In this document: positions 1-45,565 of the stretch, in pieces
How positions within the stretch are numbered: position 1 is the stretch's first letter
How the letters are laid out: each line of letters starts with the position of its first letter
Assembly: GCA_020845475.1 (NCBI GenBank)
Contig: JADLFN010000008.1
Location: 1-45,565 of the forward strand
Direction of reading: 5' to 3'
Length of the DNA stretch: 45,565 nt
Origin: Planctomycetota bacterium
Lineage (GTDB): Bacteria > Planctomycetota > UBA8742 > UBA2392
Program-made: the position numbers and the translations under genes
The notes under the pieces: model-generated
Databases searched by the model: none
Seen by the model: the letters and a program-made list of their open reading frames with translations, nothing else
What the model was told of the DNA's origin: nothing

Positions 1-1122
1 TCGCTCGCGCAATACGTGCGCAACAAGCTGCGCAAGCGCGGCTACCAGGAAGTCAAAGGCCCGATCATCTTGGCCGAGACACTCTGGCACACCAGCGGCC
101 ACTACGCGAATTACATGGAGAACATGTTCTTCACCAAGATGAAGCTGCGCGACGAAAAGGACCCCAACAAGATCGTCGAAGTCGAAGAAGAAAGGCAGAT
201 GGCCGTCAAGCCGATGAACTGCCCCGGCCACTGCATGATTTTCAAACACAAGCTGCGCTCGCACAACGAGATGCCGCTACGCTACGCCGAGCTCGGCCTG
301 GTGCATCGCCGCGAGCTCAGCGGCGTGCGCCACGGCTTGTTCAGGGTGCAAAGCTTCACTCAGGACGACGCGCATCACTTCGTGACACCGGAGCGCATGG
401 AGGAAGAGATCCAGATGCTGATCTCCTACTTCAAGGAGATTTATTCGGACTTCGGCCTGACCGAGTTCCACATGGAGCTGAGCACTCGCCCGGCCAAGAG
501 CATCGGCTCCGATGAAATGTGGAGCCGGGCCGAAACCGCGCTGAAGAAAGCGCTCGATGGCTCGGGCAGCACCTACAAGCTCAACCCGGGCGACGGCGCG
601 TTTTACGGGCCAAAGATCGACTTCCACATTCACGACGTTCTCAAACGCACCTGGCAGTGCGGAACCATTCAGTTGGACTTCAGCATGCCGGCGCGTTTCG
701 AACTCGAATACGTAGGATCCGACGGCCAGCGCCACACTCCCGTGATGATCCACCGCGCTGGGCTGGGCTCGCTCGAGCGTTTCATGGGCATCATCATCGA
801 GCATTTTGCGGGCGCATTCCCGCTTTGGCTGGCACCCGTGCAGGTGTGGGTAATCCCGGTGAGCGAGAAATTCAGCGACTACGCCAAAGAGGTCTGGTCC
901 AAGCTCATGGATTTCGGCCTGCGTGCCGAGTGCAACCTGAAAGACGACCGCCTCGGCTACAAGATCCGCGAGGCTTCGTTGCAGAAGATTCCCTATGTGA
1001 TCGTGCTCGGCGACAAGGAGCAGGCGGCCGGCTCAATCAACGTGCGCTCGCGCGACAAAGGCGAACTCGGAGAAATGAAGCTCGACGCGTTCTTCAGCCA
1101 GCTTGAGACCTGGAGCAAGTAG
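1..1122 (+). CDS. thrS: Threonyl-tRNA synthetase, C-terminal part (5' end outside window)
   Basis: This enzyme charges tRNA-Thr with threonine in the cytoplasm. The frame is open from the first base of the window, so the gene begins upstream. The N-terminal TGS and editing domains are missing here, and what remains is the class II catalytic core plus the anticodon-binding domain. The zinc-site motifs of ThrRS are visible: Cys in MNCPGH, His in DDAHHF and His in VMIHRAGLGSLERF. Class II motif 2 is present as HRRELSG followed by RVQSFTQDDAH. The last 110 or so residues (VQVWVIPVSEKF to the end) form the HGTP anticodon-binding fold. The stop TAG at 1120-1122 is followed directly by a GC-rich hairpin. 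The 373 codons seen are intact. The identification is secure; only the start is unknown. Confidence 0.97.
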   Translation, partial: SLAQYVRNKLRKRGYQEVKGPIILAETLWHTSGHYANYMENMFFTKMKLRDEKDPNKIVEVEEERQMAVKPMNCPGHCMIFKHKLRSHNEMPLRYAELGLVHRRELSGVRHGLFRVQSFTQDDAHHFVTPERMEEEIQMLISYFKEIYSDFGLTEFHMELSTRPAKSIGSDEMWSRAETALKKALDGSGSTYKLNPGDGAFYGPKIDFHIHDVLKRTWQCGTIQLDFSMPARFELEYVGSDGQRHTPVMIHRAGLGSLERFMGIIIEHFAGAFPLWLAPVQVWVIPVSEKFSDYAKEVWSKLMDFGLRAECNLKDDRLGYKIREASLQKIPYVIVLGDKEQAAGSINVRSRDKGELGEMKLDAFFSQLETWSK

Positions 1123-1142
1123 CACGGGCCTCCCGGCCCGTG
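1123..1142 (+). terminator. Hairpin directly after thrS
   Basis: A perfect 8-bp stem (CACGGGCC / GGCCCGTG) with a TCCC loop begins one base after the thrS stop codon. No clear U-tract follows; a second palindrome begins 3 nt later. The position suggests transcript termination or 3'-end stabilisation. Confidence 0.55.
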
Positions 1143-1145
1143 ACC

Positions 1146-1173
1146 GTAGGGGCGACATGTATGTCGCCCCTAC
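1146..1173. repeat. REP-like perfect palindrome between convergent genes
   Basis: Two 13-base arms (GTAGGGGCGACAT and its exact reverse complement) are separated by only GT. Palindromes of the GTAGGGGCGAC...GTCGCCCCTAC type are commonly dispersed in bacterial genomes. The TAG stop codon of the minus-strand TPR gene (bases 1170-1172) lies inside the right arm, so the repeat itself ends that reading frame. It may also serve as a bidirectional terminator between the converging thrS and TPR genes. Confidence 0.7.
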
Positions 1174-2642
1174 AATCCGTGGGCATGCAGGCGCGCGATG
1201 GCGATCTTGTTCTCCGGATCCGGGTCGGCGACGAATTGCGCGTAGCCGCGCTTGTGTGTTTTCAGTTCGGCAAGCGCGGCTTTGGCCTCTTCAAAACGGC
1301 CGTCCTCGGCGAGCGCAATCGTGAGATAGACGCGCGCGGTCGCGGCCTCAATGCCATCGACAAGGCCCATGGTGTCAAAGAGCGCGATGGATTCCTGCGC
1401 GGCCGCCACGGCCTGTTCAGGCTCTTTTCGGAGCAGCAACAAAGACGCCCGCTGCGAGTTGGCGGAAGCCATGTAGTGCCGCGCGCCGGTCGCGCGTGCC
1501 ATCGCGATGCCCTGATCAAGAACTTCCAGCGCACGGTCAAAGTCGCCGCGTTTTTCGTAATAGGGGGCGAGGTTGATAGTGTAGAGCGCGACGGCCGCGC
1601 TATCGCCCAGTTCGCGCGCGATATCGCGGGCCTCGGTCAGGCAGGCAAAGCCAGATTCGTGCCGGCCCGCCATCGATTCAAGGTTGCCGATATTGCACAG
1701 GTTGGCTGCCTGCAACTCGCGGTTGCCACAGGCGCGCGCATATTCATCGGCGCGGCGATAGGCCTCGCGCGCGGCTGGGATGTCGCCCAGCTTGCGATGC
1801 ACAATGCCAAGGTTGCTGAGCACCGACGCCAGTCTGCGCAGGTCGCGCCTGCTTTGCGCATTCTTGAGGCAGTCCGTTTGCAGTTCCAGCGCGCGTTTGA
1901 GGTCGCCCAAGTCGCTGTAAATGATGCCGCGATTCATGCGCGCAACGTAAACGCCGTCAGAATTCCTGCAGCGCCGAAACAGGCTTTCCGCGCGCTCAAG
2001 CAGCTTCAGGCCTGCTCTCAGATCGCCGCGCGACCACACCTGGATGCCGAGCAGATTCACCGCCAGCGCCTCCTGCGAACTGGATTTCGCCGCCTTGGCG
2101 AACTTGCGCGCCCGGCCTGCATGGCGCGCGGCACCGGCATAATCGGCCAGGCCGTAGGCGAGCGCACCCAGCACCTGTTCAAGCTCGGCGCGCAATTTCA
2201 GCGACTTCCCGCGCAACTGTCTCAGCGCGTCTTTGGCGTAACCTCGCCCGCGACGGAACTGGCTGAGGTTGCGGCAGGCATTGGCGGCCTTGATCATGGC
2301 TTCAACCCAGCTGCGCGAGCCTTTGTGGCGCATAGCCGCAATGCGCAGTGAAGCATCGAGTGCCGCCTGAAAGTCAAAGTGCTTCCACGCCGATTCGGCC
2401 CACTGCGCCAGGTAGCGGCGTTCCTTTGCCCCAAAGGCGCGGCCATGAGCGCCCTGGGCTGCCAGGCTGGCGTGCAAGGCGAGCTCGCGCAGGTGCGCTT
2501 GCAACTCGCGCGAAAGCACGCGCTCCATGGAGGCAAGCGCCAGGCCGTGAAGACGCGCGCGCTCTGAGGGCAAGTGGAGTTCGTAGGCGGCCTCACGCAG
2601 GAGCGTGTGCGCGAACAAGTAGGCAGTCTCGGCGGTCAACAC
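1170..2642 (-). CDS. TPR-repeat protein, probably a 5'-truncated remnant of a larger ATPase-TPR regulator
   Basis: This 490-aa product consists mainly of tetratricopeptide repeats: about nine units of 35-40 residues from about residue 105 to 475, with hallmarks such as LGIVHRKLGDIPAAREAYRRA. The first 35 residues (YLFAHTLLREAAYELHLPSE) match the segment that normally follows the ATPase and winged-helix part of large signalling ATPases (the FxHALLREAAYExLP element). The P-loop domain that should precede it is absent. The only in-frame starts are GTG 2642 or near-cognate codons after the TAA about 70 bases upstream, none with a convincing ribosome binding site. The stop codon is supplied by the palindrome at 1146-1173. 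It may be a working TPR scaffold or a decaying fragment. I saw no in-frame stop within the TPR part. Confidence 0.6.
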   Translation of the reverse strand: MLTAETAYLFAHTLLREAAYELHLPSERARLHGLALASMERVLSRELQAHLRELALHASLAAQGAHGRAFGAKERRYLAQWAESAWKHFDFQAALDASLRIAAMRHKGSRSWVEAMIKAANACRNLSQFRRGRGYAKDALRQLRGKSLKLRAELEQVLGALAYGLADYAGAARHAGRARKFAKAAKSSSQEALAVNLLGIQVWSRGDLRAGLKLLERAESLFRRCRNSDGVYVARMNRGIIYSDLGDLKRALELQTDCLKNAQSRRDLRRLASVLSNLGIVHRKLGDIPAAREAYRRADEYARACGNRELQAANLCNIGNLESMAGRHESGFACLTEARDIARELGDSAAVALYTINLAPYYEKRGDFDRALEVLDQGIAMARATGARHYMASANSQRASLLLLRKEPEQAVAAAQESIALFDTMGLVDGIEAATARVYLTIALAEDGRFEEAKAALAELKTHKRGYAQFVADPDPENKIAIARLHAHGL

Positions 2643-2746
2643 CGAAGCATGATAGCTTGGCCAAGAGGCACTCTGCGACAGCAGCAGCGGCCCGTCCGCA
2701 AAGTGTTAGTATGGACTGAGGCGGGCACGACCCAGGAGAATGGAAG

Positions 2747-2914
2747 ATGGCAAGCATTCGGTTTGGCAAGAAAGCGAAGAAGGCCGAGACGGAACAGGAA
2801 AAGAAGGAACGCAAGGAAAAGCAGAAGGCGCAGGAATTCAACCAGGGACAGGCGACGTCCTTTAAGCAGGGCGGTGGCGGCGCGAAGTTCTTCAACCGGC
2901 GCACGGCAGGTTAG
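2747..2914 (+). CDS. Small basic protein, 55 aa, unknown function
   Basis: ATG 2747 is preceded by a good Shine-Dalgarno sequence, AGGAG at 2734-2738, with 8-nt spacing. The product is highly charged: residues 7-29 are a Lys/Glu-rich helix-like stretch (KKAKKAETEQEKKERKEKQK). A Gly-rich turn and a basic aromatic tail (KFFNRRTAG) follow. There are no Cys residues, no signal peptide and no membrane segment. The TAG stop interlocks with the TAA of the converging response regulator gene in the tetranucleotide TTAG. I do not recognise a family. The composition would suit binding to RNA, ribosomes or another acidic partner, but that is inference. The strong ribosome binding site, clean frame and tidy convergent end argue for a real gene. 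Confidence 0.6.
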   Translation: MASIRFGKKAKKAETEQEKKERKEKQKAQEFNQGQATSFKQGGGGAKFFNRRTAG

Positions 2915-3366
2915 AGATTCGCGGGGCGGGAGCTGCCGGGCAGTTCATTGAGTTTGAGCCAGTAATTTCCCAGGGCGCGAACGAACTCGACGAATTTGTC
3001 AAATTCAACGGGCTTGCGCACATAGGAGTTGGCGCCGTAGTCGTAGGCCCTGGCGATGTCGCTCTCCTCGGAGGAAGACGTCAGCACGACTACCGGCACG
3101 CGGCGGGTCAGCGCGTTGGCGCGCAGGCGGCGCAGCACGTCAAGGCCGGAAAGCTTGGGCAGTTGCAGGTCGAGCAGCATGACTTTGGGTGTCTGGCCCA
3201 GGTCGCGTTGCTCAAAGCGCCCCTGGCCGAGAAGAAAGTCGATGGCTTCCGCGCCGTCGCGAACCACTTCCACGCGGTGCGTAATGCCGCCCTTGCGCAG
3301 AGCGCGCAACGTAAGTTCTTCGTCGTCGGGATTGTCTTCTACCAGCAGAATGAAGCCTTCGCTCAT
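2911..3366 (-). CDS. Single-domain response regulator (Rcp1-like receiver)
   Basis: This 151-aa protein is a stand-alone CheY-like receiver with no output domain. The acidic pair is E10-D11, the phosphoacceptor is D66 (VMLLDLQLP), the switch residue is T96 (VVVLTSSSEE) and the conserved lysine is K118 (YVRKP). The long loop before D66 and the EDNPDDEELTLRAL start are typical of the Rcp1 subfamily, which partners phytochrome-like and PAS-type histidine kinases. Its ATG overlaps the TGA of the kinase gene in the sequence ATGA, so the two are translationally coupled and the kinase is the obvious phosphodonor. The effector is not visible; such receivers usually act by protein contact or phosphorelay. 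Confidence 0.93.
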   Translation of the reverse strand: MSEGFILLVEDNPDDEELTLRALRKGGITHRVEVVRDGAEAIDFLLGQGRFEQRDLGQTPKVMLLDLQLPKLSGLDVLRRLRANALTRRVPVVVLTSSSEESDIARAYDYGANSYVRKPVEFDKFVEFVRALGNYWLKLNELPGSSRPANL

Positions 3367-6300
3367 TTTGCCCCCTGAGTTCCCAGCGTGAATTGAAAGC
3401 TGGCCCCTTTGCCCGGCGCACCCTGCGCGCGTACGAGGCCGCCGTGGCGGTGGACAATGCGCTGCACCGTGGCCAGGCCAATTCCTGTACCCTCAAATTC
3501 CTTCAGAGAATGCAGGCGCTGGAAAGCACCAAACAGCTTGCCGGCATACTGCATGTCAAAGCCGGCGCCATTGTCACTGACGATGTATCCCGTCCCGTGT
3601 TCGGTCTCTTCGCAACTGAAAGAAATTCGCGCGTGCTCAGTGCGCGACGTGAACTTGAATGCGTTGTCGAGGAGGTTTTGCAGCAGCACGCGCAACAGGC
3701 GCGGATCGCCCACGGCGGTGATAGCGGGCTGGATGTTGATTTCAATCTGCCGCTTGGGGCTCAACTTGCGCAACTCCGCGCAGATTTCACGGGCCATGGC
3801 CGAAAGGTCCACGGTTTCGCGCACCATCTCGGCGCGCGTCACGCGTGAGAGGCCAAGCAGATCGTCAATCAGCCGGCCCATGCGCTGCGAAGCGCTCTTG
3901 ATGCGGTCGAGCATGGCCTCGCCATCGCTGCCCAGCCGGCTGCCGAAATCCTCCTGCAGCGCCTGGGAAAAGCCGAAGATGCCGCGCAGTGGGGCCCGCA
4001 AATCGTGGCTGACGGAATAGCTGAAGCTCTCGAGCTCGGTGTTGATCGCGGTCAATTCAATGGCGCGCTGAGAAAGTTCGCGGTTGGCGGCTTCCAGTTG
4101 GCGCGTGCGCTCGGCGACACGGGCCTCAAGAAGCTCGCTGGCGCGTTCTCGTTCCACGACGCGTCCGAGCTGTGTTCCGATGTTGGCCATGATGTCGAGC
4201 AACTGCGCATCGGAGGGCGTGCGCTTGTCGGTGCCGAATTCCATGACGGCAACGACTTCCCTGCCCACGAGCACGGGGAAGGCAAAACCCGACGCGATTC
4301 CGAGGCCCGTCTTTGTGCGCCCGCCGGGGAACTGCGCGTCCTGGGTGATGTCTTCGATCCAGTAAGGGCGGCGATCGCGCAGCACCGCGCCGGGCAGGCC
4401 GACACCCGGGCCAAATCTCGCGGCCATGTTCATGGCCTTGAATTCGGCGTGCGCGTCGGGCTGGTCGAGGCGCCAGAGTTCGATGGGGTAAAGGTCATGG
4501 CGCGCGGCATCAACGCGATAGGCGTGGCCCAGGGGCCAGCCGGTGTAAGAACAGATTTCGTCAATGACGAGGCGCATGGCGGCCTCGCTACTGGTGCTTT
4601 CGTTGGCGGCCATGGCGACGCGCTGCATCAGGCGCACGATGCCGGCCTCGCGCTGCAGCGCCTCTTCCGCGCGCTTGCGCTCCGTGATGTCGCGAATGGC
4701 AACCACGCGCACCGGCTTGCCGCCCAGTTCAAGGTTGCGCGCCGTGATTTCGCCGGGAAACGTGGAGCCATCCTTGCGCAGGCCTACCGCTTCGTAGGGA
4801 GTTTCAACGCCGGCGCGCACGTTGGCAATCACGGCATCACGCGATTGAGGCGCCGCCAGCGAGAATGCATTCATGTTGCGCAGCTCTTCGGGCGAATAGC
4901 CGGTCATGTCCGTCAGGCGCTGGTTGGCGTCGATGACTTTGCCCTGCTCATGGATCAAGATGGCCTCTGCTGTGGCGCCGGAAAGGCGCTTGTAGCGCAG
5001 CTCGCTTTCCTGCAGTGCGCGTTGGGAGCGCTTGCGCTCGGTGATATCGCGAACGGCCACAACGCGGACATCGCGCCCTGACAGCTTGATCCGGCGGGAC
5101 GTCAGTTCGCAGGGGAACGTGCTGCCGTCTTTGCGCATGCCGACATATTCATTGGTGCCTTCCTGGCCGGAACTGATGAAGGCCAGAACCCGGGGCAGCG
5201 ACTCCGGCGCGGCGAGCTTGCGGATATCGAGGCCAATCAATTCCTGGGCGGGGTAGCCGGACATTTCGCTGGCGCGCTGGTTGGCGTCAATGACGCGCCC
5301 TTCAGCATGGATGATGATCGCCTCTTCGGTGGCGCTGGCCAGGCGCTTGAAGCGCTCTTCGCTTTCTGTCAGGGCCAGTGCCGCCTTGCGCTGCTCGGTG
5401 ACGTCGCGCTGTGTTCCCCAGATGCGGACGATTTTGCCGCCTTCAGTGATGCCGATGACGTTGTTGAGAAAGTAATGGTGGGCCCCGTCACGGCCGATTT
5501 CGTGGCTCTCGAGATCAGTCACGCGGTAGCGCGCCTTGGCGAATGTGCGGAATGTTTCGCGGTTGGCGGGATCGGACATGTCCAGCATCTGCGAAATGCG
5601 CAGGCCGATGATTTCCTCGGCGCAGCCGTAGCCGTACATCCGGGCCATGGCATCGTTGCACTCGGCCAGCACGCCGCCATAAATGGCCAGGTCCACTTGC
5701 GTTTCGATGTCCAGGTCGAGATTGATGGGCTCGGCGAACTCAAAGCGCCATACGCCCTCGGTGCTCTGCGCGATGAAAGCCTGGTAGCGCTGCTGGCTCT
5801 CCCGAAGCGCTTGTTCGGCCTGTTTGCGCTCGGTGGCATCACGCATGATGGCCAGGATGCGGCCGGGGCCCACCTTGCGCGCGTTCACTTCAACCACCAC
5901 GCGTCCGCCGCCCTTGCGCAGCAACTCGCGCTCATCGCGAAGGATCTCGCCGTTCTCCAGCTGCGCCAGGCGCTGCGCGACATCCGGGCGATGGGCGGGG
6001 GGTAACAGATCCGTCAATGCCAGCGCACCGAGCTCGGCCTTGGAGTAGTTCAGCATTTCGCAGCCGCGCAGGTTGGCGTCCATCAGGCGCAGGTCAGTGC
6101 CGATGATGAAAATGCCGTCACCGGCCTGCTCCATGATGGTGCGATACTCGAGCTCGCTCTTGCGCAGGGCATCCTCGGCGCGACGGCGCTCGGTGATATC
6201 GAGGCACGAGCCGATGTAACCGGAGAACTGCCCATTCTCCGAAAAGCGCGCTACGCCGTGATCCAGCACCCAGCGGTACTCGCCGTCGGACGCGCGCAGG

Positions 6301-8069
6301 CGATACTCGATACTGAAATCCTGGTGTGCCAGGCTTGCATCCGCCACTTGGTCGGCGACGCGCTGGCGGTCTTGCGCAAACACTCCTTCCAGCCAGCCTT
6401 CGCCGATTTCATCGTCGAGCGCGCGTCCGGTGAATTCCATCCAGCCGCGCGAGAAATACGTGCGCCGGGCTTCGACGTCGGCAAGCCAGATGAAAACCGG
6501 CGCGGAATCGGCGAGTTGGCGGAAGCGCTGCTCGCTTTCACGCAACGCGGCCTCGGAGCGCTTTCGCTCGGAAACGTCGCGGATGATGGCCATCAGTCGG
6601 CCGTCAGAAAGAAATCGCGCGGAAATGTCAGCGGGGAAGCGCGAACCATCCTTGCGCAGCATCACGCGCTCCCAGCGCTGCGGGATGCCTTTGCGCATTT
6701 CGGCCATGCGCGGCCCGATCAGCTGGCGGTCTTCCAGGGGTACGGTATCGGCGATCCCGACTTTGGTGATTTCCTCGCGTGTGTATCCGAACAGTTCGCA
6801 GGTGCGCGAGTTGGCCTCAATGTTGCGCCCCTCGCCATCGGCGATGCAGATGGCCTCCGTAGCCTCCTCGATCAGGGTGCGGTAGCGTTCTTCACTGTGC
6901 TGCAGCGCCTTTTCGGCACGTTTGCGGTCGCTGATGTCATGCACGATGGTGTGCAGCAGAACACGCCCGCCCACGGTGATCGGCGATGTGTAGATCTCGA
7001 CGTCGCGCATCGAGCCGTCGGCGAGCCGATGCCGCGACTCGAGGTGGGCGCTGGTGCTTGCTTTCAGCCTGGCCAGATTCTGCAGCGAAACCTCGCGTGA
7101 AAGTGTGTTGATCTCCCACACGAACTTCGAGCGCAGATCAGCAACGGTCCAGCCGTAGTAGGCCGTGCACGCGGCATTGGCATCGACGACCTTCCCGGTG
7201 TCCGGGTCGGTCAGGAACATCATTGCGCTGGTGCTCTGGAAAATCGCGGAGAAACGCGATTCGCTCAGGCGCAGGGCATCCTCTGCCCGCTTGCGCTCAG
7301 TGATGTCGTGCATGATGCTGTGCAGCAGCACACGCGAGCCCATCTTGATCGGGCAGGAATAGACTTCCATGTCGCGGATCTCGCCGCCGGAGAGGAAGTG
7401 CTTGACCTCTACGCGGCCGCCTTTTCCCTTGGCCAGTTGCATTATGCGCGCCAGCACCGCCTTCTGGTCGGATTCGCGGGTGATGTCCCAGATGTGTCTG
7501 GCGCGCAAATCATCCAACGTGTAGCCATAGAATCTTGCCGCGGCGGGGTTGGCGTCCACGATGCGGGCCGTGGCGGGATCGGCCAAAAACATGATCGCGC
7601 TGGTGTTTTCAAACACGGATGAGAAGCGCGCCTCGCTTTCACGCAGCGCCATTTCGACGCGCAGGGTTTCCGTGACGTCCTGGCCGATACAGGCGATGAA
7701 TTCCGGCTGGCCGCTCGAATCATCAAAGCGCGCGAAGTACCAGCGGATCTGGTGCAACGTTCCGTCCTTGCTTACCCACGCCAGGAGCACTTCGCCCGTG
7801 TCGCGCGTTTCGCGCGTTGCCCACATGTCGCGAAGCCGCTGGTGCTCAGAGGGCGCAATCAGGGCAAAGAAGCTTTTGCCGGCCATTTCCTCGTAGCTGT
7901 AGCCGGTAAGTGTCTCGCAGGCTTTGTTGAACACCACGTATTCGCCGCGATCATTCACCGCGCAGAACAGCGTCGTGGAAGAATCCAGGAACGCGTTCAT
8001 CAAGTCGCCCGGACGCTGGACGAGCTTGCCGGTGATATAGCGGCGGCGTGTCGTGTGCTTTTCAGCCAT
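3363..8069 (-). CDS. Giant multi-PAS/GAF sensor histidine kinase
   Basis: The product is about 1568 aa from ATG 8067-8069. The frame extends 7 codons further to a TTG, but that start is less likely. I count nine consecutive PAS/PAC units, at roughly 23-146, 147-270, 271-393, 394-513, 514-639, 640-758, 759-903, 904-1022 and 1023-1140. Each ends in the DITERKRAE-type linker. They are followed by a GAF domain (about 1141-1305), a coiled coil, a HisKA domain with the phospho-His near 1354 (SVSHDLRAPLRG) and an HATPase_c domain (N box LLDNAFKF, DNGAGFD, GTGIGLATV). No transmembrane segment or signal peptide is apparent, so it should be cytoplasmic. PAS2/PAS3 and PAS8/PAS9 look like recent duplications. 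Ligands are unknown. The paired receiver lies immediately downstream. Confidence 0.95.
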   Translation of the reverse strand: MAEKHTTRRRYITGKLVQRPGDLMNAFLDSSTTLFCAVNDRGEYVVFNKACETLTGYSYEEMAGKSFFALIAPSEHQRLRDMWATRETRDTGEVLLAWVSKDGTLHQIRWYFARFDDSSGQPEFIACIGQDVTETLRVEMALRESEARFSSVFENTSAIMFLADPATARIVDANPAAARFYGYTLDDLRARHIWDITRESDQKAVLARIMQLAKGKGGRVEVKHFLSGGEIRDMEVYSCPIKMGSRVLLHSIMHDITERKRAEDALRLSESRFSAIFQSTSAMMFLTDPDTGKVVDANAACTAYYGWTVADLRSKFVWEINTLSREVSLQNLARLKASTSAHLESRHRLADGSMRDVEIYTSPITVGGRVLLHTIVHDISDRKRAEKALQHSEERYRTLIEEATEAICIADGEGRNIEANSRTCELFGYTREEITKVGIADTVPLEDRQLIGPRMAEMRKGIPQRWERVMLRKDGSRFPADISARFLSDGRLMAIIRDVSERKRSEAALRESEQRFRQLADSAPVFIWLADVEARRTYFSRGWMEFTGRALDDEIGEGWLEGVFAQDRQRVADQVADASLAHQDFSIEYRLRASDGEYRWVLDHGVARFSENGQFSGYIGSCLDITERRRAEDALRKSELEYRTIMEQAGDGIFIIGTDLRLMDANLRGCEMLNYSKAELGALALTDLLPPAHRPDVAQRLAQLENGEILRDERELLRKGGGRVVVEVNARKVGPGRILAIMRDATERKQAEQALRESQQRYQAFIAQSTEGVWRFEFAEPINLDLDIETQVDLAIYGGVLAECNDAMARMYGYGCAEEIIGLRISQMLDMSDPANRETFRTFAKARYRVTDLESHEIGRDGAHHYFLNNVIGITEGGKIVRIWGTQRDVTEQRKAALALTESEERFKRLASATEEAIIIHAEGRVIDANQRASEMSGYPAQELIGLDIRKLAAPESLPRVLAFISSGQEGTNEYVGMRKDGSTFPCELTSRRIKLSGRDVRVVAVRDITERKRSQRALQESELRYKRLSGATAEAILIHEQGKVIDANQRLTDMTGYSPEELRNMNAFSLAAPQSRDAVIANVRAGVETPYEAVGLRKDGSTFPGEITARNLELGGKPVRVVAIRDITERKRAEEALQREAGIVRLMQRVAMAANESTSSEAAMRLVIDEICSYTGWPLGHAYRVDAARHDLYPIELWRLDQPDAHAEFKAMNMAARFGPGVGLPGAVLRDRRPYWIEDITQDAQFPGGRTKTGLGIASGFAFPVLVGREVVAVMEFGTDKRTPSDAQLLDIMANIGTQLGRVVERERASELLEARVAERTRQLEAANRELSQRAIELTAINTELESFSYSVSHDLRAPLRGIFGFSQALQEDFGSRLGSDGEAMLDRIKSASQRMGRLIDDLLGLSRVTRAEMVRETVDLSAMAREICAELRKLSPKRQIEINIQPAITAVGDPRLLRVLLQNLLDNAFKFTSRTEHARISFSCEETEHGTGYIVSDNGAGFDMQYAGKLFGAFQRLHSLKEFEGTGIGLATVQRIVHRHGGLVRAQGAPGKGASFQFTLGTQGAK

Positions 8070-8168
8070 GGAGTGCGCCAATTGTAGCAAGAAAGGCGTG
8101 CAATCAAGCTGTCAGTGTGCGGCCGCTCACGAACCGCGCAGCGCATAAAGCCCGTTTTTCAGGTGCAC

Positions 8169-8174
8169 TATATT
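8169..8174 (+). promoter_or_regulatory. Possible -10 element (TATATT) in the divergent intergenic region
   Basis: The 137 bp between the divergent kinase gene and the TPR gene must hold promoters in both directions. TATATT at 8169-8174 is the best -10-like hexamer on the plus strand, but no good -35 lies at 16-18 bp. This is weak, single-element evidence. Confidence 0.25.
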
Positions 8175-8206
8175 CTGTAAGCTCAGGTCTGACCGCCGGA
8201 GCCGCT

Positions 8207-10099
8207 GTGTTCGAACAGGACAAGAGCCCCGAAGCCGTGCTGGCAAGACCGATGCCGCCGCGCTTTCGCCTTGCCGCTGCGCTTTTGCGGCGCATTGGTT
8301 CCGTAATGGAAAGCGGAGCGCGCGGCTCAACGCGTATCTCCCCCCTGCCCGCGGCCAAGCGCGACACCGAGCGCTCCAAGCGCCTGCTTGCGGGGTTTGA
8401 AGGCCGGCTCGACGACTCTTCCAATTTCGAAGAACTGGACGACGCCATCGAGCGCGGCGTGGACGCGCTGTTGGCAGACAATCAGAACGTCGATGCGTTG
8501 CTGCTGGTGGCGCGCGCGCTGGTACACCATGGCCACGTCGAAGACTGGCTCTATCACCCGCGCCCCTTGAAAGAGGCCCGCAGGCTGTTGCAGCTCGCGT
8601 GCGATCTCGCGCCGGAAAATCCCGTCGCGCGCGAGTGGTTGCTGCGCTGTGAACTGCTGCTGCGCCGCTTTGAAGCCGCGTCGTTCTTGCTTGATGAGTT
8701 GAAGGCTACGGGCAAGCAGCCCTATGCGCACGCGTTGGGCCGCGCGATCTATTTTGATTTGCAGGACAAGTTCAAGCTGGCCGAGCAAAGCTATGCCGAG
8801 GCTGCAGCGCTGGCCGCCGACGACGAAGCGCGCAGTTGGGCGCTGGTCTATCAGGCGCGTGCCGTTGCCAACCTGGGCGACCTGGCGCGTGCCGACGCGC
8901 TCATGGCCAAGGGCGTTCTGTCGGGGCGGCCGCACCGGCAAAGGCTTCACCTTTGGAGCAACCTCAAGTTCCACCGCAAACGCTACGAAGAAGCGTGGGA
9001 GCTGAACCGTCGCGCACTGTCATTTGGCGAGTACGAAGAAGCGATGTGGGCGCGCCAGTACCTTCTGACTTACTTCCGGAGACTGGGCTTCACGCCCAAA
9101 CCGCCCGCAGCCCTGCCTGAAGAAGTCGAAGCCAGGGTGGACGGCGTCAAGTTGTTCAGCGGCGGCAAGCCCTTTTCGGGCGATGTTACAGGCAGCAACG
9201 ACGACGAAGACTTCGTGCCTTCGGCGCGCGTGAACCTTTTTATCGAAGGTGATCATCTGCCCGTGGTCAGCGACATCGCCGATCCGGGTGCGAGCTTTGA
9301 GGGGCGCGCAAGGCTGGCGGTCCGCTTTGTGGATCCACGCACCCTTGAAAAGCAGCCGCTGATGCCGGGCGCGCGTTTTCGCACCGGCCAGTATGTATTC
9401 ATGGACGAGCGCGCGGGCACGGTGTACCACGCACTGATTGTCAAGCGCGCCGAAAAGCGCAACCCTTATCGCGATTTGCCCGAGCAGGACCGCCAGTTCT
9501 TTCGCCTTGACGACAAGGCCATGACGCGCTTTGACAAAGCGCCTTGGGACGTTCGACTTTACATCGCCGAGCACGGCTTTGATCCGCTCATGGGCGTGCT
9601 GAATTTCTGCAAACTGGTTGATTCCTTTGTGCGCCACGGCGGCGGCATCGGCGTTGACGTGGAGACCGGACTGGCCGTGCAGGGCGGCGATTGGCGCAAC
9701 GAAGGGCCGCAGTCCTTTGACGTTGCCAAGCATGTGGTCGTGCACGTTGAAGAAACCGGGCCCGACCTGTTCTGGATGCACACGCACGGCCTGTGCAAGT
9801 TCCTGCGGCCGGAACTCGAAGTTTACGGAATTCCCGGAAACCTCGTTGAAGGCGCGTGGGCGCGACTGATGGAAGCCGCCAACGAAGCCGCGACAGGTGC
9901 ATTGGTGCGCGAAGGCGAACTGGTGGGCGATGCGCACCAGCCCTTGCTGGTGCGCCGTGGCCGCGCGCGCCCCGAAGAGGACTCGAGCCACAACCTGAGG
10001 CTGCGCGTGGAATTGACCGATGTGTCTGCTACGCAGGAGCCCCTTGAAACAGGCGCTGCCCGGGGCATGGAAGCCCTGATCAAAGGCGCAGCTCAATGA
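8207..10099 (+). CDS. TPR protein with C-terminal DUF4261-like domain, unknown function
   Basis: The first half (to about residue 290) is alpha-helical TPR-like sequence, for example YAHALGRAIYFDLQDKFK and ALVYQARAVANLGDLARADA. An acidic linker (about 345-365) leads to a C-terminal domain of about 260 residues. Its segment WMHTHGLCKFLRPELEVYGI resembles the HTxGLxxFxRPELE motif I associate with DUF4261/DUF4026-type proteins; this is from memory and tentative. The start is uncertain. GTG 8207 has GGAG 5 nt upstream, ATG 8252 and ATG 8306 are alternatives, and the open frame reaches back to 8048, overlapping the divergent kinase gene. There is no signal peptide. It lies 16 nt upstream of another TPR gene, so the two are probably co-transcribed. 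Confidence 0.8.
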   Translation: MFEQDKSPEAVLARPMPPRFRLAAALLRRIGSVMESGARGSTRISPLPAAKRDTERSKRLLAGFEGRLDDSSNFEELDDAIERGVDALLADNQNVDALLLVARALVHHGHVEDWLYHPRPLKEARRLLQLACDLAPENPVAREWLLRCELLLRRFEAASFLLDELKATGKQPYAHALGRAIYFDLQDKFKLAEQSYAEAAALAADDEARSWALVYQARAVANLGDLARADALMAKGVLSGRPHRQRLHLWSNLKFHRKRYEEAWELNRRALSFGEYEEAMWARQYLLTYFRRLGFTPKPPAALPEEVEARVDGVKLFSGGKPFSGDVTGSNDDEDFVPSARVNLFIEGDHLPVVSDIADPGASFEGRARLAVRFVDPRTLEKQPLMPGARFRTGQYVFMDERAGTVYHALIVKRAEKRNPYRDLPEQDRQFFRLDDKAMTRFDKAPWDVRLYIAEHGFDPLMGVLNFCKLVDSFVRHGGGIGVDVETGLAVQGGDWRNEGPQSFDVAKHVVVHVEETGPDLFWMHTHGLCKFLRPELEVYGIPGNLVEGAWARLMEAANEAATGALVREGELVGDAHQPLLVRRGRARPEEDSSHNLRLRVELTDVSATQEPLETGAARGMEALIKGAAQ

Positions 10100-10115
10100 A
10101 CCCGGAGTTGGCGCA

Positions 10116-11216
10116 ATGCCCGAGTTGTCGGTAGCCGAAAAACTTGTGCAGGCGCTGAACATGCTTGATCCGGTCAGCGAACTGCTGGCGGGGCCGTTGC
10201 CGCAGGCCGGCAATCGCTCCGCTGCCGAAGCGTTTTTGGCCAACGCGCCAACGCTGTTTGGCCATCAGCTCGCTTTTGAAAAATTGCTGCTTTCGCTCGA
10301 TATCGCGGTTTCCGCCATCCAGGCTGATCCCACGCTGGGTGCGGGCTTTGCCTATGCTGCGGCGGCGCTCTATCGCATCGGTTTTGAAGACACGGACATC
10401 TACTCGGAAACCACCCTCGCCAACGCGCTGCCCTGGGCGCGACGCGGCGCGGATATTGAGCCGTTGTCGCCTGAAGCATGGGAGGCGCTCACTGAAATCC
10501 ATTGCTTCCTGGGTGACTTCGCGTCGGCCGAGAAATCACTGGGCGAGATTTTTTCACGCTGGGGCGACGGCGATGTTTACGCCCGAGCCGCTTTCTTGTT
10601 CTTCCGGCTTCAGGGAGATGCCGAGCAGGCCATGAACTGGGGCGCGCTGGCCTGGCAGCAGGAGTGGAACAATGATCGGCTGATCCAGACACTTTTTGCG
10701 CTGGGACAGTTGTATCGCGACAATAACCGCGTGCGCCAGGCCGCAGACGTTTACCGCGTGCTGTGCGAGCACGACCACACCAACATGTGGGGCCATCACT
10801 TCTGGGCCAAGGCGGAGTTTGAATTGGGCAACCTCAAGGAGGCCCTCGATGCCAATAGCCGCGCCATTGAACTGGGCGGCGGACACGCCTTGCGCGGCTT
10901 CCAGGAGGAAATCAAACACGCCATCGGTCGCGCCCGCATGGGCCTGAAACCAGTGACCGAGCAAATCACCAAAGCCCGAGTGGTGGCCACGCCGCCCGCT
11001 GTTGTTGAAGCGCCTCCGCCGGCGATGGTGAGCGCTCCACCGCCGCTGCAACGAATCAACGGGCCGGCAATCGGAAAGGTCGTGCCGCCTCCGCCAGCCA
11101 AGCCCACGCGCGTGGTCAAGGCGCCGCCCACGAAACGCGCAACCCGGGCGCCCGAAGTTGTTGCCCCTCCGCCACCCAAGGCGCCCGCGCCCTTAAAGAG
11201 GAAGAGGCCGGGTTAG
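10116..11216 (+). CDS. TPR protein with proline-rich basic tail
   Basis: This 366-aa protein starts at ATG 10116, with GGAG about 8 nt upstream, and follows the preceding TPR gene by 16 nt. Residues 1-275 are helical, with TPR-like units such as WEALTEIHCFLGDFASAEKS and LGQLYRDNNRVRQAADVYRV. The final 75 or so residues switch to a Pro/Ala/Val/Lys-rich tail (PPPPAKPTRVVKAPPTKRAT) ending KRKRPG. That tail is likely disordered and positively charged, suited to docking on a partner or a nucleic acid. No catalytic motif is visible. The tight spacing suggests the two TPR proteins work together, which is inference. Gene reality is well supported; the function is unknown. Confidence 0.85.
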   Translation: MPELSVAEKLVQALNMLDPVSELLAGPLPQAGNRSAAEAFLANAPTLFGHQLAFEKLLLSLDIAVSAIQADPTLGAGFAYAAAALYRIGFEDTDIYSETTLANALPWARRGADIEPLSPEAWEALTEIHCFLGDFASAEKSLGEIFSRWGDGDVYARAAFLFFRLQGDAEQAMNWGALAWQQEWNNDRLIQTLFALGQLYRDNNRVRQAADVYRVLCEHDHTNMWGHHFWAKAEFELGNLKEALDANSRAIELGGGHALRGFQEEIKHAIGRARMGLKPVTEQITKARVVATPPAVVEAPPPAMVSAPPPLQRINGPAIGKVVPPPPAKPTRVVKAPPTKRATRAPEVVAPPPPKAPAPLKRKRPG

Positions 11217-11406
11217 GTCAGTCAGGCCGCGTCGAATTTACACCTGAAATCTTGTCTGTGGAAACACTTGCGCACTTTGGGCGGGACGAGTAGTTTCTTG
11301 CGGCAAGTGACTTGTGCATAATTTGTGAATCGTAGCCCTGCGGTCGTGCGGGTCTTGGTGTGTTGTGGTTGCCAAGCCGCGCTGCTGCAGGCTCAGGGGA
11401 GAAAAC

Positions 11407-14400
11407 ATGCTTACTTCAATGCGCCTGATGGTTGTGTGTTTCATGCTGGCATGCCTGGCGTCGCCGCTGCTGGCGGGCATTCCCAGCTGCACCATCGAAC
11501 AGGCGGGCGCCCAGGTCGATCCCACCAATACGGCTTCGGTTGACTTTACGGTGACGTTCAGCGAGGACGTGACCGGTTTCAACACGACGGGTGTTGACGT
11601 GTCAAGCAGCACCGCGCCGGGCGCCGCTGTTGCGAGCGTCACGCCGGTGTCAGCCTCCATTTACACTGTCACCGTCAACGGCATGACCGGCAGCGGTCTT
11701 GTGGTTGCGACCGTTCTAGCCAACTCGGCAACATCGGTTCTGACGCCCCCGGACATGAACACGGCTTCGACAAGCACGGATAACCAGGTGACCTACGATA
11801 ACGTGGCGCCCACGGTTGCCGTCACGCTGGCCGTCGGCCAGAACGACCCGACCAACAACCCGAACATCAATTTCCGCGTGCTCTTCAGCGAGAACGTAAC
11901 AGGCTTTGACGCGACCGACGTCAGCACGGCCTCCAGCACCGCCACGGGAACGTTGGTCGTCACCGTGACGGGCGGCCCCGCCGACTACAACGTGCAGGTC
12001 ACCGGCGCGACTGGTTCGGGCAACGTGCAGATTGACGTCGCCACCAGCGCAGCCAACGACACAGCCGGCAACCCAAGCAGCGCGCCCACCAACACGGACA
12101 ACATTGTGGCTTTCGACAATGTGGCGCCCGACGTGACCATCAACCAGGGCGGCGGCCAGAGTGACCCGACGACGGTTTCCCCGATCAGCTTTGATGTGTC
12201 ATTCACGGAATCAGTGACCGGCTTTGGCGCGGGCGGAGTTGCGATTTCCGGAACCGCCGGCGGCACGCTGGTAGCGAACGTGAGCGGCAGCGGAACGACT
12301 TACACCGTCACAATTTCCGGCATGACCACCAGCGGCACTGTCATCGTAGCTATCAATGCCAGCGCCGCGCAGGATGCCGCGGGAAACGATAACAACGCAT
12401 CCACGAGCACCGATAACACCGTGCAATGGAATGAGACGCCCGTGGCGCCGGTGCTAGGCGCTCCCACCTGGCCCAGCGTTACCGTGGCAGGAAGCGATCC
12501 CAGCTTCACGGCTGCAATCACCGTGGGCCAGAACCTGAACGTTTCTTTCCCGGCTACGGACGCCAATTCCACTAACACTCTCACCACGAACGTTTCCGTG
12601 ACCGGCGGAACGCTTACCGCCGCCGCCGCTGGTTTCACCGGCTTCTCCGGCGCAAGCTTCAGCGACCCCTCTCCGGGCGTTTCTCCCCATAGCATCACGC
12701 TTGCGGGCAGCGCGGCTTCGGCGGGCACCATCACGCTGCAGATTCAGGTCAGCGACGGCACGCTGACGGACACCTACGACCTCGCAATCACGATCACACT
12801 TGGCAACGTGGCGCCCGTTCTGGGCACGCCCACGTGGCCCAGCGTCACTGTGGCCGGCAGCGACCCCAACTTCACGGCCTCGATCGCACTCGCCCAGAAT
12901 TTGAACGTCACCTTTCCGGCCACGGACGGCAACACCGGCGACACGCTGACGACAACGGTTACGGTAACGGGCGGGTCGCTAACGGCTGCGGCCGCAGGTT
13001 TCACCGGGTTCTCGGGCGCCACATTCAGTGATCCGGCGCCGGGCACGACCCCGCACAGCGTCACGCTTGCAGGCAGCGCGGCGGCCTCGGGCACCATCAA
13101 CCTCCAGGTTCAGGTGAGCGACGGCACGGTGACGGATACCTACACGCTGGTAATCACCATTGCCGCGGCAACGCCCACGGTGACGGTGACCTCGCCCAAC
13201 GGCGCGGAGAACTTGAGCGTCGGCGCTATGGTCAACATCACCTGGACCAATGGCGGCGGTTTCAGCGGCAACGTGGACATTGACCTTTCCACCAATGGCG
13301 GCAGCAGCTTCACCATCAGCGTGGCTTCCAACATCGCGAACACCGGGTCGTTTGCGTGGACGGTGCCCAACAACCCCAGCACCACTTGCCGTATTCGCGT
13401 GCAGGCCAACTCGGGCGGCACGCCGTCGGACAGTTCCAACGCAAACTTCACGATTGCAGTGGTCACGCCCGCCACGATCACGCTGCTCAGCCCCAACGGC
13501 GGCGAAACGCGCGTGATCAACTCCGGCGCGCTCATTACCTGGACCAATGGCGGTGGTTTCACCAGCAACGTCGATATTCTGTTGTCCACGGACAGCGGCT
13601 CGAGCTACCCCAACACGGTGGCCAGCAACATCGCCAATAATGGCTTCTTCAACTGGACGGTGCCCAACCTGCCCACGGCCAACGCGCGCATCCGCGTGCG
13701 CGCCACCGGCAGCGGCTCACCCAGCGACGACTCCAACGCCGATTTCACGATTGTTGCCGGCACCCTTGGTGGCGCGGTTGGACACGCCGGCGGTGTGGAC
13801 GTCGCTCGCACCGTTACGCCGGGTAAGAAGGCCGATGGCCTGCATTTCTTCATCGCAAACGATGCGCAGAGCCCGGCCGCGTTCACAGTTACCTCCATAT
13901 CCGTTTCCATCGCCACCAACGACAACAGCTCGAACCTCGCGATTTCTCACCTTGCGGGTGTGCGCCTGCAGAACGGCAGCGGCACGAACCTTGAAACGGT
14001 GCTGAACAGTGGTACGGGCTGGAGCGTGGCCGGATCGGTCGTTACGGTTACATTCGGTTCAACAACGCCGCTGACGATCGGGATACCGCTGGGTGAAAGC
14101 CGCGACTTTTATGTGGAGCTGTTCTTCACCAGCGTTTCCATCACCGGAATTCCCAGCCCTGCCTACGCATGCCGCATTGACAATAGCGGCGGGACGGCGC
14201 TCAACGGCGGCGGCACGAGCAACTATCCGGGTGTGGTCGCCGGCGGCTCGATCACACTCGTGAGTTCCGTGCCCGGCACCGATGACGAAGATGATGCCGA
14301 TAATGGCACCTGCTCGTTGGCGAGTTCTGTGAATCTCTGGCCGGCCGCGTTGTTGCTGGCGATGGCGACCTGGTTTGCGCTTCGCCGTACGCGCAGGGCA

Positions 14401-14409
14401 GTGCGATAA
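11407..14409 (+). CDS. Secreted Ig-like repeat surface protein with C-terminal Cys/TM/Arg anchor
   Basis: The start ATG 11407 is preceded by AGGGGAGA, giving exactly 1000 aa. A Sec signal peptide covers about residues 1-24 (MRLMVVCFMLACLASPLLAG). Three tandem Ig-like units of about 95 aa follow (VTFSEDVTGFN-type, Big-like). Next come two copies, about 120 aa each, beginning PVLG(A/T)PTWPSVTVAGSDP, and two copies, about 97 aa each, beginning with a V/L-S-P-N-G core and containing ITWTNGGGF (Kre9/KNH-like). A unique domain of about 190 aa precedes an acidic linker (DDEDDADNG), TCSLASS, one hydrophobic helix and RRTRR. That C-terminus resembles the tripartite MYXO-CTERM/GlyGly-CTERM sorting signals. 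The role is probably cell-surface adhesion or envelope structure. It lies upstream of the pilus genes, but a link to them is not shown. Confidence 0.9.
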   Translation: MLTSMRLMVVCFMLACLASPLLAGIPSCTIEQAGAQVDPTNTASVDFTVTFSEDVTGFNTTGVDVSSSTAPGAAVASVTPVSASIYTVTVNGMTGSGLVVATVLANSATSVLTPPDMNTASTSTDNQVTYDNVAPTVAVTLAVGQNDPTNNPNINFRVLFSENVTGFDATDVSTASSTATGTLVVTVTGGPADYNVQVTGATGSGNVQIDVATSAANDTAGNPSSAPTNTDNIVAFDNVAPDVTINQGGGQSDPTTVSPISFDVSFTESVTGFGAGGVAISGTAGGTLVANVSGSGTTYTVTISGMTTSGTVIVAINASAAQDAAGNDNNASTSTDNTVQWNETPVAPVLGAPTWPSVTVAGSDPSFTAAITVGQNLNVSFPATDANSTNTLTTNVSVTGGTLTAAAAGFTGFSGASFSDPSPGVSPHSITLAGSAASAGTITLQIQVSDGTLTDTYDLAITITLGNVAPVLGTPTWPSVTVAGSDPNFTASIALAQNLNVTFPATDGNTGDTLTTTVTVTGGSLTAAAAGFTGFSGATFSDPAPGTTPHSVTLAGSAAASGTINLQVQVSDGTVTDTYTLVITIAAATPTVTVTSPNGAENLSVGAMVNITWTNGGGFSGNVDIDLSTNGGSSFTISVASNIANTGSFAWTVPNNPSTTCRIRVQANSGGTPSDSSNANFTIAVVTPATITLLSPNGGETRVINSGALITWTNGGGFTSNVDILLSTDSGSSYPNTVASNIANNGFFNWTVPNLPTANARIRVRATGSGSPSDDSNADFTIVAGTLGGAVGHAGGVDVARTVTPGKKADGLHFFIANDAQSPAAFTVTSISVSIATNDNSSNLAISHLAGVRLQNGSGTNLETVLNSGTGWSVAGSVVTVTFGSTTPLTIGIPLGESRDFYVELFFTSVSITGIPSPAYACRIDNSGGTALNGGGTSNYPGVVAGGSITLVSSVPGTDDEDDADNGTCSLASSVNLWPAALLLAMATWFALRRTRRAVR

Positions 14410-14519
14410 GGGCGGGCGGTTGAGCAGCAATCGGCCAGCCTGTCAGGTTTCGCCTTACAAATGGGTAGGAAAAGCCGCCCAAATGGATGTTGAATAAAGA
14501 GTAGTGTCGATTCGCCCGC

Positions 14520-14549
14520 TTGACCTCGGGCGCGACTTACGGCTATGCT
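14520..14549 (+). promoter_or_regulatory. Sigma-70-like promoter for the TPR lipoprotein gene
   Basis: TTGACC at 14520-14525 and TATGCT at 14544-14549 are separated by 18 bp, about 92 bp before the chosen GTG start. This is the best promoter match in the 14410-14641 gap. The -10 region (TATGCTGGC) is repeated identically in front of pilC. Confidence 0.45.
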
Positions 14550-14641
14550 GGCGATCAACCGCTGGAAATGTTGTTGAAGTTCAAAAGAAGCTCAAAGGGG
14601 GAGCGGCGTGGCCTATGGCCATGCCGCAAAAGGGGGATCAG

Positions 14642-15376
14642 GTGCGCGCGACAACTTACATGATGATTTCACTGGTTCTGGCCGGCGTCGTTGCCTCGGG
14701 CTGCGGTGGCGGCGGGCGGCGCGTCATGCAGAACGGTGAGGAGCTCAGCATCAACCAGGAGAAATTCCTCAAGGCCGTTGAGTTGCAGCGCAAGGAAGAT
14801 TTTTTCAAGGCTCTCCGGGCCTGGGATGAAGTCATCAAGGATGAACCTCGCTACGGCCTGGCCCACTTCAACAAGGCGCTCTGCTACGACCGCATCAACT
14901 ATGTAGCCGAGGCCATGGGTGAATACGAGCAGGCGCGCAAGTACGATCCCAAGAATTCCATCATCCTCATGAACCTCGGTGAAGTTTACCTGCGTGCCGA
15001 CAATCGCCTGGCATCAGCGCTTGATGCTTTGCGCGAAGCAGCCGAGATTGACCCCTATCGTCCCGGCATTCACTTCAACCTTTCCGCTGCTTACATGCGC
15101 GCCCGCGAATGGGACAAAGCCCTGACGCACGCCGACATCGCCGTCGATCTGGTGGCCGTGCCCTCCAAGACCTCCGAGAACGGCCTCGACAAGTCCGTGG
15201 ACCTGCGCCAGCTCTCGGTTTATCTGATGCGCCAGGCGGAATGCCACATCGAGCGCGGCGAGATGGACAAAGCCAAGGCTTGCCTCGATCGCGTTGAGAA
15301 GCAATGCCACGAGACTGTGCCCGTCAAGCTTTCCGCGCGTGTTACCGACGCCGCGGCGGCTGCGCCCAAGGAGTAG
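14642..15376 (+). CDS. TPR lipoprotein upstream of the pilus motor genes (PilF/PilW-like role possible)
   Basis: I choose GTG 14642 because GGGGG at 14632-14636 sits 5 nt upstream and because the resulting 244-aa protein begins with a short lipoprotein signal. That signal is Arg, then a hydrophobic run, then the lipobox ASGC at about residue 20. The open frame extends to 14504, and ATG 14615 is an alternative. After a Gly/Arg spacer there are three to four TPR units (FFKALRAWDEVIKDEPRYGL, AEAMGEYEQARKYDPKN, ALDALREAAEIDPYRPGIH). TPR lipoproteins of this size act as PilF/PilW pilotins in type IV pilus systems. The position 152 bp before pilB fits that role, but the assignment is inference and other envelope scaffolding roles remain possible. 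Confidence 0.85.
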   Translation: MRATTYMMISLVLAGVVASGCGGGGRRVMQNGEELSINQEKFLKAVELQRKEDFFKALRAWDEVIKDEPRYGLAHFNKALCYDRINYVAEAMGEYEQARKYDPKNSIILMNLGEVYLRADNRLASALDALREAAEIDPYRPGIHFNLSAAYMRAREWDKALTHADIAVDLVAVPSKTSENGLDKSVDLRQLSVYLMRQAECHIERGEMDKAKACLDRVEKQCHETVPVKLSARVTDAAAAAPKE

Positions 15377-15402
15377 GCAATCTTCGCCACTGAAAAAAAC
15401 TG

Positions 15403-15425
15403 GGGACGCGGCTATGCCGCGTCCC
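15403..15425. terminator. Strong hairpin between the TPR lipoprotein gene and pilB
   Basis: A perfect 10-bp stem (GGGACGCGGC / GCCGCGTCCC) with a TAT loop lies 26 nt after the lipoprotein stop. No U-tract follows on the plus strand, but seven A residues precede it, so it would read as a terminator on the minus strand. It could be a dispersed REP-like element or an mRNA 3' stabiliser. Confidence 0.5.
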
Positions 15426-15528
15426 TCGATGTTGTGTGAAAAACGCAGTCGGCGAAGAAGGGCGCTGGCGACAGACCCCGCAGCGCTGTAGTCTAGTGGG
15501 CTCCAAACCAGCACTATGAAGGCGGTCC

Positions 15529-17559
15529 ATGGCAGGAACACCCAACGCGGATCCAAACAAGAAAGGGGCGACGGTTCGCTTCGTGCGCAGCGCGCCGGCT
15601 TCCGTTGCTGCCTCCCCGGGCGGAAATCCGACGACCTCCAAGATTGCGCCTGGCGCCAACCCTGGCACCAAGGCGCCGCCGCCGAATTCAACCAAAGTTC
15701 CACCCAAGCCCGTCACGGGCCAGAACCGTGCGCTTCCGCCGCTGCCCACCAGCGTCAAGGCCGTGCCGCTCGTCAACCCGGGAACGAGCCCGGCGGGCAA
15801 GCCCTCGCAGATGTCCGGGCGCGCGCCGGTTTCACAATCCGGCGCTCGTCCCGCGCGCAAGCGCCTGGGCGAGTTGCTGCGCGAAGCCAACGCAATCGAA
15901 GAAGATCAGCTCGAACACGCCCTGAAGATCCACCGCCAGACCGGCAAGCAGCTCGGCCGCGTGCTCGTGGAAGCCGGCTTGATTGAAGAAAGCGAACTGA
16001 TCAAGTATCTGGCGATCAACCTGAACGTGGATTGGGTGGATCTCGCGGGAGAAGGTGTTGTTGACGGCAATTCAGTGCTGGCGATCCCCGAGAAGCAGGC
16101 CCGCCGTTTCCACCTGCTGTGCTTCAAGACTGTCAATGAAGAACTGCAAGTCGCGATGGCCAACCCGGCCGACGTAATCGCGATTGACACGATCAAGACC
16201 GTGTCGGGCAAGCCGGTTCGCGTTTACATCGCCACGCGCATCCAGATCGCCGACTCGATCGACAAGCACTACGCCCAGCAATATTCCCTCGACCAGATGG
16301 GCGAGGACCTCAAGAACGCCGCCGAAGCCGAGTTGATGGCCGAAGAGGTCGAAAAGAAAGGCATCGACAAAGAGGCAGCGGAAGCCGCGTCTGATGCGCC
16401 GGTGGTGAAATACGTAAACGCCACGCTCAACGAAGCCATCAGGCAGCGCGCCAGCGACATTCACTTTGAGCCCTTTGAACACGAAGTGACTGTGCGCTTC
16501 CGTATTGACGGCGCGTTGCGCGAAGTGACGGCGCCGCCCAAGCGCATGTTCAACGCGGTGGTCTCGCGCATCAAGATCATTTCAAACCTTGATATCGCCG
16601 AGCGCCGCCTGCCTCAGGACGGTCGCGCCAAGCTTAGGCTCACCGATCGCGAAATCGATTTGCGCGTTTCAACGCTGCCCGTTGTTCACGGTGAGAAGGT
16701 CGTGTTGCGAGTGCTGGACAAAACTGCGACCACGCTCGACATCAACGATCTCGGCTTTGACCCGATGACGCTCAAAGAAATGAAGCGCGTGCTGCAGTCG
16801 CCGCACGGCGTCATGGTGCTCACGGGGCCCACGGGTTCGGGCAAAACGACCACGCTGTATTCGATGTTGAAACACGTTTACTCGCCCGAGGTCAACATCG
16901 TCACGGTTGAAGACCCCGTGGAATACCAGTTGCCCGGCATCAACCAGGTGCAGGTGAAGTCGCACATCGGCATGACCTTCGCCAGCGCCCTTCGAAGCAT
17001 CCTGCGCCAGGACCCTGACGTGGTCATGGTGGGTGAGATGCGCGACCAGGAAACGCTCGAAGTCGCGGTGCGAGCGGCCCTTACCGGTCACTTGGTGTTC
17101 AGCACGATTCACACCAACAGCGCCGTGGCAACCGTAACTCGTATGGCGGACATGGGCCTTGAGCGATTCATGATTACATCGTCGCTCATCTGCGCGATCT
17201 CGCAGCGCCTGATCCGCATGATTTGCCCGAAGTGCAAAGAGCCCTACGAAGCCAGCGCCGCTTTGAAAAAGCAGCTCGTTGATTCCTTCCACCAGGAAGT
17301 GGATATCGAGCTGTTCAAGGGCAAGGGCTGCGAGAAGTGCAACGGCACCGGCTACAAGGGTCGCCTCGCGGTGCACGAATACATGACGATGACGCCCAAG
17401 CTGCGCGAAATGATTCTCGAAAAACGCCCTGAGCGCGAAATGGAAGAAGAGTGTTTGCGCGTGGGCATGAGAAACCTGCGCCAGAGCTGCTTCATGAAGC
17501 TGCTTGACGGTTTGACGACTTTGGAAGAAGCTGTGTCGCTGTTCTACGAGGACTTCTAG
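15529..17559 (+). CDS. pilB: Type IV pilus assembly ATPase PilB (GspE family)
   Basis: This 676-aa cytoplasmic hexameric ATPase powers pilus extension. An unusual N-terminal extension of about 110 residues is rich in Pro, Ala, Gly and Lys and looks disordered. A MshEN/T2SSE N-terminal domain follows (RKRLGELLREANAIEEDQLE). The secretion ATPase core has Walker A GPTGSGKT with Lys439, the Asp-box and Walker B region DPDVVMVGEMRD, the His-box LVFSTIHTN, and a tetracysteine zinc motif (CPKCKEPYE ... CEKCNGTGYKGR) characteristic of PilB/GspE extension ATPases. The retraction ATPase PilT follows 69 bp later and PilC lies further on. Type II secretion GspE is the alternative, but the adjacent pilT favours type IV pili. 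Confidence 0.95.
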   Translation: MAGTPNADPNKKGATVRFVRSAPASVAASPGGNPTTSKIAPGANPGTKAPPPNSTKVPPKPVTGQNRALPPLPTSVKAVPLVNPGTSPAGKPSQMSGRAPVSQSGARPARKRLGELLREANAIEEDQLEHALKIHRQTGKQLGRVLVEAGLIEESELIKYLAINLNVDWVDLAGEGVVDGNSVLAIPEKQARRFHLLCFKTVNEELQVAMANPADVIAIDTIKTVSGKPVRVYIATRIQIADSIDKHYAQQYSLDQMGEDLKNAAEAELMAEEVEKKGIDKEAAEAASDAPVVKYVNATLNEAIRQRASDIHFEPFEHEVTVRFRIDGALREVTAPPKRMFNAVVSRIKIISNLDIAERRLPQDGRAKLRLTDREIDLRVSTLPVVHGEKVVLRVLDKTATTLDINDLGFDPMTLKEMKRVLQSPHGVMVLTGPTGSGKTTTLYSMLKHVYSPEVNIVTVEDPVEYQLPGINQVQVKSHIGMTFASALRSILRQDPDVVMVGEMRDQETLEVAVRAALTGHLVFSTIHTNSAVATVTRMADMGLERFMITSSLICAISQRLIRMICPKCKEPYEASAALKKQLVDSFHQEVDIELFKGKGCEKCNGTGYKGRLAVHEYMTMTPKLREMILEKRPEREMEEECLRVGMRNLRQSCFMKLLDGLTTLEEAVSLFYEDF

Positions 17560-17598
17560 TACGTGTTTCTTGCTTCGTGCTCCGAAGCTGGCCAGCGC

Positions 17599-17619
17599 GA
17601 AACACGAAACACGAGACAC
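17599..17619 (+). repeat. 7-bp stutter repeat (GAAACAC) in front of pilT
   Basis: Three tandem heptamers (GAAACAC, GAAACAC, GAGACAC) run directly into GAGGA, the Shine-Dalgarno sequence of pilT. The inverted octamer CGTGTTTC occurs at 17562-17569, so the pilB-pilT spacer can fold into a hairpin. The element accounts for most of the 69-bp spacer. Confidence 0.6.
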
Positions 17620-17628
17620 GAGGAACCC

Positions 17629-18750
17629 ATGTCTGGAGCCGTACGACTCGACGACTTGCTGGTGTTCACGCGCCGCGCAGAAGTGTCCGATCTCCACCTG
17701 ACGGTGGGCGTGCCGCCGGTGCTTCGTATTGACGGACAGCTTCGTGCCATCGAAGGCTTCAAGCCCCTGACGCCGACCGACACCCGCGCGCTCGCGCTCG
17801 AACTGCTCGACGAAAAACAGATGGGCGAGCTTGAGCGTACGCGCGAACTTGATCTTTCATTCGGCCGCCGCGGCGCTGGCCGCTATCGCCTCAACGTTTA
17901 CTGGCAGCGCGGCTCAATCGGCCTTGCTATTCGCGTCATTCGCAGCACGATTCCGACGATTGATGAACTCGGCCTGCCGCAGGTGACGAAGCAATTTGCG
18001 ATGGAAGACAAAGGGCTGCTGCTGGTCACGGGCCCCACGGGCTCGGGCAAAAGCACCACGCTCGCGGCCATGATTCAGTACATCAACCAGAACGAGTCGT
18101 GCCACATCATCACCGTGGAAGACCCGATTGAATACCTGTATCGCCACGAACGCAGCATCATCAACCAGCGCCAGGTCAACGACGACACGCTTACGTTCCA
18201 GCAGGCGCTCAAGCATATTCTGCGTCAGGACCCTGACGTAATCCTCGTTGGCGAAATGCGCGACCTGGAAACGATCGAAATGGCCATGACCATGGCCGAG
18301 ACCGGCCACCTGGTGTTCGCCACGCTGCACACCACGGACGCCGTTCAGACGATCAACCGTATCGTGGACGTGTTCCCCGCCAACCAGCAACAGCAGGCGC
18401 GCGTGCAGTTGAGCTTTGTGCTCATTGGCGTCGTCGCGCAGCAACTCATCCCGCGTGTCAAGGGCGGCCGAATTCTGGCCATGGAAATCCTGCGCGTGAA
18501 CGCGGCTGGCCGCAACATGATTCGCGAAAACGAAGTGCACCAGATTTACACGATTCTGGAGACGGGCAGCAAGGAAGGCATGATCACCATGAACCAATGG
18601 CTGTTCAACCTGCTGCAGCACGGCGAAATCAGCCGCGAAACCTGCCTCTCGCGCTCCACGAACCACGAGCAAATGAAACGCATGCTCAGCGGCGGCCGCC
18701 AAGGCGGCGCCGGAGCCGGCCCACAGGAAGCCATGGCAATAAGGCGCTAG
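17629..18750 (+). CDS. pilT: Type IV pilus retraction ATPase PilT
   Basis: This 373-aa protein starts at ATG 17629, with GAGGA just upstream; the open frame begins earlier at 17563. PilT is a hexameric ATPase that depolymerises pili for twitching motility and DNA uptake. It has an N-terminal PAS-like domain (DLHLTVGVPPVLRIDGQLR), Walker A GPTGSGKST with Lys141, the Asp-box and Walker B segment DPDVILVGEMRD, and the His-box HLVFATLHTTDA. The C-terminal AIRAC-type region of classical PilT appears as MEILRVNAAGRNMIRENEVH. Unlike PilB it lacks the tetracysteine motif and the N-terminal extension, which distinguishes the two. The length matches the family (340-370 aa). Confidence 0.96.
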   Translation: MSGAVRLDDLLVFTRRAEVSDLHLTVGVPPVLRIDGQLRAIEGFKPLTPTDTRALALELLDEKQMGELERTRELDLSFGRRGAGRYRLNVYWQRGSIGLAIRVIRSTIPTIDELGLPQVTKQFAMEDKGLLLVTGPTGSGKSTTLAAMIQYINQNESCHIITVEDPIEYLYRHERSIINQRQVNDDTLTFQQALKHILRQDPDVILVGEMRDLETIEMAMTMAETGHLVFATLHTTDAVQTINRIVDVFPANQQQQARVQLSFVLIGVVAQQLIPRVKGGRILAMEILRVNAAGRNMIRENEVHQIYTILETGSKEGMITMNQWLFNLLQHGEISRETCLSRSTNHEQMKRMLSGGRQGGAGAGPQEAMAIRR

Positions 18751-18782
18751 CAGATTTGATTTGCCGCGATTTGGCAGGACAC

Positions 18783-20252
18783 ATGTATCGAGCTATCACC
18801 CTGTTGGTCGCGATTGCTTGCTTTGGTGTCTTTGCCACGAATCGGATAATCGAACCTCAACTGGTTCGCGCCCAGGTGCCTCCAGCGCAGGGCGATCAAA
18901 CGTTTCGAATCACGCGTATTGAATTCGACCATCTTGGCCCGAACAAAAACACGTCTGACGGGCTGAACATTCGGCGGGATGTTGTTGACGACCTGCAACA
19001 TGAAGGAAACGGGGTCGGGGATGGGGAGTGGGTCCGAAATAGCCGCAACGAAGAGGCGCTGTTAGTGGCGAATAAGGCAGTCACTATCAAAGTTCGCATT
19101 GAGTGCGACAACTGCCTGAAGTCCGCCAAGTTTTGGGCGACCGAGAAGCTTCCCCCGCCGCCATTACCGCCGCTGCCTGCGCAGTGGCTCAACGTGAACG
19201 AGAAGCCCGTTTCGTTTGTCGAGGAAATTCCGGGCGCACTCTGGGTAAGTTGGAACATTACGCCGGGAGTTGCTGATCCTGAGTACGTAGAGTTTGTGTT
19301 GAGTGCGAACACAAAGTTAGAGGTCGATAAGGCCGAATGTGTCTGGCAATGGAAAGTGAAGGACATTGACTGTTCCGCGCCCAGCGATCCGCCGGATCCG
19401 AATCCTCAACCCTACGATATCGAAGAAAGCCGCCCCCATACTTTCTACGTGGTTCTTGACGTGCCGTTTGGGCCTTGGTACGTGGATCCAGTGGCGCATC
19501 CATGGGTTACGGCGCTGGGTTTCGTTATCGAAACACATCTCCTGACAAGCGGCGAGACCAGTTTGCCGAGTGCTACCGGCAGTATCACCAAGCGAATCTG
19601 GGAATGGGGATGGCCGAGCTACGACCACGATCAAGGGCCACCTAGTTTCTTTAGCCATCGCTACGTGCCGCCCAATGAGCCACGGAAACTCTCTTCACCA
19701 CTTCCAGTAATTCGGGGAGAACCGGACTCGGAATACGCCCTGTCGTTTCAGATGACCGATTACATCGCCCAAGCCTTCCCTGAAGGCGAGTGCCATGACT
19801 TTGCCGCCGCTGTGCAGACTTGTGGGAACCTTCTGGGAGCAAAGGGTCGGTTTTACGCCTATTCGACGTTCGTCTACATTCAGCCGCACGAGTTCGCCGA
19901 CTCAGCTCCTCCAACCGGAATCGTGATCAACAACCCGTTTTTCCGCAGGAACGCGGATCCCACCGATCCGTTCAAGGTAAACTGGTTTCCCTTTCCCGGC
20001 GACGATCTTCTCAATGAAGATGTCAATCCCGCTGACGGATTCATGGATCGCAGCTACTTCACCAAACACACCTACGTACTGATGGGCGGTTCCTCCGGCG
20101 TCGTCTATGACGCCACGATGGGCCCATACACGGGTGCCGCAGCGCATGCGGCATACCTGCTCGCGGCCATTGACACGTCGACTCGCCCCGAGGGTTTTGG
20201 CGCCGCGCAGGGCCGGACTCAGTATTTCTGCTCCATTCGCCGTTTGCGGTGA
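18783..20252 (+). CDS. Exported protein with transglutaminase-like Cys-His-Asp signature, unknown function
   Basis: ATG 18783 is preceded by AGGA at proper spacing, giving 489 aa. The first 36 residues are a signal peptide or anchor (AITLLVAIACFGVFA core, possible cleavage near LVRA-Q). No family is recognised for most of the protein. Near the C-terminus, Cys337 in GECHDFAAAVQTCGNLLGAK resembles the GxCxxFA nucleophile motif of transglutaminase-like domains. His429 (KHTYVLM) and Asp443 (VVYDATMGP) have the usual H-to-D spacing; the Cys-to-His distance (92) is longer than normal. An active papain-like fold is inference. The stop overlaps the start of the next gene (TGATG). The pair sits between pilT and pilC and appears lower in GC than the pilus genes, suggesting insertion. 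Confidence 0.8.
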   Translation: MYRAITLLVAIACFGVFATNRIIEPQLVRAQVPPAQGDQTFRITRIEFDHLGPNKNTSDGLNIRRDVVDDLQHEGNGVGDGEWVRNSRNEEALLVANKAVTIKVRIECDNCLKSAKFWATEKLPPPPLPPLPAQWLNVNEKPVSFVEEIPGALWVSWNITPGVADPEYVEFVLSANTKLEVDKAECVWQWKVKDIDCSAPSDPPDPNPQPYDIEESRPHTFYVVLDVPFGPWYVDPVAHPWVTALGFVIETHLLTSGETSLPSATGSITKRIWEWGWPSYDHDQGPPSFFSHRYVPPNEPRKLSSPLPVIRGEPDSEYALSFQMTDYIAQAFPEGECHDFAAAVQTCGNLLGAKGRFYAYSTFVYIQPHEFADSAPPTGIVINNPFFRRNADPTDPFKVNWFPFPGDDLLNEDVNPADGFMDRSYFTKHTYVLMGGSSGVVYDATMGPYTGAAAHAAYLLAAIDTSTRPEGFGAAQGRTQYFCSIRRLR

Positions 20253-21442
20253 TGAAAATGAAATGGATACCAGTTGGAATACTCTCGATGTTGGGACTTG
20301 CCGCGTTGGCATGTTTTTTTGCATGGAGCGGCACGTGGAGCGAAACACATTCTGCCGGACGCAGGGTGGATGACACCATGGACGCGGCTCGTACCGGGCT
20401 CAATCCAGCCACAAATCGCACGCCATCCAGCGGAGATAATTCTCGCGACACGCATCAATCCGGCGCGCCAGAAAACCGGGGTACCCCTGCGTCAGAACCT
20501 GTTGAGACACCGGAACCTGCGGATCAGGATTCTCCTGCCGTGGTTGCCAGGGGGCGACCAAGCCAAGAGGGGTTTACATTCGAACCCGACAGGCCGCTGG
20601 TTCTGCGGCCTGACGTAGATGAGCATGAAGGAATCATGCCTATCGCCAGAGTTAAGGATGCGTATGGGTTCGACCAATGGACGCGCACCGAAGGTGTCCT
20701 TTGTTCGGGCCTCAAGTTCGATGTGTCCGTTCTTGGAGAATTTGAAGTCCGGCAAGATAAGTGCGTCGCCTGCTTCAGCGGTCCGGAAGAGATTCATGGA
20801 GTAAGACGCTCAATCGAGCTGCGAAGGGGCTCCGACACGGTTTCTATCGTGATTGTTGTTGCCCTCTCGGCCAGGGCTGCCCAGGAGCAGTTCATTCCGG
20901 TCGTAAGAATTGAGAATGAACCACAATTTCACGTTCCGCCTGGAATGATCAATTCAATTGCCTTGGGCGACGTCAACACCATCGGACGATTCCCCGGAGG
21001 CGAAGCCCAGTCGGTCGCCTTCTCAAGGAATAACGTTTACTTTTCAATAGTTGCCAAACGTCTGCCTAGCAGCCCAATCCCCGAGGTGGACCCATTGAGA
21101 ATCGCGCAGGAAGTGGAGTCGGTTCTTGGGCTTGAGCAGGCCCTGACCGTTTTTGAATTTGAAGCTTTGCGGCCACAGATAACGCGATTTGCCCTTTCTC
21201 AGAAGAGCGTTGATAGTGGCAGCCCGAAGACCGATTCATGCGCAGTTGAGTATCGGGTGCGTTCAAAACGCAACGCCAAATTGTTTGTTCTTGCCGATGG
21301 CACTGGCGACCTTCAATACGACGACCGTAGCAATCCGTCGCGAATGCGAGCGCTTGAGCCCGGTAGCCAAACCGCTCGGTTGATCGTGATTGACGATTAC
21401 CTCCTCTTCACTTGGGCAGATCAAGATATCGAAGTCCGATAA
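20252..21442 (+). CDS. Membrane-anchored protein of unknown function, coupled to the preceding gene
   Basis: The start overlaps the upstream stop codon in TGATG, indicating translational coupling; GTG 20249 and ATG 20258 are alternatives. From ATG 20252 it is 396 aa. One N-terminal membrane helix (WIPVGILSMLGLAALACFFA) is followed by a polar Ser/Thr/Pro/Glu linker to about residue 110 and then a globular domain of mixed strand and helix. Four Cys residues are present in the globular part (SGLK, DKCVACF and DSCAVEY regions), consistent with disulfides in an extracytoplasmic compartment. I recognise no family. It is likely to work with the upstream transglutaminase-like protein. The 135-bp gap to pilC contains its own promoter candidate, so this pair need not be part of the pilus transcript. 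Confidence 0.8.
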   Translation: MKMKWIPVGILSMLGLAALACFFAWSGTWSETHSAGRRVDDTMDAARTGLNPATNRTPSSGDNSRDTHQSGAPENRGTPASEPVETPEPADQDSPAVVARGRPSQEGFTFEPDRPLVLRPDVDEHEGIMPIARVKDAYGFDQWTRTEGVLCSGLKFDVSVLGEFEVRQDKCVACFSGPEEIHGVRRSIELRRGSDTVSIVIVVALSARAAQEQFIPVVRIENEPQFHVPPGMINSIALGDVNTIGRFPGGEAQSVAFSRNNVYFSIVAKRLPSSPIPEVDPLRIAQEVESVLGLEQALTVFEFEALRPQITRFALSQKSVDSGSPKTDSCAVEYRVRSKRNAKLFVLADGTGDLQYDDRSNPSRMRALEPGSQTARLIVIDDYLLFTWADQDIEVR

Positions 21443-21518
21443 TTAGCTGCGGCAGTACACCGGAAAAGGAGTTAGGCACCGGAACAAACTATCCGCAGCC
21501 CGACCCCCTTTTCCGGGA

Positions 21519-21547
21519 CTGAAATCAGTCCGCCCCTTTGTTATGCT
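21519..21547 (+). promoter_or_regulatory. Promoter candidate for pilC
   Basis: CTGAAA at 21519-21524 and TATGCT at 21542-21547 are 17 bp apart, placing a start point near 21554 and giving a short leader before ATG 21578. The sequence TATGCTGGC recurs at the lipoprotein promoter (14544-14552), hinting at shared control of the pilus genes. Confidence 0.4.
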
Positions 21548-21577
21548 GGCCTTACCGAATTCTGTCCCGGAGGCGTT

Positions 21578-22849
21578 ATGCCCATGTATTCCGTTACCGC
21601 GCGCGACGCGGAAGGCAAGACCATCAGCCAGGTAAAGGACGCTCCCAGTGTGGGCGAGCTTGTGGCTGATCTGCGCAAGGCGGGCCTGACCGTCATTGGC
21701 GTCAAGAGCGAAGGCGGCGGCGGCGTTTCCGGGCCGGTGAATGCGCCCACTGAAGTCCAGGCCAAGCCCAAGTCCCAGGGCGGCTTCTTCCAGAAGGGCG
21801 TCAAGGTCTCTGAAATGGCGGCGTTTTGCCGCCAGATGGCGACCATGCTCAAGGCCGGTCTCTCGCTGATGGATTCGCTTGAAACCATCGCCGACGAAAC
21901 CGACAACCCCGCCTTCAAGGCGTCGCTGCTTGAAATCGTGCGCGACATCGAGGCGGGCTCCAAGCTCTCCGCCGCTATGGGCAAGCACCCGCACGTTTTC
22001 CAGCAGCTGATGGTCAGCATGGTGGAAGCCGGTGAAGTGTCGGGCTCGCTTGACACGATCCTTGAGCAGCTCGGCCAGTTCTTCAAGCGCCGCGACAAGT
22101 TGCTCAAACAGATCAAGGCGGCCACCAGCTATCCCAAGTTCGTCGGCGGCTTCTTTGTGCTGATCGTGGCCGGCATCTTCGCCTTCCTCATCCCGCAGTT
22201 TGAAAAGGTGTTCGAAAAGTTCGGCGCTGATCTTCCGCCCCTGACCAAAACGCTGATTTTCTTCAGCAACATGATCACAAAGCTGTGGTGGATCGTCATT
22301 CCCGTCGTGGTTGGCGCGGTCATGGCCGGCATCTATTGGCGCCGCACGCCGCAGGGCGCGGAGAGCTGGGATCGCATCGTTATGAAGACGCCGCTGTTTG
22401 GCCCGCTGATGCTCAAGTCCGGCGTTTCGCGCTTCACCATGACGCTCTCGACGCTGATCAAGAACGGCATCACACTCGACCAATCTCTCGAAATCGTCAG
22501 CCGCACCTTGGGCAATATCGTGCTCGAGCAGGCGGTCATGGATGCGAGGCAGAAGCTGATCCAGGGCTACTCGTTGCATCAGGCAATTGCGGAAAGCGGC
22601 CTGTTCCCCGGCCTGATGGTGAAAATGATCAAGGTCGGTGAAGACTCCGGTTCACTGCCGGACATGTTGGCGGACGTCACCGAATACTACGAAGACGAAG
22701 TCTCAAGCGCCGTGCAGGGCCTGACATCACTTATCGAACCCACGCTGATCGTAGGCCTGGGCGCGGTGGTGCTCGTGGTCATCCTGGGCATCTACCTGCC
22801 CATCTTCAACCTGTCCAAGGGTGCGGCCAAAGGCGCGGCTAAGCACTAA
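21578..22849 (+). CDS. pilC: Type IV pilus inner-membrane platform protein PilC (GspF family)
   Basis: This 423-aa polytopic inner-membrane protein connects the PilB/PilT motors to pilus assembly. ATG 21578 follows GGAGG with good spacing. A short N-terminal domain (MYSVTARDAEGKTISQ) leads into two T2SSF repeats, at about 80-203 (FCRQMATMLKAGLSLMDSLE) and about 285-405 (FTMTLSTLIKNGITLDQSLE). Membrane helices lie around 185-205, 225-255 and 385-410, as in the family. The repeats carry the usual GExSGSLxxxL and GExSGxLPxML signatures (VEAGEVSGSLDTI, IKVGEDSGSLPDM). It is separated from pilT by the two-gene insert. A GC-rich terminator follows about 20 nt after the stop. GspF of type II secretion is the only realistic alternative. 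Confidence 0.96.
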   Translation: MPMYSVTARDAEGKTISQVKDAPSVGELVADLRKAGLTVIGVKSEGGGGVSGPVNAPTEVQAKPKSQGGFFQKGVKVSEMAAFCRQMATMLKAGLSLMDSLETIADETDNPAFKASLLEIVRDIEAGSKLSAAMGKHPHVFQQLMVSMVEAGEVSGSLDTILEQLGQFFKRRDKLLKQIKAATSYPKFVGGFFVLIVAGIFAFLIPQFEKVFEKFGADLPPLTKTLIFFSNMITKLWWIVIPVVVGAVMAGIYWRRTPQGAESWDRIVMKTPLFGPLMLKSGVSRFTMTLSTLIKNGITLDQSLEIVSRTLGNIVLEQAVMDARQKLIQGYSLHQAIAESGLFPGLMVKMIKVGEDSGSLPDMLADVTEYYEDEVSSAVQGLTSLIEPTLIVGLGAVVLVVILGIYLPIFNLSKGAAKGAAKH

Positions 22850-22867
22850 TCGCAGGCGAAGTTCACG

Positions 22868-22904
22868 GCGGCCCGGAACCTGAGTTTCGGGCCGCTTTCT
22901 GTTT
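22868..22904 (+). terminator. Rho-independent terminator after pilC
   Basis: An 8-bp stem, GCGGCCCG (22868-22875) with CGGGCCGC (22888-22895), is followed by TTTCTGTTT. It lies about 20 nt beyond the pilC stop and closes the pilus transcription unit. Confidence 0.8.
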
Positions 22905-22910
22905 GGTGCG

Positions 22911-22926
22911 CCACAATCTCTAGTGG
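22911..22926. promoter_or_regulatory. Weak NrdR-box candidate
   Basis: CCACAATCTCTAGTGG agrees at about 12 of 16 positions with the NrdR consensus acaCwAtATaTwGtgt and is nearly palindromic. It lies 465 bp before the nrdJ start and directly behind the pilC terminator, farther away than usual. It is recorded because it shares features with the stronger box at 23136. Confidence 0.3.
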
Positions 22927-23135
22927 TGGGCGAGCGTCGAGAGCCCCAGATTGACCTAAAATTCATAACAGTGGTATGCTCAGGCGGCCGATATACCTGC
23001 GGTGGGGGTATGTGGCGGTTTGTGGACAACGCAGGCGTCGTGGCGCTGGCGGGCCGAACTCAAGCGGATTGTGTCGGTATTCGGCAAGGTGGAGAACTTT
23101 GTGGATACTTCCGATGGTGTGCACAAGATTCTGAC

Positions 23136-23151
23136 ACTCAATATTTTGCGT
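23136..23151. promoter_or_regulatory. NrdR-box candidate upstream of nrdJ
   Basis: ACTCAATATTTTGCGT agrees at about 13 of 16 positions with the NrdR consensus acaCwAtATaTwGtgt. It lies just upstream of a TTGACT -35-like hexamer. NrdR is the ATP/dATP-sensing repressor of ribonucleotide reductase genes, so the gene context fits well. The second box normally found about 31 bp away is not clear here. Confidence 0.5.
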
Positions 23152-23158
23152 GTTTGCC

Positions 23159-23186
23159 TTGACTTGACCTTTACGAGTTGTACTTT
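23159..23186 (+). promoter_or_regulatory. Promoter candidate for nrdJ
   Basis: TTGACT at 23159-23164 and TACTTT at 23181-23186 have a 16-bp spacer; an overlapping TTGACC starts at 23164. The -10 is poor. Transcription from here would give a leader of about 200 nt, in which I see no B12-box (GCCACTG) and no obvious cobalamin riboswitch. Confidence 0.35.
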
Positions 23187-23390
23187 GTCTCACGCTGGCG
23201 CGGGGGTCACCAGCGGCACTACACCTGAGCGGACGACCATACTACGGATAGTTGAGGGCGGCCCATGTCGGGCGCCGACTTGTTTTTGCACTGAACGATT
23301 TCTTTGGCCGACTGGCCACACTTCCCGCGCGCTGTACATCCATCCAAACCAGGCAAATCGGCAAAGCGCCGAACAGGGAGAGCTTTCCAA

Positions 23391-26300
23391 ATGGAGAACA
23401 AGATGCGCGACACGCGCGAAGCGGCGTCGTCAACTCGCCGCAAGAAGACCGCGAGCATTGCTCGCCGCGAGACCAAGCAGGTGACCGCCATGCAGAACGT
23501 AACGTGTCCCAGCGGGCTGACCTTCACGCGCCTTTTCACCAAGCCCGGTGAAAATGTTTTCGCGGGCGTGAAGTATGCGCGTCGCTCGTGCAAGATCACC
23601 AATCCTGATGGCAGCGTGGTATTTGCCATGGACGGCGCGGAGATTCCCGCCGAGTGGAGCCAGCTTGCCACGGACATCATGGTGAGCAAATATTTCCGCA
23701 AGGCACAGGTGCCGCAGTTCGCCGAAGGCGACGATCCCATTCACGGCAAGCCGCTTAAAGATGAAGACGGCAACGTGAAATTCGGGCCTGAGCGCAGCGC
23801 GCGCCAGGTGATTCATCGCCTCGCCGGCTGCTGGCGCTATTGGGGCGAGAAGTACGGCTACTTCCGCACGCCCGAAGACGCGCAGGCGTTTTATGACGAA
23901 CTCTGCCACATGATGCTGCGCCAGATGTGCGCGCCCAACTCGCCCCAGTGGTTCAACACCGGCCTGAACTGGGCCTACGGCATCACCGGCCCGAGCCAGG
24001 GTCACTACTACGTCGATCCAGAAACCGAAGTAATGACGAAATCGACGGACAGCTACACGCGGCCGCAGCCCCACGCCTGCTTCATTCAAAGCGTGCGCGA
24101 TGATCTCGTGGGTGAAGGCGGCATCATGGACCTCTGGACGCGCGAGGCCCGTCTGTTCAAGTATGGCAGCGGCACCGGCACCAACTTTTCCAACCTGCGC
24201 GGCGAGGGCGAGAACCTCTCCGGCGGCGGGCAATCTTCGGGCCTGATGAGCTTCCTGCGCGTGGGCGATCGCGCTGCGGGCGCCATCAAATCCGGCGGCA
24301 CCACGCGCCGCGCCGCAAAAATGGTCTGCCTCGATCTCGACCACCCGGATATCGAGCAGTTCATCAACTGGAAAGTGAACGAAGAAAAGAAAGTCGCGGC
24401 TCTCATTGCCGCCGGCTACGACAGCGATTTCAACGGCGAGGCTTACGCCACCGTCAGCGGCCAGAACAGCAATAACAGCGTGCGCGTGCCCAAGGAGTTC
24501 ATCGACAGCGTGCGCAAGGACGGCGACTGGCATTTGCGCTGGCGCACCGACAAGAACCACATCAGCAAGACGCTCAAGGCCCGCGACCTCTGGCAGCAGA
24601 TTGCATTTGCCGCCTGGGCCTGCGCTGATCCCGGCGTGCAGTACGACACCATCATCAATGACTGGCACACCTGCCCGGCCAGCGGCCGCATCAATGCCAG
24701 CAACCCGTGCAGCGAGTACATGTTCCTCGATGACACCGCCTGCAACCTGGCGTCGCTGAACTTCACGAAATTCTATGACACTGCCAAAGGCAAGTACGAC
24801 GTCGGCGCGCTCAAGCACGCGACGCGCCTCTGGACGACCGTGCTCGAGATCAGCGTGGCGATGGCGCAGTATCCCAGCGAGAGCATCGCGCAGGGCAGCC
24901 ATGATTTCCGCACACTCGGCCTGGGCTACGCCAACCTTGGCACCTGCCTGATGCTGGGCGGTATTCCCTATGATTCCGCCGAAGCCCGCGCCGTTTGCGG
25001 TGCACTCACGGCGCTCATGACCGGCGAAAGCTACGCGACAAGTGCCGAGCTTGCCGCAGCACACGGCCCATTCCCGAAATACAAAGAGAACGCAAAGCAC
25101 ATGCTGCGCGTGATGCGCAACCACCGCCGCGCGGCTTACAACGAAAAGCCCGAACAGTACGAGGGTCTGAGCGTGGCGCCCGTGGGTATTGATTCCGAGT
25201 ACTGCCCCGATGATTTGCTCAAAGCCGCGCGCGAAAGCTGGGACCGCGCCGTGGAACTCGGCAAGCAATACGGTTATCGCAACGCGCAAACGACCGTGAT
25301 TGCACCCACGGGCACGATCGGCCTGCTGATGGATTGCGACACGACGGGCATCGAGCCCGACTTCGCGCTCGTGAAGTTCAAGAAGCTGGCCGGCGGCGGC
25401 TACTTCAAGATCGTGAACCAGAGCGTTGAGCCCGCGCTGCGACAGATGGGCTACGACGAAAAACAGACCAAGGCGATCATCGCGCACATCGTCGGTTCGC
25501 TCAGCCTCAAGAACGCGCCGGCGATCAACGAGGGCTCGCTCAAGGCTAAAGGCTTCACCGATATTGACTTGTCAAGAGTTGAGAGCGCACTGCAGGGCGC
25601 GCTCGAACTCAAGCAAGCGCTGTCGCCCTGGGTGCTGGGCGAAGAAGCCCTCAAGCGTCTGAACGTGAGCGTCGAGGAAAGCCGCAAGAAGGGTTTCAAT
25701 CTGGCGCTTTCACTGGGTTTCTCGCACGAGGATTACGTCGCGGCCAACAACCACATTTGCGGCCACCAGACGATCGAGGGTGCTCCGCAACTCAAGCCCG
25801 AGCACCTGCCGGTGTTCGATTGCGCCAACCGCTGCGGGCCGCGCGGCGAAAGATTCATCCATCACATGGGCCATGTGCGCATGATGGCGGCGGCACAGCC
25901 GTTCATCTCGGGCGCGATCAGCAAAACGATTAACATGCCCAACGAGGTCAACCTCGAGGATGTCAAAGATGCCTACCTCAAGGCCTACGACCTGGGCCTG
26001 AAGGCAGTCGCGCTCTACCGCGACGGCTGCAAGCTCTCGCAGCCGTTGAGCGTCAGCAAGAAGGAAGAAAAGAAGGAGGCGGCTTCCGAGGCTAAGGTGG
26101 CCACAGTCGAGCCTGCGCCTTCGCCTGATGACACGGTCTCCGTACCGATCATCGCCAAGGGCCAGCCCGCCACTCTGCTCAATCGCCGGCCCATGCCCAA
26201 GCACCGGCGCGGCTCCACTTACGAAGTCAAGATCGGCGGGCAGAAGATGTACCTGCGCACGGGCGAATATGACGACGGCCAGCTGGGCGAAATCTTCCTC

Positions 26301-26909
26301 GATATGAGCAAGGAAGGCGCAACGCTGCGCAGCTTCCTGAACTGCTTTGCGATCGCGATTTCCAAGGGCCTGCAATACGGCGTGCCGCTGGAAGAGTTCG
26401 TCAACACCTTCATCTTCAGCAAATTCGAACCGCAGGGCGTTGTTTCCGGCCACCCGTACATCAAGACTTCGACGAGCGTGGTCGATCTCGTGTTCCGCAT
26501 CCTGGGCCACCAGTACGGCGGTCGTACGGACTTCCTGCACGTCAAGCCCACGGAAATCTCGAACGCCGAAAAGGGCCCGGCGCTGCTCGCTGATAAAGGC
26601 GTAGGTGCCGATCTTGGCGTGGCCGGCGAAGCCAACCCCGACCAGCAGGAGATCGATTTTTCGAACCCTAAGCAACCCGCCGCGAGCGACGTAGTCGCGG
26701 CGGGCGCCAGTGCACCCGCTACACCGGCACCAGCAAAACCGTCCAAGGCAAGTCTCATCCGCAGCACCAAACCCAAGGACGCGCTCAGCGAGCACCTCGA
26801 ATCACTCATGGGCGACGCCCCCATGTGCGACGTGTGCGGCCACATCACGGTAAGAAACGGCGCCTGCTACAAGTGCCTCAACTGCGGCAACAGCATGGGC
26901 TGCAGCTAA
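23391..26909 (+). CDS. nrdJ: Adenosylcobalamin-dependent (class II) ribonucleotide reductase
   Basis: This 1172-aa enzyme reduces ribonucleotides to deoxyribonucleotides without needing oxygen, using adenosylcobalamin as the radical source. I choose ATG 23391 (GGGAG 10 nt upstream); the frame is open from 23304. Core motifs include [19 protein letters not shown] with the catalytic NPCSEY Cys, the thiyl-loop region and [20 protein letters not shown] near residue 640. A linker rich in Lys/Glu/Ala is followed by the TSCPD/NrdJ C-terminal domain ([20 protein letters not shown]) and a terminal double CxxC module (CDVCG ... [14 protein letters not shown]) that re-reduces the active site or binds zinc. 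The length is typical of the long NrdJ type. No other RNR subunit is in the window. Confidence 0.97.
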   Translation: [1172 protein letters not shown]

Positions 26910-26940
26910 CGTTTGGAGTGCGGCGGCTTGCCGCTGCTTG

Positions 26941-26972
26941 GGCGGCGGGGCTTGCCCCGCCGCCCTCATTTA
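26941..26972 (+). terminator. Rho-independent terminator after nrdJ
   Basis: A perfect 10-bp GC stem (GGCGGCGGGG / CCCCGCCGCC) with a CTTG loop is followed by CTCATTTAAT. A smaller related hairpin (GGCGGCTTGCCGCT core) precedes it at about 26921-26937. Confidence 0.75.
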
Positions 26973-27045
26973 ATGCCACGAGCCGGCGCGCTCCGATGGT
27001 GCTGGCCCTTACGCGCCGCTTTGCGATAATGCCGTTGGTGAACCC

Positions 27046-28044
27046 ATGCGAACGATCTTTTGTGTAGCCGCGCTTTTGATGCTCGCGGCGTCCGTTCAAT
27101 CGCAGGACAAACCGGCCGCGCGCAAAGCCGTCCTGCCGTGGGATGTTGCGGCAGTGAAAGCCGCATGGGCGTGGGGCCTGGTGTTGACCTTTGATCACGA
27201 GCAAACAGGCAAACCCTCTGAGCGCGTTCGTTTTGAATTCGCGGAAGAAGGCCAGGACGGCCTGAGCAAACTGCGCACCTTGATCAGCGCCAAGGGCGAG
27301 GAAAGCGCCGACAAGCCCAAATACCTGACCTGGGAGCAGCACCTCGAAAGCCTGACGGAGCATTTCGGCGCCGCCGCGGCAACCGACGAAGAACTCAAAC
27401 TGGGCGAAACGACTTACTCTTGCCGCTGCCTGACGGCGCCTGCCGATGAAGCTACAGGCGTGCTCAAGCGCCGCGCCTGGTTTTGCGCCGATGTCGCCGG
27501 CATGTGGGTGAAGTACGAGATCGAGCGCAAAGATGGTGTTGAGACCTGGCGGATGAACGCACGCGACACCGTGTACCATGACGCCGGCTGGCGCCTTTCC
27601 GAGATCGCACCTGCCCTCAAAAAAGGCGCGACATTCAAGTACCGCTACATCGACGAGCGCGGCATCGCCAGCACGTTCGCCCTGACCATCAGCGAAGGCA
27701 ACGACGAGGGTTTCAAGGAGGTCATCACCTATTTCGATCGCGCCGGCAAGCAGGAGGGGGAGAGCGTTTCAAGCCGCGTTTTGTGGTCGCGCTACGAGAA
27801 AGGATTCCTGTTCGCCAAGTCGGAATATCAGCTCACGACAAGCACGCTGGAGTACGCGGGGCAGAAACTGGAGTGCAGCCTGCTGACCTTTTCCGAAGCG
27901 CGCGGCGATGCAGCGCGCGTGGTGATTACCACGTTGAGCAGGAAGCACCCGGGCATGATCGTGGCGCGCCACACCAGCATCAAGAGCAAGGAAATGACAC
28001 TCTCGACGCGGATTGAACTGCAGGAGTTCAAGATCGGGAGTTAG
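27046..28044 (+). CDS. Secreted protein with internally duplicated domain, unknown function
   Basis: The 332-aa protein has a clear Sec signal peptide (MRTIFCVAALLMLAASVQSQ). The mature part looks like two related halves (about 35-175 and 190-330). Each has strands ending in a G-x-x-L/Y-x-C-x-x-L-T element (LGETTYSCRCLTA and AGQKLECSLLTF), followed by a segment of the type W/K..PG..V..E (DVAGMWVKYEIE and KHPGMIVARHTSI). This resembles a lipocalin-like or LolA-like beta fold, but I do not recognise a family and give no function. The upstream GATAAT at 27025-27030 could be a -10 with a very short leader. The 3' end overlaps the convergent HTH-receiver gene by 17 bp. Confidence 0.85.
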   Translation: MRTIFCVAALLMLAASVQSQDKPAARKAVLPWDVAAVKAAWAWGLVLTFDHEQTGKPSERVRFEFAEEGQDGLSKLRTLISAKGEESADKPKYLTWEQHLESLTEHFGAAAATDEELKLGETTYSCRCLTAPADEATGVLKRRAWFCADVAGMWVKYEIERKDGVETWRMNARDTVYHDAGWRLSEIAPALKKGATFKYRYIDERGIASTFALTISEGNDEGFKEVITYFDRAGKQEGESVSSRVLWSRYEKGFLFAKSEYQLTTSTLEYAGQKLECSLLTFSEARGDAARVVITTLSRKHPGMIVARHTSIKSKEMTLSTRIELQEFKIGS

Positions 28045-28618
28045 AGGATTTGCCGCGAGCCGCGCCAACGGCGTTGAGCAGTTGCCCCAGGCGTGCCAGC
28101 AGTTCTTCGTAGTCGATGGGCTTGGGCATGAAGTCGTCAATGCCCGCCCGGCGCATCTTGTCGAGCAGCGGTTTGTCGTGGCTGCCGCAGACACCGAGCA
28201 CCACAATCTCGCTGAAATTGGGAGTGCCGCGGATGCGCCGGCAAACGATGTCGCCGCGTACGTCGGGCAATTGCACATCCAGAATTACGGCGTGGGGGTC
28301 GAATTCGGCAAGCATGAGCCCGGCCTCAAACCCGCTGTTGGCCACGCGCACCGAATAACCGGCATTGGCCAGAGCCGAGCTGGTGACCTGAGTGAATACC
28401 GAATCGTCGTCAATCAGCAGCACTTTGTAGGAAATGCGGTGCGCCGTTGCGGGAAGTGAGCGGCGGTGTACAAATTCATCGAGATCGTCCTGCGAGATTC
28501 GTGCGTGCCCGCCGGGTGTACGGTGGATGCGCAGGACGCCGCGGCGAATGGCAGTCAAGATGGTGTTGCGGTGCACCTTGCAAATATCCGCGACTTCACT
28601 GGTGGTGTAATATCTCAT
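28028..28618 (-). CDS. Excisionase/MerR-type HTH fused to a C-terminal receiver domain
   Basis: The 196-aa protein has an N-terminal DNA-binding domain (residues 1-52: YYTTSEVADICKVHRNTILT, then PGGHARI) of the excisionase/MerR HTH type. A CheY-like receiver follows from about 64 to 185. This is the reverse of the usual receiver-then-HTH order. The receiver has the acidic triplet IDDD, the phosphoacceptor in VILDVQLPD and the lysine in MPKPID. The conserved Thr/Ser switch after beta-4 is not seen; VVLGVCGS occurs there instead. Phosphorylation-driven switching may therefore be altered. No histidine kinase is adjacent. The 210-bp region upstream carries GTGC direct repeats at 9-bp spacing that might be its operator. 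ATG 28616-28618 is the natural start. Confidence 0.88.
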   Translation of the reverse strand: MRYYTTSEVADICKVHRNTILTAIRRGVLRIHRTPGGHARISQDDLDEFVHRRSLPATAHRISYKVLLIDDDSVFTQVTSSALANAGYSVRVANSGFEAGLMLAEFDPHAVILDVQLPDVRGDIVCRRIRGTPNFSEIVVLGVCGSHDKPLLDKMRRAGIDDFMPKPIDYEELLARLGQLLNAVGAARGKSSNSRS

Positions 28619-28752
28619 GGTGTGGATGCGTTTAGTTGCAACGTGTGTGCTTCTAGTGATTTACGACGAATGCGCGCGGTCTATCAAACCAGTCACCCAA
28701 GACCGAGTAAAGGCGCAACCCGGCCTTGAGACGCTTGCGAACGAACTTAGCG

Positions 28753-28798
28753 CTGTGCGCCCGGTGCAATCTGTGCATTCGGTGCAGGTGACAGTGCA
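28753..28798. repeat. GTGC direct repeats at 9-bp period
   Basis: GTGC occurs at 28755, 28764, 28773 and 28782 (exact 9-bp period) and again at 28794. The units are CTGTGCGCC, CGGTGCAAT, CTGTGCATT and CGGTGCAGG. They lie between ribD and the HTH-receiver gene, about 135 bp upstream of the latter. They could be a low-complexity stutter or an iterated protein-binding site. Confidence 0.5.
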
Positions 28799-28828
28799 AT
28801 TGCGGCAGGAACTCTGTTCAGCAATGAA

Positions 28829-29995
28829 CTACTTTGCCGCGTTTCCGTATCCCGACCAATAGCCGCTGGGGGATGGGCCGTCTTCGCTGGGGTAAACCAC
28901 GTTGCCTTCGATAACAATGTCCGGGCCCAGCGCGCGCGATGTCAGCCGGGCGAAAGTTACTGCGCGAGAAACGTCCGGCACGCCTGGCCCTTCGACGGGG
29001 CTCTTTGCGTTCTCGCCGCCGAACACCTTGGGCGCGACGTAGATTTTCACGCGGTCAATGGCGCGTTCCTGGAAGGCGCTTGCCACCAGGCTTCCGCCGC
29101 CCTCAAGCAGCGCCGAGTTCACGCCGCGCTCGCCCAGATCCGTGCAGATTTCCATCCAACGCAGGTGGCTCTTGCCCTGGCGCGGCAGCAGAATCAGGTA
29201 CACGCCGGCATCTTCCAGCGCGCGCTGGCGTTCTTCGCTGGAATCGTCCGCAGCGTAAACGAAGACCGGCCCTTGGTCGGCGCTTTGCACCAGCTTGCTT
29301 TCCAGGGGCAGCTTGAGTTCGGTGTCAATCACGACGCGCACCGGCTGGCGCCCCACATCGCCGCGCGCCGTCAGTTCGGGGTCGTCCACGAGCACGGTGC
29401 CGATGCCCACGATAATCGCGCCCGTGCAGCCACGGTCATAATGCGATTCGGCGCGGCTTTGCTCGCTCGAGATCCAGCGCGCGTCGCCCGTGCGCGTGGC
29501 GATTTTGCCGTCAAGAGTCATGGCCCACTTGGCGATGACGAGCGGGCGGCCGCGCTCAACATGGGAGAAATAGGCGGCATTGAGTTCGCGTGCCTCATCG
29601 CGGCAGATGCCCAGTTCAACTTCCATGCCGGCATCGTGAAGCATCTTGACGCCTTTGCCGCGCACGTTGTTGTGCGGGTCCTCAACGGCCACCACCACTC
29701 GCTTGAGCCCGGCCTCAACCAGGGCCGGCGCGCAGGGCGGTGTCTTTTTGCCCTCATACACTTCGCAGCAGGGTTCCAGCGTCACATACATGGTGGCGCC
29801 CCTGGCATTAGCGCCGGCGACGCGCAAAGCGTTGGCCTCGGCGTGAGGTTCGCCATAGGCCTCGTGACAGGCTTCCGCGATGACCTTGCCGTCCTTGACG
29901 ATCACGGCGCCGCACATCGGGTTGGGCGCAACGTAAGGTCTGCCGCGTCGTGCAAGTTCCAGCGCGCGCCACATGTGTCTGCGGTCGTCTGACAT
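28829..29995 (-). CDS. ribD: Bifunctional riboflavin biosynthesis protein RibD
   Basis: This 388-aa enzyme deaminates and then reduces the pyrimidine intermediate of riboflavin synthesis. ATG 29993-29995 gives the normal N-terminus (MSDDRRHMWRALELARRGRP); the frame is open 34 codons further upstream without a convincing start. The deaminase domain (about 1-145) has the zinc motif HAEANAL and TLEPCC...TPPC. The reductase domain (about 146-370) includes RPLVIAKWAMTLDGKIAT, the NADPH-binding region and LLEGGGSLVASAF. The C-terminus runs about 20 residues beyond the usual end with a Gly/Ser/Tyr-rich tail. Other rib genes are not adjacent, so the pathway genes are dispersed. It diverges from the lipoprotein gene at 30112, sharing a 116-bp promoter region. 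Confidence 0.95.
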   Translation of the reverse strand: MSDDRRHMWRALELARRGRPYVAPNPMCGAVIVKDGKVIAEACHEAYGEPHAEANALRVAGANARGATMYVTLEPCCEVYEGKKTPPCAPALVEAGLKRVVVAVEDPHNNVRGKGVKMLHDAGMEVELGICRDEARELNAAYFSHVERGRPLVIAKWAMTLDGKIATRTGDARWISSEQSRAESHYDRGCTGAIIVGIGTVLVDDPELTARGDVGRQPVRVVIDTELKLPLESKLVQSADQGPVFVYAADDSSEERQRALEDAGVYLILLPRQGKSHLRWMEICTDLGERGVNSALLEGGGSLVASAFQERAIDRVKIYVAPKVFGGENAKSPVEGPGVPDVSRAVTFARLTSRALGPDIVIEGNVVYPSEDGPSPSGYWSGYGNAAK

Positions 29996-30111
29996 GGTGT
30001 CTCTGCCCCCGCGCGGACTATAGCAGGAAGGGCCACTAGGGAAAACGTGAAGATTTGCGCGTGAGGAAGCCCGGGCAGGCTTCACTATCAAAGTCAATCA
30101 CGGAGAAGACC

Positions 30112-30996
30112 ATGATTCGCTACCTCTCGCTTGCTGCAATGCTTTCGACGACGCTCTGGGTGGCCGGCTGCCAGGACAGCACGGCGCAGGACGCCAAGAT
30201 CGCGGCCCTTAACAACAAGGTCAATGACCTCGAAGCGCAACTGGGCGAGCGCCCCAGTGAAGGCGCACCCGCCAAGGTCAGCGGCGTCGATGGCGATGTC
30301 GCGGCATTGCGCATTCGCATGGATGCCTTGGAACGCGAAAACGCCGATCTCAAGAAGCTGCTCTCGGCGCAGGACGGCAAGTTCGCGGACGTGAACAAGA
30401 CCCTTGAATCGCTCGGTGGCGAAGTCAGCGCATCAAGCGCCCAGCAGGATCGCGAAGCCAGGAAGAAGGAAATGGTCGAATTGCAGGCCGAAATTGACAA
30501 AGAGCGCCGCGAGAAGCGCGAAGCCGAGCGCAAGGCACAGATGGATGAGTGGGTGGCCAAGGCCAAAGACGCCGGCATCGAAATCGACCCCAACGATCCC
30601 ATGGGCAGCGGCATGAAACTGTGGAGCGACCCGGCCCAGCGCGAGAAAATCCAGAAGCTGATGGTGGGCGAGTTCCGCAAGAATCGCAACGAGAAGCTCA
30701 AGCTCGACGAGGCCACGGCCCAGAAGCTGGACAGCATCGAAGACGACACGATGAAGAAGATGCAGGATATCAACACCCGCCGCCAGGAAGGCACCCTGAC
30801 GCGCGAACAGGCCCAGCAGGAAATGGCCACCGTCATGACCGATGCCGACAACCAGACCAAGAACACGCTCACGGAAGAGCAATACAAGGGCTACCGCGAG
30901 AGCATCGGCGGCATGGCCGGCCAGATGGGCGGCATGATTCCGGGCATGGGCGGCGGCGGAATGCCCGGCTTCCCCGGCGGTGGTCGCGGCCGGTAG
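30112..30996 (+). CDS. Coiled-coil lipoprotein with Gly/Met-rich C-terminus
   Basis: ATG 30112 follows GGAGAAG, giving 294 aa. The lipobox WVAGC places the lipidated Cys near residue 20. Residues 25-60 and 85-155 are heptad-like coiled coils (KIAALNNKVNDLEAQL and KEMVELQAEIDKERREKREA). A helical C-terminal domain of about 110 residues (KIQKLMVGEFRKNRNEKLKL, LTREQAQQEMATVMTDADNQ, LTEEQYKGYRESI) recalls periplasmic Spy/CpxP-like or heavy-metal-sensor helical proteins (LTEEQ motif). The tail is Gly/Met-rich (GGMIPGMGGGGMPGFPGG). The role is probably in the envelope and structural; specific function unknown. A bidirectional terminator follows. The Met-rich tail could bind copper or silver, but without His/Cys partners this is speculation. 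Confidence 0.87.
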   Translation: MIRYLSLAAMLSTTLWVAGCQDSTAQDAKIAALNNKVNDLEAQLGERPSEGAPAKVSGVDGDVAALRIRMDALERENADLKKLLSAQDGKFADVNKTLESLGGEVSASSAQQDREARKKEMVELQAEIDKERREKREAERKAQMDEWVAKAKDAGIEIDPNDPMGSGMKLWSDPAQREKIQKLMVGEFRKNRNEKLKLDEATAQKLDSIEDDTMKKMQDINTRRQEGTLTREQAQQEMATVMTDADNQTKNTLTEEQYKGYRESIGGMAGQMGGMIPGMGGGGMPGFPGGGRGR

Positions 30997-31017
30997 GGCG
31001 CCAGCCATTCAACACAA

Positions 31018-31046
31018 GACGCCCGCGCAAGCGGGCGTCTGGCTTT
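31018..31046. terminator. Bidirectional terminator between convergent genes
   Basis: A perfect 9-bp stem, GACGCCCGC (31018-31026) with GCGGGCGTC (31031-31039), has a GCAA tetraloop and is followed by TGGCTTT on the plus strand. It serves the lipoprotein gene ending at 30996 and, read in reverse, the flavoprotein gene ending at 31045. Confidence 0.75.
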
Positions 31047-32271
31047 ACAGGCCCTGGCCGGCGCACCAGCCGCTGGCCAGCGCAAAGTGCACGTTCATCG
31101 CGGCTATCGGCGCGTCAACATCAAGCAGGTCGCCCACGATGTGCAGGCCCTTTTGCTTCTTGCTTTGAAACGTTCCGGGGTCCACTTCACGCACGTTGAC
31201 TCCGCCCCGCGTGGCTTCAGCCGCGCGCCAGCCCAGCGTCCCGGTGATGTTCAAACGCGTATCTGTGAGCTGTGTTTCCACGCGCTTGCGCTGGTCTGGG
31301 TCCAGCCGGTCGCAGCGCCAGCGCGGATCGACGCCCGCGACGCGGCAAAGTTCGGCGGCCAGCCTGCGCGGAAGCATGTCGTTCATGGCATCGGGCGCGA
31401 ACTTGCGTGTGTGCTGGCCGAGCGTACGGAAGAACCACGTAGCGACTTCGGACTGGGTTTGTTCGGGATAAAAATTGAGCGAAAGCAAGAGTTCGTCGCC
31501 GTGCGACAACGCCGGCTCCACTTCGCGCGATACCGCGGCAATCGCCGGCCCCACCAGTGCACCGGCCGTGAACAGTACAAGCCCCCGGGATTCACCCAGC
31601 TTCTTGCTTCCGTTGGTGAGCGCGACTGCGCATTCCATCCATAGACCAGCAAGACGAAACGGCCACACCTCGCGCGTGCGCAGCCCCACGACGGCGGGAG
31701 AGTGCGGCTCAATGCTGTGGCCCAATGCCCGCGCAATGCGCAGCCCGTCTTCGCTGCCGCCCAATTGCGGAAAGTGCGGCCCGCCCAGCGCCAGCACCAC
31801 TCGTTTGGCGCTGAACTGCCCTTCGCTCGTGGCGACAGTCCAGTTGCGCTTGCGCGACAGGCCAAGGACCTTGATGCCGCATCGCACTTCGCCGCCGGCA
31901 TGCTCAATGGCGGAGGTCAGGGCGCTCGCCAGGTCCTGGCCGCGCTGTTCGCGATGGAGCAGCAGGCCCTGATCGAAGCCAAGTTCGATGCCGAGTTCCT
32001 GGAACAATCCCGTGAGTGCGGCGGTATCAAGTTCGGCCAGGGCATCCACGGCAAAGCGGCCATGGCGCCCACGGAAGTGCTCGTGCGAGATCAGTTCGTG
32101 GGAAACAGCACCTTGCCCGCGCCGCAGCATGGCGAATTTGCGCCCGGGTGTGGCAGTTCGTTCAAGAACCAGGACGCGCAAACCCCGTCGTGCCGCCGCA
32201 AGCGTAGCCATGAGGCCGGAAGCTCCGGCCCCGCAGACGATGACATCAAAGGACTTTCGGACGCGTGGCAC
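31045..32271 (-). CDS. HI0933/BaiN-like flavoprotein, divergent
   Basis: The 408-aa NAD(P)/FAD-type protein belongs by overall pattern to the HI0933/YhiN/BaiN family. It shows the N-terminal Rossmann motif GAGASGLMATLAAARRG, the LALGGPHFPQLGGSEDGLRI segment and a C-terminal GDLLDVDAPIAAMN segment. The usual SGGGRCN motif after the first strand pair is missing (GRKFAMLRRGQGAVSHELIS occurs there). The GGYN of the C-terminal FAD motif is changed to AAMN. Cofactor binding or activity may therefore differ from the family. The start is GTG 32271, 6 nt after the stop of the upstream small membrane protein gene, so it is the last gene of a three-gene operon with the PTPS-like enzyme. The substrate is unknown. 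Confidence 0.87.
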   Translation of the reverse strand: MPRVRKSFDVIVCGAGASGLMATLAAARRGLRVLVLERTATPGRKFAMLRRGQGAVSHELISHEHFRGRHGRFAVDALAELDTAALTGLFQELGIELGFDQGLLLHREQRGQDLASALTSAIEHAGGEVRCGIKVLGLSRKRNWTVATSEGQFSAKRVVLALGGPHFPQLGGSEDGLRIARALGHSIEPHSPAVVGLRTREVWPFRLAGLWMECAVALTNGSKKLGESRGLVLFTAGALVGPAIAAVSREVEPALSHGDELLLSLNFYPEQTQSEVATWFFRTLGQHTRKFAPDAMNDMLPRRLAAELCRVAGVDPRWRCDRLDPDQRKRVETQLTDTRLNITGTLGWRAAEATRGGVNVREVDPGTFQSKKQKGLHIVGDLLDVDAPIAAMNVHFALASGWCAGQGL

Positions 32272-32277
32272 GCGGGC

Positions 32278-32616
32278 CTAGCCGCCTAACGTTGCGAGCA
32301 ACGTCTTGAAGTGCAGTGTGCCGTACTTGACGTAGGCCCCAATATATGCCGCGTAGATGAGCGCGGAGAGAATGGAAAACCAAAGCCCGCCCTGAATGCC
32401 GGGCTTGTCGGAAAAAGTCTTTTCAACGAACGGGAAAATAATGCCAAAGCCGCACAGGAACATCGTCAGCACGTAAAAGGGCATGCTGCTTGAGGCCAGC
32501 ACGCTCTGGCTGCTCAGGAAGCCGCTGCCGTAGAGCAGGCCCCAAACCAGCGCCATGACCATGTTGGCCAGTCCGATAAAGAAAGAGATCGACTTTCCCT
32601 GATTGTCGCTTGCCAA
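32278..32616 (-). CDS. Small membrane protein, three to four helices, unknown function
   Basis: The 112-aa product starts at TTG 32616. An AAGGGGG Shine-Dalgarno sequence, whose first bases are part of the TAA stop of the upstream gene, lies a few nt before it and decides the start. Hydrophobic segments lie at about 10-30 (SFFIGLANMVMALVWGLLYG), 43-63 (SMPFYVLTMFLCGFGIIFPF) and 78-98 (GLWFSILSALIYAAYIGAYV). No charged catalytic motifs and no signal peptide are seen. It is sandwiched between the PTPS-like enzyme and the flavoprotein with 10-nt and 5-6-nt gaps. I recognise no family. Confidence 0.78.
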   Translation of the reverse strand: MASDNQGKSISFFIGLANMVMALVWGLLYGSGFLSSQSVLASSSMPFYVLTMFLCGFGIIFPFVEKTFSDKPGIQGGLWFSILSALIYAAYIGAYVKYGTLHFKTLLATLGG

Positions 32617-32626
32617 GGTGGCCCCC

Positions 32627-33139
32627 TTACTTTGGCAGATCGTACCGGTAACTGGTCTGCTGCCCAGGTGCTTCTTCTACACCAACGGTAATGGCTGACA
32701 AGTGTTTATGTTCGCCCCGTTGGCGCAGCACATCATAAACACGCTGCGCCAGAAGTGTTGCGAGAAGTTCCGTTGATGTGTTGGGCAGGTCCAGAATCAG
32801 CGTATCGGCCACGGGAAAGGCGAATTTCGTGCCGTCGGCGTATTCGGCCAGCACATGCTCGCCCTGCTTTTTCACTTTCAGGTGCTCTGACTGCGAGGGC
32901 AGGATCGTTTTGTGGTCCAGCTCGTCGCAGAGCTGTTTCACGATCGGCTTGAACGTGATGTAATCCAGCACGTAGTGGCCAGGGCCAAGCTCGCCCTCCA
33001 CTTCCACCCAGGCGCGGTAGTTGTGGCCATGCAATGGCTCGCGCGAGCCGTCAGCGAAGATGAGAAAGTGGGCGCAGGCGAAGTTGAAGGCCTCTTTCTC
33101 AACGCGCAGCGTGTATTTGGATTTGCGTGCTTCGGTCAT
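32627..33139 (-). CDS. 6-pyruvoyl-tetrahydropterin synthase homologue of PTPS-III type
   Basis: The 170-aa protein has the zinc-binding histidines of the PTPS/QueD fold: H24 (CAHFL) and H37/H39 (LHGHNY). It also has the LDHKTILP and VEEAPGQQTSY segments near the C-terminus. The catalytic Cys of PTPS and QueD, normally a few residues before HGH, is replaced by Glu34 (SREPLHGH). A Glu spaced two residues before HGH is the signature of PTPS-III proteins, which can replace dihydroneopterin aldolase (FolB) in folate synthesis. I therefore favour a folate role over queuosine (QueD). It is first in an operon with a small membrane protein and a flavoprotein. Absence of folB elsewhere in the genome would support this, but it cannot be checked here. 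Confidence 0.9.
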   Translation of the reverse strand: MTEARKSKYTLRVEKEAFNFACAHFLIFADGSREPLHGHNYRAWVEVEGELGPGHYVLDYITFKPIVKQLCDELDHKTILPSQSEHLKVKKQGEHVLAEYADGTKFAFPVADTLILDLPNTSTELLATLLAQRVYDVLRQRGEHKHLSAITVGVEEAPGQQTSYRYDLPK

Positions 33140-33157
33140 TGAATCGTCCTTAGCGCT

Positions 33158-33211
33158 GGAGAGATTGAGAGATGGAGAGATCGCAAAGGCAGGCCATCTC
33201 TCAATCGCTCC
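33158..33211. repeat. Stutter-type inverted repeat between pheS and the PTPS gene
   Basis: GGAGAGATTGAGAGAT (33158-33173) and ATCTCTCAATCGCTCC (33196-33211) are inverted copies matching at 15 of 16 positions. Both are made of GAGAGAT-like stutters, and further CTCTCTATCTCTC runs to 33226. The element fills most of the 93-bp space between the two genes. Confidence 0.65.
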
Positions 33212-33232
33212 AACTCTCTATCTCTCGGTCAT

Positions 33233-34288
33233 TTAGAACTGCCTCAGGAACCTCATGTCGTTGCTGGTGAACCAGCGGATGTCCGAGATGCCGTGGCGCA
33301 GCATTGCAATGCGCTCCACGCCCATGCCAAAGGCAAAGCCCGTGACCTGCTCGGGATCATAGCCCACGGCCCGCAGCACGTTGGGGTGCACCATGCCGCA
33401 CCCCAGGATTTCGAGCCAAGGCTTGCGCAGATGCTTGAACATCTCGCAGTTGATGTCGATCTCCGCGCTGACTTCCGTGAACGGGAAATAATGCGGCCGA
33501 AAGCGCGTTTTGGTATCCGCGCCGAAATACTCCTTCACGAACAGGTGCAGCACTGATTTCAAGTCCGCAAACGTCAGGCCTTTCTCGACGGCCAGGCCCT
33601 CGATCTGGTGGAACATGAAATGGTGCGTGGCATCGACCGTGTCCGGTCGATAGACGCGGCCAGGCGCGATCACGCGCACGGCGGGATTCTTGTTGCCGCC
33701 GGCTTGAGCGACCGCGGCTTCCATCGCGCGCACCTGCATGGTGCTCGTTTGCGAACGCAGCAACAGCGGCACGGGCTTGGGCTCAGAGTCGGGCTGTGTG
33801 AGCTGCAAATAGAAGTTGTTGTCGAGTTCGCGTGCGGGGTGGCCCGCCGCGATGTTCAGCGCGTCAAAGTTGTGGCGCTCGTCTTCAACCTCCGGGCCCT
33901 CGGCCAGTGAAAAGCCCAGCCGCGAGAAAATGCCCGCGATTTCGTCAATCGTCTGGTGAATGATGTGCGCGTGGCCCAACTCGTACTTCGTGCCGGGCTT
34001 GGTGATATCAAAGAAATCCGTGACCACAGGCTTGGCATCGCCCAGCCGCGCTTTGGCGCTGGCGAGCAATTCTTCAAGCGTCTTGTTGAGCGCGTTGGCC
34101 AGCTTGCCGAATTCGCCGCGCTGTTCCTTGGGTGCGTCTTTGATGGCACCCAGAGCCGCCTTGGCCAGGCCCTTGGGGCCCAGATACTTCAGACGCGCGG
34201 CTTCGAGCGCCTCGTGCGATGCCGTTTTTTCGAAGGCCGCCGTGCCCTCGACCAGCAGGTTGCTCAGGTATGCAAGGTCCATCGCCAT
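33233..34288 (-). CDS. pheS: Phenylalanyl-tRNA synthetase alpha subunit
   Basis: The 351-aa protein is the catalytic alpha subunit of PheRS. The N-terminal coiled coil covers about 1-90. The class II core has motif 1 (IFSRLGFSLAEGPEVEDERH), motif 2 (LRSQTSTMQVRAME, then PGRVYRPDTVDATHHFMFHQ) and motif 3 (GFAFGMGVERIAMLRHGI). The start ATGGCGATG offers two Met codons (34288 or 34282). The length matches the family. The beta subunit gene pheT, which normally follows directly, is not downstream. The next gene is the PTPS homologue beyond an inverted repeat, so pheS and pheT are separated here. The upstream region carries the GAGGTCAGAAGT repeat block shared with the divergent CPBP gene. Confidence 0.96.
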   Translation of the reverse strand: MAMDLAYLSNLLVEGTAAFEKTASHEALEAARLKYLGPKGLAKAALGAIKDAPKEQRGEFGKLANALNKTLEELLASAKARLGDAKPVVTDFFDITKPGTKYELGHAHIIHQTIDEIAGIFSRLGFSLAEGPEVEDERHNFDALNIAAGHPARELDNNFYLQLTQPDSEPKPVPLLLRSQTSTMQVRAMEAAVAQAGGNKNPAVRVIAPGRVYRPDTVDATHHFMFHQIEGLAVEKGLTFADLKSVLHLFVKEYFGADTKTRFRPHYFPFTEVSAEIDINCEMFKHLRKPWLEILGCGMVHPNVLRAVGYDPEQVTGFAFGMGVERIAMLRHGISDIRWFTSNDMRFLRQF

Positions 34289-34310
34289 AGGGCGCGGGAT
34301 GATAGCTTTC

Positions 34311-34446
34311 GAGGTCAGAAGTAAGAAGTCAGAGGTCAGAAGTAGTTCGAGGTCAGAAGTCAGAGGTCAGAAGTCAGAAGAACTGCAAAACAACCGTATG
34401 TAGGGCGCCTTTTACTTCTGACCTCTGACTTCTGACTTCTGACCTC
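34311..34446. repeat. GAGGTCAGAAGT stutter repeat with inverted arm
   Basis: The left arm (34311-34380) is a run of GAGGTCAGAAGT/CAGAAGTCAGAGG-type units. The right arm (34413-34446) is the same unit inverted (ACTTCTGACCTCTGACTTCT). The arms can form a long hairpin. The block occupies the divergent promoter region between pheS and the CPBP-like gene. Confidence 0.8.
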
Positions 34447-34461
34447 ATCTTCGTCTATACT
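34432..34461 (+). promoter_or_regulatory. Promoter candidate for the CPBP-like gene, -35 inside the repeat
   Basis: CTGACT (34432-34437) inside the right repeat arm and TATACT (34456-34461) are separated by 18 bp. The start point would fall at about 34468, right at the GTG 34469 start codon, implying a leaderless or nearly leaderless transcript. Confidence 0.4.
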
Positions 34462-34468
34462 CCGCCGC

Positions 34469-35275
34469 GTGTCTGAACTCACGCCTCGCGCTTTCCTGTC
34501 TGATTTTCGCGCCAACGCGCGCACCTTTGCCGTGCTGGCCTACGTGGCCGCGGCGCTGACGCTGGCGGAGTTCGTGTTTCTTTCCTCGCACTTCGCCGAG
34601 TTCTTCCCGCAATTCACGCGTGTGAACATTCCTGCCTGGTGGTACGGATCCTTTGAAGCCGCGTCTCGCGCGGGCGTCAAGGAGCGCGGGCCGTGGTGGG
34701 GGGCGCTGATGCCTCAGGCGTGGTGGACGGGCGGCACGCTGGTGCTCTGGGTGCTTGTGCCGCTCGTTTTCGCGCGAGTTTCGGGCATAAAAGATCTGGG
34801 CCTCTCATTGCGCGGCTTTGCCGGCAAGTGGTGGCTCTATGGCGCGCTGTTCGCAGTGATGCTGCCGGGGGTGTTATGGGCGAGCACGCAGGAGGGCTTT
34901 CTGCGCACTTACCCGTTCTTGAAACCCTGGGCCTGCGCCAACTGGTGCTGGCTGGTCTTGCTGTGTTATTGGGGGCTCTACGCACTGCAATTTGTGGCCG
35001 TCGAGTTTTTCTTTCGCGGCTTCATGTGCTTTGGACTCGAGCGTGAGTTTGGCCTGGGCGCCATTGGCGTCATGGTCGTGCCCTATTGCATGATTCATTT
35101 CCATAAGCCGCTGCCCGAGGCGCTGGGCGCAATCGTGGCCGGTTTCGTGCTGGGCTGGCTGGCCCTGAAAACCCGCAGCATCTGGGGCGGCGTGTGTTTG
35201 CATATAGCAGTCGCGTTTTCCATGGACGCGCTGGCACTATGGCGCAGTGGGAGTTTCCCTGATCGACTCTTCTAA
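34469..35275 (+). CDS. CPBP-family (Rce1-like) intramembrane protease homologue, divergent motif
   Basis: The 268-aa polytopic membrane protein has about six to seven helices (LAYVAAALTLAEFVFL, GTLVLWVLVPLVFARV, LYGALFAVMLPGVLWA, CWLVLLCYWGLYALQF and later ones). The C-terminal half has the CPBP layout: VEFFFRGFM in place of EExxxR (the first Glu is Val), YCMIHFHKP in place of FxxxH, and a late His in CLHIAVAFSMD. The partly degenerate motif makes proteolytic activity uncertain. It starts at GTG 34469 with no Shine-Dalgarno sequence, consistent with the leaderless promoter suggested above. The stop is followed within 3 nt by the left inverted repeat of the GxxExxY unit. Confidence 0.82.
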   Translation: MSELTPRAFLSDFRANARTFAVLAYVAAALTLAEFVFLSSHFAEFFPQFTRVNIPAWWYGSFEAASRAGVKERGPWWGALMPQAWWTGGTLVLWVLVPLVFARVSGIKDLGLSLRGFAGKWWLYGALFAVMLPGVLWASTQEGFLRTYPFLKPWACANWCWLVLLCYWGLYALQFVAVEFFFRGFMCFGLEREFGLGAIGVMVVPYCMIHFHKPLPEALGAIVAGFVLGWLALKTRSIWGGVCLHIAVAFSMDALALWRSGSFPDRLF

Positions 35276-35278
35276 ACG

Positions 35279-35310
35279 GCGGGCTCACGCAGAGGCGCAG
35301 AGACGCAGAG
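35279..35310 (+). repeat. Left 32-bp inverted repeat flanking the GxxExxY gene
   Basis: This 32-bp sequence begins GCGGGCTCACGCAGAGGC and ends GACGCAGAG. It matches the reverse complement of 35708-35739 at 31 of 32 positions (A versus C at repeat position 23). Its end merges with the Shine-Dalgarno region (AGAGGGAG) of the GxxExxY gene. Confidence 0.9.
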
Positions 35311-35323
35311 GGAGACAACTGCC

Positions 35324-35707
35324 ATGGAATTGAACGAGATTACGGAGAAGATCATTGATGCTGCGGTCACTGTTCATCGCAGGCTTGGGCCGGGCTTGCT
35401 TGAGTCGGTCTATCTGCTCGCGATGGTGCGCGAGCTTGTGCGCCGCGGACTTTCCGTGGCGAGAGAAGTTCCCGTTCGAATTATGTATGACGGCGAAGAC
35501 CTCGGTGAAGGGTTCAGGGCAGACTTGGTGGTCAATGACTTGGTAGTGGTCGAACTCAAGTCTGTGGAACAAGTCCATGCGGTTCACAAGAAGCAACTGC
35601 TCACCTACCTCCGGCTCATGAACAAACGTGTTGGCTTGTTGCTCAACTTCGGTGCCGCGCTAATGAAAGACGGGATCCACCGAGTCGCGAACGGAATAGA
35701 AGACTAA
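35324..35707 (+). CDS. GxxExxY protein (PDDEXK-like nuclease fold)
   Basis: This 127-aa protein has the name-giving motif GPGLLESVY (residues 22-30). It also has a PDDEXK-type core, ADLVVNDLVVVELKSVEQ, with the Asp and the ExK pair at about 66-79. A Gln/Tyr-containing helix follows (HKKQLLTYLRLMNKRVGLLL), then the FGAALMKDGIHR end. The family is widespread, short and functionally undefined; the nuclease fold is known by profile, and activity is not established. ATG 35324 is preceded by GGGAG. The gene is bracketed by 32-bp inverted repeats that begin 1 nt after its stop and end 13 nt before its start. That arrangement suggests gene and repeats form one unit. Confidence 0.93.
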   Translation: MELNEITEKIIDAAVTVHRRLGPGLLESVYLLAMVRELVRRGLSVAREVPVRIMYDGEDLGEGFRADLVVNDLVVVELKSVEQVHAVHKKQLLTYLRLMNKRVGLLLNFGAALMKDGIHRVANGIED

Positions 35708-35739
35708 CTCTGCGTCGCTGCGCCTCTGCGTGAGCCCGC
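35708..35739 (-). repeat. Right 32-bp inverted repeat flanking the GxxExxY gene
   Basis: Begins CTCTGCGTCGCTGCGCC and ends GCGTGAGCCCGC, immediately after the TAA stop of the GxxExxY gene. Its reverse complement matches the left copy at 31 of 32 positions. Confidence 0.9.
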
Positions 35740-35761
35740 TGTACGTTTCAGAGCGAGCCGA

Positions 35762-36244
35762 ATGGATCACCACTCCCCACGCGCCGTTCCAACTAAGCCG
35801 ACGCGTATCGCTGTCGTGGTGTTCGCAGCGCTGTTGCTGATGGGCGCACTCGGCGCGGCGGGCTGGGCCTACTACGTGATTGAGAAGCCGATTACCACAT
35901 CCGAAGTGCGCCAGGCATTGGAGAGCAAACCAGGCAACGTTAGTGATTTGCGAGGGGCGCTCCAAGCTGAGTCATTCTCCAGTTATGCAACTAAGGCTCT
36001 GGATAAGCCCTACGAGGTGGGCCGTGTGGCTAGTGCGAAGTGGATTGCGGAATTGAGTGTTTCAGAAAGGTCCGGCATCGTGTGGTATGGGGCTGAGTTA
36101 CCGCAGGATGTTGAGAACGTCTGGCTCATCACGTCAGTAGCCGAGGTGTCAGACGCATATTTGTCGGCAAAAACGCCACTAAGTCACTACATCCTCTGCA
36201 AGTCTGACGGAACCATTCTAGGGTGGTTGCCGCCGCGCAAGTAG
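35762..36244 (+). CDS. Small membrane-anchored protein, unknown function
   Basis: The 160-aa protein has a short basic N-terminus (SPRAVPTKPTR), one membrane helix at about 17-39 (IAVVVFAALLLMGALGAAGW) and an extracytoplasmic domain of about 120 residues with no conserved motif I know. One Cys lies near the C-terminus (YILCKSDGT). The ribosome binding site is weak (GAGCGAG). It lies between the right repeat of the GxxExxY unit and a partial third copy of that repeat which begins 1 nt after its TAG stop. The gene may thus be cargo of the repeat unit or a host gene into which copies inserted on both sides. Composition looks less GC-rich than the FAD gene downstream. Confidence 0.72.
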   Translation: MDHHSPRAVPTKPTRIAVVVFAALLLMGALGAAGWAYYVIEKPITTSEVRQALESKPGNVSDLRGALQAESFSSYATKALDKPYEVGRVASAKWIAELSVSERSGIVWYGAELPQDVENVWLITSVAEVSDAYLSAKTPLSHYILCKSDGTILGWLPPRK

Positions 36245-36245
36245 C

Positions 36246-36262
36246 GCGCCTCTGCGTGAGCC
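36246..36262 (-). repeat. Partial third copy of the GxxExxY-flanking repeat
   Basis: GCGCCTCTGCGTGAGCC is an exact 17-bp match to the core of the 35708-35739 repeat, in the same orientation, with weaker similarity for a few bases to its left. It sits between the stop of the small membrane protein gene (36244) and the presumed start of the FAD gene (36267). Confidence 0.8.
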
Positions 36263-36266
36263 TGTT

Positions 36267-37865
36267 TTGCCAACTCTTCGCCTCTACAACCTGCAAGTTG
36301 CCCTCGATGCGGACATGCCGCGCGAGTTGCAGCGTCAGGCCGCGGAGCGCCTGGGTGTGGACAAGCTCGGGGCCGTTAACCTCGTCAAGCGCGGCGTGGA
36401 TGCGCGCGAGCGCCCGCCGGTTTTCAATTGCACCGTTGATGTCGAGGTTCCGCCGCGCTTTGACACCGACGACGCGCTCAAGCGCCTGGGCGACAACGCG
36501 CGCATGGCGCCCGCCACGCCGCCGCTTACGTGCGAGCGAAAGGGCAGCGCGAAACTCCGTGGCCGCGTGATTGTGGTTGGCTCGGGCCCCGCAGGCGGCT
36601 TTGCGGCATGGGTCTTAGCGCTCAATGGCTATAGGCCTTTGCTGATCGAGCGCGGCCAGCCGGCGCTCAAACGTCTGCAGCGCATCGGGCTGTTCAATGC
36701 GCGCCGCGTCGAGCTTGATCCCGAAGATAACGCGCTGTTCGGCGAAGGCGGCGCGGGCAGCTTTTCCGACGGCAAGCTCTACACCAGCAACCGCGACGAA
36801 TTCATTCCGCGCGTATTGGAAACGTTTGTTGAGTGCGGCGCGCCGCAGCGCATTTTGGTGGATGCCTCGCCCCACGTCGGCACCGATATTCTCGCGCGCG
36901 TGGTGGTCAAGATGCGCGAGCGCATCATTGCCATGGGCGGCGAAATTCGCTTCGGCGCCAGGCTCAGCGACCTTGAAATCGAGGGCGGCAAATTGGTAGC
37001 CGCGCGGGTCAATGGCGAGCGCATTGAGGCCGGCGCGCTTGTGCTTGCCACGGGCCACAGCGCGCGGGACACTTACGAAATGCTGCTGGCGCGCGGCGTT
37101 TTGCTCGAGGCCAAGCCCTTTCAACTCGGTGTGCGCATCGAGCACGACCAGGAGTTCATCAACAAAGCGCAGCTTGGAAGATACGCGCGCGATGCGCGGC
37201 TGGTGCCCGCGAGCTACGACCTTGCCTGCCACGTCAAAGGCGCGCCGGAGCTGTTTTCATTCTGCATGTGCCCGGGCGGCATCACGATTGCGGCCGTGAG
37301 CGAGCTGGGCTGCCTCAACACCAACGGCATGAGCTTCTCCGTGCGCGCTTCCGGCTATGCCAACAGCGCGCTTGTGACCACGTTTGGCCCCGCCGAGTTC
37401 GGCAACGGGCCGTTGGCCGGCATCGAGTTCCAGCGCCGCTATGAGCGCGCGGCATTTGCGGCGGGCGGCGGCGATTACACCTGCCCCGCGCAGCCCGTCT
37501 CGCACTTTCTGCGCCTGCTCAATTCGCCGAGGCCGCTCAAGGGCACCTATGCGCGCGGGCGCAAATACACGCCGCTGACGCCGCTCTTGCCCGAGAAGCT
37601 GGTGACAGCGCTACGCGCGAACCTGCCCGAGTTCGACAAGCGCATCAAAGGATTCATCTCGGACAGCGCGATATTGCATGCCATTGAGGCCCGCGCAGCT
37701 TCGCCGGTGCGCGTCGTGCGCGACAAGTTGAGCCGTGAGAGTGCCAACGTTGCCGGCCTCTATCCCGTTGGCGAAGGCGCGGGTTACGCCGGCGGCATCG
37801 TCAGCGCGGCCTGCGACGGCATTCACAGCGCACTGGCGCTGTGCGCCAAGTTTGCGCCCGCCTGA
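36267..37865 (+). CDS. FAD-dependent oxidoreductase (COG2509-like)
   Basis: The 532-aa protein belongs to the family of large uncharacterised FAD-dependent dehydrogenases. A ferredoxin-fold-like N-terminal domain (LYNLQVALDADMPRELQRQA ... VFNCTVDVEV) is followed by the Rossmann motif VVGSGPAGGFAAWVLALNG at about residues 101-119. Then come the GEGGAGSFSDGKLYT motif typical of this family, the second nucleotide-binding element ALVLATGHSARDTYEML, and a C-terminal VAGLYPVGEGAGYAGGIVSA. The start is poor: TTG 36267, with no ribosome binding site and only 4 nt after the repeat copy at 36246-36262. No ATG lies nearby, so the repeat may have replaced the original 5' end. The substrate is unknown. 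Confidence 0.9.
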   Translation: MPTLRLYNLQVALDADMPRELQRQAAERLGVDKLGAVNLVKRGVDARERPPVFNCTVDVEVPPRFDTDDALKRLGDNARMAPATPPLTCERKGSAKLRGRVIVVGSGPAGGFAAWVLALNGYRPLLIERGQPALKRLQRIGLFNARRVELDPEDNALFGEGGAGSFSDGKLYTSNRDEFIPRVLETFVECGAPQRILVDASPHVGTDILARVVVKMRERIIAMGGEIRFGARLSDLEIEGGKLVAARVNGERIEAGALVLATGHSARDTYEMLLARGVLLEAKPFQLGVRIEHDQEFINKAQLGRYARDARLVPASYDLACHVKGAPELFSFCMCPGGITIAAVSELGCLNTNGMSFSVRASGYANSALVTTFGPAEFGNGPLAGIEFQRRYERAAFAAGGGDYTCPAQPVSHFLRLLNSPRPLKGTYARGRKYTPLTPLLPEKLVTALRANLPEFDKRIKGFISDSAILHAIEARAASPVRVVRDKLSRESANVAGLYPVGEGAGYAGGIVSAACDGIHSALALCAKFAPA

Positions 37866-37912
37866 CCTTGCAACACGCGCAAGCAATCCGACACTGTCGC
37901 GCGGAGAACATC

Positions 37913-38932
37913 ATGCGCCTGAAAACTCTTTCGCTGCTTCTGTTGCTCGCTCTCACCACGGCCTGCACGAGCCGCTATTCCGATGGCTGGCAGCCCGATC
38001 GCTACGATGATCCCGCGCCGGAATCAAAGCCCGAGGCGCCGTCAAAACCTGTCGCAAAATCCGAACCCAAGCCCGAGGTCAAGCCGGAAGCCAAGCCGGA
38101 GATCAAGCCCGGGCAGCCACAGGACGTGCTGTTCTCGCTCAACGATCAATTCCGCACGGCCTACAAAGCCGCGCGCGAAGATGTGCTGAGAAACGAAACT
38201 TACGCGCTGGTGCTCAGTGAGAGCGTGGTGTTCTACCGCGGCGCGATGCGGCGCGAAGTGATCTACACGCCCGCGCGCTACCATGAACTCAAGGCCATTG
38301 CGCACATCCCGCTGGCGCTTTACGCCATGCTGGCAAGCGGCGTGAACGAAGAGAAACTCGCGGCCCTGGCCAAATACCGCGACAGTGTCACGGCCTCGCG
38401 CGCAACACTCTCAAAACGCGGCTTCGACGAAAAAACTCTCAAGCGCCAGGAGGCGATTTTCGCCAACTCGCAATCACTGATCGACCGCGTGCTCACGAGC
38501 AAGAAGTGCGACGCCGCCGATCTCGCGGCTTACACAACGGCCATGGCACCGCTGCTTCTGCTCAACGCCTTCGACGCGGCCAAGGCCCAGCTGGAGGGTC
38601 TCAATGCGGCCTTTGGCGAATGGATCAACACGCTCACCGCCGAGGAGCGCGCGGCTTATCACATCGTGATCAGCGGCTCCCACCAGGCACGCGAGAAGAA
38701 CGCGCAGATGACCTACGGCCGCGCGCTTTTGCCCGAAGAAGGCGCCATCGAACAGCGCTTGATCTTCGGCGAAAGCTGCTTCGATGAAACCAGTTGCCGC
38801 AATCTGCTCGGCACGCACCTGCTCGATGGCGCAGCCTCCAAGGCGTTCTTCGATGACGCGCTCAGGTTGCAATATGACCTTCTCGGCGACGCGGCGGGTG
38901 AGATCGTGCCCAAGTTGAAACTGCCGAAGTAG
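37913..38932 (+). CDS. Lipoprotein with charged Pro/Lys/Glu linker, unknown function
   Basis: ATG 37913 follows GGAG with correct spacing; the open frame begins earlier inside the FAD gene. The product is 339 aa with a lipoprotein signal (LSLLLLLALTTAC). A linker of about 45 residues is dominated by Glu-Pro-Lys stutters (SEPKPEVKPEAKPEIKPG), typical of a periplasm-spanning tether. The mature domain of about 260 residues is helical with a few Cys (KKC, ESCFDETSC). No catalytic motif is recognised. It begins 47 nt after the FAD gene, so co-transcription is possible. No terminator is evident before the repeat-rich intergenic region downstream. Confidence 0.85.
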   Translation: MRLKTLSLLLLLALTTACTSRYSDGWQPDRYDDPAPESKPEAPSKPVAKSEPKPEVKPEAKPEIKPGQPQDVLFSLNDQFRTAYKAAREDVLRNETYALVLSESVVFYRGAMRREVIYTPARYHELKAIAHIPLALYAMLASGVNEEKLAALAKYRDSVTASRATLSKRGFDEKTLKRQEAIFANSQSLIDRVLTSKKCDAADLAAYTTAMAPLLLLNAFDAAKAQLEGLNAAFGEWINTLTAEERAAYHIVISGSHQAREKNAQMTYGRALLPEEGAIEQRLIFGESCFDETSCRNLLGTHLLDGAASKAFFDDALRLQYDLLGDAAGEIVPKLKLPK

Positions 38933-39037
38933 GCGTAGCCATTGCATCAGCGAGGGTATTGGCGCGAGTGCGCGGGCGGCTTTCCGCAGTGCTTTCGAGT
39001 TTCGCATGACTGACAAGACGAGGATCTCGCTGTCCGT

Positions 39038-39249
39038 GGCCCTGAAAGGGCCAAACGCCAATAGCCGGGGGTAGAGCGAGCCGGCAGGCGAGCGCCCCCC
39101 CCCGGTTTGCTCAACCTGATGATGCAAGCCCCAAAGGGGCGTTCGGAGTTGGCGGCCTATCCGGTCGCCCTTTCAGGGCTTGAAATGATTGTGGGCTTGT
39201 TCCGGGGGTTCCTTCGTCGCTCACGCGACTCAGTCACCCCCGGCTATTG
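39038..39249. repeat. Structured intergenic repeat element with nested inverted arms
   Basis: This element fills most of the 379-bp gap between 38932 and 39312, where I see no gene. The outer arms are CAATAGCCGGGGG (39059-39071) and CCCCCGGCTATTG (39237-39249). GCCCTGAAAGGGC at 39039-39051 recurs inverted as GCCCTTTCAGGGC at 39167-39179. A run of nine C residues lies near 39095-39103. Similar CCTGAAAGG/AATAGCCCGGGG elements are dispersed in several environmental phyla. Beyond the right arm, GGCCTTCCAGGCC (about 39258-39270) is another short palindrome. Confidence 0.75.
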
Positions 39250-39311
39250 ACGATTCGGCCTTCCAGGCCGAACTGCTCTGGCGCTCGGAAGATGCGGGTA
39301 ATGGAAATCGC

Positions 39312-39611
39312 TCACGCGATGGGCCCTGAAATCATCGTGAACAGTTCGACTTTCACGGGCCCGGCCAGCATGGGCTCGCGCACTTTGCCCCAGGCTTTCA
39401 TGTGGGGCGAAGCCGCGTGCGCGTCGAGCGCGGGCTTGTCGGTCCAGTTCTCGTAGAAAACGAATCGGCGCGGATCGCTGAGATCGACGTGCAGGTCGTA
39501 GTTGATGCAGCCCTTTTCTTTGCGCGTTGCAGCCACGAGCTTTTCCAGCTCGCGGCGAACATCAGCAATGCGGTCAGGCCTGGCGGTAATGGTGGCAATG
39601 ACGGTGAGCAT
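39312..39611 (-). CDS. Antibiotic biosynthesis monooxygenase (ABM/YgiN-like) protein
   Basis: The 99-aa product starts at ATG 39609-39611, 2 nt after the stop of the upstream peptidase gene. It is a small ferredoxin-like (dimeric alpha+beta barrel) protein of the ABM family. The typical start MLTVIATITARPDRIADVRR, the central KEKGCINYDLHVDLSDPRRF and FYENWTDKPALDAHAASPHM are all present. Members act as quinol or anthrone monooxygenases or as heme-degrading or detoxifying enzymes without a bound cofactor; the substrate cannot be told from sequence. The open frame extends far upstream, but that part is only the shadow of the peptidase gene. Confidence 0.9.
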   Translation of the reverse strand: MLTVIATITARPDRIADVRRELEKLVAATRKEKGCINYDLHVDLSDPRRFVFYENWTDKPALDAHAASPHMKAWGKVREPMLAGPVKVELFTMISGPIA

Positions 39612-39613
39612 GG

Positions 39614-40441
39614 TTATTTCTTCTGGCGGGCTTCGAAAATGTCGCGGGCTTTCTGGCAGACCTTGAGCTGGTATTGCTTGCGCTTGTCCTCGGGCCAGTC
39701 GCCGGGGACTTCCACGGTGATCGTCGTGACGTTGAACGTGAAGTAAGCGTAAGCGCCCAACGAGAACACGTTGGCGTATTTCTGCCAGGCCAGCACCGTG
39801 GCCGTGGGTTTGATGATGCCATCCTTGCCTTTGACCGGGCCCCAGGCGGGCTCCTTGGCCCACTCGTATTCCGTGAGGGCCGCGATGATTTCTTCGGCCA
39901 GCTTGTCCTTGGGCCCGTTCTGGATCAGGTAAGGGCCCGTGGGCTTGGTCGGGTCTTCGTGCAAATCCAGCAGCAGGTCGGGCGGGTTCGCTTTCAGGAA
40001 ATCGTGCACGGCTTTCACTTGCGGGATCGTGTCGTCCTGGAAAAAACGATTCAGGTCGCGGCCGTCTTCGAGTTCGCGTTTGTTGTGCTTGATGCCCCAG
40101 GGGTTGCAGGGGCCGAACACGCAAAAGCCAAGCTCTTTCAACTGCTCCTGCACCAGGTAGCCGCTGGGCTCATTGCCGTGAACGCCCGTGGTGATCACGA
40201 CGCGCTTGGTCCACTTCGGCTTTTCGGGCTCTTTCGGTTTCTCCGGCTCTTTAGGCTTTTCCGGTGCAGGTTTGTTTTCCGGCACCGGGCCGCCTTCAGC
40301 CGGATGGCGTGTGGGGCCGTTGCACGCCGTCAGCACGCACAGGGCAGTAATAAGCGCAATTAGGAACGTGCCCGCGCTATTGAACGTGTAGCCCCCTCGT
40401 AACCGAGGGGGCTCTGAGGGATTTGCCTTATCCGAGTTCAT
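39614..40441 (-). CDS. Lipoprotein zinc carboxypeptidase, M14/AstE-AspA-like
   Basis: The 275-aa protein has a lipobox at LTAC (Cys40) and a Glu-Lys-Pro stutter linker (about 55-76). The succinylglutamate desuccinylase/aspartoacylase-type (M14) fold follows. Zinc ligands H88 and E91 lie in GVHGNEPSG, the substrate-binding pair N131-R132 in DGRDLNRFF, the third zinc ligand H161 in LLLDLHEDP, and the likely catalytic E244 in ITVEVPG. It probably hydrolyses small amide or peptide substrates on the periplasmic face. The N-region of the signal peptide (residues about 9-18, EPPRLRGGY) is encoded by a perfect palindrome at 40390-40413, so the natural start may have been altered by a repeat. ATG 40441 is the only good start. 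Confidence 0.88.
   Translation of the reverse strand: MNSDKANPSEPPRLRGGYTFNSAGTFLIALITALCVLTACNGPTRHPAEGGPVPENKPAPEKPKEPEKPKEPEKPKWTKRVVITTGVHGNEPSGYLVQEQLKELGFCVFGPCNPWGIKHNKRELEDGRDLNRFFQDDTIPQVKAVHDFLKANPPDLLLDLHEDPTKPTGPYLIQNGPKDKLAEEIIAALTEYEWAKEPAWGPVKGKDGIIKPTATVLAWQKYANVFSLGAYAYFTFNVTTITVEVPGDWPEDKRKQYQLKVCQKARDIFEARQKK
40390..40413. repeat. Perfect palindrome inside the signal-peptide coding region
   Basis: Two 10-bp arms, AGCCCCCTCG and CGAGGGGGCT, flank TAAC within codons about 10-17 of the peptidase lipoprotein gene. The encoded peptide PPRLRGG recurs as an artefact of this kind of repeat in other genomes (from memory). The hairpin would sit close to the start codon in the mRNA. 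Confidence 0.75.
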
Positions 40442-40458
40442 CTGTGAAATCCGTGGAC

Positions 40459-41583
40459 CTATGCCTTCGCCCCGGCGAACAGCCTTGTCACGTGCTTGGC
40501 GAAGCGCTGCAGATTCAGCGTGCCGCTGTTGAGCGCGTCCTGCTTGCGCGCGCCAAAGCGCGAGATTTCAAAGGCCGCCGTCACGCCCGCAATCTCAACT
40601 TCGGGCACCACGCTGCCGGCAAGCACCACACACGGCACGCGGCTACGCCCGCAAAAACGCGCAACTTCGCATACGAGTTTGCCGTCGGGCGTTTGTTCGT
40701 CGTAGCTGCCTTCGCCCGTGAACACCAGCGAGGTGCCCTCGAGCAGTTTCTGGAAATTCAACAGTTCCAGCACGGCGCGTGAGCCCTGCTCCAGCTTGCC
40801 GCCCAGGAAAACCGAAATGCCAAAGCCCAGCCCGCCGGCAGCACCGCTGCCTTCATCCATGGGGTCGGCCTTGGGGTTCACCTGCCGGGCAAATTCCGCA
40901 AGCATCGCGAGGCCCATCTCGAGTTTGTCCACGCTTTGCGTCGTGCCGCCCTTTTGAATCACGTATTTGCGCGTCGCGCCCTGCGGGCCTATCAAACCCG
41001 TCGTCACGTCGCACAACGCGCGGATCTCGACGCCGCGCAAGCGGGCATCCAGCCCCGACAGGTCAATGCCGCCGATCTTGATCAAACCCTCGCCGTTGAG
41101 CGCGGGCAGCACGCCCTTGGCGTTGGTGAACTTCACGCCCAGCGCCTGCGCCATGCCCGCGCCGCCGTCGCTCGTGGCCGAGCCGCCAAGGCCGATTACG
41201 ATGCGCTTGACGTTCTGCGACAGCGCATGCGCAATCAGCTGGCCCACGCCAAACGTACTCGTGTGCAGCGGGTTGCGCTCAAACTCCTCCAGCCGCCAAA
41301 GCCCGCAGGCCTGCGAAGATTCAATCAGCGCGGCTTTGCGTTCTTCGTCCAGCGCGTACTCGGCTTCCACTTCGCGGCCCAGCGGGTCTTGCACACGCGC
41401 TTTGATGCGGTGGGGGAACGCACGCGAAAGCACATCCAGCGTGCCCTCGCCGCCGTCGGCCAAGGGCAGCTCAACGACCTGCGCTCCCGGCGCAGCCGCG
41501 CGAGCGCCCGAAGCAATGGCGCGCGCGGCTTCCTGCGCCGTGCAGCACTGCTTGAATTTGTCCGGCGCGGCCAGGATACGCAT
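40459..41583 (-). CDS. Glycerate kinase (GlxK/GarK family)
   Basis: The 374-aa enzyme phosphorylates D-glycerate, in this family usually to 2-phosphoglycerate, feeding glyoxylate- or serine-derived carbon into glycolysis. Diagnostic segments are the N-terminal APDKFKQCCTAQEAARAIA, ELPLADGGEGTLDVL, the glycine-rich IVIGLGGSATSDGGAGMAQA, LCDVTTGLIGPQGATRKYV, GSGAAGGLGFGISVFLGG and LVFTGEGSYDEQTPDGKLV. The length matches the family. The start codon (ATG 41581-41583) is 2 nt after the stop of the upstream small gene, indicating an operon. No other glyoxylate or photorespiratory genes are adjacent. Confidence 0.95.
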   Translation of the reverse strand: MRILAAPDKFKQCCTAQEAARAIASGARAAAPGAQVVELPLADGGEGTLDVLSRAFPHRIKARVQDPLGREVEAEYALDEERKAALIESSQACGLWRLEEFERNPLHTSTFGVGQLIAHALSQNVKRIVIGLGGSATSDGGAGMAQALGVKFTNAKGVLPALNGEGLIKIGGIDLSGLDARLRGVEIRALCDVTTGLIGPQGATRKYVIQKGGTTQSVDKLEMGLAMLAEFARQVNPKADPMDEGSGAAGGLGFGISVFLGGKLEQGSRAVLELLNFQKLLEGTSLVFTGEGSYDEQTPDGKLVCEVARFCGRSRVPCVVLAGSVVPEVEIAGVTAAFEISRFGARKQDALNSGTLNLQRFAKHVTRLFAGAKA

Positions 41584-41585
41584 GA

Positions 41586-41801
41586 TTAGGCGGTCGCCCG
41601 GGTGAGGTAGAACACGCGCCGCGAAGTGTCGTGCGACACCGGCTCTGTGATGACGGAAACGAGCTGCCAGCCTTGAAGGCCGTAGTTGCGCAGGGTCATG
41701 ACCTCTGTATCAACGCCCGAGAAACCGGGGTTGGCGCGGTCGTCGGGGTGCCGCTCGTGGGCGCTGACAATGCGCTCAATCACCATGTATTCGATAGCCA
41801 T
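41586..41801 (-). CDS. DUF4177-like small protein
   Basis: The 71-aa protein starts at ATG 41799-41801. GGAG with 7-nt spacing upstream decides this start over the GTG four codons earlier. It contains the LNxYGxxGWELVSV pattern of DUF4177-type proteins (TLRNYGLQGWQLVSVITEPV) and an N-terminal strand MAIEYMVIERIVS. The function is unknown in the family. It is translationally linked to glycerate kinase, with a 2-nt gap. Confidence 0.85.
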   Translation of the reverse strand: MAIEYMVIERIVSAHERHPDDRANPGFSGVDTEVMTLRNYGLQGWQLVSVITEPVSHDTSRRVFYLTRATA

Positions 41802-41868
41802 AGCTCGCTCCACTGGGTCAGATTCTGGAGTTTAGATTGCACGTCCTCAATTCATATGGTTGCTGGCC

Positions 41869-41936
41869 TGGCGCGGAAGCGCCAATCGAAAATCCAAAAT
41901 CGGCAATGAATGACCTGCGCCTACCAAAGGAGGCGC
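41869..41936. other. Two small hairpins between the winged-helix and DUF4177 genes
   Basis: TGGCGC/GCGCCA with a GGAA loop (41869-41884) and GCGCCT/AGGCGC with an 8-base loop (41917-41936) lie in the 145-bp gap. No U-tract follows on the minus strand, so termination is uncertain. An AATCGAAAATCCAAAATC stutter lies between them. Confidence 0.35.
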
Positions 41937-41946
41937 CAGCTAAGCA

Positions 41947-42279
41947 CTACGATCCCTTCACTTCGCCCAGCAGCTTCTCCAGCGCGTTGAGGTATTCCAT
42001 GAGCGCGGCTTTGCCCGCCTCGGTGATCGCGTAGGTGGTCTTGGAGCGCCCGCCGAACATGCCCTTGGCAAGCGAGATGTAACCCGCAGCCTCGAGCTTG
42101 CTGGTGTGCGCGGCCAGGTTGCCGTCCGTCGTGCCGGTGATGCCCTTGAGTTCGGTGAAGCTAAGTTCGCCCTCGCTGCCCAGCGCCGAGAGAATGGCCA
42201 AGCGCGCGCGCTCATGGATCAGCGGGTCGAGGTCGAGTGCTGCGTGCTGCTTGACGCGCTCGGAAACCTTACCAGCCAT
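41947..42279 (-). CDS. Winged-helix transcriptional regulator (MarR/ArsR-like)
   Basis: The 110-aa protein starts at ATG 42277-42279; longer starts lie inside the preceding gene. It is a single winged-helix domain of the HTH_27/MarR-like type. The region around LIHERARLAILSALGSEGEL forms the first helix, FTELKGITGTTDGNLAAHTS the recognition helix-turn-helix, and the wing is KGMFGGRSKTTYAITEAG. No ligand-binding Cys motif is seen. It overlaps the 3' end of the membrane protein gene by 11 nt, so the two are translationally coupled. In this common arrangement the regulator controls expression of its membrane partner. Confidence 0.9.
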   Translation of the reverse strand: MAGKVSERVKQHAALDLDPLIHERARLAILSALGSEGELSFTELKGITGTTDGNLAAHTSKLEAAGYISLAKGMFGGRSKTTYAITEAGKAALMEYLNALEKLLGEVKGS

Positions 42280-42877
42280 AGCGCACCCCCACCCAGATGC
42301 CCAAGAGGAGATGGCCAGCGCCAAAGGTGCCCATGAAGAGCATGGCGTCAATGCTGCTGATCGGATCAAACACCGCCAGCGCGCCGCAGAACAACGTCCA
42401 CATACCGAGAAACTTCACGCTCGTGATGGAATGGCTGCTGGCCGCAACCAGCGCCGAGCCGTAGCACAGCATCCACACGGCAAAAATCATGTCCAGCCGA
42501 CCGCTCAAGAGCAGGCCCACCGTCAACACGCCGCCCACGAACAGCGAGGGCAGCATCGCAAACAACACGCGCCGCCCAAGACGCGCGGCTAAGGGCTGGC
42601 CATCAATGCGCGCGCGGATGAGCATGCCAAACAGGTTCAGCGAAACCGCCGCCACCAGCGTGACGCCCCAAAGCGTCGCCAGTTGCGCCAGCGTCACGTT
42701 GCCCAGGGCAAGCCGCGCCTGCGGAGAAGCCGCGCCAAGGTTGGTGGTGATCCCGGAAGCAACGAAGGCAAGCAGGCCCGAAAGGGCAAGGGCCAGGCCT
42801 GAAACAGAAGTCAGCCGCGCGTTTTTCTCAAGCGCAAGTCGAATCTGCCGAAGGTCAGTGCGAAGAGCCTGAGGCAT
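42269..42877 (-). CDS. Integral membrane protein paired with the winged-helix regulator
   Basis: The 202-aa protein starts at ATG 42875-42877; the frame extends 21 codons upstream without a better start. Six hydrophobic segments are visible, including VSGLALALSGLLAFVA, LWGVTLVAAVSLNLFG, LFAMLPSLFVGGVLTV, IFAVWMLCYGSALVAA, FLGMWTLFCGALAVF and MLFMGTFGAGHLLLGIWVG. There is no catalytic motif. The 3' end encodes the start of the regulator gene, an 11-nt overlap. I recognise no named family; such pairs are common and mostly uncharacterised. Confidence 0.85.
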   Translation of the reverse strand: MPQALRTDLRQIRLALEKNARLTSVSGLALALSGLLAFVASGITTNLGAASPQARLALGNVTLAQLATLWGVTLVAAVSLNLFGMLIRARIDGQPLAARLGRRVLFAMLPSLFVGGVLTVGLLLSGRLDMIFAVWMLCYGSALVAASSHSITSVKFLGMWTLFCGALAVFDPISSIDAMLFMGTFGAGHLLLGIWVGVRYGW

Positions 42878-42948
42878 GCGCTGAGTGTAGAAGCAGGGAA
42901 CGCAGCCTTCCAGAGCGCGCCGCGAGTTGGGCGCTTTCAACCGGATCG

Positions 42949-44631
42949 TTATCCGAGATCGTCATTCGGCGGCGGGTCGGCGGGTGGCGGCGCCTTATAG
43001 GGTTCTCCCGCCCCATCTCCGTTGATCGGTTCGAACGACTCACGACGCGACAGGAATGTCCCGTCCTCACGCCACTCAATGCGCAAGATTTCGAAGGCGT
43101 CATTCGTTCCCGTCCAGATTTCCTCCATCGGCCTGCGGCACCACCACTCGGACACGCCGTCGATCTTGGGGCAGTCCACGAGGTGCAGCACCCGCAGGCT
43201 GGCGCTCCTGCATATCTCCTTGACGCCTTCTTCCGAAACGCCGGTCCCACCGACATCAAGTCGCCGCAGCTTTGGAAGCTTTCTTAGGTAGGCAAGCCCC
43301 GTGTCGGTAATGCCCGTGCCGCGCAGATTCAGACTCTCCAAAGCCTCGCACGCGACCAGCGCCGAGAGCGCCCTGTCGCCGACCTTGGCGCAATCGCTGA
43401 GGTCAAGCTCCTTGAGTTGCAAAAGGCTCGCAAGATGGCGCACGCCCGCGCTGTCCACGCCGGTGCAGGCCCTGATCCGGATGTACGAAACGGCCTCGCG
43501 GCGCGCGAGTTCCTCAAACGCGGCTTCGTCGAATTCCAGGTGATAGAGAGATACGCGCTCAAGTTTGGGGGCGCTGACGATCTTTCTGGTGACGGCGCAC
43601 GAAACCGGCTGCTTCGCGGAGATCACAAGTTGCTTCAAGCGGCGCAGCGACGCAATGCTCGCCATGTTGGATGAAACACCTTCAATGTCCCAGAGGAAGA
43701 GCTGTTCCAGCCGCTCCGACTCCGCAAAAGCTGCGAGGCAGACGCCGTCCAGCTTGAGCGACTCCAGCGAGAGTGATTTCAACAAGCTCGCCTTCGCCAG
43801 CTGTGCCACGCCCTTGTCCGTCGCGTTTGGGCACCGGTTGAGTTTGAGCGTTTCAAGCCGTTCCAGCGTTGCAAGTTGCGCCAGAGCATCGTCGTTGATT
43901 GCCGGGCAGTCGTCGAAGACCCATCTGCTCAGCTTCGGATGGCGCAAGAACTTCGAAAGACTCGAAAGGTCTGCCGCGTTCTCGATCTCCAGGCTTTCCA
44001 GACTTGCGCAATTCGCAAGCGCCGCGAGACCCTGGCCGCCGGTCGCCAATGCCAGATGGCAAAGGCGTGGCAGCTTCGCGATGCCCGCCAGGTTCTCCGC
44101 ATCAAGCCGCACGTCATCGCTCAGGCGCAGTTCCTCAAGCATTTCGAGCGCGTTGAGAACAGCCCAGCCTTTGGGCGTCACGCCGCTGAGGCAATCAACT
44201 CGCAGGCTGCGCAACTTGGCCAGCTTGCCTAAGGCGCGCACACCTTCGTCGGAAACCGTGTCACGGCAACCGTTCAGGTCGAGCTCCTCCAGGCTCGTGA
44301 GCCGCGCGACCTGAGCCATGCCGTCGTCTTTGAGGAAGTTGTAGCCGAGCTGGATGGAAACAATCTCGACAATTGCGTTCAGGTCCGAAAGCTTGCGGAG
44401 TTCTTTGGCTTCCAGATTCCCGGTTGCAAGTGCGATTCGCTCGCCCGGCGCAAGCTTGATCTTCCTTTGATTGCGAATCTCGCGCTGTGGGACGAGCGCT
44501 TTCTCGGGCACGACAGAGAGACGGGCGCCTTCGGGTACGGAAATCTCTCTCTCTTGCTGATAGACACTCTCCACGGCCCCAAGCGAGGGCATGAAGAGTG
44601 CCAACAGGACCGCAAGAACCGACCGCGTCAT
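42949..44631 (-). CDS. Secreted leucine-rich-repeat protein
   Basis: The 560-aa protein has a Sec signal peptide (SVLAVLLALFMPSLGAVES). A spacer of about 70 residues precedes 16 or so LRR units of 23-26 residues. These are of the cysteine-containing/RNI-like type, for example LEELDLNGCRDTVSDEGVRA, LKELDLSDCAKVGDRALSAL and LESLNLRGTGITDTGLAYLR. Such LRRs form a solenoid for protein binding and are abundant in exported planctomycete and verrucomicrobial proteins. A C-terminal non-LRR segment of about 60 residues ends in a Pro/Asp-rich tail (KAPPPADPPPNDDLG). No membrane anchor or sorting motif is visible at the C-terminus. The ligand is unknown. The upstream gap carries the inverted repeat at 44686-44763. 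Confidence 0.9.
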   Translation of the reverse strand: MTRSVLAVLLALFMPSLGAVESVYQQEREISVPEGARLSVVPEKALVPQREIRNQRKIKLAPGERIALATGNLEAKELRKLSDLNAIVEIVSIQLGYNFLKDDGMAQVARLTSLEELDLNGCRDTVSDEGVRALGKLAKLRSLRVDCLSGVTPKGWAVLNALEMLEELRLSDDVRLDAENLAGIAKLPRLCHLALATGGQGLAALANCASLESLEIENAADLSSLSKFLRHPKLSRWVFDDCPAINDDALAQLATLERLETLKLNRCPNATDKGVAQLAKASLLKSLSLESLKLDGVCLAAFAESERLEQLFLWDIEGVSSNMASIASLRRLKQLVISAKQPVSCAVTRKIVSAPKLERVSLYHLEFDEAAFEELARREAVSYIRIRACTGVDSAGVRHLASLLQLKELDLSDCAKVGDRALSALVACEALESLNLRGTGITDTGLAYLRKLPKLRRLDVGGTGVSEEGVKEICRSASLRVLHLVDCPKIDGVSEWWCRRPMEEIWTGTNDAFEILRIEWREDGTFLSRRESFEPINGDGAGEPYKAPPPADPPPNDDLG

Positions 44632-44685
44632 AGTTGTTCTAACGAACGGTCAATCGGTGAGTTCGTCGCAAAACGTGATGCGAGT

Positions 44686-44763
44686 CGTGGCACGGATTGC
44701 CCAAGCCATGCCGGCTGCTTGAGCCCTTGGCCGCGACGCACGGATCAGGCAATCCGTGCCACG
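44686..44763. repeat. Inverted repeat with perfect 16-bp arms
   Basis: CGTGGCACGGATTGCC (44686-44701) and GGCAATCCGTGCCACG (44748-44763) are exact inverted copies around a 46-nt spacer. They lie between the unknown 208-aa gene and the LRR gene, 7 nt before the 3' end of the former. Confidence 0.75.
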
Positions 44764-44769
44764 CCCCGA

Positions 44770-45396
44770 TCACGCCGCCAGCGTGATTTTCACCATCGCC
44801 TTCCTTACTTCCGGCGGCTGTGCGCTCAGCAGTTTCTCCATCGTAGCCGCGTCGTGTTCTTCGAAGGCTTTCATGAAAGTCTTGCGGTCCTTCTCCGGCA
44901 GCGACATGTAAATCGCCTGCATGTCCGGCATTTCGTAAACCTCGTCGCCTTCGCCCATCAGTGGCCGCATCTGCGCCTGAGTCTGCGTCACCGGCATCGG
45001 CGCTTCTTCGGCGTCCGCCGCAAAGGCCAGCGCGGCTTCGAACTCTGCTTCGTTTTTGGGGTCAAAGGCGTTGATGGCCTCGTTGATGCGCGTGCGCGCC
45101 TCGCGCAGCAGGTCCTCGCGGCGTTCAATGAAACGCGTGAGCTTGTCGCTGTTGATGCGCGCTTCGCTGGGGCTGATGTGCGGGCGCTCGCCCTTGGCGC
45201 GCAGCACATCGCCTTGTTTGGCGCGCGCCAGCTCAGCTTCGCGGCAAAGTATTGACGCGTCAAGAACGGTGTCGCAGTGGCGGATCTGTTTGTCGAGGAA
45301 CTCGCCGCCGTGGGCGAGGTAAATCCTGCGCACGGCCTGCGCAATCAACTTGGCACGCGCGGCTTTGAGGGCAAGGTCAGAACGAATCTCGGGCAT
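44770..45396 (-). CDS. Hypothetical charged helical protein, 208 aa
   Basis: ATG 45394-45396 is preceded by GGAG with 7-nt spacing, so I choose it over the longer open frame starting at 45486. The protein is predominantly helical and charged (DLALKAARAKLIAQAVRRIY, KLTRFIERREDLLREARTRI). An acidic middle (AADAEEAPMPV) and a C-terminal segment with LPEKDRKTFMKAFEEHDAAT follow. Two Cys residues occur (HCDTVL, LCREAE). There is no signal peptide and no membrane helix. I do not recognise the family. It may be monocistronic, as the inverted repeat at 44686-44763 follows it directly. Nothing else is evident in the remaining 169 bp to the window end. Confidence 0.8.
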   Translation of the reverse strand: MPEIRSDLALKAARAKLIAQAVRRIYLAHGGEFLDKQIRHCDTVLDASILCREAELARAKQGDVLRAKGERPHISPSEARINSDKLTRFIERREDLLREARTRINEAINAFDPKNEAEFEAALAFAADAEEAPMPVTQTQAQMRPLMGEGDEVYEMPDMQAIYMSLPEKDRKTFMKAFEEHDAATMEKLLSAQPPEVRKAMVKITLAA

Positions 45397-45565
45397 GGCA
45401 ATCTCCAGTAGGTTGAAAGAAGCGTAACACGCGCGGCCACAGCCCAAGGCGCAACGCCAAACCCGAGAGTCCTTGGCGCGGCTCAAGGCAAGAAGACCAG
45501 CGGAGCAAAAGCCGCGTCAGTGGTTGCAAGACCTTGAAATTACGACAGTTATAGTGATGGACTAA

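What the first reader, a model, noticed from the sequence alone, without database searches (positions are those of the whole stretch)
35279..36262. GxxExxY gene enclosed by near-perfect 32-bp inverted repeats, with a third copy behind the next gene
The repeats at 35279-35310 and 35708-35739 match inverted at 31 of 32 positions and hug the gene (13 nt before the start, 0 nt after the stop). A 17-bp exact core recurs at 36246-36262 behind the next gene. A PDDEXK-fold protein bracketed this tightly by terminal-type inverted repeats, with no transposase, looks like a minimal mobile or homing-type unit. It could also be a repeat-processing system in which the protein acts on the repeat.
Basis: partly seen in the sequence, partly recalled or inferred. 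Interest (0 to 1): 0.78.

Follow-up and report, generated by a model that had tools for sequence, protein, structure and literature searches.

The report
Nuclease gene in mirror-repeat mobile cassette
A small gene for a predicted DNA-cutting enzyme, bracketed by mirror-image repeats, is missing from the same spot in sister species and in cyanobacteria has been swapped repeatedly, together with its repeats, at one chromosomal site, so it is likely a tiny selfish element that would use its own enzyme to spread.

Summary
In detail: a GxxExxY (PD-(D/E)XK) gene at 35324-35707 lies between arms matching inverted at 31 of 32 positions, with a third 17-bp copy behind the next gene. It is one case of a widespread pattern. 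Of 159 GxxExxY loci from many bacterial phyla and two archaea, 96 have matching inverted flanks, against 8 of 437 neighbouring genes. Arms are typically three 7-mers (mostly CRCNRAK) spaced 8-10 bp, pointing inward; the 7-mer differs between loci and follows the protein lineage. The window unit is absent from both same-genus genomes, where its flanking genes are adjacent. At one site shared by two cyanobacterial genera, three arm+gene+arm cassettes (one inverted), an arms-only scar and clean empty sites are scattered without regard to flank phylogeny; in 10 of 19 same-type pairs the cassette gene has under half the synonymous divergence of the adjacent gene. Another genome holds dispersed gene-less derivatives with shared internal deletions. 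The protein models as a minimal Cas4/RecB-like nuclease. Best reading: a nuclease-driven, homing-like mobile cassette. Movement and arm-protein co-variation are shown by sequence; cutting and mechanism are inferred. No paper linking this family to repeats turned up in the library searched.

The parts
35276..35310 (+). Left arm: outer GGCTCA(C) end plus three inward iterons CGCAGAG starting at 35288, 35296 and 35304 (period 8)
35324..35707 (+). GxxExxY gene, 127 aa, PD-(D/E)XK fold; motif residues G22-G24-E27-Y30, D67, E77-x-K79, Q91-xxx-Y95
   Evidence: invariant columns of 18 sequences; model, pLDDT 95
35708..35742 (-). Right arm, inverted copy of the left arm, starting at the stop codon
35762..36244 (+). 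orfX, 160-aa orphan protein co-inserted with the cassette; no family match; two database hits, itself and one 80% relative
   Evidence: absent with the cassette in G001 and G002
36246..36262 (-). Third, partial arm (17-bp core), probable right edge of the insertion
35280..36266 (.). Inferred whole insertion between the CPBP-protease-like gene (34469-35275) and the FAD-dependent gene (36267-37865); junctions are good to a few bases only, since the flanking genes are 71-78% identical in the empty-site genomes

Best explanation
The GxxExxY gene and the inverted iteron arms around it move as one cassette, and the Cas4/RecB-like nuclease it is predicted to encode likely recognises its own arm sequence and drives copying of arm-gene-arm into new or already occupied sites by a cut-and-repair, homing-like step. 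Shown by sequence: the inward arms and their tight placement; presence or absence at fixed sites; swapping of whole arm+gene+arm units in near-identical backgrounds; arm type following gene lineage; dispersed gene-less derivatives; purifying selection on the protein. Inferred: that the protein is an active nuclease, that it binds the arms, and that its cut starts the copying. Gene-less arm pairs and single arms would be non-autonomous derivatives or remnants.
Against: 63 of 159 loci lack a clear inverted match; Bacteroidota have it in 6 of 19. None of 14 well-known control genomes has the family above its cut-off, so it is widespread but not universal. In this genome 14 of 17 exact core copies are not beside a found GxxExxY gene. 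Four of 26 genomes without the gene still hold 5 or more array matches, G028 with 33. In G032 and G023 the arms lie inside a longer common repeat, in G032 with an attC-like end, so another enzyme could move them. No target-site duplication or shared target motif was seen. In 9 of 19 pairs dS is not under half the neighbour's, and in the two pairs with dG079 it is not lower at all; the pairs are not independent, and the two genes may differ in synonymous rate. Gene type B is not resolved as one clade. A nuclease that cuts its own arms would threaten its donor, a difficulty the model leaves open. Co-variation counts are not corrected for shared ancestry. Nothing biochemical is shown.
Confidence: 0.5

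Rival explanations
1. REPtron-like system: the mobile thing is the arm (single or paired), mobilised in trans by GxxExxY, while the gene itself is mostly resident, as TnpA-REP/RAYT is for REP/REPIN.
For: Gene bracketed by cognate repeats; dispersed single arms (none of 20 fetched Dolichospermum-group places has an inward partner of two or more units) and gene-less pairs; repeat type follows protein lineage; array number follows gene number.
Against: The gene itself comes and goes: three of three tested own-genome sites are empty in relatives, two of eight Nostoc-group genomes are empty, and cassettes are exchanged. Insertion of a bare arm into a clean site was looked for and not shown.
Confidence: 0.22
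2. Passenger model: arm-gene-arm units are carried by other machinery (MITEs, attC-like cassettes, homologous exchange between related cells), and the inverted arms only give recombination homology; the nuclease does some other job such as repair or defence.
For: Arms nested in longer repeats in G032, G023, several Dolichospermum-group places and this genome; the inverted cassette C could be a simple flip between arms; attC-like hairpin beside the G032 copies.
Against: Does not explain why the repeat follows this protein family across phyla, why arms sit so close to the stop codon (median 5 nt in 96 loci), or why swaps leave flanks 96-98% identical.
Confidence: 0.2
3. Regulatory model: the arms are operators or transcript ends for autoregulation of GxxExxY, conserved because the protein binds them.
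For: Tight placement before the start and after the stop; co-variation with the protein.
Against: Arms occur in large numbers with no gene and are gained, lost and exchanged with the gene; no Rfam family matches the arms.
Confidence: 0.06

Closest known systems
REPtrons (TnpA-REP/RAYT with REP/REPIN repeats)
   Same: One nuclease gene with cognate repeats, many non-autonomous copies elsewhere, repeat and protein co-evolve (abstract of PMC8266576 seen; that the gene is bracketed by REPs is recalled).
   Different: TnpA-REP is a HuH enzyme acting on single-stranded, palindromic REPs (same abstract); here the protein has a PD-(D/E)XK fold and each arm is a tandem iteron array rather than a palindrome. 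The gene itself is exchanged between genomes at a fixed site.
Free-standing homing endonuclease genes
   Same: Single nuclease gene, filled and empty alleles in the same background, no visible target-site duplication, gene more alike than its flank in many pairs.
   Different: Known homing genes, as I recall them, are not bracketed by inverted iteron arrays and have no dispersed gene-less relatives; cleavage of the empty site is untested.
Cas4 / RecB-like nucleases, including solo-Cas4
   Same: Fold and motif order D, ExK, QxxxY (order recalled); weak Cas4 profile hits (E 7e-4); best structural match SSO0001. One paper reports GxxExxY where CRISPRone placed a cas4 gene (passage of PMC8934634).
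   Different: No cysteine in the window protein, hence no Cas4 iron-sulfur cluster; no cas1/cas2 beside it. Solo-Cas4 is reported to be inherited mainly vertically (abstract and passages of PMC5704561), unlike this.
MITEs of insertion sequences
   Same: Short inverted-end, gene-less, internally deleted derivatives with shared junctions.
   Different: The window unit has no recognisable transposase; its genes are GxxExxY and an orphan.

Membership tests
GxxExxY family (TIGR04256 / PF13366) | Profile match above the curated cut-off | tested here: met
   142.7 bits against 35; 140.8 against 22
Cas4 family | PD-(D/E)XK core with QxxxY motif | tested here: met
   Invariant D67, E77, K79, Q91, Y95 in 18 aligned members; structural match to 4ic1
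Cas4 family | Conserved cysteines that hold an iron-sulfur cluster (recalled) | tested here: not met
   No cysteine in the 127-aa translation
Cas4 family | Adjacent adaptation genes cas1/cas2 (CRISPR-associated form) | tested here: not met
   Tested neighbours are CPBP-protease-like, orphan, FAD-dependent and pheS genes
Homing endonuclease gene | Filled and empty alleles at the same site in near-identical backgrounds | tested here: met
   G091 filled, G092 empty, flanks 96.5/95.8% identical
Homing endonuclease gene | Horizontal spread of the gene without its flanks | tested here: met
   Cassette states scattered on the flank tree; dS under half that of the adjacent gene in 10 of 19 same-type pairs, lower in 17, not lower in 2
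Homing endonuclease gene | Protein cleaves the empty allele | not testable with these tools
   Needs biochemistry
REPtron (TnpA-REP/REP) | HuH tyrosine transposase | tested here: not met
   Protein is PD-(D/E)XK
REPtron (TnpA-REP/REP) | Gene bracketed by repeats that also occur dispersed without the gene | tested here: met
REPtron (TnpA-REP/REP) | Repeat is a palindromic hairpin | tested here: not met
   Arms are tandem 7-mers in one orientation, spacing 8-10 in 209 of 211 steps
Insertion sequence / classical transposon | Transposase gene inside the unit | tested here: not met
   Window unit holds only GxxExxY and the orphan orfX
Insertion sequence / classical transposon | Target-site duplication | tested here: inconclusive
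   None seen by eye at three own-genome sites or the Nostoc-group site, but flanks have diverged

The most novel reading that the evidence does not exclude
GxxExxY elements are a previously unrecognised, widespread class of prokaryotic mobile DNA: a roughly 0.45-kb cassette of one minimal Cas4/RecB-like nuclease between inverted iteron arms, each protein lineage with its own iteron code, spreading without a transposase by nuclease-driven replacement and seeding genomes of bacteria and archaea with gene-less repeats.
Probability: 0.45. Interest if true: 0.93.

Novelty: new variant of a known kind. Interest (0 to 1): 0.85.

Why it matters
If right, a family annotated only by a motif, with 15 matches in each of two genomes examined here, gains a function, and a class of short intergenic repeats found in many of the genomes searched gains a source. 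It would give a minimal mobile element whose only enzyme is a Cas4/RecB-like nuclease, bearing on how nucleases of this fold were recruited to act at DNA ends in CRISPR adaptation. The arm-protein co-variation (for example residue 23 with the last base of the unit) offers a natural set of paired proteins and DNA sites in which specificity can be tested directly.

Full report
What is there. The window carries a 127-aa GxxExxY gene (35324-35707) between two arms that match inverted at 31 of 32 positions. The left arm holds three tandem 7-mers, CGCAGAG, at a period of 8 bp, pointing inward; the right arm is its inverted copy with one changed base and starts at the stop codon. A 17-bp core of the same arm lies at 36246-36262, behind a 160-aa orphan gene (orfX) that has only itself and one 80% relative in the protein database searched. 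The 3-unit array pattern, one mismatch allowed, occurs in the window only at these two arms and in none of 100 shuffles.

Not one repeat but a code. The same genome (4.27 Mb, 94 contigs, 77% complete) has 15 GxxExxY matches, 14 of them full length. Reading their flanks showed that many have inward inverted arms of the same style but of different sequence: CGCAAAG, CGCCAAG, CGCAGAT, CACGAAG and others. Of these 159 were usable; one own and four named loci were dropped because the stop or a flank was missing. Own flanks matched inverted (local score 30 or more) in 96 of 159, against 218 of 6315 swapped pairs and 8 of 437 neighbouring genes (locus L088 holds two GxxExxY genes, so one of the 8 may be a family member). 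By set: own 9 of 14, relatives 53 of 69, named genomes 34 of 76. The named set was picked by likeness to the window protein and is therefore biased. By phylum in that set: Cyanobacteriota 4 of 4, Chloroflexota 4 of 5, Planctomycetota 4 of 5, Pseudomonadota 5 of 8, Bacteroidota 6 of 19, Verrucomicrobiota 3 of 10, Acidobacteriota 1 of 4, and one of two archaeal loci. None of 14 well-known control genomes has the family above its cut-off. In the 96 loci the right arm lies a median of 5 nt from the stop codon. Chains of three or more C[AG]CNNA[GT] units pointing inward occur on both sides in 50 of 159, against 7 in the opposite orientation and a mean of 0.0 in shuffles; in those 50 the spacings are 8 (84), 9 (71), 10 (54), 7 (1) and 11 (1).

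Repeat and protein go together. In 60 genomes (own plus 59 relatives) matches of the three-unit pattern at spacing 8 or 9, overlaps counted, number 1150, against 42 for the reversed pattern. Their number follows the number of GxxExxY matches (Spearman 0.79; 0.71 in the 44 genomes outside the own family; control 0.17). Five or more occur in 27 of 34 genomes with the gene and 4 of 26 without. Among 83 typed loci, out of 181 unique ones, protein likeness and unit likeness correlate (Mantel r -0.44, 0 of 2000 permutations as extreme), and the nearest protein from another genome has the same unit in 45 of 83, against 11.1 expected; within the own family alone (27 loci) r is -0.32, again 0 of 2000. 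The residue inside the GxG of the name-giving motif (23 in the window protein) is Pro in 64 of 71 loci with units ending in G and in none of 12 ending in T. These tests are not corrected for ancestry.

The unit moves. In both same-genus genomes the gene before and the gene after the window insertion are adjacent, 4 bp apart in G001, with no GxxExxY, no orfX and no repeat between. The insertion seems to run from the left arm to the third arm, so orfX came along. Two further own-genome copies, L021 and L030, are likewise absent from both relatives, with 28 bp and 119-139 bp between the aligned flanks. So three of three tested copies are missing there; the other own copies were not tested.

A site where cassettes are swapped. 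Labels were given from arms and orientation. Of 16 Dolichospermum-group genomes, 3 carry type A (CGCAGAG arms), 5 type B (CGCAAAG), 3 type C (gene inverted, arms with a TTTCGCGCAAAG end), and 1 has arms without gene. In three more the two flanks lie apart (G087 with an arm and a gene remnant on the left flank), and in G088 the flanks were not found; these four are left out below. Of 8 Nostoc-group genomes, 4 have A, 2 have B and 2 are empty without arms. G061, G085, G080 and G081 have flanks 96-98% identical, yet genes of different type are only 71-77% identical. On a flank tree of 20 genomes the states need 11 changes, as many as shuffled labels (mean 10.7). On the gene tree the labels A, B and C need 2 changes, the least possible (shuffled mean 7.8); A, from both genera, and C are clades with 100/100 support, B is not resolved as one clade. 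Synonymous divergence of the cassette gene is below that of the adjacent gene in 17 of 19 within-genus same-type pairs and under half of it in 10 (for example 0.023 against 0.413, 0 against 0.182, 0.024 against 0.190); in the two pairs with dG079 it is not lower. dN/dS is 0.03-0.36, median 0.11. The pairs are not independent, and genes can differ in synonymous rate, but the spread of ratios from 0 to 1 speaks for separate transfer events. Short units, with their arms, have thus passed between species at a fixed site, and the protein is under purifying selection.

Gene-less relatives. The genomes of the Dolichospermum group hold many matches to the arms alone. Of 20 such places that I fetched from G061 and G078, none has an inward partner of two or more units: they are single arms of about 30 bp. 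G050, G023 and G020 hold gene-less inward pairs at near-constant spacing. In G032 I fetched 19 stretches around listed arrays: all 19 match the full element L183, 17 show left and right parts with the middle of the gene missing (L395 in an odd, repeated form), two the left part only, and four dispersed copies (L380, L382, L384, L396) share the same deletion junction within 2 nt. That is what amplified non-autonomous derivatives look like. There the common sequence extends beyond the arms, with a sharp left edge in 15 of 19 copies and an attC-like hairpin on the right in the five copies folded (the likeness to attC is recalled), so in G032 another system may help.

How it most likely works. I commit to a nuclease-driven cassette: the protein would recognise its own iteron arms, or a site like them, cut, and let repair copy arm-gene-arm into the cut, replacing an empty site or a rival cassette. 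The comparison shows the movement, the integrity of arm+gene+arm, and the co-variation. Binding, cutting and the repair step are inferred. The weak point is why the donor's own arms are not destroyed. A REPtron-like reading, in which the arm is the mobile thing, and a passenger reading, in which other machinery moves the unit, remain open.

Novelty. Full-text searches for GxxExxY, PF13366/PDDEXK_3 and twelve repeat strings, and for related themes, showed no paper linking this family to repeats or mobility in the listings and passages that I saw (passages). One paper with a PF13366 hit (PMC9756366) was seen only as a listing. The library holds open-licence PMC papers only. Heptanucleotide intergenic repeats are described in Geobacter and Nostoc with other sequences (passages); the Geobacter paper's further repeat classes are in supplements that I did not see. 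Closest kinds are REPtrons and free-standing homing genes; neither membership test is fully met.

Noticed in passing
window 34308-34450: Another inverted pair of tandem heptamers (TCAGAAG/TCAGAGG; 31 of 32 at 34311-34446) between the pheS gene and the CPBP-protease-like gene, with no gene inside.
   Followed up: no
window 39041-39267: A weaker inverted match (27 of 32) in an intergenic stretch.
   Followed up: no
   Followed up: partly
Dolichospermum-group loci L260-L279; regions L280-L299: Several single arms sit in the loop of longer palindromes that look like MITE ends (for example GGACTTACGCAA...TTGCGTAAGTCC), suggesting nesting.
   Followed up: partly
G050, loci L367-L375: A CACAGAG-type arm pair lies beside or between copies of ACACGAATT-type repeats: one repeat type nested in another.
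   Followed up: no
own genome, loci L005-L017: Most CGCAGAG cores near contig ends belong to a longer composite repeat with a GGGGCGACATATATGTCGCCCC palindrome, which probably broke the assembly.
   Followed up: no
G028: 33 three-unit array matches but no GxxExxY match: repeats without their gene, or served by something else.
   Followed up: no
window 35762-36244: orfX: orphan 160-aa protein with, by eye, a possible N-terminal membrane segment, co-inserted with the cassette.
   Followed up: partly
PMC12085832 (passage): An algal virus genome (CpV-BQ1) is reported to encode a GxxExxY protein.
   Followed up: no
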